DNA from: Bacteroidetes bacterium 41-46
GTDB lineage: Bacteria; Bacteroidota; Bacteroidia; Bacteroidales; UBA932
Direction of reading: 5' to 3'
NCBI GenBank assembly: GCA_001897515.1
Contig: MKTA01000030.1
Span: 62,001 to 126,000, forward strand
DNA: 64,000 nt
Part shown: piece after piece, positions 1-64,000 of the stretch
How positions within the stretch are numbered: position 1 is the first letter of the stretch
Layout: each line of letters starts with the position of its first letter
Notes under the pieces: model-generated
The model's input: only the letters and a program-made list of their open reading frames with translations
Databases searched by the model: none
What the model was told of the DNA's origin: nothing
Position numbers and translations under genes: made by a program

Positions 1-150
1 AGTTAGAACGGATGGGGCCCTTTCAAAGCTTGCCAGTTCAAGTATTTCTGCCGGAGGGGTTTGATATTTTAAGTTTTCCTGAGAATATAGGGAAAACACA
101 GAGAAAACTGCCACCAGAATTAGTGACATTCGAGAGAGTTTTGTGATCAT
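1..150 (-). CDS. N-terminus of a secreted S9-family (prolyl oligopeptidase-like) peptidase, cut by window edge
   Basis: Fifty codons are visible, reading leftward off the window. They start with a signal peptide (MITKLSRMSLILVAVFSVFS, cleavage near Ser-Gln) followed by NLKYQTPPAEILELASFERA. That Pro-Pro-x-Glu-Ile segment is typical of the mature N-terminus of secreted Bacteroidetes S9 peptidases, which have a beta-propeller followed by an alpha/beta hydrolase domain. The catalytic domain lies outside the window, so the assignment rests on the N-terminus only. The ATG is 5 nt after the stop of the histidine kinase, so the two are probably co-transcribed. Confidence 0.6.
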   Translation of the reverse strand, partial: MITKLSRMSLILVAVFSVFSLYSQENLKYQTPPAEILELASFERAPSVLT

Positions 151-155
151 ATTTG

Positions 156-1766
156 TTAGTGTTTGGTAAAAGATTCAATGATTGCAAGCAACTTGTTTTT
201 CATAATTGGTTTGGCTATATAGCCGTCAAATCCTGCGGACCTGATATTCTGTTCGTCATCTGACAGGGCATAAGCAGTTTGAGCAACGACCGGTAACGAT
301 GGTCTTAGCCGTTTAATCTGTCTTAAGGCATCATAACCATTAAGGACAGGCATCTTTATATCCATTAAAACAATGTCAAGATTACTTTCACCTTTTACAA
401 TGTCCACTGCCTCCTGACCATTAATTGCCCTTAACACTATGTGATGGCACCTTGAAAGTAGAGCCGAGAGATATAAGAAGTTTGTATCTTCATCCTCAGC
501 AATTAATATTCGCATCTGATTTTCCATCTTATCCCCCTTTACTTTCTGTTCTTTTTCTAATGTTTTTTCTGATTTTTGACAAATAATAAGCGGTATTTTG
601 AATCTGAATAGAGAGCCTCTGCCATATTCTGACTCCACCTCAATATCACCGCCCAACATCTCAACATAGGCTTTAGATATTGCAAGACCTAATCCTGAAC
701 CTCCTCTTACCCCTTTTCCTTTTTCCGCCTCAATTCTTTTGAATCGCTCAAAAATCTCATCCTGATACTCCTTGTCAATTCCTATTCCGGTATCTTTTAC
801 ACAAAACTCAATATAAGGGCTATCTCCCGAATTTTCAATTGAGTACCAAAATTGTACAGATCCTTCATCTGTATATTTAATTGAATTTGATATAAGGTTA
901 GTTAATATTTGTCTAAGCTTTACAGGATCTGTACTTATTTTATAATCAGATTGACTGGATGGAGCTGAGTAAATAAGTCTGACCCTCTTCTCAGATGGTA
1001 TTGTTGCCGACATTGTTTTTCCAACAACATCCATCAATAGATCAATATCAACTTCCTCAAAGTTTGGCTTAATTAAATTTGATTCAATCTTTGACATCTC
1101 AATAATGTCATTGATGATAGAGAGTAGATGGGATCCGCTCCTATTAATAATTTCAATAAAACTATCTCTCTGAGCTGAATCAAGGTCATCCTCCTTTAGC
1201 ATTTCGGCAAAGCCCATTATTGCATTCATTGGAGTTCTGATCTCATGAGAGAGATTTGCAAGAAAAGCAGTCTTCATCTTCTCTCCCTCCTCAGCCCTCT
1301 CCTTTGCTATATGGAGCTCAATATTTTTCTGGACTAATCTGTCTTCGGCCTCTTTTCTATTTGATATATCTGTAATATAACCGTCCAGATACTTAAGATT
1401 CCCGTTCTCATCAAATACACCTCTGCCATGCTCCAGTACCCATTTAAAGGAACCATCCTTTCTTACAATCTTATACTCCTCTTTAAGTACACCTCTGTTA
1501 CTTAATACTACTCTCCATCTTTCGTGAAGATAGCGTCTGTATTCATGGGAGATTACTTCTTCATAAGAGATTAATGAATTATTGATCATTTCATCAGGAG
1601 TATAGCCGGTTATATCCTTACATTGATCGCTAATATACAACATTGTCCAGTTTGAGTCGTTCAGGCATCGGTATACAAAGCCCGGAAGTACTCCAATGAG
1701 CGACGAAAACGTCTCTGCATTATATTCAAACCGCTGAAGAGTCATTCTATGATTAAAATCTGCCAT
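156..1766 (-). CDS. Hybrid PAS sensor histidine kinase with C-terminal receiver domain
   Basis: This is a 536-residue protein with no signal peptide or membrane segment, so it is probably cytosolic. A PAS/PAC sensor spans about residues 20-140. The HisKA dimerisation domain holds the phospho-acceptor His174 in the motif SHEIRTPMN. The HATPase domain shows DTGIGI and GSGLGLAIS. The receiver domain (about 415-536) shows acidic residues IAEDED, phospho-acceptor Asp469 in MDIKMPV, and the Lys in YIAKPI. It should autophosphorylate and pass phosphate to its own receiver and perhaps on to an HPt protein. It starts 3 nt after the pgl stop, at the distal end of the pentose phosphate operon. No DNA-binding output is present. 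Confidence 0.9.
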   Translation of the reverse strand: MADFNHRMTLQRFEYNAETFSSLIGVLPGFVYRCLNDSNWTMLYISDQCKDITGYTPDEMINNSLISYEEVISHEYRRYLHERWRVVLSNRGVLKEEYKIVRKDGSFKWVLEHGRGVFDENGNLKYLDGYITDISNRKEAEDRLVQKNIELHIAKERAEEGEKMKTAFLANLSHEIRTPMNAIMGFAEMLKEDDLDSAQRDSFIEIINRSGSHLLSIINDIIEMSKIESNLIKPNFEEVDIDLLMDVVGKTMSATIPSEKRVRLIYSAPSSQSDYKISTDPVKLRQILTNLISNSIKYTDEGSVQFWYSIENSGDSPYIEFCVKDTGIGIDKEYQDEIFERFKRIEAEKGKGVRGGSGLGLAISKAYVEMLGGDIEVESEYGRGSLFRFKIPLIICQKSEKTLEKEQKVKGDKMENQMRILIAEDEDTNFLYLSALLSRCHHIVLRAINGQEAVDIVKGESNLDIVLMDIKMPVLNGYDALRQIKRLRPSLPVVAQTAYALSDDEQNIRSAGFDGYIAKPIMKNKLLAIIESFTKH

Positions 1767-1769
1767 GTT

Positions 1770-2480
1770 CTACTTTACAAATATAGAATTTATATCCAAA
1801 CCGGCAACTGCAGGGGCCTCATTCCAATATATCTTCGCATTTGAGGATCTATTTATTATGTAGGCAGCAGGAAGAGGCTCCTCCTTGTCTCTTTTGATGA
1901 TTTCTTCTATGACTTTTAATTTTGACGAACCTCTAATAAAGAAAGATATCTCCTTAGAATTTAATATTCCGGAAAGGGTAAGTGAAATTCTTCTCTGTCC
2001 GTTATATGGATTGGTTGATGGAAGGTATAGTCTTGAAGTCTCAAATAGTTCCAACTGACCTGGGAATACAGAAGATGTATGTCCATCCTCACCAATTCCC
2101 AAAATAACCAAATCAAAACCCCTGTTTACTCCCAATGCCTCTTTTACTCTTTTTTCATAATTCTCTGCCTCTTTATCAGGATTGTTCTCTCCTTTTATTC
2201 TGTGTATATTCTCATCCGGAATATCCGTTTTAATTAGGAACTTCTTATATGCACGACCATAATTACTTTCGGGATGGTCAATGTTTACACACCTCTCATC
2301 AACCCAAAACAGATTAATATTTCTCCAGTCAATTTTTCCTCTATACTCACCAGTCCATAAAAAGAAAAGTATATCTGGAGATGAGCCTCCTGATATCGCA
2401 AGATTCATCCTTCTTATTCCATCAAGTTTATTAGAAATATAAATTAATCTCTCTGTTAGTATATGAGCAGGTGAAATCAT
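1770..2480 (-). CDS. pgl: 6-phosphogluconolactonase
   Basis: The enzyme hydrolyses 6-phosphoglucono-delta-lactone to 6-phosphogluconate, the second step of the oxidative pentose phosphate pathway. At 236 residues it has the usual DevB/SOL-type length. Visible family motifs are LAISGGSSP near the N-terminus, the WVDER segment, and LGIGEDGHTSSVFPG, which carries the proposed catalytic His. Its ATG overlaps the zwf stop by 4 nt (ATGA), so translation is probably coupled. The gene order gnd-zwf-pgl makes the assignment secure. Confidence 0.93.
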   Translation of the reverse strand: MISPAHILTERLIYISNKLDGIRRMNLAISGGSSPDILFFLWTGEYRGKIDWRNINLFWVDERCVNIDHPESNYGRAYKKFLIKTDIPDENIHRIKGENNPDKEAENYEKRVKEALGVNRGFDLVILGIGEDGHTSSVFPGQLELFETSRLYLPSTNPYNGQRRISLTLSGILNSKEISFFIRGSSKLKVIEEIIKRDKEEPLPAAYIINRSSNAKIYWNEAPAVAGLDINSIFVK

Positions 2481-3982
2481 AATTCACAGTATTTATCTGT
2501 ATCTGTAAGGTTCTTGCACGGGTTGCTCCACCTTTTTCCTCCCTCTATTATGCTGTCACTCTCTACAGGCCCCCATGTTCCGGCAGGATATCCGTAAAGA
2601 GGAAAATTAGCGTCTAATTCCCATTGTTTTAATATGGGATCAAAATAGGTCCAACTAGCTTCAACAGCGTCGCTTCTTGTAAAGAGCACAGTCTCTCCGT
2701 TAAGACAGTCCTCAATTAATTTTGAATAGGCATCTCCAGACTGCACTCCACCGAGTTTATCATATGTAAATTCCATAGGGACCTGTTTAATCTCAAAGCC
2801 AGATCCCGGTTTCTTGACGTCAAATTTTAGGACAGCCCCCTCATTTGGCTGTAATCTAATGATGAGCTGATTTTGCTCCGGGCAGTCACTTCTTGTACTG
2901 AATAGCTTATGAGGTGTTGGTTTAAAATGTATGACAATTTCTGTAACCTTTGTTGGCATCTGCTTACCAGTTCTAATATAAAACGGTACCCCTTCCCATC
3001 TCCAGTTTGATATATTAACCTTCATAGCAAGGAAAGTCTCTGTCTTGGAGTCCGGTTCTACGTTTTTCTCCTCTCTGTAGGGTAGTATCCTCTCTCCTCT
3101 CTTAATGTGTGATTCAATGTATTGCCCCCTTATTACATTTTTAACAATATCCTCAGGATTAAGTGGCCTTAAAGATCTGTAAACCTTTACAACCTCATTT
3201 CTAAACTCTTTTTCATTAAATGCAATAGGTGGCTCCATTGCCACTAAAGCCAAAAGTTGAATTAAGTGGTTTTGAACCATATCTCTCAGAGCTCCGGTTT
3301 TGTCATAAAAAGCCCCTCTATCAACGATGCCCATGTTCTCTACAGCAGTTATCTCTACCCTGTCAATATAGTTTCTGTTCCATAAGGGTTCAAAAATTCC
3401 ATTTGCAAATCTAAGAGCAAGAATGTTTTGAACAGTCTCTTTGCCAAGAAAGTGATCTATTCGGAAAATCTGTTTTTCAGAAAAAACATCTCTTAAAACA
3501 TCGTTCATTTTCACTGCAGATGAGAGGTCGTATCCAAATGGCTTCTCTACAATTATCCTTGAAAAAGGAGAGACCAATCCTGCATTTTTTAGATTTTCGG
3601 GTATAACTCCATAAAGTGACGGTGGTGTTGCAAGATAAAAAAGTGTTTTTCTGTCAATGTTATTGGGATCAAGCTTACTAAGATACTGAGCCAGCTTTAA
3701 CATATCATCTTCTATCTCAGGGTCTGCCACAAAGTAGCTAATTCTATTAAGAAAACCTTCAACCTCTGCTTTATCGTAATCTCCCTTATTTATAAAAGTT
3801 TTTAAGGCCTCATCAGCCCTAATTATAAAATCATTCGTAGATATTTCTGATCTGCCTGTTGCTACAATTTTAAAGTCCTTATCCAATTTTGAACCCTTAT
3901 GGAGCATATAAAGAGCCGGTATAAGCTTTCTTCTAGCAAGGTCTCCCGACCCCCCAAAAATCACCATTAGTCTGCTTCTCAT
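2477..3982 (-). CDS. zwf: Glucose-6-phosphate 1-dehydrogenase
   Basis: The enzyme oxidises glucose-6-phosphate to 6-phosphogluconolactone with NADP+. The 501-residue protein begins MRSRLMVIFGGSGDLARRK, which is the nucleotide-binding motif of the family, and carries the substrate and catalytic motifs EKPFGYDL and RIDHFLGKE. The reading frame is open 39 codons further upstream, but that start would lie inside gnd. The ATG at 3982 is 10 nt after the gnd stop and directly precedes the conserved Rossmann strand, so it is chosen. It sits between gnd and pgl in one operon. Confidence 0.94.
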   Translation of the reverse strand: MRSRLMVIFGGSGDLARRKLIPALYMLHKGSKLDKDFKIVATGRSEISTNDFIIRADEALKTFINKGDYDKAEVEGFLNRISYFVADPEIEDDMLKLAQYLSKLDPNNIDRKTLFYLATPPSLYGVIPENLKNAGLVSPFSRIIVEKPFGYDLSSAVKMNDVLRDVFSEKQIFRIDHFLGKETVQNILALRFANGIFEPLWNRNYIDRVEITAVENMGIVDRGAFYDKTGALRDMVQNHLIQLLALVAMEPPIAFNEKEFRNEVVKVYRSLRPLNPEDIVKNVIRGQYIESHIKRGERILPYREEKNVEPDSKTETFLAMKVNISNWRWEGVPFYIRTGKQMPTKVTEIVIHFKPTPHKLFSTRSDCPEQNQLIIRLQPNEGAVLKFDVKKPGSGFEIKQVPMEFTYDKLGGVQSGDAYSKLIEDCLNGETVLFTRSDAVEASWTYFDPILKQWELDANFPLYGYPAGTWGPVESDSIIEGGKRWSNPCKNLTDTDKYCEL

Positions 3983-3992
3983 ATTGGCAAAT

Positions 3993-5435
3993 TTAAATAC
4001 TGTAAACTCCTGATTTCGTATCCCCTCCTTCACCAGTCCAATTTTCATGGAAGAAGATCCCCCTCGGTTCATCAACTCTTTCAAAAGTATGAGCACCAAA
4101 ATAATCCCTTTGCGCCTGAATAAGATTTGCAGGAAGCCTCTCTGAGGTGAATGAGTAAAAATAGTTTAGAGCACTGCTAAATGCCGGGACAGGAGCTCCG
4201 GAGAGAGCGGCTTCGGAGACCAATTTTCTCCAGCTATTCAATGACTCTTCAATCTCTCGTTTAAAATAAGAAGACAGCAGAAGAGATGTGATAGATTCAC
4301 CGTTCTTGTAGACCTCAGATATATTATTCAGGAATGAAGAGCGAATAATACAGCCATTTCTCCATATTTTAGCAATTGATGATAAATCCAAATCCCATCC
4401 TTTATCGTCTGAGACTCTTTTCATCAAATCAAATCCTTGTGCATAAGAGATAAGTTTAGATGCATACAAAGCCCTCTCTACATCTTCAACAGTTATATTT
4501 TTGTTAACAACCGGTTTAAATCCGTATTCTTTGGCTGCAATCTCTCTGCCAGATTTATTTGACGATACCGATCTTTCAAAAACAGATGTCGCAATAAGAT
4601 TCAATGGTACTCCGTGATTCATGGCGCTTTCAACACTCCATTTCCCGGTACCCTTTTGTCCGGCAGAGTCCAGAATCATTTCCAGCAGATAATCACCTGA
4701 ACTATCTCTGTAGTTAACAATTTTTGCAGTAATTTCTATAAGATAGCTTTGCAGTCTGCCGGTGTTCCATCTGTCAAAAATTAACGATATATTCTCATTG
4801 TCAAGGCCGACAATATTTTTTAGTACTGAATAGGCCTCGGAAATTAACTGCATATCTCCATACTCTATTCCATTATGTACCATTTTTACAAAATGTCCTG
4901 CTCCACCTGATCCTGTCCAAGCACAGCATGGCTCCCCATCTTCAGCTACAGCTGCAATTGAGGAGAATATCGGTTTTATAATAGGCCAGGCTTTAAATGA
5001 CCCTCCGGGCATTATTGAAGGTCCCTTAAGTGCCCCATCCTCTCCTCCTGAAACTCCCGTTCCAACAAAATAAATACCTTTTGACAAGAGATAACTCTCT
5101 CTCCTTTCACTGTCCAGATAATGCGAGTTACCGCCATCTATAATAATATCTCCGTTTTTTAATAGAGGGATAAGTTGATCAATTACACTATCAACAGCTG
5201 ATCCGGCCCTCACCATGATCATAATTATTCTTGGCCCTTTCAGCGACTCAACAAAAGATTCAAGGGTTCTGTGTGGTTCAACTCTTTTCTTTGCTGCTCT
5301 TCCTTTCGCAAATCTCTCAGTCACATCGTAAGTTCTATTATAAACTGAGACCCTAAGGCCACGGCTTTCAAGATTCAAAACAAGATTCTCACCCATTACA
5401 GCAAGACCTATCAGACCTATATCAGATTTATCCAT
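3993..5435 (-). CDS. gnd: 6-phosphogluconate dehydrogenase, decarboxylating
   Basis: The enzyme converts 6-phosphogluconate to ribulose-5-phosphate, CO2 and NADPH. At 480 residues it has the length of the long, E. coli-type enzyme. Visible are the Rossmann start GLIGLAVMGENLVLNLESRG, the substrate loop VSGGEDGALKGPSIMPGG, and the catalytic Lys segment HFVKMVHNGIEYGDMQ. The C-terminal tail includes the conserved AQRDYFGAHTFER. It is the first gene of the gnd-zwf-pgl operon. Its ATG faces the divergent lipoprotein gene across a 76-bp gap. Confidence 0.95.
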   Translation of the reverse strand: MDKSDIGLIGLAVMGENLVLNLESRGLRVSVYNRTYDVTERFAKGRAAKKRVEPHRTLESFVESLKGPRIIMIMVRAGSAVDSVIDQLIPLLKNGDIIIDGGNSHYLDSERRESYLLSKGIYFVGTGVSGGEDGALKGPSIMPGGSFKAWPIIKPIFSSIAAVAEDGEPCCAWTGSGGAGHFVKMVHNGIEYGDMQLISEAYSVLKNIVGLDNENISLIFDRWNTGRLQSYLIEITAKIVNYRDSSGDYLLEMILDSAGQKGTGKWSVESAMNHGVPLNLIATSVFERSVSSNKSGREIAAKEYGFKPVVNKNITVEDVERALYASKLISYAQGFDLMKRVSDDKGWDLDLSSIAKIWRNGCIIRSSFLNNISEVYKNGESITSLLLSSYFKREIEESLNSWRKLVSEAALSGAPVPAFSSALNYFYSFTSERLPANLIQAQRDYFGAHTFERVDEPRGIFFHENWTGEGGDTKSGVYSI

Positions 5436-5449
5436 ATCAAATTTTAGAC

Positions 5450-5457
5450 TATTTTTG
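5450..5457 (+). promoter_or_regulatory. Candidate -7 box for the lipoprotein gene
   Basis: TATTTTTG matches the Bacteroidetes -7 consensus TAnnTTTG about 50 nt upstream of the lipoprotein start. No good TTTG -33 box is seen at the expected spacing, so support is partial. Confidence 0.35.
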
Positions 5458-5511
5458 CATAAATATACTCATTAACAAATTAGGAGGCAACAAGTTTATA
5501 TTATGCATTCA

Positions 5512-6420
5512 ATGAAAAAACACTTATTTGTATTACTAACATTATCAATCTTTTTTCCCGGGTGCAATAATGTAGAAAGAGAGTTTGAATTTTCCTATCC
5601 TCAAATTCCATCCATAATCCAGGAGGATGTTTTAAGAAGAGCTTATCTTGCAGAGCATTTCTGGGACAACATTCCATGGAACGATACAACAATCACTGTT
5701 TCAATGGATAAACTCAGGAAACATTTTTATGAATACCTCTCTTTGATAAATGAAACGGGTCTCTCAAGAGCAAATGTCCTCCTTAATGATTTAGCCTCCA
5801 AGGCCTCCTCTGCTCCCTGTTCATTTACTGAGCCACTTCTAATACTTTTTGATGAGAGTCTTAACCATCCAAACTCCCCAATGAGACATGAAGGGCTCTA
5901 CATATCAGTAATTGATGTTTATATTGAAAATTTACCCGTAGAGAGCCCTATCAGGGAAAAGCTGAAATGGGAGAGGGAGTTGTTGATTAAAAACAGCATC
6001 GGTAAAGTTGCCGAAGATTTCAGTATACTTTTTGAAGACGGTGGAGTGGTAAAACTACATAAGATTGAGTCAGAATTAACTCTTTTATACTTCTTTGAAC
6101 CAGATTGTAACTCATGCAAGGAGGGTGTTTTTCTGGCGGAAAATAATGATGCATTCAACCGCTTTAAAAAAAGACATTCAGTTATCGCAGTTTACACCGG
6201 TGAAGATATTGAGTCATATGAGATGGTTGCCGGTTCATTCCCTGCCGGATGGAAAACGGGAAGAGATATAAATAATGAAGTTACTGTAAACAGGTTGTAT
6301 GACAGGCGAGCCTCTCCGTCAATATATCTTCTGGATAAAGATAAAAGAGTTCTTATAAAAGATGGTGATGTTGAAAGTGTAGTTAAGTACTTGGAAGAGA
6401 TGGCTATACAACCTCAATAA
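5512..6420 (+). CDS. Lipoprotein with DUF5106-like region and thioredoxin-like C-terminus
   Basis: The 302-residue protein begins MKKHLFVLLTLSIFFPGC, a lipoprotein signal with Cys18 as the likely lipidated residue, so it should be anchored in an envelope membrane. The N-terminal half resembles the helical DUF5106-type region common in Bacteroidetes. The C-terminal part looks thioredoxin-like, with FEPDCNSCK giving a CxxC pair. The role is probably periplasmic thiol-disulfide chemistry, but the substrate is unknown. An in-frame ATG lies 9 nt upstream (5503); the MKK start is preferred because it gives a standard signal peptide. The 3' end overlaps the convergent addA-like gene by 17 bp. Confidence 0.7.
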   Translation: MKKHLFVLLTLSIFFPGCNNVEREFEFSYPQIPSIIQEDVLRRAYLAEHFWDNIPWNDTTITVSMDKLRKHFYEYLSLINETGLSRANVLLNDLASKASSAPCSFTEPLLILFDESLNHPNSPMRHEGLYISVIDVYIENLPVESPIREKLKWERELLIKNSIGKVAEDFSILFEDGGVVKLHKIESELTLLYFFEPDCNSCKEGVFLAENNDAFNRFKKRHSVIAVYTGEDIESYEMVAGSFPAGWKTGRDINNEVTVNRLYDRRASPSIYLLDKDKRVLIKDGDVESVVKYLEEMAIQPQ

Positions 6421-9397
6421 CTTCATTTTCATCTAAATACCAAAGATAACCCTTTATATTGTTCATCCCCATCTCTTTTAGTGAAGAGATATAGTCCATT
6501 AACTGCCTGATATGGCCTTTACTCTTTAATTTTCCTGTTTTGAAATCAACAACAGTAAGAGTATCTCCTAAAATAACTCTGTCTGGTCTGTAAACCTTAC
6601 CTGATGGCAAGAGTATCTCACACTCGTTCAAAATATTTGATTCAGAAGAAAACCACCCAAGATGTTCAACAGAATTAATTAAGTTAGTAAAATAATTCTC
6701 AGTTTCTTCAGTATATTTAGCTTCAAGTTCTCCGGTATTAACTGCATTTTGGACGGCAGATTTTATGTCTTTGACATAGTAGATTTGTGATAAAATTGAA
6801 TGTATCACGACTCCTCTGCTTCTTGAGCTCTCTTCTGGATTGAAAAACTCTTCAGATCTTAATGTCAGTCTCAGATTATCAGAGTTATCCCATGATTTAA
6901 ACAAAGGCATTACCCTACCTTCAATACTGTTGCTTTTTAATTCGGGAATCACTATCTCTTCTCCAAATTTCAGGACCTTTTTGTCGCCAGATAAATCTGA
7001 GTAGAAATGAGATATAATTTCTCCAACACCTTTTGGCAATCTGTCAGGCTTGCCTGTCTCATTAACCAGAATAAAAAGGTTATCCTTTGCCCTGGTGAAT
7101 GCAACATAAGCCATATTCAAATTATCAACAATTCTGAGAAAACTCTCTTTTTCGTAATCTGCCTTAAAGTGAGTTGATGTAAGGGCATCTGCCTTTAAAA
7201 CCGGAACTATTGGCATCTTGTTAAAAGGGGGTGTATTTGGTTTACACCAAATTATATCAGATAACCCCTTAAATCCAAATTCAGTGAAAGGAACTATTAC
7301 AGTTGAATATCCAAGTCCTTTTGCCTTGTGTATAGTTATAACTCTCACGGCCTCTTCACCTTCAGGTGCAGGAATTGTCAATCTCTGAGAATTCTCTTTC
7401 CACCAGCTTAAGAAAGCAGAGAGATCAGCTCTGTTGACCTTTATGTAATCCCTTACTGTATCTAAAAAAGAGAAAATAAATGCAGCCTCAGCTCTCTTTA
7501 ACTCTTCCGGAAGATACTCAGCAAGAGATTCACACATCTCATAAAGAGGAAGTGTTGAGACTTTGTCAATATCGGCAATATTTATTCCTGAAAATTTGAC
7601 CAAAACATTGTTGATATCATCTTTTGGGTTACTAATATATCTCAAGTTTGCAATCATCGCAGAGACAGAATCTGAATTTGCAAGAAACAGAGAGTCCCCG
7701 GATATAACTCTTATCCCGGCATCAATCAAGTTCTCAGCAACTAATGAACCTTCACTGTTTCTTCTTACAAGTACTGCAATATCGCTTAAGTGCCCCCCAT
7801 TAGCAATAACTCTATCAATTGAACTCCTGACAAATTCCAAAGCACTGTTATTGTAATCCTCCCCTTTCTCTGACACAAATTTTAACTCTACATATCCTTT
7901 CCTGATAATCTTTTCAGCAGGCATTGATTGACAAACAGATGAATAGATTGATGTTACTTTTGCATCCTCATTATAGCTGTGTTCCAGTATGTCATCGCAT
8001 ACAGATGCTGCCTTTGGAAAAAAGTCATTAATAAAATCAACTATCTCCTTGCCAGATCTCCAGTTATCTGTAAGTGGAGAGTAGTTAATTTCATCTTTAT
8101 GAAACTCTTCAAAAACACTTTTATTTAACAGAGTCCAGTCTGAACCTCGCCATCTGTATATACTTTGCTTCTCGTCGCCAACAATCAAGTTTGAATATCC
8201 GGATGAGATACTATTCTTTAAAAGAGGTTTGAAATTCTCCCATTGCATTACAGAAGTATCCTGAAACTCGTCCAGCATGTAGTGATCAGTCCTTGTTCCT
8301 GTCTTTTCAAATATAAAAGGTGTATCGCTCCCGTCAATAATGTCATTAAGCAACTCAGAGGTTTCTGACAGCAAAATTACTCCGCTGTCATCAGTTACCT
8401 CCTTTATATTCTTCTTAATATCAGACACTAACCCAAGTGTGAATATGTTTTTAGATATTGCCTGAGCGGTTGCATAATCAATATAGTGGTCACTCTCATA
8501 CTTAATAATTTCGCACATAAGAGACTGTAAATTCATTCTCTCCGCAACTGCTCCTCTCTCAGAAAGAGTAGGATCATCCTTTAATGCGCTTTTTGAAAAC
8601 CATGTATCACTGCTCTGACTTGCCGTTTTAAACGTTTCATTAGAGAGTGTGAATTCACCTTTTGCTAGTTTTGCAAATCTTCCTGCAAATGAGCTGCCCT
8701 TTCTTGAAAACTCTTCTGGTTTTAAACCTGCACTTCTTAATATTTCACAACCACTTTTTCCATACATAGATAACACACTTTCATAATCTGTTATAACTTT
8801 TTGTATTACAGATGTGTAGCTTGAGATATGCTGTTTATCCAAAAACCAGTCTCCTTCATGCTTAACAGCAATTTTATAAGCCTCTTTGAAAAGTTGTTCC
8901 GCAGTTACCTGAATAATTGATCTGACATCCCAGCTCTTACCATCATCTATTCGCTGAATTGATAGTTCAAGTATCCAATTCAGAAGGGTCTCATTCTCTT
9001 CACTGTCCAGACTAAACAACATCCTGTCAATTGCCTGAGTTAGAATGTTGCTATTGTTCAATTCAAGTTCGTATGAGGTGTTTCTTCCAATCTCTCTGGC
9101 AAATGCTCTTAGTGTTTTCTGGAAAAATTTATCAATTGTCGTAATGTTGAACAGCGAATAATCATGCAGAATATTTCTAAGAAGTTTTGAAGAGAGATTA
9201 TCTCCGGCAGTAGATTCAGCAAAAAGTCTCTCTACCACCCTTCTCTTCATCTCCTCGGTTGCCTTGTTGGTAAAAGTAACTGCAAGAATTCTCCTGTATG
9301 CCCTGTCATCCTCCTTCAAAAGGTTAAGATACTCTTGAGTTAGCCTATGGGTTTTGCCCGATCCTGCAGAGGCCCTGAAAATCTTTATCTCTCCCAT
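6404..9397 (-). CDS. addA: UvrD/RecB-type helicase-nuclease (AddA-like)
   Basis: The 997-residue protein is a superfamily 1 helicase with a C-terminal PD-(D/E)xK nuclease. Visible are Walker A (ASAGSGKTHRLTQEYL), motif II (LDEFQDT), motif III (GDEKQSIYRWRGSD), motif V (ITIHKAKGLGYSTV), motif VI (VAFTRAKDNLFIL), and nuclease residues RPDRVILGD and VVDFKTGK. With its partner it should process double-strand DNA ends for recombination. An upstream start in the same frame would run back into addB; the ATG at 9397 follows the addB stop by 1 nt and is followed at once by the Walker A strand. AddA is the nearest model, but Bacteroidetes proteins of this type are divergent. Confidence 0.82.
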   Translation of the reverse strand: MGEIKIFRASAGSGKTHRLTQEYLNLLKEDDRAYRRILAVTFTNKATEEMKRRVVERLFAESTAGDNLSSKLLRNILHDYSLFNITTIDKFFQKTLRAFAREIGRNTSYELELNNSNILTQAIDRMLFSLDSEENETLLNWILELSIQRIDDGKSWDVRSIIQVTAEQLFKEAYKIAVKHEGDWFLDKQHISSYTSVIQKVITDYESVLSMYGKSGCEILRSAGLKPEEFSRKGSSFAGRFAKLAKGEFTLSNETFKTASQSSDTWFSKSALKDDPTLSERGAVAERMNLQSLMCEIIKYESDHYIDYATAQAISKNIFTLGLVSDIKKNIKEVTDDSGVILLSETSELLNDIIDGSDTPFIFEKTGTRTDHYMLDEFQDTSVMQWENFKPLLKNSISSGYSNLIVGDEKQSIYRWRGSDWTLLNKSVFEEFHKDEINYSPLTDNWRSGKEIVDFINDFFPKAASVCDDILEHSYNEDAKVTSIYSSVCQSMPAEKIIRKGYVELKFVSEKGEDYNNSALEFVRSSIDRVIANGGHLSDIAVLVRRNSEGSLVAENLIDAGIRVISGDSLFLANSDSVSAMIANLRYISNPKDDINNVLVKFSGINIADIDKVSTLPLYEMCESLAEYLPEELKRAEAAFIFSFLDTVRDYIKVNRADLSAFLSWWKENSQRLTIPAPEGEEAVRVITIHKAKGLGYSTVIVPFTEFGFKGLSDIIWCKPNTPPFNKMPIVPVLKADALTSTHFKADYEKESFLRIVDNLNMAYVAFTRAKDNLFILVNETGKPDRLPKGVGEIISHFYSDLSGDKKVLKFGEEIVIPELKSNSIEGRVMPLFKSWDNSDNLRLTLRSEEFFNPEESSRSRGVVIHSILSQIYYVKDIKSAVQNAVNTGELEAKYTEETENYFTNLINSVEHLGWFSSESNILNECEILLPSGKVYRPDRVILGDTLTVVDFKTGKLKSKGHIRQLMDYISSLKEMGMNNIKGYLWYLDENEVIEVV

Positions 9398-9398
9398 A

Positions 9399-12140
9399 TC
9401 ATCGGCATATTTCTTTAAAAGGACACATTTTGCAGCTATCCAGACTAGAGGTCTGTATAAATGGAACCTCAAAGTTGAGAATCTCTTTTATTAATTCTAT
9501 AAGCTGATTTTTAAAATATTCTATTTCATCAGGGTTGGTTTCTAGCTCATATTCTCTCTCCAAATCCCGTAATATGTAGGGTGCTAAAATGGACCTCTCA
9601 TTTGGTGCAACAATAAGTGAGTAAAGGTAAAGCTGAAAATATACAGAGTGATTTTTTGACTGATTTGGTATAAATAGTTCAGCTATTCCCGGGAACTTGT
9701 CAGGTTTCCCTCCGGTTTTATAATCAACAATCCTAAGCTTACCATCAAGTTTATCAAGTCTGTCTATATATGATTTGAGCCTTACACCTCTGTTTTCATC
9801 AATGATCAGCTCATTAATGAACTCCTCCTCTGCTTTAATGTATTTGAAGGGGGCTAATTTTAAATCATAATTAACAATTTTTTTAATATATCTACCTATA
9901 AGACTACATACTAAATAGTTATACCCTTTTATTTCGTTGATCTTTCTCTCTCTCTTAAACTCAGACTCAATAACCTGGTCTATCAATTTGCCATTATTTA
10001 AAAGAGCCAATAATGACTTTTGATCTGCAATTCTGCCCTCATATGTCTCATACAATCTGGCAATTGACTTATGCAAAACTGTTCCAAATGTCCTTGCCTC
10101 AACTGATTCACTAAGCTCATCTTCTTCATTAATTCTCTCAATATGATAGAAATAGAATTTCAAAGGGCATGAAATATATTGTGATAACGAAGAAGCAGAA
10201 AATGATCTCCTACCTTTAGCATACTCTTCTAACCGCTCTTTTACCGTGCCACTCTTATTGACAACAATAGGAGACTTTATTCTTCTTGATACAGATCCTG
10301 CAGATAAATATTCAACAATTGGCGCTCTATAGTGATATTTCATCTGGAGAATAAATCTGCTTTTCTCTCCGTTTGAAATACCGTCATTTCTTGTATCGTA
10401 CAATAGCCAGACTCTCTTGGATCTTAATACTATTCTGTAAAAATTGTATGCCGATACAGCATCTGCATATTCATTATCAGGAAGAGAGAAGGCCTTACGA
10501 AGATTTAAAGGAATATAAGAGGTGTTAATATTTGCAGAGGGTAATATCCCTTCATTAACAGAGCATATGATAACATTTTCAAAATCCAGACAACGAGCCT
10601 CAAGCATACCCATTATCTGTAATCCGGCAAGTGGTTCTCCCTTGAATGGGACTGATGTTGAATTCGCCAATTGCTTTAATAGTCTGAGAAAGGTTGATGG
10701 AGATATTTCTAAAGCAAGGCCCTTAAGCCTGACAACCAATGTGTGATAATAGTAGATAAGCTCTTTTTCAAATTTACCGATATCAGTTTTATTTACAATG
10801 TATTCAAGAATTTCAAGTATATAATCTGAAATTAATGCTAAGCTCTCCAACTTTGAGTTAGATTCAGAGATCACTTTTCTGAATATAATTTTTAAAAATG
10901 GATCTTCTGAGAAAAGGGACTCCGGAACATAAATCATACTTCCTGAAACAATTTCTCTTTCCATCTTTTGAACCAATTCTGCAGAGTAGCCTTTAACATA
11001 ACTATGTCTAAGAATACTCAATACTCTTTTGAAATATAAACCAGCAGATGACTGTAGTTCAACAAGATTCTCAACTAATGAGACAACTGCAGAATCTCTT
11101 AGCGGGTATCCCATTGTAATATTTATCTCCCCCTCGCTGTAGTCAAAAGATCTTACTACTGATGTCAATAACGATTCATCCGGTAGTATTACAGCGTTCT
11201 TTAGCCCTGCAGAGAAATCAGAAGCAATCTCACCGGCTATTTTTGCCTGACCAATTGCTGATGGAGTTCCAATGACTTCTGTTTGAGGAAGTGAAAAATT
11301 ATTAAAATCAATATTCAGCGAAGATGGAAATGACTGAAGGTTACCTCTCATAAAGAGAGATGCCCTGTTATCCGGATCTGTTAGAATATTACCAAAATAA
11401 TCCCAATAGAAATCACCCTTCCCAGACAGTTTGATATAATTCATTAACCTCTTCTCACATTCATTCAGGGCATTGAATCCAATAAAAACTACTCCTTTAT
11501 ATCTTTTAAGAAAAAGGTCTGCTGACTTACTGTTTCCAGACTGAATATCCTGAGCAATCTTTCTGTAAATCATCCCCTCATAACCCAGTCCCTCATGCTC
11601 CAAGCCATTTTTTAGTCCAACATACATTGGAAGCATAAGTGACCAAAGCGCCTTAAACTTGCTCTTTTTAATGCTCTCTTCACCATTATGAAAGTTAGAC
11701 CAAAAAGTTTTAATAGCTTTTAACTGTCTGTCTGAGAGAAATGAGTAGTCTGCATCAAGCTCCTTAAGATCTTTTATGTTTGCAAACAGTCTCTTGGGAT
11801 CTGCTAAAAACTTGTCTGTATCATCAAAGTCGGATATCAGTGTCTCTCCCCAAAAAATAAAATCATCAAATGATTCCGGATTATCAACGAGTGAGCAGTA
11901 AATATTATAAAGTCTGAAAACACACTCAAGATTATCAACCCTCTTTAAGCCAGATAAACTAGAAAAAAGATCGCTGATAGTTATTAAAGATGGAGAAAAT
12001 ATTGGTTTAACTAAATTACCGGCAAGCTCCCTCTGAAAAAACAGCGCAGCCCTCCTGCCAGGAAAAACAAAGCAGAAATCAGATAATGACTCCCGCTCTC
12101 TTTCGCTGAAAGCCTTAGCAATTTTTCCCAAAAACTCCAT
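9399..12140 (-). CDS. addB: AddB-like nuclease subunit (PD-(D/E)xK, Fe-S type)
   Basis: The 913-residue partner of the AddA-like helicase opens with a degenerate helicase fold (FVFPGRRAALFFQREL) that lacks a clear Walker A. The C-terminal nuclease shows KLRIVDYKTGGKPDKFPG. One cysteine lies in SLSQYISCPLKFYFYH and three more in the tail SLDSCKMCPFKEICR; this arrangement matches the Fe-S cluster ligands known in AddB-type nucleases. Its ATG overlaps the pgi stop by 1 nt (TAATG) and addA follows 1 nt after its stop. The two should form one end-resection enzyme. Confidence 0.8.
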   Translation of the reverse strand: MEFLGKIAKAFSERERESLSDFCFVFPGRRAALFFQRELAGNLVKPIFSPSLITISDLFSSLSGLKRVDNLECVFRLYNIYCSLVDNPESFDDFIFWGETLISDFDDTDKFLADPKRLFANIKDLKELDADYSFLSDRQLKAIKTFWSNFHNGEESIKKSKFKALWSLMLPMYVGLKNGLEHEGLGYEGMIYRKIAQDIQSGNSKSADLFLKRYKGVVFIGFNALNECEKRLMNYIKLSGKGDFYWDYFGNILTDPDNRASLFMRGNLQSFPSSLNIDFNNFSLPQTEVIGTPSAIGQAKIAGEIASDFSAGLKNAVILPDESLLTSVVRSFDYSEGEINITMGYPLRDSAVVSLVENLVELQSSAGLYFKRVLSILRHSYVKGYSAELVQKMEREIVSGSMIYVPESLFSEDPFLKIIFRKVISESNSKLESLALISDYILEILEYIVNKTDIGKFEKELIYYYHTLVVRLKGLALEISPSTFLRLLKQLANSTSVPFKGEPLAGLQIMGMLEARCLDFENVIICSVNEGILPSANINTSYIPLNLRKAFSLPDNEYADAVSAYNFYRIVLRSKRVWLLYDTRNDGISNGEKSRFILQMKYHYRAPIVEYLSAGSVSRRIKSPIVVNKSGTVKERLEEYAKGRRSFSASSLSQYISCPLKFYFYHIERINEEDELSESVEARTFGTVLHKSIARLYETYEGRIADQKSLLALLNNGKLIDQVIESEFKRERKINEIKGYNYLVCSLIGRYIKKIVNYDLKLAPFKYIKAEEEFINELIIDENRGVRLKSYIDRLDKLDGKLRIVDYKTGGKPDKFPGIAELFIPNQSKNHSVYFQLYLYSLIVAPNERSILAPYILRDLEREYELETNPDEIEYFKNQLIELIKEILNFEVPFIQTSSLDSCKMCPFKEICR

Positions 12141-13483
12141 TAAATATTCCTTGATCTTAATTCATTGGCCTTCTCTTCATATCCTGGTTTACCCAGGAGT
12201 GCAAACATATTTACTTTATAATCTTCAACTCCGGGCTGGTCAAATGGGTTAACTCCCAGCATATAGGCACTTATGCCACAAGCGGTTTCAAAAAAGTAGA
12301 AGAGAGCGCCTAAGTTGTATTCATCAATGTTTTCTATTGATATCCTGATATTTGGGACACCTCCGTCAACATGTGCTATGCGAGTGCCAATCTCTGCCAT
12401 TCTGTTGCACTCCTCCACCCTCTTACCCGTGAGGAAGTTAAGACCATCAAGGTTGTTTGGATCATGATCTATTCTAATCTCTCTTTTACAATTGTTTACA
12501 CTTATTACTGTTTCAAAAATTGTCCGTTCACCCTCTTGAATGTATTGTCCCATAGAGTGTAGATCTGTTGTAAAATTTACTGATGCCGGAAAAATTCCCC
12601 TACCCTCTTTTCCTTCACTCTCGCCGAACAGCTGCTTCCACCACTCTGCAATGTATTGAAGTTTAGGATTATAATTAACAATAAGCTCCGTTTTTTTCCC
12701 AGACTCATAAAGAGCATTTCTAATTGCCGCGTATTTCAATGCTGGGTTATCAACCGATTTTGAAAGTACCTTCTCTCTCATAGCTGAAGCACCCTCTATA
12801 AATGAATCCACATTATAACCTGCAATTGCAACAGGTAATAAACCCACAGGAGTTAACACAGAGAATCTCCCTCCAACATCATCCGGAATAATAAAGGTCC
12901 TGTATCCCTGTTTGTCGGAAAGTTCCCTTAATGCACCCTTTTTAGAATCCGTAATGGCTATAATTCTATCGGCACATCTCTCTTTGCCATATTTCTCCTC
13001 AATATGTCTTTTGATAATTCTGAAAGCAACAGCCGGCTCTGTGGTTGTCCCTGATTTTGAAATTACCACCACACCATACTCTTTTTTATCCAGAAGATCC
13101 AATAATTCTGCGATATAATCCTCTGACATATTATGTCCGGCAAACACAACAGAAGGATAAGGAGTACCTCCAAAATATAGATTGAAAGGATTTGAAAGTG
13201 CCTCAAGAGTGGCTTTTGACCCCAGGTATGAACCACCAATTCCAATAACAACTACCAGCTCCAACCTCTCTTTCCACTCTGATGCTATTTTATTTATTTG
13301 ATTTAATGACTCTTTTGTAATGGAGGAGACTGGTAAATCCAGCCATCCCAAAAATTCATTTCCTCTTCCATCACCCCTCAACAAAGTATCCAAAGCAGAA
13401 GCTGCCCTTAACAGGGCATCTTTTTCCATCTCTTCACCAATATAAGAGAGAGAGGATGGATATTCAATATCTATTATTTTCAT
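12140..13483 (-). CDS. pgi: Glucose-6-phosphate isomerase
   Basis: The enzyme interconverts glucose-6-phosphate and fructose-6-phosphate. It is 447 residues, the short bacterial form. Motifs are [29 protein letters not shown] (sugar phosphate site), GVLTPVG-like [13 protein letters not shown], and [16 protein letters not shown] near the C-terminus. An in-frame start 57 nt upstream lies inside gpsA; the ATG at 13483 follows the gpsA stop by 1 nt and gives the standard length. It is in one operon with gpsA, addB and addA. Confidence 0.94.
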
Positions 13484-13484
13484 A

Positions 13485-14498
13485 CTACTGTAATTGTTCT
13501 GATAACTGTTTAACAATATAGGCGGGATATTTGTGTTCATAAAGGATTTTATACATAGCCTCCGCTATTGGCATATGCACCTTATATTTCTGATTTATCT
13601 CATATATGCATTTGGCACCATAGTAACCCTCTGCAACCATATTCATTTCATGTTGAGCAGATTGAACAGAGTATCCCTTCCCAATCATTGATCCGAAGGT
13701 TCTGTTTCTACTAAACTGAGAGTAACAAGTTACAAGCAGATCACCTAAATATGCAGAGGTAGAGGTGTGTCTGTTCTTGTCTGGATGGCTGGCATGAAGA
13801 AAATCTCTCATTTCGTGAAATGAGTTTGTAATAAGAACTGCCATGAAGTTATCACCATAACCCAGAGAGTGGCATACTCCTGCAGCAACCGCGTAGATAT
13901 TTTTGAGTACTGCGGCATACTCTACTCCATAAATATCTGTTCCGGGAATTGTTCTGATATAACTGCAAGAAAAGATATCACACATAGATCTCGCAACCTC
14001 AATATATTTGCTTGAAAGTGTGAGATATGATAATCTCTCCATTGCAACCTCCTCTGCATGACAAGGACCGCTGACAACTCCTATTCTGCTAAATGGTACC
14101 TGATGGTTAAGGTGAAAATACTCTGCTATTGAGATATTGTCAATAGGTACCATTCCCTTAATAGCTGTTATAATAAATTTATCATCAAGATTGCATCTTA
14201 TTTTGACAGCCATGTCCATGAAATAAGCAGATGGTATTGCGAATAACAAAACATCTGCATTGCATATGACTTCATTTATATCCGTTGATAGTTGCAGCCT
14301 TTTTGGATCAAAGTGAACAGCTTGCAAATAAAATGGATTGTGTCCTGTATTTTGCAGTTTTTCTATAGACTCTTCATCTCTAATATACCACCATATGCTA
14401 TCTTGATGGTTAAGTAACAACTTTGCAAGAGCGGTGGCCCAACTGCCGCCACCAATAAGTGCAAAGCGCAAACCCTCCCTCTCCAGTATATTTTCCAT
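13485..14498 (-). CDS. gpsA: Glycerol-3-phosphate dehydrogenase [NAD(P)+]
   Basis: The enzyme makes sn-glycerol-3-phosphate from dihydroxyacetone phosphate for phospholipid synthesis. Motifs are [15 protein letters not shown] (dinucleotide binding), [14 protein letters not shown], and the catalytic Lys in [16 protein letters not shown]. Two starts are possible. The ATG at 14540 would lie over the -7 box at 14538-14545, upstream of the expected transcription start, so the internal ATG at 14498 is chosen. It gives 337 residues, the usual family length. It heads the gpsA-pgi-addB-addA operon. Confidence 0.88.
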
Positions 14499-14537
14499 TT
14501 CTTTTGAATATGAATTTATTTGCTTCAAATCATTACA

Positions 14538-14545
14538 CAAATATA
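14538..14545 (-). promoter_or_regulatory. Candidate -7 box for gpsA operon
   Basis: On the minus strand this reads TATATTTG, an exact TAnnTTTG match. It lies about 40 nt upstream of the chosen gpsA start and covers the alternative upstream ATG, which argues against that start. No clear -33 TTTG is seen. Confidence 0.45.
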
Positions 14546-14550
14546 CCTTT

Positions 14551-14585
14551 TTTGTGACACTTTATAAATAATTCTTTTACTTTTG
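14551..14585 (+). promoter_or_regulatory. Candidate sigma-ABfr promoter for mqnC
   Basis: TTTG at 14551-14554 and TACTTTTG at 14578-14585 match the two Bacteroidetes promoter boxes. The 23-nt spacing is slightly longer than the usual 19-21. The expected transcript would start about 20 nt before the mqnC ATG. Confidence 0.45.
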
Positions 14586-14611
14586 CAGTTGTATAAGATT
14601 AATGCAACACA

Positions 14612-15718
14612 ATGAATTTTAATATATTATATAGCAAAGCTCTTGCATTAGAACCTCTTACTAAAGAGGAGTTAGTTAAACTGTACTGTGAATCACCACC
14701 ATCAGAGCTATTTGAACTAGCTCAAAAAATAAGATATATACTGGTTCCTGGCAATAAAGTGAGTTGGCAGATAGACAGAAATATTAATTATACGAATGTA
14801 TGCATTTCCGGCTGCCTCTTTTGCAATTTCCACTGCAAACTTTCAGAGAGAGAAAAAGTTTACTCTATTGACAAAAAGGAATTAGAAATAAAAATCAAAA
14901 ATCTCAGAGAGTTGGGAGGTGATCAAATATTACTTCAGGGAGGACTCCACCCTCATTATGACATATCATACTACGAAGGTCTCATCAACTTAATTAAATC
15001 AATTGACCCCTTAATCAAACTAAATGCATTTGGCCCTCCAGAGATCTCGCACATAGCAAGAGTGAGCTCACTTTCCATTAAAGAGACATTAGAGAGACTT
15101 GTTAAAGCAGGTCTTGATTCACTTCCCGGGGCGGGCGCAGAGATATTAAGTGACAGGGTGAGGAAACTCCTCTCTCCAGGGAAACCAACTTCAGATCAAT
15201 GGATTGAAGTAATGGCAGAGGCACACAAAATGGGTCTGGGAACAACTGCAACAATGGTTTACGGGCATATTGAGACACTTGAAGACAGAATTGAGCACCT
15301 TATAAGGATTAGAGAACTTCAAAGTAAAAAACCTGAAGGTGCGCCAGGCTTCAGAGCATTTATCTGTTGGCCAATGCAGATAAAAGGAACGAAATTAAGT
15401 GAACGTTACAATATATCCGAACCATCTTCAATTGAACATCTGAAAATGATAGCTATTAGCAGGATAGCCCTTATCAATATAACCCATATTCAAGCCTCTT
15501 GGCTTACAATGGGAAGAGAGATTGGTATGATGGCTCTTCACTCAGGTGCAGATGATTTGGGTTCAATCATGATTGAGGAAAACGTAGTATCATCCGCCGG
15601 AGCAGAAAACAGAATGGACGCTGCTGAAATGTTAAAAACTATAAAAGAGGCTGGTTTTAAACCATGGCTTAGAGGACAGGATTACAGACCCAGAGTTGGA
15701 GCTGTTTCTGGGGTATAA
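14612..15718 (+). CDS. mqnC: Cyclic dehypoxanthine futalosine synthase (radical SAM)
   Basis: The 368-residue radical SAM enzyme cyclises dehypoxanthine futalosine in the futalosine route to menaquinone. The Cx3CxxC cluster motif is VCISGCLFCNF. Other family signatures are ILLQGGLHPHYDI, AGLDSLPGAGAEIL, TTATMVYGHIETLEDRIEHL and SIMIEENVVSSAGA. The sister enzyme MqnE shares the fold; the QGGLHP and PGAGAEILSDRVR pattern favours MqnC. The UbiD-family gene at 40877 may act later in the same pathway. The 3' end overlaps the convergent rnhA gene by 37 bp. Confidence 0.86.
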   Translation: MNFNILYSKALALEPLTKEELVKLYCESPPSELFELAQKIRYILVPGNKVSWQIDRNINYTNVCISGCLFCNFHCKLSEREKVYSIDKKELEIKIKNLRELGGDQILLQGGLHPHYDISYYEGLINLIKSIDPLIKLNAFGPPEISHIARVSSLSIKETLERLVKAGLDSLPGAGAEILSDRVRKLLSPGKPTSDQWIEVMAEAHKMGLGTTATMVYGHIETLEDRIEHLIRIRELQSKKPEGAPGFRAFICWPMQIKGTKLSERYNISEPSSIEHLKMIAISRIALINITHIQASWLTMGREIGMMALHSGADDLGSIMIEENVVSSAGAENRMDAAEMLKTIKEAGFKPWLRGQDYRPRVGAVSGV

Positions 15719-16152
15719 CCCTCGTCAATTAATAGTGATGAAGCCTTTGAAGCGTCAACTGCAAGTGCATCACACCTTTCGTTTTCAGTATGTCCCGCAT
15801 GACCTTTAATCCATGTGAACTTTACTTTATGCCTCCTGTAAACAGTAAGAAATCTAAGCCATAAATCCCGGTTTTTCTTTCCTGAAAAATTTTTTTTCTC
15901 CCACACAAATAGCCATCCTTTGTTTATGGCATCGCAAACATATGATGAATCAGAGTAAACATTAACAGATGAGTTGTTTTTTTTCAGAGCCTCAAGACCT
16001 ACAATAACTGCCAGCAGCTCCATTCTATTGTTAGTAGTCAGGATATAACCGGCGGAGATCTCTTTCCTATGACTTCCACTTTTAAGAACAACTCCATATC
16101 CTCCGGGTCCAGGATTTCCCCTAGAGGAACCATCTGTAAAAAGCTCAATCAT
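15682..16152 (-). CDS. rnhA: Ribonuclease HI
   Basis: The enzyme cuts the RNA strand of RNA-DNA hybrids. The 156-residue protein has the active-site acidic residues in ELFTDGSSRGNPGPGGYG, NNRMELLAVIVGL and VYSDSSYVCDAI, plus the later WIKGHAGHTENERCD segment. The frame is open 8 codons further upstream, but MIELFTDGSS gives the standard N-terminus. The chosen start overlaps the end of pdxA by 8 bp. The 3' end overlaps mqnC. Confidence 0.9.
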   Translation of the reverse strand: MIELFTDGSSRGNPGPGGYGVVLKSGSHRKEISAGYILTTNNRMELLAVIVGLEALKKNNSSVNVYSDSSYVCDAINKGWLFVWEKKNFSGKKNRDLWLRFLTVYRRHKVKFTWIKGHAGHTENERCDALAVDASKASSLLIDEGYTPETAPTLGL

Positions 16153-17206
16153 TGCCTCTGGAAACAGGTATTTCAACCTTGAGAGGATTTCTTCTTATCT
16201 CCTCATACTCTTTCCTCTTTCTAAATATGTCTATTGCTTCATAAATTGCATTCAGCATAGAGTAGTGATTTGCAATGTTTTTACCGGCAATGTCATAAGC
16301 AGTTCCATGATCAGGTGAAGTTCTGACTACAGGAAGACCGGCAGTGTAGTTCACTCCCCCATCAGGAGATAACGACTTAAATGGGGTCAGTCCCTGATCA
16401 TGATACATTGCAAGCACAGCGTCAAATTTTTTATACATTGAGGATGCAAAGAAACCATCTGGGGCATAAGGCCCAAAAATCAACTCTCCCTCTGATTTTA
16501 AGTCTTCAATAGCAGGCTTTATTATATCTCTCTCTTCATTGCCAAGAACACCCTCCTCTCCGGCGTGGGGATTGAGTGATAGGACCGCAATTTTTGGATA
16601 CTCAATTCCAAAATCCCTTCTCAAGGATTCACACATTAATTTGCACTTTTTTACAATTTTCTCTGTTGAGATTGAAGGGGCAACCTCTTTAATTGGAATA
16701 TGATTCGTCACTAATCCAACCCTCATTGCCGGAGAGATCATAAACATAAGCGAGTCCTCTTTACCAAACTCCTTTGTCAAATACTCTGTGTGTCCGGGAA
16801 AGGTAAAGCCCTCGTTCTTCATGGATGCTTTATTAAAAGGTCCGGTAACCAAAACGTCAATTTCACCCTTTTTAAGGTGATCAATAGCCTTATCCAGTGA
16901 GAGGAAAGCCCCTCTGGAACTTTCAGGTGTAGGTCTCCCCGGATCTGCCACTACACTTTCTGGAACGCAATTAATAATATTAACCCGTTTATGGTGAATA
17001 TCAGCAGGAGATGATATAACATTTGCAGCAACACCGTCAGCTTCTGATAGACTTTTCTTATAAAAGCCAAAAAGCTTTGAAGAGCCATAAATAACAGGAG
17101 TACATAATTCTAGCATTCTACTATCAGATAAGGCCTTAATTATGACCTCATACGAAATTCCGTTGCTGTCACCTTGAGTGATTCCTACAACTATCTTATT
17201 GCTCAT
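16145..17206 (-). CDS. pdxA: 4-hydroxythreonine-4-phosphate dehydrogenase
   Basis: The enzyme acts in DXP-dependent pyridoxal phosphate synthesis, oxidising 4-phosphohydroxy-L-threonine. The 353-residue protein shows the family motifs VGITQGDSNGI, VTGPFNKASMKNEGF, FPGHTEYLTKEFG (metal and substrate His), LNPHAGEEG, MYHDQGLTPFK and VVRTSPDHGTAYDIAG. It precedes rnhA on the minus strand with an 8-bp overlap and is divergent from recG. Confidence 0.93.
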   Translation of the reverse strand: MSNKIVVGITQGDSNGISYEVIIKALSDSRMLELCTPVIYGSSKLFGFYKKSLSEADGVAANVISSPADIHHKRVNIINCVPESVVADPGRPTPESSRGAFLSLDKAIDHLKKGEIDVLVTGPFNKASMKNEGFTFPGHTEYLTKEFGKEDSLMFMISPAMRVGLVTNHIPIKEVAPSISTEKIVKKCKLMCESLRRDFGIEYPKIAVLSLNPHAGEEGVLGNEERDIIKPAIEDLKSEGELIFGPYAPDGFFASSMYKKFDAVLAMYHDQGLTPFKSLSPDGGVNYTAGLPVVRTSPDHGTAYDIAGKNIANHYSMLNAIYEAIDIFRKRKEYEEIRRNPLKVEIPVSRGND

Positions 17207-17258
17207 TGTAATGTCTTGAAGAAATTTCGCGCAAGATACAAAAATCTGGCAAGATTGT

Positions 17259-17266
17259 TAACTTTG
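17259..17266 (+). promoter_or_regulatory. Candidate -7 box just before the recG start
   Basis: TAACTTTG is an exact TAnnTTTG match ending only 4 nt before the recG ATG. The transcript would start at or very near the ATG, implying a leaderless or nearly leaderless message. No TTTG -33 box was confirmed. Confidence 0.4.
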
Positions 17267-17270
17267 CAAT

Positions 17271-19379
17271 ATGCCTGGTATTCTTGACAGTGATATTAAA
17301 TTTCTCTCCGGTGTAGGCCCAAGAAGAGCTGCTCTGCTAGAGAAGGAGCTAAACATCAAAAGTTTTGGCGATATGCTCCTTTTTTTTCCTTTCAGGTACA
17401 TTGACAGAAGCAGAATATATACAATCAGCGAAGTTGAACCCTCAATGAGCTATATCCAGGTCAGGGGTAAAATAACCAGGATAAATTTAGCAGGTGAGAA
17501 GGGTCCGGCGAGAAGGCTTATTGCAACATTATCAGATCCCACAGGCTCAATAGATCTTGTCTTTTTCCAGGGCATAAAATGGACGAAAGAGCGCCTGAGG
17601 TTGAATCAGGAGTATATCGTTTTTGGTAAGCCGACGGTATTCAATCAGAGCCTTAATATTGTTCATCCTGAAATTGATTCTGTAACAGAAGAGAATCCAA
17701 TTTATGTTGGAAATATGATAGGTGTTTACTCTTCTACTGAAAAGTTAAGAGGTGGAGGTATAAGCAATAAAGTAATAGCTCGTCTGCAGTCAGCGCTTAT
17801 AAAACAGTGCGGAGAGGGTATAAGAGAGACACTTCCAGAATGGCTTATTTCAGAAAAACGCTTAATGCCTCTAAAAGAGGCAATCCAGAACATCCATTTT
17901 CCATCAGATCTTAAACAGCTGGCTTCCGCCCAATTCAGATTCAAATTTGAAGAGCTCTTTTATCTCCAGCTCTCATTGTTAAGACAAAAGAGCGTTCGTG
18001 AAAGAAATTCAAAAGGTCTATATATGCCACGTGTAGGAGATCTGTTTAACCAATGCTACTCTGTTATGCCATTCGAGCTTACAAATGCTCAGAAAAGGGT
18101 GATAAGAGAGATCCGGGACGATTTTAAATCAGGTAGGCAGATGAACCGACTTTTACAAGGTGATGTCGGCAGCGGCAAAACAATGGTTGCAATATTATGC
18201 TCTCTGCTAGCAGCCGACAATGGATATCAGTCATGCATTATGGCTCCCACAGAGGTTCTTGCTAACCAGCACTATAATGGTTCTTTAAAACTTTTAAATG
18301 GAACAGGTGTTAAAATAGCCCTTTTAACAGGCAGCACTAAGGCAAAAGAGAGACGAGAGATATCAGAAGGGATATCAAACGGATTAATACATATACTTTT
18401 TGGCACTCACGCACTGATTGAGGACTCTGTTCAGTTTCAAAATCTTGGTTTTGCTGTTATTGATGAACAGCATAGATTTGGAGTAGAACAGAGATCTAAA
18501 CTATGGAGTAAAAGCACTGAGACATTGCCTCATGTTCTTGTCATGACAGCAACTCCCATACCAAGAACACTAGCTATGACACTTTATGGAGATCTGGATG
18601 TGTCTGTTATAGATGAGCTCCCTCCAGGCAGAAAGAGTATTAAGACAATGCATACTACTGAGTCTCACCGGAAGAAAATATACGATTTTATGAAGGAAAA
18701 GATTGCCAAGGGGCGTCAGATTTTCATTGTTTACCCTCTTATAAATGAAAGTGAGACTCTTGACTACAAAAATCTTCAGGATGGATATGAAAATATTATA
18801 AGAGAGTTTCCTGCTCCACAATATGTTACAGCAGTTGTTCACGGTAAACAGAAAAACGAAGATAAAGCATACGATATGGAGTTATTCGCATCCGGTAAGG
18901 CCAACATTCTTGTCTCTACTTCCGTAATTGAGGTAGGAGTTGATGTTCCTAATGCTTCAGTTATGATGATTGAGAGTGCTGAAAGGTTTGGGCTATCTCA
19001 ATTACATCAGCTTAGAGGAAGGGTTGGCAGAGGAGCAGAGAACTCCTACTGCATACTTATGACTGGGCATAAACTGACAAAGGAGTCTAAACAAAGGATA
19101 GACCTTATGTGTTCTACACAGGACGGTTTTGAACTGGCTGAGGCCGATATGAGGATGAGAGGTCCCGGAGACATTGAGGGAACACAGCAAAGTGGTTTGC
19201 CTATTGAGCTTAGGCTCTCAGACCTTGCAAAAGACTCTCAGATTCTGGAGGAGGCAAGGAAAACTGCAAAATCTCTCCTTGAGAGGGATCCGTTTATTGA
19301 ACACCCGCTCAACCATACATTAAAAGATCAGCTTAACAAAATGAGAGGAGCCAAAGAGGATTTCTCCAGAATAAGTTAA
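17271..19379 (+). CDS. recG: ATP-dependent DNA helicase RecG
   Basis: The enzyme remodels stalled replication forks and Holliday junctions. The 702-residue protein is full length. The N-terminus has an HhH-like start ([17 protein letters not shown]) and the wedge/OB domain ([15 protein letters not shown]). Helicase motifs follow: [19 protein letters not shown] (Walker A), [13 protein letters not shown] (DEQH box), [20 protein letters not shown], and [17 protein letters not shown] (motif VI). It is the first gene of a plus-strand run recG-nfo-msrA-MATE. Confidence 0.96.
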
Positions 19380-19395
19380 TAATAAATTTTTGATT

Positions 19396-20244
19396 ATGAA
19401 ATATATTGGGGCACATGTAAGTTCTTCAGGAGGAGTAGAAAATGCACCTCTTAATGCAAAAGAGATTGGTGCAACAGCTTTTGCTCTCTTTACAAAAAAC
19501 CAGCGTCAGTGGGTTTCCGCTCCTCTATCAAAAAAGAGTATAGAGAGTTTTAAAGAGAGGTGTGAAGAGTTTGGTTTTAAGCCATTCCAAATTTTGCCAC
19601 ACGATAGTTATCTTATTAATCTTGGCCACCCGGAAGGCGATGGGTTGGACAAATCCAGAGCAGCATTTCTTGATGAAATGCAAAGATGCGAACAGCTCGG
19701 TCTTGACAGATTAAATTTTCATCCAGGCAGCCATCTGAATAAGATTTCAATAACTGAGTGTTTAACAAGGATTGCCGAGTCAATAAACTTAACACTGGAT
19801 AAAACAAAAGGCGTTACTGCTGTTATTGAGAATACTGCAGGACAGGGATCCAATTTAGGACACACTTTTGAGCAGATTGCAGAGATTATTTACCAGGTTG
19901 AGGATAAAAGCCGAGTTGGGGTTTGTATTGACACTTGCCACTCATTTGCTGCCGGGTATGATCTCTCAAACGAGAAGGGATTCAATGATGCATTTAGCCA
20001 CTTTGATAAAGTTATCGGATTCAAATACTTAAAGGGAATGCATCTTAATGATGCAAAAAAAGGGCTTAACTCAAGAGTGGACAGGCACGACTCTTTAGGG
20101 AAAGGGGAGCTTGGAGAAGAGACTTTTAAGATTCTTATGAAAGATAAAAAATTCAATGGAATACCCATGATACTTGAGACACCCGATTTTGAAATATGGA
20201 GTAAGGAGATTGCTCAGCTAAAAGAGTGGGCCGGAATTATTTAA
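19396..20244 (+). CDS. nfo: Deoxyribonuclease IV (endonuclease IV)
   Basis: This AP endonuclease of base excision repair is a TIM barrel with three zinc ions. The 282-residue protein starts [13 protein letters not shown] and shows zinc-ligand motifs [49 protein letters not shown] and [12 protein letters not shown] two codons upstream is open but the ATG gives the conserved N-terminus. It lies 16 nt after recG, a repair-repair neighbourhood. Confidence 0.95.
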
Positions 20245-20254
20245 GAATATCATA

Positions 20255-20737
20255 ATGGAGAGAGTAGCAATATTTGCAGGGGGATGCTTCTGGGGAGTAG
20301 AGCATCTTCTAAGGCAGCTTCCCGGAGTACTTATGGTTATTTCCGGATATACAGGTGGTTATACCGAAAACCCTACATACGAAGAGGTATGCAGTGGTAT
20401 TACAGGACATGCTGAGGCTGTTGAGGTTACCTACGACCCACAAAAAATTTCATACAAAGACCTGACAATAAGATTTTTTGAAATACATGATCCCGAGCAG
20501 GTGAACAGACAGGGTCCTGACATTGGGACACAGTACAGATCAGAGATATTCTACCTAAACGAAGAGCAAAGAGAGACAGCTCTTGCCTTAATTTCAACTC
20601 TTAAGTCAAAGGGTTATAATATTGCAACTAAAGTCACCCCTGCTGGTAAGTTTTATCCGGCAGAGGCTTACCACCAGAAATATTATCAAAAAAGAGGTGG
20701 ACAGCCATATTGTCATTTTTACAAGAGTCGGTTCTGA
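20255..20737 (+). CDS. msrA: Peptide-methionine (S)-S-oxide reductase
   Basis: The enzyme reduces methionine-S-sulfoxide in proteins. The 160-residue protein has the catalytic motif [18 protein letters not shown] with the nucleophilic Cys12, then [30 protein letters not shown] and the C-terminal [11 protein letters not shown]. It lies in the recG-nfo-msrA-MATE run. No MsrB domain is fused. Confidence 0.95.
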
Positions 20738-20739
20738 AC

Positions 20740-22119
20740 ATGAAGGATCTTACACAAGGAAATGAGGGGAGACAGATAATCCTTTTTGCTATCCCTATGA
20801 TAATTGGGAATATTTTTCAGCAACTATACAACATTGTTGACAGCATAGTTGTAGGAAAATTTATTGGTTCGGTTGCGCTGGCTGCAGTCGGTTCAAGTTT
20901 CCCAATCTTGTTTACCCTGTCTGCGCTTGTAGCTGGGATTACTATCGGAGGCTCAGTTCTTGTAGCTCAATATTTTGGAGCAAAAAACTTTCATAAGGTA
21001 AAGGTCACTTCAGACACATTGCAAATATTTCTTTTAGTAAGCTCTGCTATACTATCAATAATCTTCTTTCTGCTTAGCAGGCCAATATTCAGAATGCTCT
21101 CAATACCTGAAGATGTAATTCCTGACGCAGTCCGATATTTTGACATTGTCATACTCTCTACGACTCTCCCCTCATTCATGTTATTTGGGATAGCAGCAAT
21201 ATTACGAGGCGTGGGTAACTCTCTGACACCTATATACTTCACCGTTGGTTCAATTGTAATGAATATTGTTCTAGATTTGCTCTTTGTATTGGTTTTTGAT
21301 TGGGGAATTGACGGAGTTGCATGGGCTACTGCAATATCATCTATTGCAGCCTGGATTGGACTATGGTGGCACCTTAACAAAGGAAAAGAGAGCATAATAA
21401 GATTTAACCTGAATTGGAGAAAATGGGAATTTGACTGGGAGAACTTCAGACTATCATTAAAAATAGGATTGCCTTCCGGTATTCAGCAGACTCTTGTAGG
21501 ATTGGGAAGTATGGCTTTACTGGGGATTGTTTCTCCGTTTGGTGTCGCAACTCTTGCTGCATACACGGCGGCAGGAAGAGTAGATATGTTTGTCTCAATG
21601 CCGGCTATGAATCTGGCTGCTGCATTATCATCATTCGTCGGGCAAAATCTGGGTGCTGAGAGATTTGACAGAATCAGAAATGGCTTATGGGCAACATTAA
21701 AATACTCAACGTCCATCTGTATAGCATTGACTCTTATTGTTGTCTTTTTTGGAGAGCAGATAATGTATTTGTTTGTAGAGTCGGGATCTCCACACTATAG
21801 AGAGGTGATTGAAACCGGCAAAGAGTATCTTGTAATTGTAACCTCTTTCTACATACTATTCTCAACAATGTTTGTCGTTAACGGAGTAACCAGAGGAGCC
21901 GGAGCAACATTCGTACCTATGCTTATTACAACACTCTCTCTTTGGATAATAAGAATTCCACTGGCCTACTTCCTATCTGACATTATGGGAGCTCAGGGTA
22001 TATGGTGGTCAATACCTGCCGGATGGACAATAGGTTGCGCAGGCGCAATAATCTACTACAATTCTGGACTTTGGAAAAAACACAGGGTTAAGACTGCTGT
22101 GGAGCCCATGCAGACTTAA
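20740..22119 (+). CDS. MATE-family multidrug/cation exporter
   Basis: The 459-residue integral membrane protein has about 12 hydrophobic segments. The N-terminal GRQIILFAIPMIIGNIFQQL and YNIVDSIVVGKFIGSVALAA are characteristic of MatE domains, and a second half-repeat begins near KIGLPSGIQQTLVGLG. It probably exports drugs or organic cations using an ion gradient; the substrate cannot be told. The open frame extends upstream into msrA; the ATG at 20740, 2 nt after the msrA stop, is chosen. Its end overlaps the convergent glnS by 32 bp. Confidence 0.9.
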   Translation: MKDLTQGNEGRQIILFAIPMIIGNIFQQLYNIVDSIVVGKFIGSVALAAVGSSFPILFTLSALVAGITIGGSVLVAQYFGAKNFHKVKVTSDTLQIFLLVSSAILSIIFFLLSRPIFRMLSIPEDVIPDAVRYFDIVILSTTLPSFMLFGIAAILRGVGNSLTPIYFTVGSIVMNIVLDLLFVLVFDWGIDGVAWATAISSIAAWIGLWWHLNKGKESIIRFNLNWRKWEFDWENFRLSLKIGLPSGIQQTLVGLGSMALLGIVSPFGVATLAAYTAAGRVDMFVSMPAMNLAAALSSFVGQNLGAERFDRIRNGLWATLKYSTSICIALTLIVVFFGEQIMYLFVESGSPHYREVIETGKEYLVIVTSFYILFSTMFVVNGVTRGAGATFVPMLITTLSLWIIRIPLAYFLSDIMGAQGIWWSIPAGWTIGCAGAIIYYNSGLWKKHRVKTAVEPMQT

Positions 22120-23764
22120 GTCCAACTGTTCTATTGTAAACTAACCTCTCTTCAGATGATTCAGAATCTTTGATAAAGTATCCGTTCCTTTCAAACTGTA
22201 CTGCAATCTGAGAGGTATCCGTCAGTATAGCCGGCTCCGTATAACCTGCTTTAATAACAAGAGAATCAGGATTTAAAAAGTCTGTATAACTCTTCTCCTG
22301 AGGTATTGAATCCATATCCGCTTCAGTAAATAGCCTGTCAAACAGCCTCAACTCTGTCTCAACAGCATTAGCTACTGACACCCAGTGAATAGTTCCTTTA
22401 ACAGACCTCCACTCTCCTGTTCCTGGCTTGCTTTCAGGGTCGTAAGTGCAGATTATTTCAATAATATCTCCATTGTTATCTCTAATAATATCTTCACACT
22501 TAATAATATAGGAATATTTTAGTCTAACCTCTCCGCCAGGTTTTAACCTAAAGTATTTCTTTGGAGGATTCTCCATAAAATCATCTCTCTCTATGTAGAG
22601 CTCCCTGGAGAATGGGATCTCTCTGTAACCAGCATCAGGATTCTCTTGATTTACAGGTGCTCTGAAAATTTCAGTTGTGCCTTCTGGATAATTGGATATA
22701 GTGAGTTTAACTGGATCAATTACCGCCATATACCTGTTTGCTCTCTTGTTTAAATCCTCTCTGACACACCACTCCAGAAGGGAGAGATCAATAATATTGT
22801 CTCTCTTGGCGACTCCCACCTTCTCTGCAAAGAGTCTAATGCTCTCTGGAGTGTATCCTCTTCTTCTCAGTCCACAAATTGTGGGCATTCTTGGATCATC
22901 CCATCCTGTTACAAATCCACTCCTTACCAGCTCCAGTAACTTTCTCTTTGACATTACTGTATATGTAAGGTTAAGTCTTGCGAATTCATACTGTTTTGAT
23001 GGAAATATATCAAGTTTTTCTATAAACCAATCATATAGAGGTCTGTGTACATCAAACTCTAAAGTACAGATGGAATGTGTTATTTTTTCAATAGAGTCAC
23101 TCTGGCCGTGAGCATAGTCATACATTGGATATATACACCAATTGTCTCCTGTTCTATGATGGTGTGCATATATAATTCTGTAAAGAATCGGGTCTCTCAT
23201 AAGCATATTGCTGTGAGACATATCAATTTTTGCTCTGAGTACCTTCGCCCCCTCTTTAAATTCACCCAGCCTCATCCTTTCAAAGAGATCCAGGTTCTCC
23301 TCCACGCTTCTCTCCCTCCATGGACTGGGAATACCGGCTTTTGTAACGGTTCCTCTGTTCTCTCTTATCTCCTCCTGAGTCTGATCATCAACATAAGCTA
23401 ATCCTTTTTTAATTAAATCCTGAGCCCAAGTGTATAACTGTTCAAAATAGTCCGATGCATAAAACTCAGCAGCCCATTCAAATCCCAGCCAACTAACATC
23501 CTCTTTAATAGAGTCAACATACTCAACATCCTCTTTTGCTGGATTTGTATCGTCAAACCTTAAATTTGTCTTGCCTCCATATCTCTTTGCAAGGCCAAAG
23601 TTCAGACAGATACTCTTTGCATGGCCTATATGAAGATATCCGTTAGGCTCGGGAGGAAACCTAGTAAGCACTGACTGATGTTTACCATCTGCCAAATCTT
23701 TTTCAATAATCTCCTCTATAAAATTAAGCTGACGCTCCTCTGCAAGGCTTTCAATCACTTCCAT
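22088..23764 (-). CDS. glnS: Glutaminyl-tRNA synthetase
   Basis: The enzyme charges tRNA-Gln directly with glutamine. The 558-residue class I synthetase shows the HIGH region FPPEPNGYLHIGHAKSI, the KMSKS-like VMSKRKLLELV, and RFDDTNPAKEDVEYVDSI, typical of GlnS rather than GltX. The beta-barrel anticodon-binding domains follow. The frame is open 24 codons upstream, but the -7 box at 23786-23793 lies inside that extension, so the ATG at 23764 is chosen. It faces yicC divergently. Confidence 0.95.
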   Translation of the reverse strand: MEVIESLAEERQLNFIEEIIEKDLADGKHQSVLTRFPPEPNGYLHIGHAKSICLNFGLAKRYGGKTNLRFDDTNPAKEDVEYVDSIKEDVSWLGFEWAAEFYASDYFEQLYTWAQDLIKKGLAYVDDQTQEEIRENRGTVTKAGIPSPWRERSVEENLDLFERMRLGEFKEGAKVLRAKIDMSHSNMLMRDPILYRIIYAHHHRTGDNWCIYPMYDYAHGQSDSIEKITHSICTLEFDVHRPLYDWFIEKLDIFPSKQYEFARLNLTYTVMSKRKLLELVRSGFVTGWDDPRMPTICGLRRRGYTPESIRLFAEKVGVAKRDNIIDLSLLEWCVREDLNKRANRYMAVIDPVKLTISNYPEGTTEIFRAPVNQENPDAGYREIPFSRELYIERDDFMENPPKKYFRLKPGGEVRLKYSYIIKCEDIIRDNNGDIIEIICTYDPESKPGTGEWRSVKGTIHWVSVANAVETELRLFDRLFTEADMDSIPQEKSYTDFLNPDSLVIKAGYTEPAILTDTSQIAVQFERNGYFIKDSESSEERLVYNRTVGLKSAWAPQQS

Positions 23765-23785
23765 GACATTTTCATTTTTGAACCG

Positions 23786-23793
23786 CAAAGATA
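23786..23793 (-). promoter_or_regulatory. Candidate -7 box for glnS
   Basis: On the minus strand this reads TATCTTTG, an exact TAnnTTTG match 21 nt upstream of the glnS ATG. It decides against the longer open frame as the true start. Confidence 0.5.
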
Positions 23794-23805
23794 AGATTTC
23801 TTGTA

Positions 23806-23813
23806 TAACTTTG
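23806..23813 (+). promoter_or_regulatory. Candidate -7 box for yicC
   Basis: TAACTTTG is an exact TAnnTTTG match 33 nt upstream of the chosen yicC ATG. TTTG at 23777-23780 could be the -33 element but its spacing of 25 nt is long. It rules out the upstream in-frame starts. Confidence 0.5.
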
Positions 23814-23846
23814 CGATACCTAAAACAACTAATCAATGCAGAACTT

Positions 23847-24719
23847 ATGCTAAGGTCAATGACAGGTTTCGGAAAGGCAGAAACAAAAACTGCCGTTGGA
23901 AAATTTACAGTTGAAATTAGATCAGTAAATGGGAAAAATGCTGATATAGGATTAAAGACTCAATATATACCAAGAGAGAAGGAGATAGAGACTAGACAGC
24001 TTGTATCCTCAATTCTTGGAAGAGGAAGTATTGATATTTTTGTTAATCTTGAATCAAATTCCGAATCAACAGCAAGGCAAATTAATAAAGATGTATTTGA
24101 ATCTTACTGGAGACAGATTACTGAGTTATGCAATGATTTAGAAATCAAAGGCGAATTATCAGATCTCTTACCGGTTGTCCTTAAGATGCCGGATATAACC
24201 GAGGGTACAAAACCTATAGACTACGAATTATATTGGCCTTGTCTTAAGGATTGTATAATATGTGCGGCTCAATCTCTTGACAGTTTCAGAATATCAGAGG
24301 GTTCAAAGCTGGAAGAGGAGATAAGGAGCAGGATATCAAACATACTTAACCTTCTAAAGAGGGCTGAGGTGCTTGATCCTGGCAGAAACGAGGCGGTGAG
24401 AGCCAGGTTAGCTTCAAAATTCGCCGAGTCCGGTTTGAATGCAGATGAGAACAGATTTGAGCAAGAGATAATTTATTATCTTGAAAAATTGGATATAACA
24501 GAAGAGAAGGTAAGGCTGAAGCAACATTGCGATTTTTTTATTCAAACAATGGAGAGTGATGAGATGCCCGGAAAGAAAATGGGATTTATTGCTCAGGAGA
24601 TAGGGCGCGAGATAAACACATTAGGTTCAAAAGCGAATTTCGCAGAGATCCAGAGACTGGTGGTAGAGATGAAAGAGGAACTGGAAAAGATAAAAGAGCA
24701 GTCACTCAATATTTTATAA
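23847..24719 (+). CDS. yicC: YicC-family endoribonuclease-like protein
   Basis: The 290-residue protein has the family N-terminus MLRSMTGFGKAE and VEIRSVNGKNADI, the GRGSIDIFVNLE segment, and the C-terminal DUF1732 motif GKKMGFIAQEIGREINTLGSKAN. E. coli YicC has been reported to act as an endoribonuclease; the role here is inferred from that. The start at 23847 is supported by the promoter box just upstream. The guanylate kinase gene that often follows yicC is absent here. Confidence 0.9.
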   Translation: MLRSMTGFGKAETKTAVGKFTVEIRSVNGKNADIGLKTQYIPREKEIETRQLVSSILGRGSIDIFVNLESNSESTARQINKDVFESYWRQITELCNDLEIKGELSDLLPVVLKMPDITEGTKPIDYELYWPCLKDCIICAAQSLDSFRISEGSKLEEEIRSRISNILNLLKRAEVLDPGRNEAVRARLASKFAESGLNADENRFEQEIIYYLEKLDITEEKVRLKQHCDFFIQTMESDEMPGKKMGFIAQEIGREINTLGSKANFAEIQRLVVEMKEELEKIKEQSLNIL

Positions 24720-24802
24720 TTTGCTATTCCCCTATTTGCAACTTTTTCATGTAAAGGGTCGTCTATAATGCAGAAAACAAATAACTGCAAAAATCCATTA
24801 CA

Positions 24803-25747
24803 ATGAAAACAAAAATTTGTGCTTTTACACTAGCAACCCTACTTTCAACTGCTTCATTTACAACCTATGCAGCTGATGATGCAACAAACGTAAAGAACCC
24901 CAGGTACGAGGCTTCCGTACTGGTTAAAGAGGCATTTAATAAAATTGAAAAGAACTACACATGTGAAGACTCTCATATCTCTGGATATTACAAAGAGAGT
25001 GTCCTGAGGGCAGGTGAGACTATCTCACTTAACGAGGCTATGGTTGATATAGAAAAGGCCTCATATATGACATCAAAGCAAGATAAGATCATTGTTAAAC
25101 AAGTAAGAAAAAACAGTAAACCCAACCAAGATCCCTTTCTTATAAAACTTCAGGGTGGACCAAACAATGTACTAAAACTGGATCTTGTTAAATATTCACT
25201 CCCTGAATGTGACAATAAAAAAATGACTGAACTATATGCTTTTGAATACGATTCTCCGGTTGTTATTGACGGAAAAGTTATGTATGTAGTAAAGTTTGAT
25301 CAGATTCAGGCTTGCGAGGATATACTATACAGAGGCAAAATTTTTATTGACTCAAAATCTCATGCCGTTGCAAAAGTTGAGTTTAATATGAATGTAGAGG
25401 AAAGGGGAGATGCTTATCTGTCATTCATCAAAAACAAACCTTCACATATGAAAATTGCTGTAACTGATGCAACATATATTGTCGGATACAAAGAGTATAA
25501 TGGGAAATGGTATTATGACCATTCAAGATCAGACATAGATTTCTCAGTTAGAAGTAAAAAGCAAGGTATTAATACAAAATACTCAGTAACTTCTGGTATA
25601 GTTGTAACAAGCTATAATACCTCCCCTGAGAGTCTTAAAGGCCATATCTTCAAATCTAACGAAATCCTTGCAGATAATATTGCCAATGAAGATGAGTCAT
25701 TGATTTGGGAGCTGTATGACGAGCTAATGTATCTAGCAATGCTCTAG
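24803..25747 (+). CDS. Secreted protein like the C-terminal domain of carboxypeptidase-regulatory-domain proteins
   Basis: The 314-residue protein starts with a signal peptide (MKTKICAFTLATLLSTASFT, cleavage near TYA-AD). The rest resembles a domain that in Bacteroidetes usually sits behind a CarboxypepD_reg domain: GYYKESVLRAGETISLNEAM, KLQGGPNNVLKLDLVK, YRGKIFIDSKSHAVAKVEFN and GKWYYDHSRSDIDFSV. Here the regulatory domain is missing and the domain stands alone. Function is unknown; it is probably periplasmic or at the outer membrane. It ends with a 4-bp convergent overlap with the dipeptidyl peptidase gene. Confidence 0.6.
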   Translation: MKTKICAFTLATLLSTASFTTYAADDATNVKNPRYEASVLVKEAFNKIEKNYTCEDSHISGYYKESVLRAGETISLNEAMVDIEKASYMTSKQDKIIVKQVRKNSKPNQDPFLIKLQGGPNNVLKLDLVKYSLPECDNKKMTELYAFEYDSPVVIDGKVMYVVKFDQIQACEDILYRGKIFIDSKSHAVAKVEFNMNVEERGDAYLSFIKNKPSHMKIAVTDATYIVGYKEYNGKWYYDHSRSDIDFSVRSKKQGINTKYSVTSGIVVTSYNTSPESLKGHIFKSNEILADNIANEDESLIWELYDELMYLAML

Positions 25748-27840
25748 TCAAAAAGATGCTTAAGCCAGAAATTCCTGGCAGCCTCTCTGTCGTGAACTGA
25801 CTGAGCACCTCTGTAGCCATGCATCCCGCCAGGGTAGATCATCAGATCAAACTGTTTGCCAGCAAGCTGTAGAGCATCAATTAACTGAAGAGTGTTTTGA
25901 AAATGAACGTTATCATCTGATGTACCGTGAGTAATATACAATCTGGAACCCTTTTCACTTCTGTATTTGGACACCTTTCCAAGTACAGATGTGTATTTAT
26001 ACCCTTCAGGATTATTCTGAGGTGTATCCATATATCTCTCTGTGTAATGGGTATCATAAAGATGCCAGTCATAAACACCGCCTCCGGCAATTCCAAATCT
26101 GAAAAACTCAGCTCCTTCTGTCAAAGCTAGAAGAGTCATTGTACCTCCGTAAGAGAAGCCGGTAATTCCAATTCTGTTTGAATCCACAAAAGGAAGTGAA
26201 ATCAAATACTTCGCCCATAAAATATAATCCTCTATCTCCTGTTTCCCAAGATTTCTATGGATAAAATTCATACCCTCCTTGCCACAATGTCCGGAGGCTC
26301 TGTGATCAATACTAATCTGAATTGCCCCTCTCTTGTACCAAAACTTGACATCATCAGAGGGATTTCTCCACACATCCATAACAGTACCAGAATTAGGCCC
26401 TCCATACATACTAACTATAACCGGATATTTTTTCTCTTTATCCATGTTCTCAGGCCAAATTACCGATGCCGGTAATCTATATCCATCCGGCGTTGTTATG
26501 AACAACATCTCAGCAACAGGTAGTAAAGTGAGATCGGCCCCATCTGCCGCATCCTGAACAATAACAAATTCGCCAGGTTTCACCACCCCGCCTTTAGCAA
26601 TTGACATTACAATTGTTGAAGTGGGATCACTTACACTAGAGACATTGGCTGAAAAGTTTTTTCTGTCGGGAGAGAGCAATACAGAAGAATAATTCCATCT
26701 GCCAGATGAAAGTCTCTTCACACTACTTTTCTTCATCCCCTTATTCCAGCTTAAAAGATAGAAGTCATTTCTCTCTGAAGTCTCCCCTCTTGATATAAAA
26801 TAGAGCTCCCTTCTCTCTTCGTCAAAATCTATGAATCTCACCCCCCAGTTTTTACCTTCAGTCAATTTAGTAAATACATAGCCGTCATAACTCTGGTAAT
26901 AGATATTCTCCCAAAGCTCAAAATCTCTTACAAAATAGAAACCCTCCTTACCAAAACGGACCTCCTCAAGCCAATCTATCCATGTATTTTGCTTTTCAGT
27001 ATATACAACCCTCTTTCCTCCGTCTGATCTGTTAACAGAGTAGAGTAAAAAGTTGCTCTGGTCCCTGTCCATCCATTGTACAAGGAGCTCCTCAGAATTG
27101 CTGTTCCAGTAAGGTGTCCCAAAATACTGATCATCTTTCTCATTAAAATCTCCCCATGATACCCTGGCTGTTTCCAAATCGGCAAAACCAATTCTGACCA
27201 ATGGGTTTGAGTCACCGGCTTTTGGGTATCTTGTTCTTGTAATTGAACCATGCTTCCCGGTTGCATCATAAATTGGGAACATCGGAACATTGGTGTCATC
27301 AAACCTCATAAAGGCAATCGTCCTGCTATCCGGCGACCACCAGAAAGCCTTGTAACGAGATGCGCGCCCTAAAATCTCCTCATAATAAACCCAAGATGCC
27401 CATCCGTTCATAATCAGCTCAGAGCCGTCATTAGTATATCTCACCTCATTATCGCCAAGAATATTTATAGTATAGAGGTCATTATCTCTTGTGAATGCTA
27501 TCACTTTCCCGTCAGGTGAGAGCTCTGGATTCCTCTCTTCAGCAACAGTATGTGTTATTTGCCTTTCTTCTCCCTTTTCTTCTTTATAATAAATATCTCC
27601 ATCTTTTACTGATACAGTAGCTCTTGCCACGTCTGCTGGTCTCTCAACAATATTGGCAATGCCGGTTTTTATATTGTACTCCCTGTAAACCCTCTCTCCC
27701 TTTTCCATATGCATCATCAAAAGGGACGAATTATCTCGCCAAGAGACAACATTTGACAGTTGTTTTAAATCCTGAGCATCGGCGTAGATAGTCAAGAGAG
27801 TAAGCGATAAAAGAATTGCAAATTTTTTCAATATATTCAT
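25744..27840 (-). CDS. Dipeptidyl peptidase IV-like S9 serine peptidase
   Basis: The 698-residue secreted peptidase has a signal peptide (MNILKKFAILLSLTLLTIYA). An N-terminal beta-propeller region contains SWVYYEEILGRASRYKAFWW, typical of DPP-IV, with the Glu pair that binds the substrate N-terminus. The catalytic Ser is in TGFSYGGTMT, the Asp in THGTSDDNVHF and the His in YPGGMHGYRG. It should remove X-Pro dipeptides from peptides in the periplasm. It is the last gene of an operon behind the RecD-like helicase, 13 nt away. Confidence 0.88.
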   Translation of the reverse strand: MNILKKFAILLSLTLLTIYADAQDLKQLSNVVSWRDNSSLLMMHMEKGERVYREYNIKTGIANIVERPADVARATVSVKDGDIYYKEEKGEERQITHTVAEERNPELSPDGKVIAFTRDNDLYTINILGDNEVRYTNDGSELIMNGWASWVYYEEILGRASRYKAFWWSPDSRTIAFMRFDDTNVPMFPIYDATGKHGSITRTRYPKAGDSNPLVRIGFADLETARVSWGDFNEKDDQYFGTPYWNSNSEELLVQWMDRDQSNFLLYSVNRSDGGKRVVYTEKQNTWIDWLEEVRFGKEGFYFVRDFELWENIYYQSYDGYVFTKLTEGKNWGVRFIDFDEERRELYFISRGETSERNDFYLLSWNKGMKKSSVKRLSSGRWNYSSVLLSPDRKNFSANVSSVSDPTSTIVMSIAKGGVVKPGEFVIVQDAADGADLTLLPVAEMLFITTPDGYRLPASVIWPENMDKEKKYPVIVSMYGGPNSGTVMDVWRNPSDDVKFWYKRGAIQISIDHRASGHCGKEGMNFIHRNLGKQEIEDYILWAKYLISLPFVDSNRIGITGFSYGGTMTLLALTEGAEFFRFGIAGGGVYDWHLYDTHYTERYMDTPQNNPEGYKYTSVLGKVSKYRSEKGSRLYITHGTSDDNVHFQNTLQLIDALQLAGKQFDLMIYPGGMHGYRGAQSVHDREAARNFWLKHLFD

Positions 27841-27853
27841 GATGTCAGCAAAA

Positions 27854-29287
27854 TTATGTATTCTTAAAAAACGAATCGTTAAAGTTAATAAAATAGATTT
27901 TCTCTGTTGCTCGTGTCATTGCAGTATATAACCATTTTAAATCATCAAGTGATACTTCATCTCTCCAGAACGGATTATCAATGAATACCGCAGACCACTG
28001 ACCACCTTGTGATTTATGACATGTAATGGCAGATGCGAATTTGATCTGCAGAGCATTAAAATATTTATCCTCTCTTACAGCAGTAATTCTCTTGCGTTTG
28101 GTTTTAATATGAGAATAATCCTCAAGTATCTCTGAGAAAAGTCTTTTTTGCTGTTCGGTTCCAAGTGATGCTGTTTCACTCTGTAGTGTATCAAGAATTA
28201 CTTTTGCCTTAATCTCAAGATTATCGTAATCAGGAAATGAGAGTAGCGCATCCGCAAATGTCAAGCCATACCTCTCCTCATAATTAGAAATTTTCAATAG
28301 CTCTGCCACATCACCATTTGCTATAAAGCCTATATTTTGAGCATCTTCCAGGAACTGATAACAGTTCTTGACAATCATCAATTTATCACCTTTGCCCACC
28401 CTCTCCTCTCTGAATAGCAAAGACGACCTTATACCGTTGTTATATCTGTTTGCCCGTTTATTTGATCTGCATAATACAAGAGTCTCATCCTCTCCCCACC
28501 TTGAATAGGCACTCTCCAGTCTTTCAATTAGCTCCCCGCCAGTTACCCTCTCAATATCATCAAACCCCTTTATCTCAAAAGCGGGCCTATCTTCAGTTCC
28601 ACTCTCTATCATTTCGCGAAGCTTTGTGGCATTTATAAGAATTCCCGACTCCTGAGCCTGACGTACAACACTTCTAAGTTGTGAAAAGTGAACAGTTCCG
28701 TAATTCCGCATACTTTTCTCATCCAGAGCCTCTGAGAAATCCAAGCCCACCGGTGGTAGCTGAGCAGAGTCTCCGGCAAGTATAAGCCTGTTCCCCTCCC
28801 CTGAATAGACAAATTGGATTAAATCGTCTAACAGCCGTCCAGATCCAAATGCAGACCCTTCACTTGAGTTTGAAATCAAAGAGGCCTCATCAACAATGTA
28901 TAACGTATCTTTATTAAGGTTTACATTTATGGAAAACAGCCCTATTCCATCTGACATGGATTTTTGCCTGTATATGTGCTTATGAATAGTATATGCTCTC
29001 TTTCCTGTATAACCTGACAATACCTTAGCCGATCGTCCGGTAGGTGCTAGTAGTACACAGTTCCTCTCAAATTGAGCCAAAACCTTTACCAGAGATGATA
29101 AAACCGATGTCTTGCCTGTTCCTGCATATCCGTTTATAACCATAATTTCCCTGCTGGAGAGAGAGTTATCAGTTGGAGAGAGCAGAACAAAATCAGACAA
29201 TTTCTTTATTAACTCAGATTGGCACTGTGTAGGCTCAAATCCCAGAAAATCTACTACTTTTCTCTCCAAAAACTCTGACAGGGACAT
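27854..29287 (-). CDS. RecD/Dda-like superfamily 1 DNA helicase
   Basis: The 477-residue protein has Walker A in MVINGYAGTGKTSVLSSL, Walker B in LYIVDEASLIS, a Q/GDxxQLPP motif (LAGDSAQLPPVG), and C-terminal motifs ITCHKSQGGQW and WLYTAMTRATEKIYF. This is the AAA_30 plus UvrD_C_2 layout of 5'-3' helicases related to RecD2 and phage Dda. It has no RecD-like long N-terminal domain and no RecBC partner. It lies between trkH (10 nt upstream) and the DPP gene, with no obvious functional tie to either. Confidence 0.8.
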   Translation of the reverse strand: MSLSEFLERKVVDFLGFEPTQCQSELIKKLSDFVLLSPTDNSLSSREIMVINGYAGTGKTSVLSSLVKVLAQFERNCVLLAPTGRSAKVLSGYTGKRAYTIHKHIYRQKSMSDGIGLFSINVNLNKDTLYIVDEASLISNSSEGSAFGSGRLLDDLIQFVYSGEGNRLILAGDSAQLPPVGLDFSEALDEKSMRNYGTVHFSQLRSVVRQAQESGILINATKLREMIESGTEDRPAFEIKGFDDIERVTGGELIERLESAYSRWGEDETLVLCRSNKRANRYNNGIRSSLLFREERVGKGDKLMIVKNCYQFLEDAQNIGFIANGDVAELLKISNYEERYGLTFADALLSFPDYDNLEIKAKVILDTLQSETASLGTEQQKRLFSEILEDYSHIKTKRKRITAVREDKYFNALQIKFASAITCHKSQGGQWSAVFIDNPFWRDEVSLDDLKWLYTAMTRATEKIYFINFNDSFFKNT

Positions 29288-29297
29288 AGGCTTACAA

Positions 29298-30740
29298 CTA
29301 TCTTTTTCTAAAAACCAAAACTATCAAGATCATTGAATAAATCTCAACACGACCCATTAGCATCTGTAGTGAAAGTACAAATTTACCAATTGCAGGAATT
29401 TGCGAGTAGTTTCCAAGTGAACCTACAGAGCCAAATCCAGGGCCAACATTTCCCATATTGGCAGCAGAGGCTGTAAATGCATCCAACATCTCAACACCAA
29501 GCATTGAGAGAAGAACTGTTACAATAAAGACTATTACCATGTAAAGGACTATGTAAAGCGAAGCTGCTGTAACCAGCTCCTTATCCAGAATCTGTGAACC
29601 CAGTCTGACAGGAACAACTGCATTAGGGTGAATTTGCTTTTTGATTTGGGCTTTAAAAGCCTTATAAACAATCAGTACTCTGTCAATTTTTATACCTCCG
29701 GTCGTAGAACCAGAGCAAGCACATTGAAATGTAAGATATATAAGTAGCAATATAGAAAAAGGCGGCCAGATGCTAGAGTCTGCACTTGCGAATCCTGTTG
29801 TGGTTCCTACTGATATGGCCTGAAAGAAAGCGTGTCGGAAAGCATGGAGCCAATCAGTCTCAATATTGTTTAATTTTACATCAATTGTGATAATTATTGA
29901 TACAACTAATACAGAGGCAAGGTAGAATCTGACTACCGGAGATCTGAATAAAGAGGAAATTTTACCTGTTACGGCGCTGTATAAAAGACCAAAATGCATA
30001 CCGGCCAGGAGCATAAACACCATTAGGATAATATCAATTATCAGCGAATCATAGTATGCAATGGAGATGTTTTTTGTACTGAACCCTCCTGTTGCAATGG
30101 TAGCAAAAGAGTGACATATGGCGTCAAAAAAGTCCATTCCCGCGACAGTAAGGAGAATAGACTCAATAGCTGTCAATCCTACATAAACAGTGAAAATAAC
30201 CCTTACCGTCTGTTGAGCCCTGAACTTAAAATTATCTTTAGAGAGTGAGGATATTTCAAACTTACTCAGCATCCTTGAGGTAGATATAGATGGTAGTATC
30301 AGCAACATAAACAGAACTACTCCCATCCCTCCAAGCCAGTGCGTAGCAGATCTCCAGAAGAGCAGTCCTTTAGGCAGTGCCTCAACATCAACAAGTATTG
30401 TAGCTCCGGTAGTTGTATATCCCGATACACTTTCGTACCATGAATTAATAACTGAAAATTCTCCTCCATAGAGGATATATGGCAGCATACCAAACAGGCA
30501 CGAAAGAATCCACGAAAGGACCACTATTACCAAACCCTCCTTTGCATTAATATCTGAAGGTTTGCTAACAAATATAAGAGGAAAGGAGGCAACAACCGAG
30601 GTGACTATAGCACTCAGTAAAAGGGGCGAGAAAGAGTCGTCAACAGAATAAAAAAAGGAGACTCCGGCTGAAATAAACATAAAGATTGAGTTCAGCAGAA
30701 GGGCCAGGCCAATGTATCTTGAGACATTCCTCAGATTCAT
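29298..30740 (-). CDS. trkH: TrkH-family potassium uptake channel subunit
   Basis: The 480-residue membrane protein has four pore-loop repeats with filter sequences SGYTTTGATI, TIATGGFST, VGTTTGFAS and NMGNVGPGFG. It should import K+ (or Na+), normally gated by a cytosolic TrkA subunit, which is not in the window. The final residues VFRKR are short, as in many TrkH proteins. Its ATG overlaps by 4 nt the stop of the orphan membrane sensor gene, so the two are probably translationally coupled. Confidence 0.9.
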   Translation of the reverse strand: MNLRNVSRYIGLALLLNSIFMFISAGVSFFYSVDDSFSPLLLSAIVTSVVASFPLIFVSKPSDINAKEGLVIVVLSWILSCLFGMLPYILYGGEFSVINSWYESVSGYTTTGATILVDVEALPKGLLFWRSATHWLGGMGVVLFMLLILPSISTSRMLSKFEISSLSKDNFKFRAQQTVRVIFTVYVGLTAIESILLTVAGMDFFDAICHSFATIATGGFSTKNISIAYYDSLIIDIILMVFMLLAGMHFGLLYSAVTGKISSLFRSPVVRFYLASVLVVSIIITIDVKLNNIETDWLHAFRHAFFQAISVGTTTGFASADSSIWPPFSILLLIYLTFQCACSGSTTGGIKIDRVLIVYKAFKAQIKKQIHPNAVVPVRLGSQILDKELVTAASLYIVLYMVIVFIVTVLLSMLGVEMLDAFTASAANMGNVGPGFGSVGSLGNYSQIPAIGKFVLSLQMLMGRVEIYSMILIVLVFRKR

Positions 30741-31507
30741 TCTCTTGTTTTTTTCAAATTTTTATGCTCATCTGCAAGAGATTTAATCTCATTGTTCAAC
30801 TCCTGCAATTCATCATCATTGTCAAATTTAACATTGTAACTTTTATTAAACTCTTTATAGCTTTTCAAACCTCTTGATATTAAAAGCAGCGGAGTAATAA
30901 AATAAAGGTTAATAAAGTAGTTAAAAAGCAATACTAAAAGAATTCCGGCTCCTACAGCAATTACTCCCGGCATAATACTTCTGTAAAATCCCTCCTGTAG
31001 ATTGTCCGTGTTTTCTGCTAAAGCTGCCTGAGTTAACAGACCAAGATCTCTTTTATATTTTCTTAAATCGTTGTATGCCGGGACAAGTTCATTTGCATAC
31101 CACTCTTCTCTCTCCGACTTTCTCAATGACATAACAGCAGATGCATTCCCAATTACTTCAAGATACTTGTTGTATGCAACTGTAAGCGAGTCTGCAACAG
31201 AGACCTCAGACTGAGATATAAATTTACTCTTTATACTGGCAATATAGTCTTCAAATCTTTTGTCGTAGATTACCTTATTGGAGTCCATTACAGAATCCAG
31301 AATAACACTGCTTAAAAGAGTGAAATTGTACTCATCAGTCAACTCCAGGAGCAATCTGGATGTATTGATACTGTTAATATTGTCAGTCATCAGTGCAGCC
31401 ACAGAATGTCGCATTCTGTTGAACTCAAAGATTGCAATAATACTGGAGAGAAACAGAATAGCCCCTATGACGACAAAGCCAAGAGATATCTTCTTCCGAA
31501 TACCCAT
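30737..31507 (-). CDS. Four-helix-bundle/HAMP-like membrane protein without output domain
   Basis: The 256-residue protein has two membrane segments (about residues 8-28 and 178-200), with a helical periplasmic region between them resembling the 4HB sensor of chemoreceptors. A short cytoplasmic tail looks HAMP- and coiled-coil-like (LQELNNEIKSLADEHKNLKK). No methyl-accepting, kinase or cyclase domain follows. It overlaps the trkH start by 4 nt (ATGA), which suggests a regulatory partner for the channel, an inference only. It heads the four-gene minus-strand operon ending with the DPP gene. Confidence 0.65.
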   Translation of the reverse strand: MGIRKKISLGFVVIGAILFLSSIIAIFEFNRMRHSVAALMTDNINSINTSRLLLELTDEYNFTLLSSVILDSVMDSNKVIYDKRFEDYIASIKSKFISQSEVSVADSLTVAYNKYLEVIGNASAVMSLRKSEREEWYANELVPAYNDLRKYKRDLGLLTQAALAENTDNLQEGFYRSIMPGVIAVGAGILLVLLFNYFINLYFITPLLLISRGLKSYKEFNKSYNVKFDNDDELQELNNEIKSLADEHKNLKKTRE

Positions 31508-31524
31508 AGTTTAAGTTTTGAACA

Positions 31525-31532
31525 CAAATATA
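31525..31532 (-). promoter_or_regulatory. Candidate -7 box for the sensor-trkH operon
   Basis: On the minus strand this reads TATATTTG, an exact TAnnTTTG match 17 nt upstream of the sensor ATG. No convincing -33 box is seen. Confidence 0.4.
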
Positions 31533-31533
31533 T

Positions 31534-31573
31534 GCAAAAAAATGAGGGTGACTATCTTTTAAGCCACCCTCAT
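31534..31573 (-). terminator. Intrinsic terminator of gapA
   Basis: On the minus strand a 9-bp perfect stem (ATGAGGGTG pairing with CACCCTCAT) with a 14-nt loop is followed directly by a run of seven T. It lies 22 nt after the gapA stop. This is a textbook rho-independent terminator. Confidence 0.85.
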
Positions 31574-31595
31574 AAATTATGTGCTTTCTGTCAGA

Positions 31596-32603
<1,008 letters not shown>

Positions 32604-32647
32604 TCAATAAATATTTAAGGTTTATAAACTTCTGTAGAATTACTGCG

Positions 32648-32677
32648 CAAAGTTACAAAAATTAGAACTTATGCAAA
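32648..32677 (-). promoter_or_regulatory. Promoter of gapA
   Basis: On the minus strand TTTG (32674-32677), 18 nt, then TAACTTTG (32648-32655) matches both boxes of the Bacteroidetes consensus. The predicted transcript start leaves a leader of roughly 40 nt before the gapA ATG. Confidence 0.7.
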
Positions 32678-32733
32678 ATCGTGCCAAATTTATTAACTTC
32701 GCAGATTATATAATGAAATTTTAGTCAAAATCT

Positions 32734-33522
32734 ATGAGTATAAGCAAAAGAAATCTTAACATACTGATTACCAATGATGACGGAGTTAAGTCAAAGGGGA
32801 TCTCCGCCCTCATAGAGATGATGAGAGAGTACGGTGAAATTACTGTCGTTGCGCCTTTTGAGGCGATGTCAGGAATGTCTGCGGCTTTGACAATAGGCAA
32901 GCCGTTGAGGTTAACAGAACTAAAAAGCGAAGAAGGACTTAAGGTTTACGCCTGTAGCGGCACACCTGCGGATTGTGTTAAAATGGCAATGAACCAATTA
33001 TTTACAGACAAGGCACCTGACCTACTTGTATCTGGTATAAACCATGGATCTAACGCCTCTATTGCCTCTCTCTACTCCGGGACACTCGGAGCAGCTGCAG
33101 AAGGGACAGTATACGGAATTCCATCTATAGGTTTTTCACACTATTCGCACCACAGAGATACTGACTTTACGGCTGCTGTCCATTATGGAAAAATCATAAT
33201 TGAACACTATCTGAAGAATCCCTCCAGACCAGAGGTTTTCTTAAATGTGAACTTTCCTGATACAGATAAAGACTCTATCAAAGGAATTAAATTCTGCCAC
33301 CAGGGTAAAGGGCAGTGGATTAAGGAGTTTGAAGAGAGAACAGACCCTTATGGATTTCATTACTACTGGATGACAGGAGAGTTTTTCAACCTTGAGCCAG
33401 AGAACAGAGAGTCAGATCATAACCTTGTGAAAGAGGGATATATCAGCATTGTCCCACACAAAATTGACACAACTGATTACGGAGAGATTGAGAGGCTTTC
33501 CGGACTATGGAGTTTTAATTAA
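32734..33522 (+). CDS. surE: 5'/3'-nucleotidase SurE
   Basis: This metal-dependent phosphatase acts on nucleoside monophosphates. The 262-residue protein shows the metal-binding ITNDDGVKSKGISAL start, VVAPFEAMSGMSAALT, SGINHGSNAS and YSGTLGAAAEGTVYGIPSIG. It is the first gene of a long plus-strand operon, 25 nt before the lpxB fusion gene. Confidence 0.94.
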   Translation: MSISKRNLNILITNDDGVKSKGISALIEMMREYGEITVVAPFEAMSGMSAALTIGKPLRLTELKSEEGLKVYACSGTPADCVKMAMNQLFTDKAPDLLVSGINHGSNASIASLYSGTLGAAAEGTVYGIPSIGFSHYSHHRDTDFTAAVHYGKIIIEHYLKNPSRPEVFLNVNFPDTDKDSIKGIKFCHQGKGQWIKEFEERTDPYGFHYYWMTGEFFNLEPENRESDHNLVKEGYISIVPHKIDTTDYGEIERLSGLWSFN

Positions 33523-33547
33523 TTAACAATTTAACAATAAACCTCTT

Positions 33548-35200
33548 ATGCGATATTACATCATAGCGGGAGAGGCATCAGGAGACCTTCACGGCTCAAA
33601 TCTGATGAGGAGTCTTCAAAAAGAGGATCCGTCATCTGAGTTCAGGTTCTGGGGCGGAGACCATATGAGCAGTGTGGCAGAGGGATTGGTAATGCATTAC
33701 AGGGATACGGCTGTAATGGGCATTGTTGAGGTTGTTTCTAAATTAAGAAAAATTGGTAAAAACCTTTCTCTTTGCAAAAGAGATATTTCTGACTGGAATC
33801 CTGATGTTGTAATTCTTATTGATTACCCCGGCTTCAATCTCAGAGTTGCTAAATTCGCTAAAGAGAGAGGCTTCAGAACATTTTACTATATTCCGCCAAA
33901 GGTGTGGGCAAGAGGAGAATCCAGAGTTGAAAAACTAAAAAAGTACATTGACAGAGTATATGTAATATTCCCATTTGAACATGAGTATTTTGCAAATCAC
34001 AATCTTAATACCATCTATTACGGGAACCCTCTGCTTGACAGCATTCTGTCAGATAAAGCCATGCATGAATCAAGGAGCGAGTTCCTTAAAAGAAATAACC
34101 TTGATGAGCGACCTTCATTAGCCCTGCTTGCAGGTAGTCGCAAACATGAAATCAAATATTTGCTGCCGAAAATGAGGGTACTGGAGAATGAGTATAAAGA
34201 TTACCAGCTTCTGTTGGCTGGAGCCCCTTCTGTTGATGCCGACTATTACCGTAAATTTCTCTCCGGAAGCAGGATAAAGCTAATTTTTAGTGAAACTTAT
34301 TCAATTCTCCGCCACTCACAGGCTGCAGTATTGTCTTCCGGAACGGCAAGTCTTGAAGCGGCAATAATTGGGACACCACAAATAGTTTGTTATGGATTGA
34401 ATCCATTGACTGCATACATTGCAAAGTTTATTATTAAGGTAAAATATGCGAGTCTTGTGAATTTAATTTTGGGCAGAGAACTTGTAAAGGAACTTCTTCA
34501 ATGGAATTGCACTCCAGAAAACATAATTCTTGAGACCGGTAAAATACTCCATGGCAAAGAGAGAGGAAAAATTCTCGCGGGATATAGGAAATTGATAAAA
34601 ATTCTTGGAGGAGAGGGTGCATCAGAAAAAGTTGCAAAATCAATGATTAAAGAGATAAGAGCATTAAAAGATGGCACAATTTATACAGCCTTGCATGATA
34701 CACCTCTCGGAAGATTAAAACTTGTGTGCAATGACACCTACCTGCTCTCTGTTGAGTATATGACAGGAGAAATTGAAAATGAGCCTTCTGTTGACAAACA
34801 CCCTATTTTAACGGAAACAATCAAGCAACTTGACGAATACTTTAGTGAAACAAGACATGAGTTTTCCCTTCCAATAAAACTTAATGGCACAGATTTTCAG
34901 AATAGGGTATGGGAGGAGCTGCAGAGAATACCTTACGGTCAGATTAAAACTTACGGTGAGGTAGCTGCATCTGTTGAAAGCAAGGAGGCGAGCCGGGCAG
35001 TAGGATTAGCATGTAAAATGAATCCTCTATTAATAATTGTGCCATGTCACAGAGTTCTAGGTGCTAATAACAAGTTAACTGGATTTGCTATTGGAATAGA
35101 TAAGAAGAGCTTTCTTTTAGATTTGGAAAGGGCCTATTTAAACACAGAAAACAGCCTCTTCAGAGAGGAGATTAAAAAAAATGAGAATTACAGCTTATAA
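33548..35200 (+). CDS. lpxB: Lipid-A-disaccharide synthase fused to O6-methylguanine-DNA methyltransferase
   Basis: The 550-residue frame joins two unrelated enzymes. Residues 1 to about 372 are LpxB, which condenses UDP-2,3-diacylglucosamine with lipid X: IIAGEASGDLHGSNLM, GIVEVVSKL, IDYPGFNLRVAK, LLAGSRKHEI and SSGTASLEAAIIGTPQIVCY. From about residue 377 an Ogt/MGMT domain follows: LHDTPLGRLKLV, a helical RIPYGQIKTYGEVA segment, and the acceptor Cys500 in IVPCHRVLG. The linker is only a few residues. An out-of-frame ATG at 34671 and a TGA at 34696 are placed as if a single-base deletion had merged two overlapping genes. The end overlaps dapF by 20 bp. Confidence 0.88.
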   Translation: MRYYIIAGEASGDLHGSNLMRSLQKEDPSSEFRFWGGDHMSSVAEGLVMHYRDTAVMGIVEVVSKLRKIGKNLSLCKRDISDWNPDVVILIDYPGFNLRVAKFAKERGFRTFYYIPPKVWARGESRVEKLKKYIDRVYVIFPFEHEYFANHNLNTIYYGNPLLDSILSDKAMHESRSEFLKRNNLDERPSLALLAGSRKHEIKYLLPKMRVLENEYKDYQLLLAGAPSVDADYYRKFLSGSRIKLIFSETYSILRHSQAAVLSSGTASLEAAIIGTPQIVCYGLNPLTAYIAKFIIKVKYASLVNLILGRELVKELLQWNCTPENIILETGKILHGKERGKILAGYRKLIKILGGEGASEKVAKSMIKEIRALKDGTIYTALHDTPLGRLKLVCNDTYLLSVEYMTGEIENEPSVDKHPILTETIKQLDEYFSETRHEFSLPIKLNGTDFQNRVWEELQRIPYGQIKTYGEVAASVESKEASRAVGLACKMNPLLIIVPCHRVLGANNKLTGFAIGIDKKSFLLDLERAYLNTENSLFREEIKKNENYSL

Positions 35201-36044
35201 ATATCAGGCAACAGGAAACGATTTCATAATCCTGGACAACAGAGAGGGCTCGGTAGAACTCTCAGAAAATCAGATAAAACACCTGTGCGACAGGCGTTTT
35301 GGAATTGGAGCAGACGGGCTTATGCTTTTAAATAAAAGCAAAAAATTTGCCTTTTCAATGGTTTATTACAATGCCGACGGTAAAGAGGGTACTATGTGCG
35401 GTAACGGAGGAAGATCATTAGTAGCTTTCGCAGCTCATAAGGGTATTAAAAAATTCATTTTTGATGCAGTTGACGGAGTGCATGAGGCTGAAGTTCTTAA
35501 TTACACACCATCGGTATGCATGGTAAGGCTGGGCATCTCTGATGTAACTGAAGTAAAAGACTATTCACCCAAAAGTTATGTTCTGGACACAGGCTCTCCC
35601 CATCTGGTAATTTTTGTTGAAAATGTAAAAGACTACAATGTTATTGAACAAGGCAAGCTTTGGAGGCACCATCCGCACTTTCCAGGTGGTACAAATGTCA
35701 ACTTTGTTCAGGGCAGCTGGGGTAGATTCAATATCCCAAAATTTGAAGAGGATAAAGAGCAAAGAATATCTGTAAGGACTTATGAAAGAGGGGTTGAAGA
35801 TGAAACCTACTCTTGCGGAACAGGTGTGACAGCCTCAGCCATTGCTCATCACAAACTACTGACTCGAAACAAATTTTCATACAGCAAGATAGATATAAGT
35901 GTGCCTCAGAAAGTAAAGAATATTATTGATACTAAAGGGGGCGAGCTAATTGTTGAATTCACCTATACAGGTGATGACAACTATACCGACATCAAGTTGA
36001 CAGGACCGGCAACATATGTATTCAGTTGTGTAATAGATTGCTAA
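35181..36044 (+). CDS. dapF: Diaminopimelate epimerase
   Basis: The enzyme converts LL- to meso-diaminopimelate for lysine and peptidoglycan. The 287-residue protein has the two catalytic cysteines, Cys73 in TMCGNGGRSLVAFA and Cys212 in ETYSCGTGVTASA, and the N-terminal KYQATGNDFIILDN. The start lies within the last codons of the lpxB fusion gene and the stop is 1 nt before coaD. Confidence 0.95.
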   Translation: MRITAYKYQATGNDFIILDNREGSVELSENQIKHLCDRRFGIGADGLMLLNKSKKFAFSMVYYNADGKEGTMCGNGGRSLVAFAAHKGIKKFIFDAVDGVHEAEVLNYTPSVCMVRLGISDVTEVKDYSPKSYVLDTGSPHLVIFVENVKDYNVIEQGKLWRHHPHFPGGTNVNFVQGSWGRFNIPKFEEDKEQRISVRTYERGVEDETYSCGTGVTASAIAHHKLLTRNKFSYSKIDISVPQKVKNIIDTKGGELIVEFTYTGDDNYTDIKLTGPATYVFSCVIDC

Positions 36045-36045
36045 T

Positions 36046-36525
36046 ATGATAAGAAAAGCTGTATTTCCCGGATCATTTGACCCGTTTACCAAAGGGCATC
36101 TTGATGTTCTTCAGTCCTCGTTAAGGGTATTTGATATAGTTGTTGTTGCAATTGGCTATAACAAGGACAAGAACGGACTTTTTAGTATAGAGGACAGAGT
36201 TGAGATTATTAAAGAGTCTGTAAAAGGGCTTGAGGGTGTAGAGGTGCAATCATATACAGGCCTGACTGTTGATTTTTGTAACTCTTGCAATGCCGGTTTT
36301 ATAATCAGAGGGATAAGATCAACAACCGATTTTGATTTTGAGCAGGTTATAGCTCAGGCTAACTATAAAATGTCTCCTAATATTCAGACTGTATTTATAC
36401 CATCAAGTGCAGAGTGCTCATTTATAACATCAACTGTTGTAAGAGATGTGCTTCTAAATGGAGGCGATGCCACAATGTTTCTTGCTCCGGGAGTTAATCT
36501 CTCTCAAAGGTTGAGTTCAAAATAA
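36046..36525 (+). CDS. coaD: Phosphopantetheine adenylyltransferase
   Basis: The enzyme transfers AMP to 4'-phosphopantetheine in coenzyme A synthesis. The 159-residue protein has the nucleotidyltransferase motif FPGSFDPFTKGHLDVLQ, then RGIRSTTDFDFEQVIAQANY and the ISSTxVR-like ITSTVVRDVL. It is one gene in the surE-to-ubiD operon. Confidence 0.95.
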   Translation: MIRKAVFPGSFDPFTKGHLDVLQSSLRVFDIVVVAIGYNKDKNGLFSIEDRVEIIKESVKGLEGVEVQSYTGLTVDFCNSCNAGFIIRGIRSTTDFDFEQVIAQANYKMSPNIQTVFIPSSAECSFITSTVVRDVLLNGGDATMFLAPGVNLSQRLSSK

Positions 36526-36529
36526 AACA

Positions 36530-38056
36530 ATGAACAAGAAAACCATTTTGCTGTTTTATGTTGCATCTCTGATGTTTACATCTGCTTTTGCCCAAATAAA
36601 AGAGAGCTCAGACTCTCTGGCATCCAGCCTGGACAGACACATCTCAGCCTATATTTCAACAATTCCACTTAACAAAGATTCTTTAATCAACGCCTCCGAA
36701 AAACTAATTGATGCCGGCAACAAAAACAATCTCTCCTCCTACATTGCCGGAAGGCTTTTTACAATCTTCAGAGATACCAGAATAATGGGTTTAGAGGGAG
36801 TTGCTATCCATATTGCAGAAAAATATTTCCTGAACGGAGCTCTAATTCCTCCTGAGGGTCTCTCTTTATTGGATATCCAGGTATATACCGAGTTTAACAA
36901 GAATTCCCTTATTGGAATGCAGGCACCGGATTTAGAGATGCCTGATATTAAGGGCAACTGGGTATCACTGAGAAGTAATCTTGGTAGCCAATATACAGTT
37001 TTACTCTTTTTTGATGACAAATGTCCTGTTTGCAAGGTTGAGATGCCACAAATATACAAGCTATCTGACTCATTAAAAACTGAAGGTTTGAATGTTTTCG
37101 CAGTATATACCAGCCCAGATGAATCATCAATGATGAAATACATAAACGACAACTTTAAAGAGTTGCCTGATAATTGGATATTTGCATCTGACCCCTCCTA
37201 CTCTACAGATTTTCAAAGACTATACAATGTAATAAAGACACCTCGCATTCTTCTGATTGACAAAAGAGGTAAAATTGCGGGAAGAGATTTGAACTCCAAG
37301 GCTTTAAAAGAGCTTATTACAAAGCTAAATGAACAAGAAAAAGAGCTGGATAATCAGATAAAAAGCTTTGCAACTGCCTATCTGGAGGCCGCAGATTATA
37401 AAGACTCCTCCTCTGTTTATGAATCTTTTAGATCTCTTTTTGAAAGAGTTGTAAATCATGAAGATAAAGAGGTTTACAGAACACTTTTCTCATTTATATT
37501 TGAGGAGTTGCTCTACTCTGAAGAGTACAAAAGAAGGGAGGCTTCTGCAATTATTGCGGAGAACTTCATCATCCCTTACTCGCATTACTGGGAGAGTTTA
37601 AGTTATCCATCAGAATGGGTTCCATCTATGGTTAAGAGAGTAAAGGCCAACAAGATTGGAGAACAATTTCCAGTTTTGAACCTTTACAATTCAAAAGGAA
37701 GAGTTGTCACTTTAGGTGAAACTTCTGCAAGATACACGCTTATTTACTTTACAGATCCCGGATGTTCCGCATGCAAACTATATACAGAGGTACTCAAGTC
37801 TAATTATAAATTTTTAAAAAGAGCAGGGGTAAAAATAACTGCAGTTATCCCCGTTGGCAGGCGATCTGAATTAAAAGCTTATAAGAGGGATAACAATTTA
37901 AAGTGGGAAGTGCTCTCACCGGGTGACGACGGACTGGCTTCAATCTTTAAAACATATGAAGCAGAGAGAGTACCAAGTGCAGTTCTGCTGGACGAAGGAG
38001 GGCGAATAATAGCCAAAACACTTGATTTTGCAACCATAAAAGATATAATCAAATGA
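36530..38056 (+). CDS. Secreted TlpA-like protein with two thioredoxin-like domains
   Basis: The 508-residue protein has a signal peptide (MNKKTILLFYVASLMFTSAF). The first TlpA/AhpC-like domain contains FFDDKCPVCKVEMPQ (CxxC, Cys165 and Cys168). A central helical DUF5106-like stretch follows, then a second thioredoxin-like domain with TDPGCSACKLY (Cys412 and Cys415). It probably does thiol-disulfide exchange in the periplasm; partners are unknown. The stop overlaps the next ATG by 4 nt. Confidence 0.75.
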   Translation: MNKKTILLFYVASLMFTSAFAQIKESSDSLASSLDRHISAYISTIPLNKDSLINASEKLIDAGNKNNLSSYIAGRLFTIFRDTRIMGLEGVAIHIAEKYFLNGALIPPEGLSLLDIQVYTEFNKNSLIGMQAPDLEMPDIKGNWVSLRSNLGSQYTVLLFFDDKCPVCKVEMPQIYKLSDSLKTEGLNVFAVYTSPDESSMMKYINDNFKELPDNWIFASDPSYSTDFQRLYNVIKTPRILLIDKRGKIAGRDLNSKALKELITKLNEQEKELDNQIKSFATAYLEAADYKDSSSVYESFRSLFERVVNHEDKEVYRTLFSFIFEELLYSEEYKRREASAIIAENFIIPYSHYWESLSYPSEWVPSMVKRVKANKIGEQFPVLNLYNSKGRVVTLGETSARYTLIYFTDPGCSACKLYTEVLKSNYKFLKRAGVKITAVIPVGRRSELKAYKRDNNLKWEVLSPGDDGLASIFKTYEAERVPSAVLLDEGGRIIAKTLDFATIKDIIK

Positions 38057-40872
38057 TTACCGGAAAATACAAAGAGTTTTACAATGCTCTTTCAAAGGAA
38101 ATACCCAAAGAGAGGCTGCTACATGACTCCCTAAGCACACTTGCATTTGGAACAGATGCCTCTTTTTATAGGTTAATCCCAAAACTTGTTGTAAAAGTAT
38201 ACAATGAAAAGGAGGTTACCACTACAATAAGGTTAGCATCTGAGATGAATATTCCTCTTACATTCAGGGCAGCTGGTACCTCCCTCTCCGGCCAGGCTAT
38301 TACTAACTCTGTACTTGTTGTTGCTACGCATGGATGGATGAATTGGTCTGTAATGGATAACGGAGCAAAAATAAAGCTTCAGAGCGGTATTAGGGGACAA
38401 CAGGCTAACAATCGCCTTATTAAATTTGGAAGAAAAATTGGTCCGGACCCTGCGTCAATAGATGCAGCCATGATAGGAGGAATAGCCGCCAATAATGCAT
38501 CAGGAATGTGTTGCGGAACAGCTGAAAATTCATATAAAACAGTTGCTGACATTAGAATTGTACTTCATGACGGCACTATCCTTGATACTTCAGATAAAGA
38601 GAGTTGCAGTCTATTCAGAGAAACCCATGCTTCACTTGTTGAAGGTATTGAGAGACTTGCAACTGAGACAAAAGAAAATAAAGAGCTATTTAACAGAATT
38701 GTTAAGAAGTTCAAAATTAAAAATACAACAGGTTATAGTCTGAATGCATTGGCAGATTATTCAGATGCCATTGATATTATAAAGCATTTAATGATTGGAT
38801 CTGAAGGCACTCTGGGATTCATATCTGATATAACATTCAATACTGTTGCAGATCATAAATATAAAGCACTTGCACTTATTATTTACCCCGATATTGAGAG
38901 TGCATGCAAAGCTGTCCAGATAATTAAGCATCAACCCGTAAATGCTGCAGAAATAATGGACAGAGCTGCCGTACGCTCTGTTCAGTCAACAAAAGGGGTT
39001 CCGGATTTTATCAAAACAATCTCTTCTAAAGCTGCAGCTCTTTTAGTTGAGACCAGGGCTGAGGATGAAGAGACTCTTGCAAGAAATGTCTCCTCAATCA
39101 CTAATAGTATTGAATCAATTAAGACCGAACTGCCCATCAGTTTTACAACCGACCCTAAACTGCAGGCATCTTTATGGAAGATACGAAAAGAGACTCTCCC
39201 TACTGTTGCTGCAATGAGAGAGAGCGGTACTACTCCAATTATTGAAGATATATGTTTTCCAATTGACAGACTGGCTGAAGGAACAATCAAGTTACAGGGG
39301 CTTTTTGAAAAATATGGCTATAATGAGGCGGTTATTTTCGGCCATTCACTTGAGGGGAATCTTCACTTTATGTTCAATCCGGACTTTTCTAAAGAGTCAG
39401 ACATAGAGAAGTATGGAGCATTTATGGACGATGTAGCAAAAATGGTAGTTGATGATTTTGACGGTTCACTTAAGGCTGAGCATGGTACAGGAAGGAATAT
39501 GGCCCCCTATGTTGAGATGGAGTGGGGAGCAGAAGCATACTCTTTAATGAAGAGAATAAAGTCCATGTTTGATCCAAAAGGGATATTGAACCCTGGAGTA
39601 ATTCTTAATGAAGACAACAAAATCCATTTGAAAAATTTCAAGCCTCTTCCTGAATCAAAAGAGGTTGTGGATAAATGTATGGAGTGTGGATTCTGCGAAG
39701 GTGGTTGTGTTTCAGAAGGTTTCACATTATCACCTAGGCAGCGTATTGCAGTTTACAGGGAGATTTGCAGATTGGAAAAGAGTGGCGAGGAGCCACACAT
39801 CGCTGCAGAGCTTTCTAAACTTTACAGCTATGCCGGGCTTGATACCTGCGCAACTGACGGACTGTGCGCATTAAAATGTCCTGTTAAAATAGATACGGGA
39901 AAACTTGTTAAGGAGCTTAGGCACGAGGGTAATTCAGCAAGAGCAGAGAGAGTAGCAAAATTTATAGCATCCGGTATGGGTGGGGTTACTAAAGGGATGA
40001 GGATTGGACTGAACTCTCTATACTATCTGAGACTTATAACAGGTAAAAGACTTTTTGGAGCCGTTGCCACCTCTATTCACAAAGTCAGCGGCGGATTTGT
40101 TCCACTCTGGAATGAGTATTTCCCAAAAGGTGCAACAAAAATTAGACCTGCTACATCTGATCACCATATATCTGAGGACAGGGTTGTTTACTTTCCCTCA
40201 TGCATAACCCGAAGCATGGGGCTTTCAAGAGATTACTCAGATGCTAAGGAGCTTACCCAAATTACAGAGATTTTAATTAAACGAGCAGGCTATGATATTG
40301 TATATCCAGAAGGATTAAACTCTCTTTGTTGCGGTATGGCCTTCTCTTCAAAGGGATTTATTGAGGCAGGCAAGCTAGCATCAGACAAACTGGAAGCGGC
40401 ACTCAGTTTAGCATCAGAAAATGGAAAATATCCAATTTTATGTGATATGAGTCCTTGTCTCTATACTATGAAGACCAATTTTGGTGAAAGGTTAAAACTT
40501 TATGAGCCTGCCGAATTTGCATCAGAGTTTCTCATTGATAGACTTAAAATAAATAAGCTGGACAAGAGCATCTCGTTATTTGCAGTCTGCAGTGCAAAAA
40601 AGATGGAGGTGGATGCGCATTTAAAGAGGATTGCAGAACTGTGCGCAAAGAGGGTTGTCTTAATTGACAGCAATTGTTGCGGATTTGCAGGAGACAGGGG
40701 GTTTCTTCTGCCTGCACTAAACAAGCATGGATTAAGAAATATAAAAGAGCAGAGCAAAGGTTGTTCAGAAGGTTATGCTACCTCCAGAACATGTGAAATT
40801 GGTCTGTCAAAGCATAGTGGTATTACATTTAAATCAATTCTCTACCTTTTGGAAGAGGCAACAAGAGTATAA
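38053..40872 (+). CDS. FAD-linked oxidoreductase with Fe-S module (D-lactate dehydrogenase type)
   Basis: The 939-residue protein fuses an FAD-binding GlcD-like domain (TFRAAGTSLSGQAITNSV, PDPASIDAAMIGGIAANNAS, FAD-oxidase C-domain with LKAEHGTGRNMAP) to an Fe-S part. The latter has CMECGFCEGGCVS, then TCATDGLCALKCPVKID, and two CCG-like motifs (SLCCGMAFSS and NCCGFAGDRG). This layout is that of quinone-linked D-lactate or 2-hydroxyacid dehydrogenases. It would feed electrons to menaquinone. The start is coupled to the upstream gene by ATGA. Confidence 0.85.
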   Translation: MITGKYKEFYNALSKEIPKERLLHDSLSTLAFGTDASFYRLIPKLVVKVYNEKEVTTTIRLASEMNIPLTFRAAGTSLSGQAITNSVLVVATHGWMNWSVMDNGAKIKLQSGIRGQQANNRLIKFGRKIGPDPASIDAAMIGGIAANNASGMCCGTAENSYKTVADIRIVLHDGTILDTSDKESCSLFRETHASLVEGIERLATETKENKELFNRIVKKFKIKNTTGYSLNALADYSDAIDIIKHLMIGSEGTLGFISDITFNTVADHKYKALALIIYPDIESACKAVQIIKHQPVNAAEIMDRAAVRSVQSTKGVPDFIKTISSKAAALLVETRAEDEETLARNVSSITNSIESIKTELPISFTTDPKLQASLWKIRKETLPTVAAMRESGTTPIIEDICFPIDRLAEGTIKLQGLFEKYGYNEAVIFGHSLEGNLHFMFNPDFSKESDIEKYGAFMDDVAKMVVDDFDGSLKAEHGTGRNMAPYVEMEWGAEAYSLMKRIKSMFDPKGILNPGVILNEDNKIHLKNFKPLPESKEVVDKCMECGFCEGGCVSEGFTLSPRQRIAVYREICRLEKSGEEPHIAAELSKLYSYAGLDTCATDGLCALKCPVKIDTGKLVKELRHEGNSARAERVAKFIASGMGGVTKGMRIGLNSLYYLRLITGKRLFGAVATSIHKVSGGFVPLWNEYFPKGATKIRPATSDHHISEDRVVYFPSCITRSMGLSRDYSDAKELTQITEILIKRAGYDIVYPEGLNSLCCGMAFSSKGFIEAGKLASDKLEAALSLASENGKYPILCDMSPCLYTMKTNFGERLKLYEPAEFASEFLIDRLKINKLDKSISLFAVCSAKKMEVDAHLKRIAELCAKRVVLIDSNCCGFAGDRGFLLPALNKHGLRNIKEQSKGCSEGYATSRTCEIGLSKHSGITFKSILYLLEEATRV

Positions 40873-40876
40873 TATA

Positions 40877-42607
40877 ATGTACAAGAGTTTAAAAGATTTT
40901 GCAGAATTTCTGGAATCAAAGGGAGAGCTTATTCGCATTACCGAGTATGTTGATCCGGTATTTGAGATTGCAGAGATAACTGACCGTATAAGCAAAGAGC
41001 CCAATGGGGGAAAAGCGCTGCTGTTTGAAAACACAGGCACACCCTACCCTGTTTTGACAAACATGCTTGGCTCTGAACGCAGGATCCTTTATGCCCTTAA
41101 TTCAGATTCATTTGAAGATATCTCTAATTCAATGAGAGAGTTACTTAAAGAGGTCACTAAGCAAAGGGGGTCTCTTCAAGAGAAGCTTATGGCCCTTCCT
41201 CTCCTTGGCAAAGCAGCCTCCTGGCTTCCGAAAAAGCACAAAGGGATTGCCCCTTGTCAGGAGGTGATACTAGACAGGCCAGATATTGACAGGTTACCGG
41301 TATTAAAATGCTGGCCAGAAGATGGCGGAAAATTTATTACCCTTCCGTTAGTGCATACTAAAGACCCTGTAACAGGCAACAGAAATGTTGGTATGTACAG
41401 GATGCAGATATTTGCAAAAGACGAGACAGGTATGCATTGGCACAGGCATAAAACAGGTGCCAGGCAGTTTTCAAAGTGCAAAGAGGATAGATTTCCTGTT
41501 GCAGTTGCACTGGGAGGAGATCCTGTTTACACATATGCCGCAACGGCTCCACTGCCGGAGGGAATAGACGAGTATATACTTGCCGGATTTCTTAGAAAAC
41601 GTGCAGTTTCCCTGACAGAGTGTCTCACTCAGCCTCTAATGGTCCCTGCTGATTGCGATTTCATTATAGAAGGGTATATTGACTCAAATGAGCAGCCTGT
41701 CGTTGAGGGGCCATTTGGTGACCACACAGGATTTTACTCCCTTGAGGACCTCTACCCTAAAATGCATATCACCTGTATAACACACAGAAAAGATGCTGTA
41801 TATCCTGCAACAATTGTAGGCATTCCGCCCCAGGAGGATAAGTACATAGCAATAGCAACAGAGAAGATATTCCTTACCCCCATACAATTTACAATGATTC
41901 CGGAACTTCTGGATCTCCACTTGCCTGAGGAGGGAATCGGTCACAACATTGCTATTGCAAAAATTGAAAAGAGTTATCCGGGACAGGGTATAAAAGTTGG
42001 GCATGCCCTATGGGGAGCCGGGCAGATGATGTTTTGTAAAACCATTATCGTTACTGACGAAGATATTGATATTAGGGATTTCTCTCAAGTAGAAAAGGCA
42101 ATTGTCAAAAACTATTTACCACAAAGAGACACACACTTCAGCAGAGGGCCTATGGATGTCCTTGATCACACCTCCCCTGTTTGCGGTTATGGAGGGAAGA
42201 TGCTGATAGACGCAACCATAAAGCTCCCCGAAGAGGGGGGAAAGCATACCCCTTTATCAGATATTGCATTCCATTTTACTCACTCAGAAACAGAGACTAA
42301 GGGCTTAATAAATGTTATATTAGACAGCTGGGAGAATACAAAAGAGAGATATTCCGGATTATGGTTATGGGGAAGCAATTGGGATCCCGTAAGGGATACA
42401 GAATTTATTGATGGAAAGATTATCTCTGACAGCAGAAGAAAATATAGAGGCAAAGATGGTTTTACCCGTGAATGGCCAAAAAAAGCCCTCTCATCAGAAG
42501 AGACCATTTCTGCCATTGACAAGAGATGGGAGAAGCTGGGAATAGGACCTTTTATATCTTCGCCCTCACTGAAATTTTTACCAGGGCAAAAAGAGCAAGA
42601 GCAATGA
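40877..42607 (+). CDS. UbiD-family decarboxylase, probably menaquinone biosynthesis
   Basis: The 576-residue protein belongs to the prenylated-FMN-dependent UbiD decarboxylases: GGKALLFENTGTPYPVLTNM, the phosphate/metal segment GMYRMQIFAKDETGMHWHRHK, and VEGPFGDHTGFYS. In organisms with MqnC, as here, a UbiD protein of this size is thought to decarboxylate a late futalosine-pathway intermediate; the exact substrate is inferred. The open frame extends upstream into the previous gene; the ATG at 40877, 4 nt after its stop, is chosen. The 3' end overlaps lnt by 56 bp. Confidence 0.85.
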   Translation: MYKSLKDFAEFLESKGELIRITEYVDPVFEIAEITDRISKEPNGGKALLFENTGTPYPVLTNMLGSERRILYALNSDSFEDISNSMRELLKEVTKQRGSLQEKLMALPLLGKAASWLPKKHKGIAPCQEVILDRPDIDRLPVLKCWPEDGGKFITLPLVHTKDPVTGNRNVGMYRMQIFAKDETGMHWHRHKTGARQFSKCKEDRFPVAVALGGDPVYTYAATAPLPEGIDEYILAGFLRKRAVSLTECLTQPLMVPADCDFIIEGYIDSNEQPVVEGPFGDHTGFYSLEDLYPKMHITCITHRKDAVYPATIVGIPPQEDKYIAIATEKIFLTPIQFTMIPELLDLHLPEEGIGHNIAIAKIEKSYPGQGIKVGHALWGAGQMMFCKTIIVTDEDIDIRDFSQVEKAIVKNYLPQRDTHFSRGPMDVLDHTSPVCGYGGKMLIDATIKLPEEGGKHTPLSDIAFHFTHSETETKGLINVILDSWENTKERYSGLWLWGSNWDPVRDTEFIDGKIISDSRRKYRGKDGFTREWPKKALSSEETISAIDKRWEKLGIGPFISSPSLKFLPGQKEQEQ

Positions 42608-44177
42608 ATATCATCATTGAATAATAGGCAATTCTGCCGATATAGTCTCCATATTTTACAAAAACAGTAATAGTATCGTTAAGATTGAGCTCTCCTTTAA
42701 GAGACTCCCTTCGCCACCAGTTTGTACTTGCTGTGATATCACCCCTCTGATCAATTAATGCACTGACTCCTGTATTACCGCATCTTGCAATAGATCTCCT
42801 TGTCTCAATCGCTCTCAGACGGTCATACCAAAGATGTTGTCTGTATCCCGGTGAATCAAGCCACCAACCATCATTAGTTATAACAGACATAACATTTGCC
42901 CCTTTCAAAACAAATTCTCTGTAGAAATTACCATAAACAGACTCATAACAGATTGCAGTTCCTATTGATATTCTACTGTCGCTTGATTTAAAAATTGTTC
43001 TCTCATCCTGCACTCCATAACTTCCAAAGTAACCCCCCAACTCAATAACGAATAATCTAAACTCTCCCAAATATCGCTGAAAAGGCATAAATTCAACAAG
43101 AGGGACAAGTTTTGACTTATAGTAAAAGCTATAATTACCTGAGCTATCAATCAAAACGGATGAGTTATGAGAGTCGTACCACCCCTCTCCCAATCTTCTT
43201 GAAGAGGGTTTTGGCTTAATGTTAAATTCAGAGCTCTCTTTTGGATAGATATAGTGTGTTGACGCACCAAATATCATTGAAGCATCGCCAATATTTTTTG
43301 CCGCTGCCGCAAATCTGGAAAACGAGTCACTTTCATAAGGTCTGTTTTCAATTATTCCAGACGTAAATGTTTCAGGACCAATTATAAAATCAATCTCATC
43401 ATCATAACCCTCATACAACAATTCTAAAAATATCTCATCCTGCTCTCTCTGAGTCATCCCTCCGAATTTATCAACATATGGGTCAATATTAGGTTGCAGT
43501 ATAAGGAATTTAGCAGGATTTACATTCTCTTTGTATGATATATATATGGCATGGGATACAAAGATTGGTAAAAGGAGTACTGAGATCAGTATAATATTTT
43601 TCACCTTCATCTGCCGAGCCGCACAGCTTGATCTGGTTACCGCTATATCGTACGAGATTACAGATACTAAAAGAGCCCAGAGAGAGCCCCCTGCAACACC
43701 TGTAAATTCATACCATTGAACAACCTTGTGAAGGGATGCAAACCCATTTCCCAGAGCAAGCCAAGGCCAGTTCAGCTCACCCTCGGCCATTAAATATTCC
43801 CAGGCAAGCCAACCAAGTACCAGAAAAGCATACCCTAACGCACTCCCGAATTTTCTTTTAAACCATCCATAGAGTAGGATTATCAATGTAAGCGAAAGGG
43901 AATAGAGTACCATTGAGGCAATAGCACCTCTTAAATTTGCATATCCAATCCAGTATGTAGTTGCAATAGTCCAAAGAAGAAATACAATATATATCAAAAG
44001 CCATCCATGTTTAATTTTATTATTCTCAATAAAATTTTTAAGCATTAAAACCGGTAATAAACCAAAGAGAATTAGTATTCCTGATCCCTTAAGCAGAAAT
44101 GGGAGAGAGAGTAGCAAAACCCCAACAATAACAAGCCTTATAATAATTATTGTTTTTTTATTAAGTATAAAATTCAT
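42552..44177 (-). CDS. lnt: Apolipoprotein N-acyltransferase
   Basis: The enzyme adds the third acyl chain to lipoproteins at the inner membrane. The 541-residue protein has about six N-terminal membrane segments, then a nitrilase-like domain with the catalytic triad Glu (IIGPETFTSG), Lys (YYKSKLVPLVEFMPF) and Cys (GTAICYESVYG), and a last membrane helix. The start at 44177 leaves a 42-bp divergent gap to the TonB receptor; an in-frame start 36 nt upstream is possible but less likely. Confidence 0.9.
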   Translation of the reverse strand: MNFILNKKTIIIIRLVIVGVLLLSLPFLLKGSGILILFGLLPVLMLKNFIENNKIKHGWLLIYIVFLLWTIATTYWIGYANLRGAIASMVLYSLSLTLIILLYGWFKRKFGSALGYAFLVLGWLAWEYLMAEGELNWPWLALGNGFASLHKVVQWYEFTGVAGGSLWALLVSVISYDIAVTRSSCAARQMKVKNIILISVLLLPIFVSHAIYISYKENVNPAKFLILQPNIDPYVDKFGGMTQREQDEIFLELLYEGYDDEIDFIIGPETFTSGIIENRPYESDSFSRFAAAAKNIGDASMIFGASTHYIYPKESSEFNIKPKPSSRRLGEGWYDSHNSSVLIDSSGNYSFYYKSKLVPLVEFMPFQRYLGEFRLFVIELGGYFGSYGVQDERTIFKSSDSRISIGTAICYESVYGNFYREFVLKGANVMSVITNDGWWLDSPGYRQHLWYDRLRAIETRRSIARCGNTGVSALIDQRGDITASTNWWRRESLKGELNLNDTITVFVKYGDYIGRIAYYSMMIFIALALFALVKISVRAKI

Positions 44178-44219
44178 ATTTTCGCACCTTATTTTGTAAC
44201 ATTTATTACACATTCATAT

Positions 44220-46496
44220 ATGAAAACCACCTTAAAAAGAGTATCTCTATTATCACTGTTTATTTCAGGAACCCTTCTTACAGCTAGTGCTCAGAACAAA
44301 GATACAACAATTAAAAACTATGTAATAGAGGGGGTAACGATTATAACAACTCCTAAAGAGACCTACTTTTTAAACCAATTGCCAGCATCTACTAGTATTC
44401 TTAATGCAACGGAGGTTGAATCAGGTGGAAAAAACAGTATAAAGGGGCTTTCAGGTGCTGTACCAAATTTATTTATACCAGATTATGGTTCAAAAATCAC
44501 TTCAGCTATATATATCAGAGGCATAGGTTCAAGATTCTCTCCATCTCCTTCAATAGGTCTCTATGAAGATAATATACCCTTTATAGATAAGAGCGCATTT
44601 GATTTTGAATTTCTTGATGTTGAAAGAGTTGAAATATTGAGAGGTCCACAGGGTACACTATATGGAAGAAATGCTTTAGGTGGTATTGTCCATATAAGAA
44701 CAAGGTCTCCATTTTCTACTCCCGGAACAGAGATATCTTTTGATGCCGGAACATATGGTCAGTACAAAGGTAGTTTTATAACAAGAAACAGGCTTTCGGA
44801 GAGACTGGCATTCTCACTGGGAGGCTTCTACAAAAGAGATGGTGGGTTTTTCACAAATGATTATACAGGTATCTCTTCAGATCAGGGATACTCTGCAGGA
44901 GGGAGATTGAGACTGGCATACAATATTGCAAAAAATTGGAAAATTGAAGCTTCAGGCCAAATAGAACAAAATGATCAGAATGCATATCCATATGGTGCTT
45001 ATAATAAAAGCAATGGTAAAACTTTAAATCCTTCATACAACGACACAAGTTCATACAAAAGATTTCTTAATACTGCCAGCCTGGTTGTTACTCATAATGC
45101 TCCAAAATGGAGACTAAATCTAATCTCTGCTTACCAGAATCTTTCAGACACGATGAGACTGGATCAAGATTTTACAGCAGGGCAAATATATACAATGAGG
45201 CAATCGCAAAGGTTGAGAAATTTTACACAGGAGGCAATTTTCAAATCAGAAAATACAAAAAACTATCAATTTGTATCCGGAGTTTCCGGATTTTATCAGA
45301 GCAACTTTACTGATGCACCGGTGAATTTTGGTAAAGATGGAGTCAAACGATTTTTCCAGGATACTTTTGACAGATTATTCCAGACAGGTGTTATGCCTTT
45401 TCAGATGAATGTAACTGATAATGAAATTCCTGTATATGGTGAGTATGATCAAAAAAGCTGGGGCTTTGCGGCGTTTCATCAGGTAAATCTGAAGAGACTC
45501 ATTTTTGACGGCCTCTCATTAACTTTGGGGTTAAGATATGAGTATGAACATCAAAGACTAGAATATTTGAGTGGTATGAATATGAATCTCACATTTAACA
45601 GACCAGGAGTTCCCAAACCTATAGCAATGCAGATACCGGCCGAGACCAATGGGACTCATTCTCAGAGTTTTGGACAGCTCTTACCAAAAGTCTCTTTACA
45701 ATACTCTGGATCAGAAAACATGAAACTATTTTACACATCTGCCAGAGGGTACAAAGCGGGAGGATATAACATTCAAATGTTTTCCGATATAGTTCAGGCG
45801 AAAGCTATGAGTGGTATGCCCGGAGGGGCTGAGGAAGATGATGATGTCTCTGAAGTTATCACATACAGACCAGAATACAACTGGAATCATGAGATTGGAT
45901 TTAGCGGATGGCTCATTCCGGAGAAATTAAATTTAAACGCATCAATTTTTTACATAGATAGCCGGGATCAGCAGGTTGTTCAATTTGCAGGAGCTACTGG
46001 TTTTGGACGTGTGGCAAAAAATGCGGGAAGTTCATTTAGTACAGGCGGAGAGATATCGGCCTTGATCAGACTGACCAAAGAGCTTGAGGTCTCTGCAAAC
46101 TGGGGATATACATATTCAAAGTTTACTGAGTACACAGATAACCAAAATGATTACACAGGGAAATTTGTGCCGTTTGTACCCAGGAACACTTTAAATGCTA
46201 ACATAGTATATACAAAAGAGATAAACAGGGGAGAGTTCAAAGAATTCAGTGCAGCTGTTAGATATAACGGGGCAGGAAAAATATACTGGACAGAGAAAAA
46301 TGATGTCAATCAACCATTTTACTCCACTATAGATATTGAAGGTTCGGTAAAAATATCTATTTTTGATTTTTCTGTATGGATGAGAAACTTCACAGATTGC
46401 CGTTATAACACATTCTACTTTGAGACCCTTGGCAATGGATTTGCCCAGCTTGGGAGGCCTTTTAATGTGGGTGCAGGAGTAAAGATGAAATTTTGA
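44220..46496 (+). CDS. TonB-dependent outer-membrane receptor
   Basis: The 758-residue protein has a signal peptide (MKTTLKRVSLLSLFISGTLL, cleaved near SAQ), a plug domain with VERVEILRGPQGTLYGRNAL, and a C-terminal 22-strand barrel ending in the terminal Phe expected for outer-membrane proteins. It lacks the N-terminal carboxypeptidase-regulatory domain and a SusD partner, so it is probably a siderophore- or cofactor-type receptor rather than a SusC. The substrate is unknown. Confidence 0.9.
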   Translation: MKTTLKRVSLLSLFISGTLLTASAQNKDTTIKNYVIEGVTIITTPKETYFLNQLPASTSILNATEVESGGKNSIKGLSGAVPNLFIPDYGSKITSAIYIRGIGSRFSPSPSIGLYEDNIPFIDKSAFDFEFLDVERVEILRGPQGTLYGRNALGGIVHIRTRSPFSTPGTEISFDAGTYGQYKGSFITRNRLSERLAFSLGGFYKRDGGFFTNDYTGISSDQGYSAGGRLRLAYNIAKNWKIEASGQIEQNDQNAYPYGAYNKSNGKTLNPSYNDTSSYKRFLNTASLVVTHNAPKWRLNLISAYQNLSDTMRLDQDFTAGQIYTMRQSQRLRNFTQEAIFKSENTKNYQFVSGVSGFYQSNFTDAPVNFGKDGVKRFFQDTFDRLFQTGVMPFQMNVTDNEIPVYGEYDQKSWGFAAFHQVNLKRLIFDGLSLTLGLRYEYEHQRLEYLSGMNMNLTFNRPGVPKPIAMQIPAETNGTHSQSFGQLLPKVSLQYSGSENMKLFYTSARGYKAGGYNIQMFSDIVQAKAMSGMPGGAEEDDDVSEVITYRPEYNWNHEIGFSGWLIPEKLNLNASIFYIDSRDQQVVQFAGATGFGRVAKNAGSSFSTGGEISALIRLTKELEVSANWGYTYSKFTEYTDNQNDYTGKFVPFVPRNTLNANIVYTKEINRGEFKEFSAAVRYNGAGKIYWTEKNDVNQPFYSTIDIEGSVKISIFDFSVWMRNFTDCRYNTFYFETLGNGFAQLGRPFNVGAGVKMKF

Positions 46497-46502
46497 TTAA
46501 TT

Positions 46503-47150
46503 ATGCTGATTGACTTTGTTAAGGGATTTATTGTTGGGATGGGCGCTTCAATACCACTGGGACCTATGGGTGTAATGTGCGTTCAGAAAACACTTAGCAA
46601 AGGAAGAAATTCAGGACTCATCACAGGATTGGGAGCATCAGTAACAGACACCATTTTTGCGGCTCTCGCTATTTTAGGTCTTGCCTATATACAGAGTTTT
46701 ATTGAAGAGTACGAGAGAAGCGTATTGCTACTTGGAGGAGTTGTTGTTGCAATAATTGGACTAAAGATATATCTTACAAATCCGGTCAAACAGATCCGGC
46801 AAAAGGCGAGAGGAAGCAACAGACATATGGAGGATCTCTTCTCTGCCATACTTATGACCATAACAAATCCCGGAGCCATATTTCTTATCCTGGGGATGTT
46901 TGCCTTTGTTGGACTTGAGATTGATTCACAATCAGCAAACAGAACTATAACAGCTGTTTTGGGCGGAGTATTTGTAGGTGCCTCAACATGGTGGTATGCT
47001 TTAAGCACGGGCATTAATATATTCAGAAAAAGGTTCAGGTTAAGACAGCTCCTGATGATTAACAGAATTTCCGGTATAGTTATTATTGTTATTGGGCTTA
47101 TATCATTTTTTGAAGGAGTGTGGAGGTTTTTGGCCCCGTTTTTGAATTAA
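46503..47150 (+). CDS. LysE/RhtB-family transporter
   Basis: The 215-residue protein has about six membrane segments. The N-terminus FVKGFIVGMGASIPLGPMGV is typical of LysE exporters, with TNPGAIFLILGMFAFVG as the second half motif. It probably exports amino acids or related compounds. The gene starts 6 nt after the TonB receptor. The tmRNA promoter's -33 box lies in its last codons. Confidence 0.85.
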   Translation: MLIDFVKGFIVGMGASIPLGPMGVMCVQKTLSKGRNSGLITGLGASVTDTIFAALAILGLAYIQSFIEEYERSVLLLGGVVVAIIGLKIYLTNPVKQIRQKARGSNRHMEDLFSAILMTITNPGAIFLILGMFAFVGLEIDSQSANRTITAVLGGVFVGASTWWYALSTGINIFRKRFRLRQLLMINRISGIVIIVIGLISFFEGVWRFLAPFLN

Positions 47151-47171
47151 CCGTAATTATAGTTAACTTTG
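47141..47171 (+). promoter_or_regulatory. Promoter of tmRNA
   Basis: TTTG (47141-47144), 19 nt, then TAACTTTG (47164-47171) is a full match to the Bacteroidetes sigma-ABfr consensus. The predicted start falls a few nucleotides before the mature 5' end of the tmRNA. Confidence 0.75.
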
Positions 47172-47185
47172 AATCACTTTTTATT

Positions 47186-47580
47186 GGGGATGTTTTGGTT
47201 TTGACAGCATACTCAATCGGAAGGTAAGCACGTCGAGCGTCGTGAAGCCGGCTCGTAAATCCCGGAACACAAGCCATAACTGGCAACAACAACTATGCAC
47301 TCGCTGCGTAATTAAGCCCAGCTTAATCGCTTAATCGCCGCCGGCAAGGCCGGCCCCGACGAGTATCCCGCCGAACTTTAAGCCTGTTATGTCCGGCAAC
47401 AGGGGTATCATTCAAACAGGATGCCGGCGCCAACTCCTCTAAAGCGTCTTAAGAAAAAGAGGATAAGTATTGAGTGGCCTGCCTCCCGGCAGCTCATTAC
47501 CTACAATAAATGAGAGGATAAACGTGTAGAAAGCTTTTGGATGGTTTGTTTGGACGGCGGTTCGAGTCCGCCCATCTCCA
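47186..47580 (+). ncRNA. ssrA: Transfer-messenger RNA
   Basis: The 5' end GGGGATG pairs with CATCTCC at the 3' end to form the tRNA-like acceptor stem, followed by discriminator A; CCA is not encoded. The 3' end also has a T-arm (GGTTCGAGTCC). The tag frame at 47282-47311 reads GNNNYALAA then TAA, closely like tags of Bacteroidetes. The length of 395 nt fits the single-chain form. It rescues ribosomes stalled on broken messages. Confidence 0.95.
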
Positions 47581-47584
47581 CAAA

Positions 47585-47618
47585 AAATTGATGGTCAGGC
47601 CTAAAAAGGCTTGACCAT
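47585..47618 (-). terminator. Intrinsic terminator of the HD-domain gene
   Basis: A 12-bp stem (47591-47602 with 47607-47618, one G-T pair) and a 4-nt loop are followed on the minus strand by CAATTTTTTG. The stem overlaps the last codons of the pgpH-like gene. On the plus strand the hairpin might also mark the end of the tmRNA transcript, but a T-run is lacking there. Confidence 0.75.
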
Positions 47619-49595
47619 TCTGCTGTGATACATTCCGGACAGTCTTTGTTTGAAGACATCCTTAACCATTCTGATCTCTTTAAGCGATATCTCTGCCTCT
47701 GACAATTGGTCATCTGTTACTCTTTCTCCCACAACCCTTTCAACTAATTCAGATATTGAGTCTTCTGTATAGCTTCTCAGTGATCTGGACGCTGCTTCAA
47801 CTGCATCGGCCATCATTACAACAACCTGTTCTCTGTAAACAGGAAGGATTCCATCATAAACAAAGAATTTTGCATCTCCAGGCTCACCACCTGCAGCAAT
47901 ATGCTTTCTGTAAAAATAGAGAGTCATTGATCTCCCATGATGAGATAGTATGAACTCATTTACTATTGATGGAAGCCGCTCCCTCTTGGCAATATCAACG
48001 CCATCCTGAACATGTTTAATTATAAGCCTGGCACTCTCTCTTGGATCAAGTTGGTCATGTAAATTTAGTGCTCCGGGGGGCTGATTTTCAATAAAAAGTA
48101 TAGGATCACTCATTTTCCCGATATCATGATACAGTGCTCCGACTCTTGCCAAGAGTGAATTACCTCCAATTGATGAGACAGCACTTTCTGCCAAATTCGC
48201 AACCTGAAGAACATGTTGGAATGTACCCGGTGCCTTAAGTGACAGCTCTTTAAGTACCGGACTCTCAGTATCAGCCAAATCTCTAAGTCGCTGATCAGAA
48301 ATTAGTCCGTAAATCTTTTCAAAAAGATAGATAAATGGATATGCCGCAACCATTAAAATTGAGTTCCATGCAAAATACCCAAGGAAAGCAAAGTCAAAAT
48401 CCATAAGAGTTCCATCCTCAATCATCCTGAATGCTGAATAAGAGAAAAGCAAAGCAGCAAATACCCCGGCAGCAACAGCAAATTGCAACCATCCTCTGTT
48501 CCAGTATGAGTAGGCAAGCAGAGTAACGCTTCCGGCAAAGAGGTTAAGCATAAATATTTCTGTTCCGTTCTGAGCAATTATTACTACAGGCAATATTATA
48601 ACTATATAGAGGGGTAGAGCGACTTTGTAATTTATGAAAGAGCACAGGTAAAGTGCAAAAACAGAGTATGGAACCATAAAGATATAGGCAGGTTCAATAC
48701 CCCTGACTATAACTGTAACTGTAATAGAGAGAAGCACAAGCATTACTACAAAAAGCAGCTTGCGTTTATCCCTGAAAATTTCACTCTTTGCAAAATAGAG
48801 CACTATATATAACAGTAAGAAAAGGGCGGAACAAATAAGCAGTTGGCCAAGTTTTAACAGAATATAACTACCGGAATAGCCCATACTCTTCTCATACTCT
48901 TCTTTATACGAATCCAGCAATTGTTCTATTTCTGAAGTAATTGTCTCGCCTTTAGCAACAATAATCTGACCCTCATACAATACACCCTTTGTTGGAGAGA
49001 TAGCAGAAATAGCATCCCTTCTTGATAACTCTGTAGTAGCTTTATCATACCTTAGGTTTGGTTTTAAAACTGTTTTAAGTTTCTGAGCCCTCTCTCTATC
49101 AAGGCCGACTCTCTCATTTATATAATCCGATGCAGATTCAACTGTAAATATCTCAGCTGCAGGTAGCTCATTTTGGGTAAAGGCAGATTCAGCTACTACT
49201 ACTCTGGAAAGTCTGTCACTATCATCCATTCTATCTGCTATTCCTTTACTATAAACGAATGTGAGTAATTTATCAATAATCAAAAGGGTATCTGAAGTGA
49301 TTCCCGCCAATGCAATGGGAATTTGCTCTCTGGATTTGACTATAGCCTCACTATTATATGAGAAGCAAAGAGGGCTTTTAGATGCTGCAAGGTTTCTCTC
49401 TGATCTCAACTCCTGATCGCTTTTCAGAATAGGGAAATCTACCGGAGAAACAAGCGTTTCGTAAAGCCAGGGTCTTCCTCTCTGATATTCAAATTTGAAT
49501 TTCCCCTCCGCAGGAATTATCAACATTGCAGAGATTGATGCAACAATAAAAAATATTATATGAAAATATTTTTTATACCATTGAGATATTGCCAT
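47601..49595 (-). CDS. 7TMR-HDED/HD-domain membrane phosphodiesterase (PgpH-like)
   Basis: The 664-residue protein has an N-terminal membrane anchor, an extracytoplasmic 7TMR-HDED region, about seven membrane segments, and a cytosolic HD domain with FQHVLQVANLAE, ALYHDIGKMSDP and SHHGRSMTLYFYR. Proteins with this layout (PgpH) hydrolyse cyclic di-AMP. That activity is inferred from the family. It is a single gene with its own terminator, divergent from an esterase gene. Confidence 0.85.
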   Translation of the reverse strand: MAISQWYKKYFHIIFFIVASISAMLIIPAEGKFKFEYQRGRPWLYETLVSPVDFPILKSDQELRSERNLAASKSPLCFSYNSEAIVKSREQIPIALAGITSDTLLIIDKLLTFVYSKGIADRMDDSDRLSRVVVAESAFTQNELPAAEIFTVESASDYINERVGLDRERAQKLKTVLKPNLRYDKATTELSRRDAISAISPTKGVLYEGQIIVAKGETITSEIEQLLDSYKEEYEKSMGYSGSYILLKLGQLLICSALFLLLYIVLYFAKSEIFRDKRKLLFVVMLVLLSITVTVIVRGIEPAYIFMVPYSVFALYLCSFINYKVALPLYIVIILPVVIIAQNGTEIFMLNLFAGSVTLLAYSYWNRGWLQFAVAAGVFAALLFSYSAFRMIEDGTLMDFDFAFLGYFAWNSILMVAAYPFIYLFEKIYGLISDQRLRDLADTESPVLKELSLKAPGTFQHVLQVANLAESAVSSIGGNSLLARVGALYHDIGKMSDPILFIENQPPGALNLHDQLDPRESARLIIKHVQDGVDIAKRERLPSIVNEFILSHHGRSMTLYFYRKHIAAGGEPGDAKFFVYDGILPVYREQVVVMMADAVEAASRSLRSYTEDSISELVERVVGERVTDDQLSEAEISLKEIRMVKDVFKQRLSGMYHSRMVKPF

Positions 49596-49632
49596 TTATC
49601 TTTTGATGTTATTAATTTATGTCAGACAACAG

Positions 49633-49640
49633 CAAATTTA
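49633..49640 (-). promoter_or_regulatory. Candidate -7 box for the PgpH-like gene
   Basis: On the minus strand this reads TAAATTTG, an exact TAnnTTTG match 37 nt upstream of the ATG. Confidence 0.45.
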
Positions 49641-49643
49641 ACC

Positions 49644-49651
49644 TATTTTTG
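49644..49651 (+). promoter_or_regulatory. Candidate -7 box for the esterase gene
   Basis: TATTTTTG is an exact TAnnTTTG match 25 nt upstream of the esterase ATG. It lies almost back to back with the divergent -7 box at 49633-49640. Confidence 0.45.
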
Positions 49652-49676
49652 GAGAAGTCTAAACCATAAGTGAAAT

Positions 49677-50519
49677 ATGAGAATAATTAAGTTGTCCCTG
49701 ATCCTTGCCACTTTACTCTTTTCAGTTGCTGCCATTAGTGCTAAAAAAGAGATCGTTATTTCATCAAAGCATCTTGGATGCAACGATACTATCCTCATCA
49801 CTACTCCGACACACTACTCCGGGGAGACAACTCCTGCACTCTTTCTTTTTCATGGCTGGAGCGGGAACTGGAGGAACTGGAACGATAAGGCAGACCTTCA
49901 AAAGATGAGTGACAAATACGGATTCATTATAATTACACCCGACGGTTTCTATAACAGCTGGTATGTAAACAGTATTATGCCGGGAGGAATGCAGTGGAGA
50001 AATTTCTTTAATGAGGAGCTATACCCTTTGATTATGAAAGAGTATAATCTTGATTCAGAAAAAACATTTATATCAGGACTTAGTATGGGTGGGCACGGAG
50101 CTATAAACGTGTTTCTTGATGACATCTCAAGATTCAGAGCAGCCGGAAGCATGTCAGGAGTGCTTAGCCTGGAGGAGACAAGACTAAAGTCAAGCGATAT
50201 CCCTAAGGTCCTAGGCCCCTACATACCGGAAAACAATAATTATTCAGAAGAGTCTGCAATTAACAGACTACCTGCGTTTAAAGAACAATCCGAGAAATCA
50301 GGATATTTAAGAGAGAGAGTATTGATTATAAGCTGCGGTAAGAGCGATGCCCTGTTGAAAAGCAGTATTGAATTTACTAAGAGGTGCGACTCACTTAATA
50401 TTAATAATATACTGATACTTAGTCCTGGCAACCATACATGGAACCACTGGATTTACTCCTTAGACCTTCACCTTCTTCACTTCAGCCGAATTGCAAAGGG
50501 CGAGCACCTTGGATATTGA
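49677..50519 (+). CDS. Secreted esterase (esterase D/antigen 85-like)
   Basis: The 280-residue alpha/beta hydrolase has a signal peptide (MRIIKLSLILATLLFSVAAI, cleaved near SAK). The oxyanion region is LFLFHGWSGNWRNW, the nucleophile Ser lies in FISGLSMGGHGAIN, and the acid and His are likely in SCGKSDALL and PGNHTWNHW. It probably cleaves small esters or acyl groups from carbohydrates in the periplasm; the substrate is unknown. Confidence 0.85.
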   Translation: MRIIKLSLILATLLFSVAAISAKKEIVISSKHLGCNDTILITTPTHYSGETTPALFLFHGWSGNWRNWNDKADLQKMSDKYGFIIITPDGFYNSWYVNSIMPGGMQWRNFFNEELYPLIMKEYNLDSEKTFISGLSMGGHGAINVFLDDISRFRAAGSMSGVLSLEETRLKSSDIPKVLGPYIPENNNYSEESAINRLPAFKEQSEKSGYLRERVLIISCGKSDALLKSSIEFTKRCDSLNINNILILSPGNHTWNHWIYSLDLHLLHFSRIAKGEHLGY

Positions 50520-50559
50520 TGTTTTATTCATATATTTATGTTATTGATTAATACACTAT

Positions 50560-50910
50560 ATGAATCAAAACATAAGAAACTCCTACCCTGCTCCTGATTT
50601 TACACTGCTCAAAGAGATGGCTGAAGGAGACCACGATTTCTTTATGGAGATCATCTCACTTTTTCTGGAAAATGCTCCTGCAATGGTTACTGCCATGAAG
50701 GATAGCAGTGATAACGAAGATCTTGACAAACTAAGATTTGTAAGCCATAAAATCCTATCAGACCTTCATATCGTAGGGATTAAATATGCAATTGGAACCG
50801 TTGAATCAATTGAGAAAAGCGCCGGTATAGGGATCAATGAGAGGGATTTGGTTAAACTTGCCGTTGAAATGATTAATTACGGAATAGAGGACTTAAAAAA
50901 AGTGAAATAA
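50560..50910 (+). CDS. Stand-alone histidine phosphotransfer (HPt) protein
   Basis: The 116-residue helical protein begins with a D-F-x-x-x segment (TLLKEMAEGDHDFFMEII) and carries the phospho-accepting His in RFVSHKILSDLHIVG, the usual HPt helix. It should relay phosphate between a hybrid kinase and a response regulator. No kinase is adjacent; the hybrid kinase at 156-1766 is a possible partner, unproven. Confidence 0.8.
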   Translation: MNQNIRNSYPAPDFTLLKEMAEGDHDFFMEIISLFLENAPAMVTAMKDSSDNEDLDKLRFVSHKILSDLHIVGIKYAIGTVESIEKSAGIGINERDLVKLAVEMINYGIEDLKKVK

Positions 50911-50920
50911 CATTAAATCA

Positions 50921-51742
50921 TTACCTGTATTCGTTCCTAATTCTGCCCAGCCTCTCCATATCATATTCTGAGATATCAAAGTGGTCAACATCTAAATTGG
51001 AAATCATCCTCTCCCTGGAAGTAGTTTTTGGTAATGGTAAAGTCCCTTTTTGAAGTGTAAACCTTATAAGAAGTTGTGGAACTGACACCCCATAGCTGTT
51101 TGCTATTTCATTTAGAAAAGCATCCTTCAGCGCCCTGCCCGTAGCCAGCGGAGAGTACGCCTCAACCAGAATTCTATTGTCTGTACAATAATTATAAATT
51201 TCATCCTGAGTTCTTCCTGCATAAAAGGCAATCTGGTTAACCATAGGCAAGGTATCTGAGTTATCCTCAACAGCCTTAATATCAGATACTGAAAAGTTAG
51301 AAACTCCTATTGATCTGACTCTCCCCTCCTTATAAATACGTTCAAAAGCTCTCCAAGACTCAATATTCTCCTTTGTGCAATCTTTACCCATTTCTGTCCA
51401 TGGCCATGGAGCATGTATCAGATATAGATCAAGGACCTCTAATCCAAGATTCTCCAATGTCTTCTCAAAAGAGAAGAGGGCTTTGTCATATCCCTTTATC
51501 TCAGCAGGAAGCTTTGAGGTAATGAATATTTCATCTCTGCTAATTTCAGACCCTCTGATTGCCTCTCCCACCCCCTTTTCATTACCGTATGCAAGTGCAG
51601 TATCAATGTGCCTGTAACCCACCTCCAGGGCATCCTTAACTGCTTGAACAGCCAACCTGTCAGGTATCTGCCATGTCCCAAAACCAATTTTTGGAACTTT
51701 TAAACCATTATACAATGAGTAACAACTATCTAATATTGACAT
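50921..51742 (-). CDS. Aldo/keto reductase
   Basis: The 273-residue TIM-barrel oxidoreductase shows the NADPH-enzyme signatures VPKIGFGTWQIP, GYRHIDTALAYGNEKGVG (catalytic Asp and Tyr), LDLYLIHAPWPW with the catalytic His, SIGVSNFSVSDI, and LPLPKTTSRERM. It probably reduces small aldehydes, of 2,5-didehydrogluconate reductase type. It is the last host gene before the integrated element. Confidence 0.9.
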   Translation of the reverse strand: MSILDSCYSLYNGLKVPKIGFGTWQIPDRLAVQAVKDALEVGYRHIDTALAYGNEKGVGEAIRGSEISRDEIFITSKLPAEIKGYDKALFSFEKTLENLGLEVLDLYLIHAPWPWTEMGKDCTKENIESWRAFERIYKEGRVRSIGVSNFSVSDIKAVEDNSDTLPMVNQIAFYAGRTQDEIYNYCTDNRILVEAYSPLATGRALKDAFLNEIANSYGVSVPQLLIRFTLQKGTLPLPKTTSRERMISNLDVDHFDISEYDMERLGRIRNEYR

Positions 51743-51763
51743 GATTTATTTTTTAGTAACAAA

Positions 51764-51771
51764 CAAATATA
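51764..51771 (-). promoter_or_regulatory. Candidate -7 box for the aldo/keto reductase gene
   Basis: On the minus strand this reads TATATTTG, an exact TAnnTTTG match 21 nt upstream of the ATG. Confidence 0.4.
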
Positions 51772-51791
51772 GCAAAAGGGGCGCAAATTGA

Positions 51792-51824
51792 AATAAAAAA
51801 AGAGTGCCATTTCTGACACTCTTT
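51792..51824 (-). terminator. Original intrinsic terminator of tRNA-Val, now stranded
   Basis: On the minus strand AAAGAGTG, a 10-nt loop and CACTCTTT form an 8-bp stem followed by a T-run. It lies just beyond the orphan 3' half of tRNA-Val, where the host tRNA transcript ended before the element inserted. It is now about 8.8 kb from the working tRNA. Confidence 0.7.
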
Positions 51825-51826
51825 CC

Positions 51827-51872
51827 GTGGGAGCAGAGGGAGTCGAACCCCCGACCCTCTGCTTGTAAGGCA
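51827..51872. repeat. attL: left 46-bp direct repeat (3' half of tRNA-Val)
   Basis: This 46-bp sequence is identical to 60596-60641. Read on the minus strand it covers tRNA-Val from the anticodon stem to the discriminator base plus 1 nt. The 5' half of a tRNA is missing here, so it is an orphan fragment. It marks the left border of the element. Confidence 0.93.
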
Positions 51873-52001
51873 TAACAAAACGGTTAATTTTAATATTTTT
51901 CAATTTCAGTCGTTTTATTAAAATCAATATATTGGCCTCATTATCTGACAATATTGTTTGTATCTTTTCATTTTTCTCCAATCTCTCTAAATTTATTTTA
52001 T

Positions 52002-52009
52002 TATATTTG
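52002..52009 (+). promoter_or_regulatory. Candidate -7 box for the integrase gene
   Basis: TATATTTG is an exact TAnnTTTG match 34 nt upstream of the integrase ATG at 52044. The expected transcript would start within or after the alternative TTG codon at 52020, which supports the ATG start. Confidence 0.45.
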
Positions 52010-52043
52010 TGTGTGAATTTTGTGTTCTCAAATAAAAATCGCC

Positions 52044-53270
52044 ATGAAGTATAAGTATTCAAACAATGGGGTTGTTGTTTCCCTTGTCAGAGATGTAAGG
52101 AAAAAGGACAAAAACGAAGAGTGCCCTATTCGCTGGTGTGTCTATTTCAACAAAAAGCGAGTTTACTATTCAACCGGCTTTTCAATGGGTTTAAAAGAGT
52201 GGAATGATTTTGTAAACAAAAATCTGGGAAAGCACAAGGAGATAAGAGATAGCTTGAGCACTCATCTTTACATTATACTGCAGCCAAAAGTAAAAGAGCT
52301 AGCAGACAATGGAGTATTTACCCATGAGAGACTTAATCAGCTCCTCGGCAAATCTGACATAAACTCTGTAAATGATGCGTTTAAGGCTAAAATTACAGCT
52401 TTAGAACAAAGTGATAAGATTTCCAACAAAATTATATATCAATGCGCTTTAAATGCGTTTGAAAGTTTTGCCGGAACAAAGCCATTCTCAGCCATAACTC
52501 CAAAATTTCTGAGAGAGTTCCAAGAGGATATGGAGAAGCGAGAGATGCGAAAAAGCTCAATGGGAATGTATCTCAGATGTTTAAGGGCAATAATTAATAA
52601 TAATGGGGAATCATTTCTCCCTGGAGGAAACTATCCTTTTGGGAAAGGTAAATTTGTCATTCCAACGGGATCAGGCCGAGAAATGGCTCTCAACTTGGAT
52701 GATATTCACAAGATTGAAGCATACGAGTGTAAGAGCAAAACAGCCGAGTTTTGCAGGGATATGTGGATTTTCTCCTTCTATTGCTCTGGGGTGAACTTTG
52801 CTGATTTGTGCCGGATGCGATATAAAGACATTCAAAATGATGAAATTTATTTTATTCGCCAAAAGACAAAAAGCACAACGCAGTCCCAACGGGATATTAT
52901 CTCTCCAGTTACTGCACCATTGAAGCGCATAATACTGAAGCATGGTAACAAAGACAAAGGAGGGTATATTTTCCCAATGCTGAACGGGACTAAAACAGAA
53001 GCTGAGAGAATAGACAATATCCGCAACTTCATCCGGTTGACAAATCGGAAAATCAAGGATATTGCAAAAGAATTGAAGCTGATGAGTGGAGTAAGTACCT
53101 ACACAGCCAGACACTCATACGCTACAATTTTGACAAAATTAAGAGTGCCTGAAAGTTATATAGCTGAACAGCTCGGACACTCTAAAAGAAGCGTAACTCA
53201 GGGTTATTTTGACAGCTACACCCGAGAAGAGCGGTTTAAATATAATGGGCTTTTGGTAAAAAATTATTAA
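52044..53270 (+). CDS. int: Tyrosine recombinase (integrase) of the tRNA-Val element
   Basis: The 408-residue integrase has an N-terminal arm-binding domain (WCVYFNKKRVYYSTGFSMGL), a SAM-like core-binding domain (about residues 110-210) and a C-terminal catalytic domain. Catalytic features are TYTARHSYAT (second Arg), AEQLGHSKRSV (His) and the nucleophile Tyr in VTQGYFDSY. Where most family members have the first Arg (GxRxxD), this one has Asn in SGVNFADLC. That change recurs in Bacteroidetes integrases. It lies just inside attL, reading away from it, as expected for an element that uses the tRNA as attB. Confidence 0.92.
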   Translation: MKYKYSNNGVVVSLVRDVRKKDKNEECPIRWCVYFNKKRVYYSTGFSMGLKEWNDFVNKNLGKHKEIRDSLSTHLYIILQPKVKELADNGVFTHERLNQLLGKSDINSVNDAFKAKITALEQSDKISNKIIYQCALNAFESFAGTKPFSAITPKFLREFQEDMEKREMRKSSMGMYLRCLRAIINNNGESFLPGGNYPFGKGKFVIPTGSGREMALNLDDIHKIEAYECKSKTAEFCRDMWIFSFYCSGVNFADLCRMRYKDIQNDEIYFIRQKTKSTTQSQRDIISPVTAPLKRIILKHGNKDKGGYIFPMLNGTKTEAERIDNIRNFIRLTNRKIKDIAKELKLMSGVSTYTARHSYATILTKLRVPESYIAEQLGHSKRSVTQGYFDSYTREERFKYNGLLVKNY

Positions 53271-53282
53271 CACTCATTTATT

Positions 53283-54077
53283 ATGGAAGAAAATAAAGAG
53301 GACATGACAACCAGAAGATTTATTTCAGGCAAAGAGATGATGGAGAGAGAGATCAGTATGCTTGAAAACGAAAAAGACTATTCAGAGAAGTTAGCCCTAT
53401 ACACAATTGAAGAACTATCTTCTATCGGAAAGCGAATTGATGACTGCTTGTATTTGTCAGAAGCACGAGAAATTGAAAAAATACTTCAATATCATTATCT
53501 CGGACTAAAAAAGATTGAACCAAAGCATAATTTCACAAGCATTAATAGTGCGTCTTATAAATCTGATGACGACTTTAATAAAAGATTCAATAAAGAGTTA
53601 TCGGACAGGATTAAATGGTTTGATGATGCAATGAAACGACTAAGCGAGAAAATCGCAAGTGGCAAACTCAAAAAAGCACCCGAATTGAAGAGTCTGGGAT
53701 TGGCTGGTATTAGTTATGACTATATCAAAAACCTTTATGAATATCTAGCCGACAAGGCAATTATTAAAAATGAGGGGGAGATAACGCGTGAAAGCCTAGA
53801 TTATGCAATAACTGGAAGAAAGCCAAAGGAAAATTGGTCATATACTCCAATAACTCTTTTAGCATCAAAGCAAGAATTGAGATTCATCCTGTCTTACTTA
53901 ATAAATGGAAATCAGCTTGGGTCATTATCAAATGAAGTGAAGAGGCGAGCCGGAGGTCTATTCATCAAGGATGGAGCTCCTATAGGAGAGCTTAGTAACT
54001 TGTCTAAGCAAGATCAAGACTGGGCCACAAAGCGAGACCGCCATAGAGGGTTTTTCGTAAAAAAATCATCCACCTGA
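53283..54077 (+). CDS. Hypothetical protein next to integrase
   Basis: I do not recognise this 264-residue protein. It has no signal peptide or membrane segment. It is strongly charged, with probable coiled-coil stretches around residues 15-75 and 110-140 (FNKELSDRIKWFDDAMKRL). The C-terminal half (SYTPITLLASKQELRFILSY and GGLFIKDGAPIGELSNLSKQ) looks like a compact folded domain. It lies 12 nt after int, so it is probably co-transcribed, and is followed by a strong terminator. A role in recombination or its control is possible by position only. Confidence 0.7.
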   Translation: MEENKEDMTTRRFISGKEMMEREISMLENEKDYSEKLALYTIEELSSIGKRIDDCLYLSEAREIEKILQYHYLGLKKIEPKHNFTSINSASYKSDDDFNKRFNKELSDRIKWFDDAMKRLSEKIASGKLKKAPELKSLGLAGISYDYIKNLYEYLADKAIIKNEGEITRESLDYAITGRKPKENWSYTPITLLASKQELRFILSYLINGNQLGSLSNEVKRRAGGLFIKDGAPIGELSNLSKQDQDWATKRDRHRGFFVKKSST

Positions 54078-54125
54078 TATAGATTAATTTTCAAACAATT
54101 ATATTTTTTCCACCCACTCCCACCC

Positions 54126-54165
54126 ATAAGCCACTCACCCCAAATGAGTGGCTTATTATTTTGTT
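54126..54165 (+). terminator. Strong hairpin terminator after the int operon
   Basis: ATAAGCCACTCA (54126-54137) and TGAGTGGCTTAT (54145-54156) form a perfect 12-bp stem with a 7-nt loop, followed by TATTTTGTTATT. It separates the int and 53283 genes from the xis-rep-helicase block, so the two blocks are likely separate transcripts. Confidence 0.8.
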
Positions 54166-54193
54166 ATTCAGCCAATTAATGGTTTTTTCAATA

Positions 54194-54201
54194 TATTTTT
54201 G
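54194..54201 (+). promoter_or_regulatory. Candidate -7 box for the xis-rep-helicase block
   Basis: TATTTTTG is an exact TAnnTTTG match 25 nt upstream of the AlpA-like ATG and just after the terminator. It would start the replication transcript. Confidence 0.45.
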
Positions 54202-54226
54202 TTTCAAATCAATTTCAATTTTTGAT

Positions 54227-54478
54227 ATGGAAAAAAAATATTTATCACTAGACGAAGCTGTTGAGTTTTTAAAAAACAAAGGGCTACCAATTGCTAAGAA
54301 TTATTTCTATGTATTGAGCTGTAAAAAACAAGTACCTCTAATAAGGTTTGGGGGTAGGAAACTTGTATTTGATGCCGAGGAGTTGAATCTCTGGGCAGAG
54401 TCCCGCCTTGAGCGGAAGAGCGGAGTAAACCCCGTTACCTCATCTGTTGCTCAAGATGCAAGAAGAAAGAAGCTATAA
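54227..54478 (+). CDS. AlpA/excisionase-like winged-helix regulator
   Basis: The 83-residue protein has a MerR/HTH_17-type fold: YLSLDEAVEFLKNKGLPIAK, then YFYVLSCKKQVPLIRFGGRK and VFDAEELNLWAESR. Small proteins of this type serve as excisionases or activators of int in many mobile elements. The frame is open 22 codons further up, over the -7 box, so the ATG at 54227 is used. The basic tail (QDARRKKL) is unusual but short. Confidence 0.8.
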   Translation: MEKKYLSLDEAVEFLKNKGLPIAKNYFYVLSCKKQVPLIRFGGRKLVFDAEELNLWAESRLERKSGVNPVTSSVAQDARRKKL

Positions 54479-54496
54479 TTTTAAAAATTCAAGGTT

Positions 54497-54691
54497 ATGG
54501 AACAGCAGTTACAAGTAAAAGCCCTGCCGGGCACAAAGGCGGATTCTATCTTAAATGATGTTTATCGCCACCTCTCTGTACTGAGAAGCAAGTACAATGT
54601 TCCGATATGCGACAAATGGATAACCCTCTCTAGTAAAAAGCACATCAAACAGTACTGGATTGAGGGGCAAAGTACAACCTCAACAAAATAA
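54497..54691 (+). CDS. Small hypothetical protein
   Basis: This 64-residue ORF lies between the AlpA-like gene (18 nt) and the replication gene (25 nt), all in one direction. It is not recognised. It has a helical middle (SILNDVYRHLSVLRSKY) and no membrane segment or signal. The tight spacing supports it as a real gene. Confidence 0.55.
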   Translation: MEQQLQVKALPGTKADSILNDVYRHLSVLRSKYNVPICDKWITLSSKKHIKQYWIEGQSTTSTK

Positions 54692-54716
54692 TTGAACAAT
54701 ATGGAGGGCGCATACA

Positions 54717-55478
54717 ATGGCATATAGATTTACGGACACAGGGAAATGGGGCGATAGTTGGTTTTACAAGCTAAATAATTTACAAAAGCTGTTGTTTATG
54801 TATCTATGCGACAATTGCGACCATGCGGGACTTATTGAAGTTAATGAGCGGAAATGGGCCTTTGATATGAATGTATCAGAAAAGGAATTGAAAGGGGCTT
54901 TGGAGGGGCTTCAAAGGGGCTTAGTTTTTAGCAACGATAGGGATGTAATTTATCTCAAGAACTTTATTAAGCATCAAAAAAACCTGCCATTCAACCAAAA
55001 AAACAAAGCACATCTCGGAATTATGAACCGGCTTGAAGAGTCAAGGCATAAGTTTGGATTTCAAAATATTATAGAATTTATAGAAGCCCCTGCCAAGCCC
55101 CTTGAAAGGGGCACAGGTATAGGTATAGGTAATGGTATAGGTACAGGTATAGGTAATTGCGATGAAAAAAAAATTAAACCGGAACCTAAACCAAAAAAAA
55201 TAGAAGTTTCTGAATTTGTAAGTATGACAGAGCAAGAACACCAAAAACTCATATCGGATTTTGGAGCAGATGGAACAACAGAACTCATTGAGATACTCAA
55301 TAATTACAAAGGCTCAACCGGGAAAAGATACAAAAACGACTACCTAGCTATAAGAGGATGGGTAAAGGATCGGTACTTAGAACGAAAAGCCAAGCCAAAT
55401 AGCAATAGAGGAGCAAAAGATGACTCTGGCGAGACCGCTCCTCAGCCACCAAGACTAAAACCAATTACAAAATGGTAA
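54717..55478 (+). CDS. Phage-type replication initiator / replisome organiser
   Basis: The 253-residue protein has an N-terminal winged-helix-like domain (MAYRFTDTGKWGDSWFYKLN, LQKLLFMYLCDNCDHAGLIE), a low-complexity Gly-Ile/Thr/Asn linker at about residues 132-147, and a C-terminal domain (KRYKNDYLAIRGWVKDRYLE) of the kind found at the end of phage initiators such as DnaD-like organisers. It would bind the origin and load the helicase encoded next. Its stop overlaps the helicase ATG by 7 nt (ATGGTAA). The direct assignment rests on layout and context. Confidence 0.75.
   Translation: MAYRFTDTGKWGDSWFYKLNNLQKLLFMYLCDNCDHAGLIEVNERKWAFDMNVSEKELKGALEGLQRGLVFSNDRDVIYLKNFIKHQKNLPFNQKNKAHLGIMNRLEESRHKFGFQNIIEFIEAPAKPLERGTGIGIGNGIGTGIGNCDEKKIKPEPKPKKIEVSEFVSMTEQEHQKLISDFGADGTTELIEILNNYKGSTGKRYKNDYLAIRGWVKDRYLERKAKPNSNRGAKDDSGETAPQPPRLKPITKW
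55109..55157 (+). repeat. Short tandem GGTATA/GGTACA repeat inside the initiator gene
   Basis: About seven copies of a 6-bp unit (GGTATA, GGTACA, GGTAAT) sit in frame and encode the Gly-Ile-Gly linker. In-gene repeats of initiators are origin sites in some phages, e.g. lambda O; here that is only a possibility. Confidence 0.75.
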
Positions 55479-56794
55479 ACATCTCAAAATTAATCATTGG
55501 CTCAATACTTTCAGAGCCTGAATCAGCATCAATAGCCTGTGAGCTTGTCTCTTCTGAAATGTTTGAGGACATTGACAGGCTCATATTTGCTAAGATTGAA
55601 GAGCTTACTGAGCAAGGCAGTAGGTTGGATTTGTATGTTCTTGGAACTGCACTTAAAAAAGACCTTGCTCCATACGGAGGTGCTACATATCTCGCAGAGA
55701 CCACTCTCAATATCTCATCAGCAAGTAGATTAAAAGAATATTGTCTGATACTCAAACAGGAGCACATTAAAAAACAATATTTCAATTTCTTTTCAGAGGG
55801 TGCTCAGTTATGCACAAATGGTGTTGAAGCTCAAAGAATAATTGATTTCGCACAGGCGGGTGCAGATAATCTAATGTCGCTTTCAAGCACATCAAGCGAG
55901 GGATTTCTACATATTTCACAGCTAACTGAGAAAGCGATTACAAAGGCTGAGGAGCGATGCTTGGCAGCTAAAGAGGGGCGTGCAATAGGTGTACCTACAG
56001 GTATTAGAGCTCTTAATCGGCTTTTAAATGGAGGATTCAAGCCAGGGACATTAAACATTCTTGCTGCGAGGCCGGCTATGGGTAAAACTGCCGTTATGCT
56101 TCATTTTGCCAAATGTGCTGCTGCTTCAGGTGTGCCTGTGTGTATTTACAGCCTTGAGATGAGCGATATTTCTTTAACAGACCGGATGCTTATGAGTATT
56201 GGCAATATGGATGTAGATTCTTACAAGAATGGGGATTTTACTCAATGGCCGGAGCTGATGGAGGCCCAAGGTGTGCTGAATAAGCTCCCAATTTTCATTG
56301 ATAGCAAGGCCCAAGTTAATTTATCCTATATCCATAACCACTCAAGGCGGATGGCGCAAAAGGGCAAATGCGGATTGATTCTGATTGACTATCTGCAATT
56401 AGCGGATATGAGCACCGGGGAGAAGAACCGGAACAGAGAGCAGGAGGTTGCTCAAGCCTCAAGGAGGTGTAAAATAATAGCCAAAGAGCTGAATGTTCCT
56501 GTTGTACTACTTAGCCAGCTCTCACGCAGTGTTGAGGATAGTAAGAACAAAATTCCTCAATTATCTCATTTGAGAGAATCGGGGGCAATAGAGCAAGATG
56601 CTGACATAGTGGCTTTTCTATATAGAGCAGCCTATTATGGAGTTGATTCAATTGAAACATATGACAATGGTACTATTTCCTCTGCGGGCATTGGTGAGTT
56701 AATAATTGGTAAGAACAGAGACGGATCAGTAGGCGCAGTCCTCTTTCAACATAATCCGAGCATGACAATAATTTCAGACTATCACTCCCAATGA
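55472..56794 (+). CDS. DnaB-like replicative helicase of the element
   Basis: The 440-residue protein has a DnaB N-terminal helical domain that begins at once (ISKLIIGSILSEPESASIAC) without the extra leader of chromosomal DnaB, a linker near residue 150, and a RecA-like C-domain: Walker A AARPAMGKTAVML (Lys about 207), Walker B LILIDYLQLADM, QLSRSVEDSKNKIPQLSHLR, and LRESGAIEQDADIVAFLYR. It should unwind DNA 5'-3' as a hexamer at the element's origin, loaded by the gene-54717 product. Its stop overlaps a further short ORF (ATGA). Confidence 0.93.
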   Translation: MVNISKLIIGSILSEPESASIACELVSSEMFEDIDRLIFAKIEELTEQGSRLDLYVLGTALKKDLAPYGGATYLAETTLNISSASRLKEYCLILKQEHIKKQYFNFFSEGAQLCTNGVEAQRIIDFAQAGADNLMSLSSTSSEGFLHISQLTEKAITKAEERCLAAKEGRAIGVPTGIRALNRLLNGGFKPGTLNILAARPAMGKTAVMLHFAKCAAASGVPVCIYSLEMSDISLTDRMLMSIGNMDVDSYKNGDFTQWPELMEAQGVLNKLPIFIDSKAQVNLSYIHNHSRRMAQKGKCGLILIDYLQLADMSTGEKNRNREQEVAQASRRCKIIAKELNVPVVLLSQLSRSVEDSKNKIPQLSHLRESGAIEQDADIVAFLYRAAYYGVDSIETYDNGTISSAGIGELIIGKNRDGSVGAVLFQHNPSMTIISDYHSQ

Positions 56795-57024
56795 AAATCA
56801 TAAACAATAAACGCTCCTCAGCTATGGGAGAATTTCGCGCCCGTACGCTAAGGCTCCTTTCTCCAGAAAACAAATTAATGCACCCCCTTTTTTATGGTTC
56901 ACATAATTCGGGTTGCCTCCCCTATTTCCAGCCCTTTTTTTATGCACTAGATAATTTAGGTAATCGCTCAACACTTCACGCCCGCGCGTTGAGGCTTCAC
57001 TTATTTCTCATGCGCACGCGCTAA
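56791..57024 (+). CDS. Possible small ORF over the iteron array
   Basis: This 77-codon frame overlaps the helicase stop by 4 nt (ATGA), as coupled genes do here. The first two 20-bp repeats are 141 bp apart, so they read in the same frame as RARTLRLL and HARALRLH. The third repeat is out of frame. It may be a real peptide or simply the origin repeats staying open by chance; protein evidence is absent. Confidence 0.3.
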   Translation: MKIINNKRSSAMGEFRARTLRLLSPENKLMHPLFYGSHNSGCLPYFQPFFYALDNLGNRSTLHARALRLHLFLMRTR

Positions 57025-57030
57025 GGCTTC
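56838..57030 (+). repeat. Three iteron-like 20-bp repeats, candidate origin
   Basis: Copies lie at 56838-56857, 56979-56998 and 57011-57030 with the consensus YGCSCRYRCGYTRAGGCTYC. They are GC-rich in an AT-rich intergenic region just after the helicase gene. They are followed by A/T-rich DNA. The setting (initiator, helicase, direct repeats) is that of an iteron-controlled origin. Binding by the initiator is inferred. Confidence 0.6.
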
Positions 57031-57074
57031 AGAAATCTTTTTAAAACCACTTTACACTATTAAATATCAACACT

Positions 57075-57284
57075 ATGGGATTAGATGGAATAATTAAAAC
57101 CAATGTTACCTGCAAAGTAATTGAGACAAACCATAACGAAGATGGTCCGGTTCGCAGAATCAAAGTAGAGGTCAGAACCGATGCTTTGCGCTGTTTTCAG
57201 GGGGCATACGCCCTATTAACCCCTGAGGAGGCAGAAAGACTCATCAGAGAGCTAGATTCTCAAATAGACCGCTTAAAGGAATGA
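57075..57284 (+). CDS. Small hypothetical protein
   Basis: This 69-residue protein is unrecognised. It has a beta-rich start (TNVTCKVIETNHNEDGPVRR) and an amphipathic C-terminal helix (TPEEAERLIRELDSQIDRLK). It follows the iteron array and lies in the same direction as the helicase. It may be a replication or copy-control accessory, by position only. Confidence 0.6.
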   Translation: MGLDGIIKTNVTCKVIETNHNEDGPVRRIKVEVRTDALRCFQGAYALLTPEEAERLIRELDSQIDRLKE

Positions 57285-57409
57285 ATCTATCAAGCCTCGC
57301 GTTAAAACCTCGTAACTCATTAAATAAATCGCCACAACAAGGGTTTTTTGAGTGGATTTTAAAGGATAAGCGCAAAGGCAATGAGTAAGAGCAAAAAATA
57401 AATAATGTC

Positions 57410-57436
57410 TTAAATCGCCCATTTTTGGCGTTTAAA
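57410..57436 (+). promoter_or_regulatory. Imperfect dyad before the 57447 gene
   Basis: TTAAATCGCC and GGCGTTTAAA form an inverted repeat with one bulged T and a 7-nt centre, ending 10 nt before the next ATG. It could be an operator or a terminator hairpin. The preceding gap (57285-57446) shows nothing else. Confidence 0.35.
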
Positions 57437-57446
57437 TCTATTTTAT

Positions 57447-58130
57447 ATGTTTAAGCAATTGAAAATAAAAAGTAGTGGATCAGCTCCAATGGGAGACAAA
57501 TCAAAAATTGCGATTAGAATAAACAGTCAAAATGTTAGTATAATTCCATTTGAGCGCGCCGGAGAAGTAATTCAATGGCCGAAGTCTGGCAGAGTAGACT
57601 CCGCCCCTGGTTCAAAGGACCTGTACGGAGTGCTTTTAGAGCAGGACATTCTTTTTATTGAACGGGCAGCGTTTTACCTCCCGTATCCTACTCTATGCAT
57701 CCTTGAGGTGAGCGAAAACGACATTACACAAGAGCATTTCAATAAGTATGCACTATTTGACGAGGTGGCTTTTACCTCTTGCAATGTGCTATTCAACGGA
57801 GGTATTATTGATTTTCTGCATGCGATTAAAGATTATTGCACACCGGAACAAAATCAAATATTTCAAAGTTCTCTTGCATACAAGGCAGAAGAAATTACTC
57901 GCAGCATGGTCAATGATGTGTCCAGGCGCGATTACCTAAATCAAATTATTGAAAGGAATAAAATCCTCAAGGAATGCTCTTTAAGAGGGGAAGATAATTA
58001 TTCTCTGTTTTTTCAGCAACTATCTCAAGTTAGGTGCGTGGAGCCCGAATCACTAATGACGCCCTTGCGTGAAAAACGACATTTGTATTACCTGATAAAC
58101 AGAATGAGCCGAGGAGGGCAAAATATTTAA
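57447..58130 (+). CDS. Hypothetical protein of the element's cargo region
   Basis: The 227-residue protein is unrecognised. It has no signal peptide or membrane helix. The first half looks beta-rich (KIAIRINSQNVSIIPFERAG, LLEQDILFIERAAFYLPYPT), the second helical (LNQIIERNKILKECSLRG). It is followed after 66 bp by the ParB/sulfiredoxin-like gene in the same direction, so the two may act together. Codon use is like the rest of the element. Confidence 0.65.
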   Translation: MFKQLKIKSSGSAPMGDKSKIAIRINSQNVSIIPFERAGEVIQWPKSGRVDSAPGSKDLYGVLLEQDILFIERAAFYLPYPTLCILEVSENDITQEHFNKYALFDEVAFTSCNVLFNGGIIDFLHAIKDYCTPEQNQIFQSSLAYKAEEITRSMVNDVSRRDYLNQIIERNKILKECSLRGEDNYSLFFQQLSQVRCVEPESLMTPLREKRHLYYLINRMSRGGQNI

Positions 58131-58196
58131 AGTAGTTTATCACTAGAACTATTCGGAGGGGAATGAATAATCAAAATATAATTCAATTTATTTATT

Positions 58197-58829
58197 ATGA
58201 CATTAGAAGAATTTAATAGTTACATCCTTAACCATTCAAAATTTGTTGAACTAAAGAACGAGGCTGCTGTGCCTATAATGAATATAGAGTGGGAAGAAGA
58301 TATTTCTAATATTGAGGCGTACTACGAAAGAATTATTTGTAAGCAAAATCTTGGCGTTATACTTGAAGATAATATTGCAAGCTCATTGAATAGGACTTTT
58401 TTAAAAAGGATTGATACAATTGAGATCCCAGGGAGTTTTACACCTCAGCTTTTTATTGAGTCGGATATTGAGCGAATGACCACATTAATAAGATTCTCAA
58501 GTAGTGGCAATAAGGTTGCACCCCCGCTCTGTCATTGTAGGTACAAAATGAAAGATGGGGCAATTGAACAACTCCCCCTTGAAATTGGCGATGGGATTCA
58601 TAGAGTGCGATTGGCAAAGCATCTTAATCTGTCAGAAATTTTTATTTTTGTAGTTGAGCGGCCGTATGAGCTTACATTCTCTCACTCTCTATGGAGCTTA
58701 GGGAGTGATGGCAAGGAAATATTCATTAAAGAACGAGATGGCGTGAAAGAATTCCGGTTACCATTGGAAGCATACGAGGGCAAACTGATTAGTTCTGGAG
58801 ATTATTGCTTTTTGCCTAGAGAATTTTAA
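58197..58829 (+). CDS. Hypothetical protein with ParB/sulfiredoxin-like motif
   Basis: The 210-residue protein contains EIGDGIHRVRLAKHLNLSEI near residue 142, similar to the DGxHRxxAAxxLG signature of the ParB/sulfiredoxin nucleotide-binding fold. In that family the motif binds nucleotides in DNA-segregation, nuclease or phosphotransfer proteins. Here the usual second His (HHR) is replaced by Ile-His-Arg. The rest is unrecognised. It may be part of a two-gene cargo module with 57447. It is followed by a 333-bp gap with a terminator. Confidence 0.6.
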   Translation: MTLEEFNSYILNHSKFVELKNEAAVPIMNIEWEEDISNIEAYYERIICKQNLGVILEDNIASSLNRTFLKRIDTIEIPGSFTPQLFIESDIERMTTLIRFSSSGNKVAPPLCHCRYKMKDGAIEQLPLEIGDGIHRVRLAKHLNLSEIFIFVVERPYELTFSHSLWSLGSDGKEIFIKERDGVKEFRLPLEAYEGKLISSGDYCFLPREF

Positions 58830-59162
58830 CCGTCAAATAACAATCTAAAAAATTCACTCTACCACTTAAAAACACAATTAGCCTCATAAGACCAGGCCTT
58901 GATTATGAATTTCTACCAATGACTGATTCTTATTAGTAAGTAATCTGTTGTGCAGTTGTTTGCACCTATCTTGAGTAAATATCAATTAAAGGGGGTTAAT
59001 CCCCCCTTTTTTTTGCCTGATTTGTTTTCATATTGAAAACATATTGCATTGATTTACTGACAAATATACGAATAAAGTATTTAAAATAAAATAGCATTTG
59101 CTATTGATTTAAGAATTTTTATGCATTTGCTTTGCTTCATCAAACTCTTAAAAAATATTATT
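58830..59162. other. 333-bp gap with terminator, no gene seen
   Basis: No plausible ORF on either strand begins with a usable start in this gap. It contains the terminator at 58988-59014. A TATATTTG box at 59061-59068 on the minus strand has no gene to serve. The region is AT-rich and otherwise featureless. Confidence 0.6.
58988..59014 (+). terminator. Intrinsic terminator after the 58197 gene
   Basis: AAAGGGGG, a short loop and CCCCCTTT form an 8-bp stem followed by eight or more T. It ends the transcript of the cargo genes, about 160 nt after the stop. Confidence 0.85.
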
Positions 59163-59549
59163 ATGAAAGAAGAAAAACAAATCGTTAGTGATGAGGACTT
59201 GAAATTATTGGAATTGTTCTCTCTATTAGGTAAAAGAGCAGAGCAGAAATCACCTGCAATAGCAGCTTGTTTTGGGAATAATGATGCTCAGGGCTCTCTT
59301 TACGCAATAAGGCTCGCACTTGATAGCCTTGTGCAATTAGGGTGTGATTTTAATGAAGATGATTTTGTTGAAATGGCAAAAACACTTCAACAGAGTAATT
59401 TAGATGGTGCTGAAACCATTCTCAGGGTTTTGTACTCAGCAACAAGGTATTTAAATGAGCTTGAAGCATATCGCAATGTAGTTAGTGACCTTTTGGACCT
59501 AGAGTACAAAGCAAGGCGCAATAAGGCCCCTCAATCAAGCAATAACTAA
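59163..59549 (+). CDS. Small hypothetical helical protein
   Basis: The 128-residue protein is unrecognised. It is predicted helical throughout, with a conserved-looking middle (SLYAIRLALDSLVQLGCDFN). The longer frame from 59121 starts in a hydrophobic stretch with no support; the ATG at 59163 follows TATTATT, as in nearby genes. It lies 19 nt before 59569, so the two are likely one operon. Confidence 0.6.
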   Translation: MKEEKQIVSDEDLKLLELFSLLGKRAEQKSPAIAACFGNNDAQGSLYAIRLALDSLVQLGCDFNEDDFVEMAKTLQQSNLDGAETILRVLYSATRYLNELEAYRNVVSDLLDLEYKARRNKAPQSSNN

Positions 59550-59568
59550 CCGGCTCGCAACAAGTATT

Positions 59569-59877
59569 ATGAAAACAAATGTAAGTGATGATTTTTTAAT
59601 AAGCCAGGCACTACTAGCTATGAGTGAACTCGCAACATTTCATAAGTGCACAGGCTCGCAATCTATGATTAACTTGATTAGGCAATCAGTTAAGAAAGAT
59701 TCTATTCTATATGAATTTAAAGGCGAAGAGCTAGAGCGGTTCATTGATGAGATAAGCCGAATCAATCTTTTTGCTAATAAGTTTGAGAATAGGCTTACCG
59801 ACCTGGGGCTAGAGTTCCGAAAAAAGGCCATACAGATAGAAGAGAGCCCCAAAAAGGGGATTATCAAGGCTGAATGA
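59569..59877 (+). CDS. Small hypothetical protein
   Basis: The 102-residue protein is unrecognised and helical (ELERFIDEISRINLFANKFE), with no membrane segment. It shares an operon with the 59163 gene and is followed by a terminator. No function can be offered. Confidence 0.6.
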   Translation: MKTNVSDDFLISQALLAMSELATFHKCTGSQSMINLIRQSVKKDSILYEFKGEELERFIDEISRINLFANKFENRLTDLGLEFRKKAIQIEESPKKGIIKAE

Positions 59878-59921
59878 TATAGACACACCCCAGTAAAATT
59901 GATTGGTTAAAACCAAAGAAA

Positions 59922-59955
59922 TAGCACCTCCGCTCGGGGGTGTTATTTTTTACCC
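59922..59955 (+). terminator. Intrinsic terminator after the 59569 gene
   Basis: AGCACCTCC, the loop GCTC and GGGGGTGTT pair with G-T wobbles, followed by ATTTTTT. It ends the two-gene operon before the ASCH gene. Confidence 0.75.
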
Positions 59956-60034
59956 CTACAATAAGATTGAATAGAAATCTAGCCCATCCATCCACATACC
60001 CGGATGCAAAATTTACATTTTTCTGTATTTTCCT

Positions 60035-60065
60035 CTTGCAAATGATTATTAAAAGATTAAATTTG
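60035..60065 (+). promoter_or_regulatory. Promoter of the ASCH-domain gene
   Basis: CTTG (60035-60038, one mismatch to TTTG), 19 nt, then TAAATTTG (60058-60065) fits the Bacteroidetes consensus. It lies 21 nt upstream of the ATG at 60087 and excludes the longer frame that opens at 59940. Confidence 0.6.
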
Positions 60066-60086
60066 AGGCATCTAAAACAAAGTATT

Positions 60087-60467
60087 ATGAAAGTTCTAAC
60101 TCTATCAATCAAACAACAATGGTTTGACGAAATCAGGGCAGGCAAGAAAACGATAGAAACTAGGGAAATCAAGCCCACAACTGCAAGTAAATACATTGAG
60201 TATTCCTATAATGGCGAGCGAATCAAAGAGTCTCAGATTACCGATGATATGGAGGGTGTTGAAGCTATTCCAATCAAATACGATGCTATCAAGTTCCTCA
60301 CAGGTGCGTACGAGGGCACAAGGCCAAGTATGATAGTTGAGGTAACAGGCGAAGAGGTTTACATTCTTACAGACGAAGAGACAGGCGAAGATCTCGTTTA
60401 CGAAAATAACGGGGTTGAGTATGTCGCTGCCGAGATAGTCTATTCTTTGGGAAAAATCATTGAATAA
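60087..60467 (+). CDS. ASCH-domain protein at the right end of the element
   Basis: The 126-residue protein starts MKVLTLSIKQQWFDEIRAGK followed by KTIETREI, the N-terminal signature of ASCH domains (related to PUA and EVE folds). Such proteins bind RNA or modified nucleotides; some have nucleotide hydrolase activity. The exact role here is unknown. It is the last gene before attR and has its own promoter and no partner, which fits an accessory gene. An upstream frame from 59940 is excluded by the promoter position. Confidence 0.8.
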   Translation: MKVLTLSIKQQWFDEIRAGKKTIETREIKPTTASKYIEYSYNGERIKESQITDDMEGVEAIPIKYDAIKFLTGAYEGTRPSMIVEVTGEEVYILTDEETGEDLVYENNGVEYVAAEIVYSLGKIIE

Positions 60468-60548
60468 TAATTTCAAAACCTCCCCTATCGCTGAGGAGCA
60501 TTTTTGCAGAAATGATGTTTTTTTGTGTGAATTGTGTGTTCCAAAAGA

Positions 60549-60581
60549 AAAAGCACCTATCTGTATTTACTAGATAAGTGC
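60549..60581 (-). terminator. Element-supplied terminator for tRNA-Val
   Basis: On the minus strand GCACTTATCT and AGATAGGTGC form a 10-bp stem (one U-G pair) followed by TTTTTCTTTT, about 15 nt past the tRNA 3' end. It replaces the host terminator left behind at 51792-51824. Confidence 0.7.
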
Positions 60582-60595
60582 CTGATTCTCACTTT

Positions 60596-60641
60596 GTGGG
60601 AGCAGAGGGAGTCGAACCCCCGACCCTCTGCTTGTAAGGCA
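60596..60641. repeat. attR: right 46-bp direct repeat
   Basis: This is identical to 51827-51872. It supplies the 3' part of the working tRNA-Val, from the anticodon stem to the discriminator base. The 5' part of the tRNA (60642-60671) is host DNA. The repeat marks the right border of the element; the distance between the repeats is about 8.77 kb. Confidence 0.93.
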
Positions 60642-60671
60642 GATGCTCTAAACCAACTGAGCTATGCTCCC
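60597..60671 (-). tRNA. tRNA-Val (anticodon UAC)
   Basis: The 75-nt cloverleaf starts GGGAGCATAGCTCAG. The acceptor stem GGGAGCA pairs with TGCTCCC; the anticodon loop CTTACAA gives UAC; the T-arm has TTCGACT. The discriminator is A and CCA is not encoded. It is the integration site: its 3' 45 nt lie within the attR repeat. Confidence 0.95.
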
Positions 60672-60703
60672 TTTTGCAGCCCCATTCTTTTCGTTTGGGA
60701 GTG

Positions 60704-60734
60704 CAAAGATATACCCATTTTTTTATTTTGCAAA
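60704..60734 (-). promoter_or_regulatory. Promoter of tRNA-Val
   Basis: On the minus strand TTTG (60731-60734), 19 nt, then TATCTTTG (60704-60711) is a complete sigma-ABfr match. It lies about 33 nt upstream of the tRNA and overlaps the last codons of folC. It is outside the element, so the host promoter still drives the tRNA. Confidence 0.75.
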
Positions 60735-62024
60735 AAATTCAGAATTATTTTCTAAAAAAATTATTGCATCAGCTACAATAAAAGTAGAACCTCCTATAAA
60801 CAGCAGATCTCCATCTTTCATCAACGCCTTTGCCTTGTTTAATGCCGACTCTACATTTGGATGAGCTTCTCCCTGGAATCCAATTAGTTTGCATCTTTCA
60901 GCCAGTTTCACAGAGTCAAGAGCCCTTTCAGTAGAGGCTTGTGCAAATAGATAGTAAGCATAGGAGGGCATATATCCGAATATTTTTTCAAGATCCTTCT
61001 CTGCAACAAAACCTAATACTATAAAGAGTCTGTTAAATTTTTGCTTCCTTAGTTGTGAAAAAACTATTCTCAAACCATTTGCATTATGGCCTGTATCACA
61101 AACCACCTGAGGATCCCTGGATATCCACTCCCATCTTCCTCTCAGACCAGTGTTCTTTGCAGCGTTTCTAATCCCCTCTTGAATGCTTTTATCACTCCAT
61201 CCATGAGCACATTTTGAGATAAATCGGCTGTTCCTTCCCAAAATATTCAATGCCGTAAGAACTGTTCGCAAATTGTGTATCTGATAATCTCCTTTAAGGT
61301 CCATATCATAGTCGGCCGGCATAACATCTTTGAATCTTGACTCCTGTGCGTAATGTATTGGGGAGCCTCTCTCAACAGAAATCTTATCAAATACTGGTCT
61401 AGTATTATTTTGAACCTCACCTACAACAACCGGAACACCCGGTTTAATTATTCCTCCCTTCTCAAATGCAATCTCCGGAAGAGTATAGCCCAGATATTCA
61501 CAGTGGTCAAGAGCAATATTTGTTATTATACTCAACTCCGGAGTGATAATATTTGTAGAGTCAAGTCTCCCTCCCAGCCCTGTCTCAATTACAGCTATAT
61601 CTACACCTTCTCTCCTGAAGTGGTCAAATGCCATTGCAGTAGTAATCTCAAAAAATGACACCCCTCTCTCCTCCATAAAAAATCTTCTCTCTGTAAGAAA
61701 TTTATATACCTCTTCCCTTGATATCATCTTACCGTTTACTTTAATTCTCTCTCTGAAGTCAATAAGATGGGGAGAGGTGTATAATCCTGTTTTCAGACCA
61801 GCCGCCGCAAATACTGAAGCAATCATATGAGATACCGATCCCTTTCCGTTTGTGCCTGCAATATGTATTGTCATGAATCCTCTGTGTGGATGACCTAGCA
61901 GAGAGTCAAAATCTTGCATTGACTCAAGTCCCGGTTTATAAGCCCTGTTGCCCACCTTTTGATATGAGGGGAATTTTTTAAATATTGCCTCAATCTCTCT
62001 ATTATACTCTTCAATCTCTATCAT
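60723..62024 (-). CDS. folC: Folylpolyglutamate synthase / dihydrofolate synthase
   Basis: The 433-residue Mur-ligase-family enzyme adds glutamate to folates. The ATP-binding loop is HIAGTNGKGSVSHMIASVF; other motifs are GLYTSPHLIDFRERI, ETGLGGRLDSTN and ITNIALDHCEYLG, with CDTGHNANGL in the C-domain. It is a single minus-strand gene whose 3' end carries the tRNA-Val promoter, and it is divergent from purL. Confidence 0.93.
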   Translation of the reverse strand: MIEIEEYNREIEAIFKKFPSYQKVGNRAYKPGLESMQDFDSLLGHPHRGFMTIHIAGTNGKGSVSHMIASVFAAAGLKTGLYTSPHLIDFRERIKVNGKMISREEVYKFLTERRFFMEERGVSFFEITTAMAFDHFRREGVDIAVIETGLGGRLDSTNIITPELSIITNIALDHCEYLGYTLPEIAFEKGGIIKPGVPVVVGEVQNNTRPVFDKISVERGSPIHYAQESRFKDVMPADYDMDLKGDYQIHNLRTVLTALNILGRNSRFISKCAHGWSDKSIQEGIRNAAKNTGLRGRWEWISRDPQVVCDTGHNANGLRIVFSQLRKQKFNRLFIVLGFVAEKDLEKIFGYMPSYAYYLFAQASTERALDSVKLAERCKLIGFQGEAHPNVESALNKAKALMKDGDLLFIGGSTFIVADAIIFLENNSEFFAK

Positions 62025-62126
62025 ACATATTATTATTCAAAATCCGTGCAAATGTGGTTATATTTTTTACACATTGGTTAAAAAGCAGTAATTTTATGCC
62101 CTCAATACAATTTCATCTACATTCAA

Positions 62127-64000
62127 ATGATTCTTTTCTTTAGAACAAAACAGAACACTATAGTTGCTGCTGCAACAGAGAGAGAGCTGGCCGGTGCTGA
62201 TCTAAATGCATTAAAATGGCTGCTTGACGATGCTGAGATAATTAACAATGAAAAGGCCGAGGGGTACTTTATTGGACCCAGAAGGGAGATGATAACACCC
62301 TGGAGTACTACTGCAGTTGAGATTACTCAGAACATGAACATTCACGGTATAAAGCGTATGGAGGAGTTCTTCCCCGTCTCAGATAATGACGATGTATCGT
62401 ATGACAAAATGCTTCAAAGAAAATACTCTTGTCTTGATCAGGAGTTATTCACCATTGTACACGAACCTGAAAGGATTATTTCTGTAGATGATATAGCTGC
62501 GTACAATGAAAAAGAGGGTCTCGCTTTAAGCAGTGAAGAGATAGAGTATCTTGATAATCTTTCAGCCAGGCTTGGACGATCTCTCACAGACAGTGAAATA
62601 TTTGGATTTTCACAGGTAAACTCAGAGCACTGCAGACACAAAATATTCAACGGCAGGTTCATCATCAACGGAGAAGAGAGAGAGTCCTCGCTATTCCAGT
62701 TAATTAAAAAGACATCTAAAGAGAATCCAAATAGAATAGTTTCGGCTTATAAAGACAACTGTGCATTCCTTGAGGGGCCAAAAGTTAAACTCTTCCACCC
62801 CTCCTCTCCGGACAGGCCGGACTTGTTCAGACTTAAGGAGGAGGAGACGGTAATCTCCCTTAAAGCCGAAACTCATAACTTCCCAACAACTGTAGAGCCG
62901 TTTAACGGAGCTGCAACAGGATCCGGAGGAGAGATTAGAGACAGAATGGCTGGTGGAAGAGGCTCCTTTCCAATTGCCGGAACAGCCGTTTATATGACAT
63001 CTTATCCCAGAATTGACTCAGATGGTAGAGATTGGGAGAAGAGTCATGAGAGGGAGTGGCTCTATCAGTCTCCAAAGGAGATACTTACTAAGGCATCTAA
63101 TGGGGCAAGCGATTTTGGAAACAAATTTGGACAGGCCTTAATTTGCGGCAGCCTTCTGACATTTGAACATACTGAGGGGCTTAAGAGCTACGGTTATGAT
63201 AAAGTAATAATGCTGGCAGGAGGCATAGGGTATGCTAAAAAGTCATTAGCAATTAAGGATTTGCCTGCAAAGGGGGATAAAGTGGTTGTAATGGGAGGAG
63301 ACAATTACAGAATAGGGATGGGCGGGGGCGCGGTCTCTTCAGTTGCAACAGGTGAGTTTGATAACAGCATTGAGTTGAATGCCGTTCAGCGTTCAAATCC
63401 GGAAATGCAGAAAAGGGTTTACAATGCGATACGGGCTCTTGCTGAAAGTGAAAACAATCCTATAGTTTCGGTGCACGACCACGGGGCCGGAGGTCATCTT
63501 AATTCATTATCAGAGCTTGTGGAGGAGACCGGCGGAGACATATATATTAACAAGCTGCCTGTCGGTGACCCTACTCTATCAGCAAAGGAGATAATCGGAA
63601 ACGAGTCACAGGAGCGTATGGGTATGATAATGAAAGAAAATGATATTGCGCTTGCAGAGAGAGTTGCAGAGAGAGAGAGGGCTCCGATATATATTGTAGG
63701 TGAAGCCACCGGAAAGCACAATTTCACATTTGTAAACACAGAAACTAACGAGAAGCCATTTGATTTGGAGGTTAAGGATCTATTGGGATCTACTCCGAAA
63801 ACAGTGATGGAAGATATTGAACTTAAGGAGAGATTTGACCCTCTTGAATATGATATTGAGGATATACAGTACTATACGGAGCAGGTTATGCAACTTGAGT
63901 CTGTTGCTTCAAAAGATTGGCTTACAAATAAGGTTGACAGATCTGTAAGCGGTCTTATTGCCCTCCAACAAACTGCAGGGGAGATCCAGCTCCCTTTAAA
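62127..64000 (+). CDS. purL: Phosphoribosylformylglycinamidine synthase, large form, 3' end beyond window
   Basis: The frame is open from ATG 62127 to the end of the window (624 codons). It starts MILFFRTKQNTIVAAATERE. The large single-chain form is shown by the substrate loop AETHNFPTTVEPFNGAATGS, GGEIRDRMAGGRG, the segment VSVHDHGAGGHLNSL, and GLIALQQTAGEIQLPL at the end. The glutaminase domain would lie downstream, outside the window. The enzyme makes formylglycinamidine ribotide in purine synthesis. Confidence 0.92.
   Translation, partial: MILFFRTKQNTIVAAATERELAGADLNALKWLLDDAEIINNEKAEGYFIGPRREMITPWSTTAVEITQNMNIHGIKRMEEFFPVSDNDDVSYDKMLQRKYSCLDQELFTIVHEPERIISVDDIAAYNEKEGLALSSEEIEYLDNLSARLGRSLTDSEIFGFSQVNSEHCRHKIFNGRFIINGEERESSLFQLIKKTSKENPNRIVSAYKDNCAFLEGPKVKLFHPSSPDRPDLFRLKEEETVISLKAETHNFPTTVEPFNGAATGSGGEIRDRMAGGRGSFPIAGTAVYMTSYPRIDSDGRDWEKSHEREWLYQSPKEILTKASNGASDFGNKFGQALICGSLLTFEHTEGLKSYGYDKVIMLAGGIGYAKKSLAIKDLPAKGDKVVVMGGDNYRIGMGGGAVSSVATGEFDNSIELNAVQRSNPEMQKRVYNAIRALAESENNPIVSVHDHGAGGHLNSLSELVEETGGDIYINKLPVGDPTLSAKEIIGNESQERMGMIMKENDIALAERVAERERAPIYIVGEATGKHNFTFVNTETNEKPFDLEVKDLLGSTPKTVMEDIELKERFDPLEYDIEDIQYYTEQVMQLESVASKDWLTNKVDRSVSGLIALQQTAGEIQLPL

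Follow-up and report, generated by a model that had tools for sequence, protein, structure and literature searches.

The island described here is an integrative element in a tRNA-Val gene, probably inserted recently and lacking from the congeners read at that site, and sequence comparison supports its replication module (an initiator with a DnaB-type helicase) as phage-type. That it is a PICI/PICMI-like phage satellite, lacking a relaxase and equipped with a replicon taken from a phage, is plausible but unproven, and we put the chance at about even. A sequence-only reading of the window (the whole 64-kb stretch of DNA analysed) had proposed a replicating tRNA-Val element, possibly a satellite; the intact ends, the integrase of its own and the phage-type module uphold the element, and its satellite nature is the part that stays conjectural.

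Insertion site and integration genes

The island unit measures 8,769 bp from start to start of two 46-bp direct repeats. About 82% of it is coding, in 12 uninterrupted ORFs on one strand, and its features are as follows.

51827..51872, minus strand: attL, orphan 46-bp 3' half of tRNA-Val; perfect repeat of 60596-60641
52044..53270, plus strand: int, tyrosine recombinase of the Arm-DNA-bind_5 / Phage_int_SAM_5 / Phage_integrase type (Pfam, PHROGs)
53283..54077, plus strand: 264-aa protein directly after int, function unassigned; no Pfam or NCBIfam family above cut-off
54227..54478, plus strand: candidate excisionase/AlpA-like HTH protein; HTH_17 E 0.073, phrog_7338 E 1.5e-4
54497..54691, plus strand: 64-aa ORF; no Pfam or PHROGs family
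54717..55478, plus strand: replication initiator with a "replisome organizer" C-terminal domain; phrog_13246 E 1.3e-26, residues 151-227
54893..55102, both strands: iterons 1, five exact AGGGGCTT octamers (exact-copy count)
55115..55155, plus strand: iterons 2, AGGTAT repeated 6.8 times within the linker of the initiator; TRF score 61
55472..56794, plus strand: DnaB-type replicative helicase, overlapping the initiator gene by 7 bp (Pfam, PHROGs)
56795..57074, no strand: gap after dnaB with weak, imperfect repeats of 24 and 33 nt
57075..57284, plus strand: 69-aa ORF; no Pfam, PHROGs or NCBIfam family above cut-off
57447..58130, plus strand: 227-aa orphan protein; own genome only, 1/148
58197..58829, plus strand: 210-aa orphan protein; no family, phage or PDB match
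59163..59549, plus strand: 128-aa ORF; no Pfam, PHROGs or NCBIfam family
59569..59877, plus strand: 102-aa ORF; weak matches to phrog_32598 (E 0.062) and PADLOC PbeC (E 0.0043)
60087..60467, plus strand: ASCH-like protein of the phrog_625 family; phrog_625 E 1.7e-13, ASCH E 0.0025 (below cut-off)
60596..60641, minus strand: attR, 3' half of the intact tRNA-Val; perfect repeat of attL
60596..60671, minus strand: intact tRNA-Val(TAC), the integration target (ARAGORN)

Genes are listed from their ATG codons; the searches began at 52053 or 52020 for int (ATG at 52044), at 54230 for the HTH gene (ATG at 54227) and at 60090 for the ASCH-like gene (ATG at 60087).

The 46-bp sequence is the 3' part of tRNA-Val(TAC) (60596-60671, minus strand) and occurs in exactly two identical copies in the island's own assembly (2,465,300 bases searched). 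ARAGORN called no tRNA at the left copy, which is therefore an orphan half; the perfect direct repeat and the left-hand half-tRNA described from the sequence alone were thus both confirmed. The intact tRNA stands at the right end of the island and int at the opposite, left end. Because the repeats are placed in conserved tRNA sequence, their perfection gives no date for the insertion.

Of 24 congeners, 18 hold one copy of the tRNA core, 2 hold two and 4 none. folC was detected in 20 of the 24, and the tRNA-Val adjoins it in all 20 of the folC loci scanned; the aldo-keto reductase gene that forms the island's left flank follows the tRNA in five of the 24 (G011, G020, G007, G024 and G022), at a distance of roughly 0.1-0.15 kb, or 0.67 kb in G007. 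In these five congeners, with both flanking genes read, the site is empty, although in G024 and G022 its two sides lie on separate contigs (those of G024 overlap across the site at 98% identity). The island flanks, joined by script, align across the site with G011, G020 and G007, and the tRNA core is single-copy in 16/16 congener stretches downstream of the tRNA (0.5-14 kb each). The two-copy congeners, G022 and G024, were ruled out as island carriers, their second copies being contig splits at the empty site. Phage structural genes at this site in close relatives, an outcome that would have counted against the first proposal, were not seen, the congener sites that were read being empty. A specific attachment site with its own integrase, as in PICIs, is thereby present, in the form of the 46-bp repeats, int at attL and the empty congener sites.

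The integrase predicted beside attL was borne out, as were the initiator and the DnaB-like helicase, by Pfam and PHROGs; int matches PF00589 (E 1.4e-11), PF13102 (E 1.5e-10), PF17293 (E 3.2e-6) and phrog_1 (E 4.3e-24). The nearest integrase found in the family (G058, 35%) lies on a 7-kb contig, where the genes after it encode an HTH_17 protein and an AAA_25 ATPase. The AlpA/Xis-like gene that had been suggested is, taken by itself, weakly indicated: the island's own HTH protein matches phrog_7338 (E 1.5e-4) and falls below the Pfam cut-off for HTH_17 (E 0.073), and the G058 protein beside the related integrase, itself HTH_17 at E 3e-6, is 35% identical to it. The small HTH protein is therefore treated as a weakly assigned Xis/AlpA candidate. 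For the 264-aa protein directly after int, a homologue search matched its own genome only (1/99), and the single-sequence structure model was unusable (mean pLDDT 37).

Replication module and probable origin

The helicase matches PF03796 (E 5.6e-79), PF00772 (E 1.9e-10) and phrog_19 (E 4.9e-91). In a DnaB tree it falls in a clade with phage DnaBs (support 100/98), apart from 23 host-type DnaBs; the island and its neighbour L147 were flagged as long branches, so that their joining is possibly false, and the host-type label comes from E-value class, not gene context. C-terminal domains similar to that of the initiator occur in phage regions with terminase, including L032, L033, L143 and L144. 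Among the stretches found by DnaB search, four (L078, L079, L080 and L161) hold an initiator-dnaB pair and a terminase large subunit together. These phage rep-dnaB operons, from related hosts, resemble the island in that the initiator, whose linker carries short tandem repeats in frame, comes right before a phage-type dnaB; they differ from it in including terminase and in the sequence of the repeats, and their initiators are marginally similar to the island's (L078-L080) or without similarity at E 1 (L161). An initiator and a helicase, both phage-type, and iterons, the components of a phage-type iteron replicon, are all present.

The iteron-like array proposed from the sequence alone exists beyond chance; its strong parts lie within the initiator gene (54893-55157), and the gap after dnaB holds only imperfect repeats. 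The octamer AGGGGCTT stands at 54893, 54904 and 54915 on the plus strand and at 55084 and 55095 on the minus strand, with 11-bp spacing within each set. The window has ten exact copies of it, with 2.2 expected per window; five of the ten fall in the initiator gene, and it is the only 8-mer in the island with five copies inside 250 bp. The score of the AGGTAT array was reached by 0/200 codon-order shuffles and 0/500 synonymous resamplings. These arrays point to an origin probably located inside the initiator gene, which is a new observation. That gap also lacks an Rfam match and a folding signal (z -0.44 and 0.33), and the idea that it encodes a C4-type antisense RNA was rejected.

The arrays were compared across 20 initiators, nine of them clearly similar to the island's (E 2e-6 or better) and 11 lying upstream of a related dnaB. 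A significant array was found in 8/11 initiators directly upstream of a dnaB and in 2/9 picked for similarity, with the arrays of L082 and L144 being low-complexity runs and that of L009 being equalled by 84/500 synonymous resamplings; ten of the 20, including L159 (the nearest dnaB context), gave none. No array was found in five initiators that precede a DnaC-type loader. This amounts to a testable rule, namely that initiators before their own dnaB tend to hold internal iterons (8/11), in contrast to the DnaC-loader type (0/5).

Orphan genes, relatives and possible helpers

Eight island ORFs, on the same strand as the rest, are weakly identified or without identification; for the orphans, comparison with NCBIfam, PADLOC and PDB sequences yielded no usable match. 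The 227-aa protein has no match in phage collections, and its single-sequence structure model was unusable (mean pLDDT 31); in the 210-aa protein, inspection by eye alone suggests a ParB/sulfiredoxin-like stretch. No transfer or structural gene was recognised in the 12 ORFs with Pfam and PHROGs (10/12 also with NCBIfam), and the earlier report that relaxase, capsid, portal and terminase are missing held for all 12. No partition or mobilisation gene and no Pri-Rep or primase family was recognised in the island either. Several ORFs match nothing, so a gene for packaging or mobilisation may have gone unrecognised among them.

The gene order that was to be sought at tRNA genes elsewhere was not found at the depth searched. 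No homologous island turned up in the genomes searched or in viral, phage and plasmid collections, so that no conserved satellite family is demonstrated; a lack of homologous islands was to count against the original proposal, and at this depth it is partly what we see. The tRNA core occurs in 119/240 genomes searched, its own included, with no second island at the same tRNA among the places listed; G039 was ruled out as a candidate, having two complete tRNA-Val genes 4 kb apart. A 6-kb contig from another family (L159) shows the order xis-initiator-dnaB with a restriction gene alongside and no recognised structural gene; if the island belongs to the satellite lineage suggested below, this contig may be a second, distant case. 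The "Bacteriophage sp." record MT836474 carries an integrase 34% identical to the island's; such records were dropped as satellite relatives, being unverified linear scaffolds without terminal overlap, and MT836474 was rejected as a small phage genome, its ORFs looking, by eye, like bacterial outer-membrane nutrient-uptake genes.

Possible helpers exist in the same genome. A prophage-like element of 40.6 kb is inserted in tRNA-Arg by the same scheme, between repeats of 47 bp and with an integrase next to them; a second phage region, encoding terminase, portal and major head protein, adjoins this element, and C3 and C7 are two more phage contigs. Protein likeness between the island and these phages is limited to the integrase, at 27% identity. 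The matches that came up in a search for a common packaging sequence, 16-34 bp long, are no better than chance (E 0.16 or worse), and the 34-bp match was rejected as a packaging signal, being the tRNA half at attR of the tRNA-Arg prophage.

Satellite, trimmed prophage or other element

PICMIs measure 6.1 kb, with 17-bp repeats, a site beside fis and a DUF3987/DUF5906 primase, and their search model takes HTH_17 (PF12728) as AlpA (PMC10803314). The island resembles them in being small and bounded by direct repeats, in carrying an integrase, an AlpA/HTH gene and a replication gene of its own, and in having no recognised gene for capsid remodelling or packaging redirection (PMC10803314). It differs in its 8.8 kb, 46-bp repeat, tRNA-Val site and initiator with DnaB in place of a primase family, and thus has neither the PICMI primase nor the fis site; helper dependence has been demonstrated for PICMIs (PMC10803314) and is conjectural for the island. 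Gram-negative PICIs of the EcCICFT073 type share with it an att site, an integrase, a small AlpA-like HTH gene, a replication gene of its own and an origin (in the island a probable one), and carry Pri-Rep where the island has initiator, DnaB and iterons within the initiator gene (PMC6092414). With regard to the genes exclusive to PICIs, AlpA is weakly matched in the island and Pri-Rep was not recognised.

If the island is a satellite, its integrase, with the small HTH protein as excisionase, would excise it once a helper phage becomes active. Next, the initiator would bind the iterons in its own gene, melt the DNA and load the island's DnaB, and since the island has both an initiator and its own DnaB, we propose that the circle would multiply with no need of an initiator from the helper. 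The resulting DNA would be packaged into helper-made particles, possibly as concatemers, a form suggested because no capsid-size or terminase gene was recognised. In a new cell, the island would integrate at tRNA-Val and restore its 3' half.

The main rival is a temperate phage that deletions have cut down to its att sites, int, the early replication genes and a handful of genes at the right end, a relic that may still excise; a prophage minus its late genes would look much alike, and we take this origin seriously while thinking it rather unlikely. The phage type of both initiator and DnaB, the terminase near the initiator's relatives (L032, L033, L143 and L144), the phage-like layout of int beside att with small right-end genes, and the ASCH-like protein of a phage family all agree with it. 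It fits poorly with 12 uninterrupted ORFs at 82% coding, with head, tail, lysis and repressor remnants going unrecognised in Pfam, PHROGs and NCBIfam scans, and with the perfect repeats, subject to the reservation on dating made above; nor does the island hold any recognised structural or packaging gene of a temperate phage.

Relaxase-carrying Bacteroides IMEs such as NBU1 show tRNA-type integration by a tyrosine recombinase. The island, by comparison, has no recognised relaxase in its 12 ORFs, with orphan ORFs remaining, and its replication is phage-type, not primase-type. A mobilisable element with an oriT but no relaxase, which would excise and move with the aid of a conjugative helper by way of an oriT that went unrecognised, strikes us as improbable: the replication module is of phage rather than plasmid or IME type, and no mobilisation family was recognised with Pfam, PHROGs or NCBIfam, even though such integrases also occur in other element types (that of G058, with HTH_17, AAA_25 and no phage genes) and iOriT elements are on record (PMC11389934). 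An integrated plasmid or phage-plasmid that acquired an integrase would account for the complete-looking replicon with iterons and for DnaB homologues (37%) in two records from Bacteroides finegoldii that are catalogued as plasmids; we hold it very improbable, given that the initiator is unmatched in 72,556 plasmid records at E 0.01 and that no partition or mobilisation gene was recognised.

Among the open, non-preprint papers listed, phage satellites are described mostly in Enterobacterales, Vibrionaceae and Gram-positive cocci, and no listed title names one from the island's bacterial group. We tentatively suggest, as a less likely possibility, that the island would be the first recognised member of a satellite lineage in this group, one that took a whole module, an initiator with its internal origin plus DnaB, from a temperate phage, and that would therefore replicate independently of any helper initiator and depend on the helper for particles only. 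If packaged, the island would serve as a compact example with clear boundaries, accompanied in its own genome by prophages that are candidate helpers, and would also offer a predicted origin that is open to direct testing.

Integration site and gene content

The island is bounded by perfect 46-bp direct repeats, which lie 8,769 bp apart start to start:

51827-51872: left copy of the 46-bp repeat
60596-60641: right copy of the 46-bp repeat
60596-60671, - strand: intact tRNA-Val(TAC) gene
54717-55478, + strand: replication initiator gene
55472-56794, + strand: DnaB helicase gene

The repeat is identical to the 3' portion of the complete tRNA-Val(TAC) gene, the bases flanking the two copies are not alike, and no further exact copy was found in the island's own assembly (2,465,300 bases). 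Because the repeat lies in a conserved tRNA, its perfect identity gives no date for the insertion. Among congeners, folC was detected in 20 of 24, and tRNA-Val adjoins it in all 20 loci scanned; in five congeners, the aldo-keto reductase gene of the island's left flank comes after the tRNA, at a gap of 0.67 kb in G007 and approximately 0.1–0.15 kb in G011, G020, G024, and G022 (the arrangement in the latter two being pieced from two contigs each). When the window's flanks are brought together around a single att copy, the resulting sequence aligns across the site with G011, G020, and G007. These empty sites therefore indicate that the island inserted at a place that is otherwise ordinary chromosome. 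By folding and reading by eye, the terminator-like hairpin of tRNA-Val itself now lies outside the island's left end, and at the right end the tRNA now precedes a hairpin that the island supplies, with T after it. Elsewhere in the window, 47186-47581 is a tmRNA gene with the tag AAGKAGPDEYPAEL. A stretch from another genome (L172, G039:C31) carries two complete tRNA-Val(TAC) genes (2494-2571 and 6576-6653) approximately 4 kb apart.

Twelve uninterrupted ORFs, all on the + strand, make up 82% of the island unit. The first encodes a tyrosine recombinase (integrase) and is directly followed by a 264-aa orphan and then a small HTH protein, whose family assignment is weak on its own; in G058, an HTH_17 protein sharing 35% identity with it is encoded next to a related integrase. 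A 64-aa ORF separates the HTH gene from the initiator (phrog_13246, E 1.3e-26), which overlaps the DnaB gene (PF03796, E 5.6e-79) by 7 bp. The right part encodes an ASCH-like protein of phrog_625, together with ORFs of 69, 227, 210, 128, and 102 aa, none of which rose above the family cut-off in profile searches. Relaxase, coupling protein, capsid, portal, and terminase families found no match among the island ORFs.

A predicted origin in a phage-type replication module

Five exact AGGGGCTT octamers lie within the initiator gene, three direct (54893, 54904, and 54915) and two inverted (55084 and 55095), spaced within each set by 11 bp, or about one helical turn. The 64-kb window holds 10 copies, including these five, against 2.2 expected (0 of 100 shuffles reached 10), and no other 8-mer in the island has five copies inside 250 bp. 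Adjoining the octamers is a hexamer array (55115-55155), the periodicity of which was matched by 0/200 codon-order shuffles and 0/500 synonymous resamplings; thus, the DNA itself is patterned, not only the Gly-Ile-rich peptide. In seven other island genes used as a control, the lowest result was 50 of 200 shuffles as good, and none fell at ≤1/200.

Twenty other initiators, in two sets (16 + 4), were tested for arrays at ≤1/200 shuffles as good, and ten had one: 2 of the 9 chosen by sequence similarity to the island's (L044 and L144) and 8 of the 11 picked as directly upstream of a related dnaB (L009, L078-L083, and L161). Arrays in L082 and L144 are low-complexity runs, and that of L009 is partly explained by the peptide (84/500 synonymous resamplings as good). 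None occurred in the five initiators followed by a DnaC-type loader, as called from annotation in Bacteroides phage Versailles, by family search in L145, and by eye in L032, L033, and L143. In phage lambda, the origin sits inside the initiator gene; in view of the comparison with the 20 initiators, the best reading is that the island's predicted origin is likewise internal.

In a tree that warns of long branches, the island DnaB groups with phage-region DnaBs in a clade of 14 rows (100/98), separate from 23 host-type rows. Four stretches from other genomes hold the initiator-dnaB pair together with a terminase large subunit (L078, L079, L080, and L161), and terminase also occurs in those of the initiator relatives L032, L033, L143, and L144. 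Because of this clade and these terminases, the initiator-DnaB module is, on sequence grounds, phage-derived.

In L042, L043, and L162, a dnaB of the same broad clade adjoins genes taken by eye for those of an HU-like protein and an amidase, in what looks like a recurring cassette, with a short conserved ORF also present in L042 and L162. Another stretch (L084 8273-9292, G031:C6) encodes a 339-aa protein that matches only the C-terminal DnaB domain, is 43% identical to the island DnaB, and lies among genes judged by eye to be chromosomal.

Relatives of the island

Initiator matches were found in 6 of 99 relatives and in 4 of 393 genomes of the order, its own included in both. The 264-aa and 227-aa proteins were each matched in the own genome only (1/99 and 1/148 searched, respectively). 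At E 1e-40, the integrase was matched in 20/299 genomes including its own, the others at ≤35% identity apart from listed exceptions; DnaB gave 108/299 at E 1e-60, read as mostly host DnaB, and 5/393, including its own, at E 1e-72. Viral contigs yielded one DnaB relative and no match for the initiator, integrase, or three orphans, and GTDB contigs one DnaB relative and no integrase match. Among named phages, eight records matched the initiator and none the three orphans; plasmid records held no initiator match.

The closest parallel, from another family, is a 6,008-bp contig (L159, G145:C93). Next to a type I/III restriction-like gene it bears an HTH_17 gene, an initiator gene, a dnaB whose product is 43% identical to the island's, and an ORF of 212 aa; no structural gene was recognised in this contig, which is too short to judge whether it is an island. 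A different kind of element sharing the island's start is seen in L106 (G058:C126), where an integrase 35% identical to the island's is followed by a 244-aa ORF, an island-like HTH_17 gene, and an AAA_25 ATPase. Beside folC at a contig end (L034, G042:C8, 1-3700), where no tRNA was found, a DUF6291/replisome-organizer protein is encoded together with an HTH_17 protein and further small genes.

Candidate helpers and the satellite reading

In the own genome, contig C33 gave a terminase match, and portal genes were found on C7 and C3. One element on C33 is bounded by perfect repeats:

G000:C33 90784-131390 (L164, L163, L154): prophage-like element, 40,560 bp (~40.6 kb), with 47-bp perfect repeats at 90784-90830 and 131344-131390

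The first of these repeats is part of tRNA-Arg(TCT), and an integrase gene lies immediately interior to it; tape-measure and methyltransferase genes were recognised in the element, and no terminase was. Directly after the element, a second phage region encoding terminase, portal, and major head protein occupies the rest of the contig. On C3 and C7, the genes for terminase and major head protein are of another type. Comparison of the island with these phages linked them neither in DNA nor in protein, apart from matches at chance level and an integrase of 27% identity. Possible helpers are thus present, and none is implicated.

A phage satellite is the preferred reading, since the genes still present are densely packed and free of interruptions and late-gene remnants were not recognised; the main rival, a temperate phage trimmed by deletion, is less probable but stays a realistic alternative. 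The sequence itself shows integration, bounded ends, a phage-type initiator and helicase, and patterned DNA in the initiator gene. In the mechanism inferred for the island, Int with the HTH protein would excise it, the internal origin would fire, and the island's own DnaB would be loaded; the DNA would then be packaged into a helper's particles and reintegrate.

The definition of PICIs names att sites, genes exclusive to them, induction that depends on a phage, the organisation of the origin, interference, and packaging (PMC6092414). Of these, only the att sites are seen in the island, in which the exclusive genes were not recognised. PICMIs require int, AlpA, primase, and fis (PMC10803314); the island carries no recognised primase and its integration site is not fis. 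In its anatomy the island resembles such satellites, but it is assigned to neither PICIs nor PICMIs.
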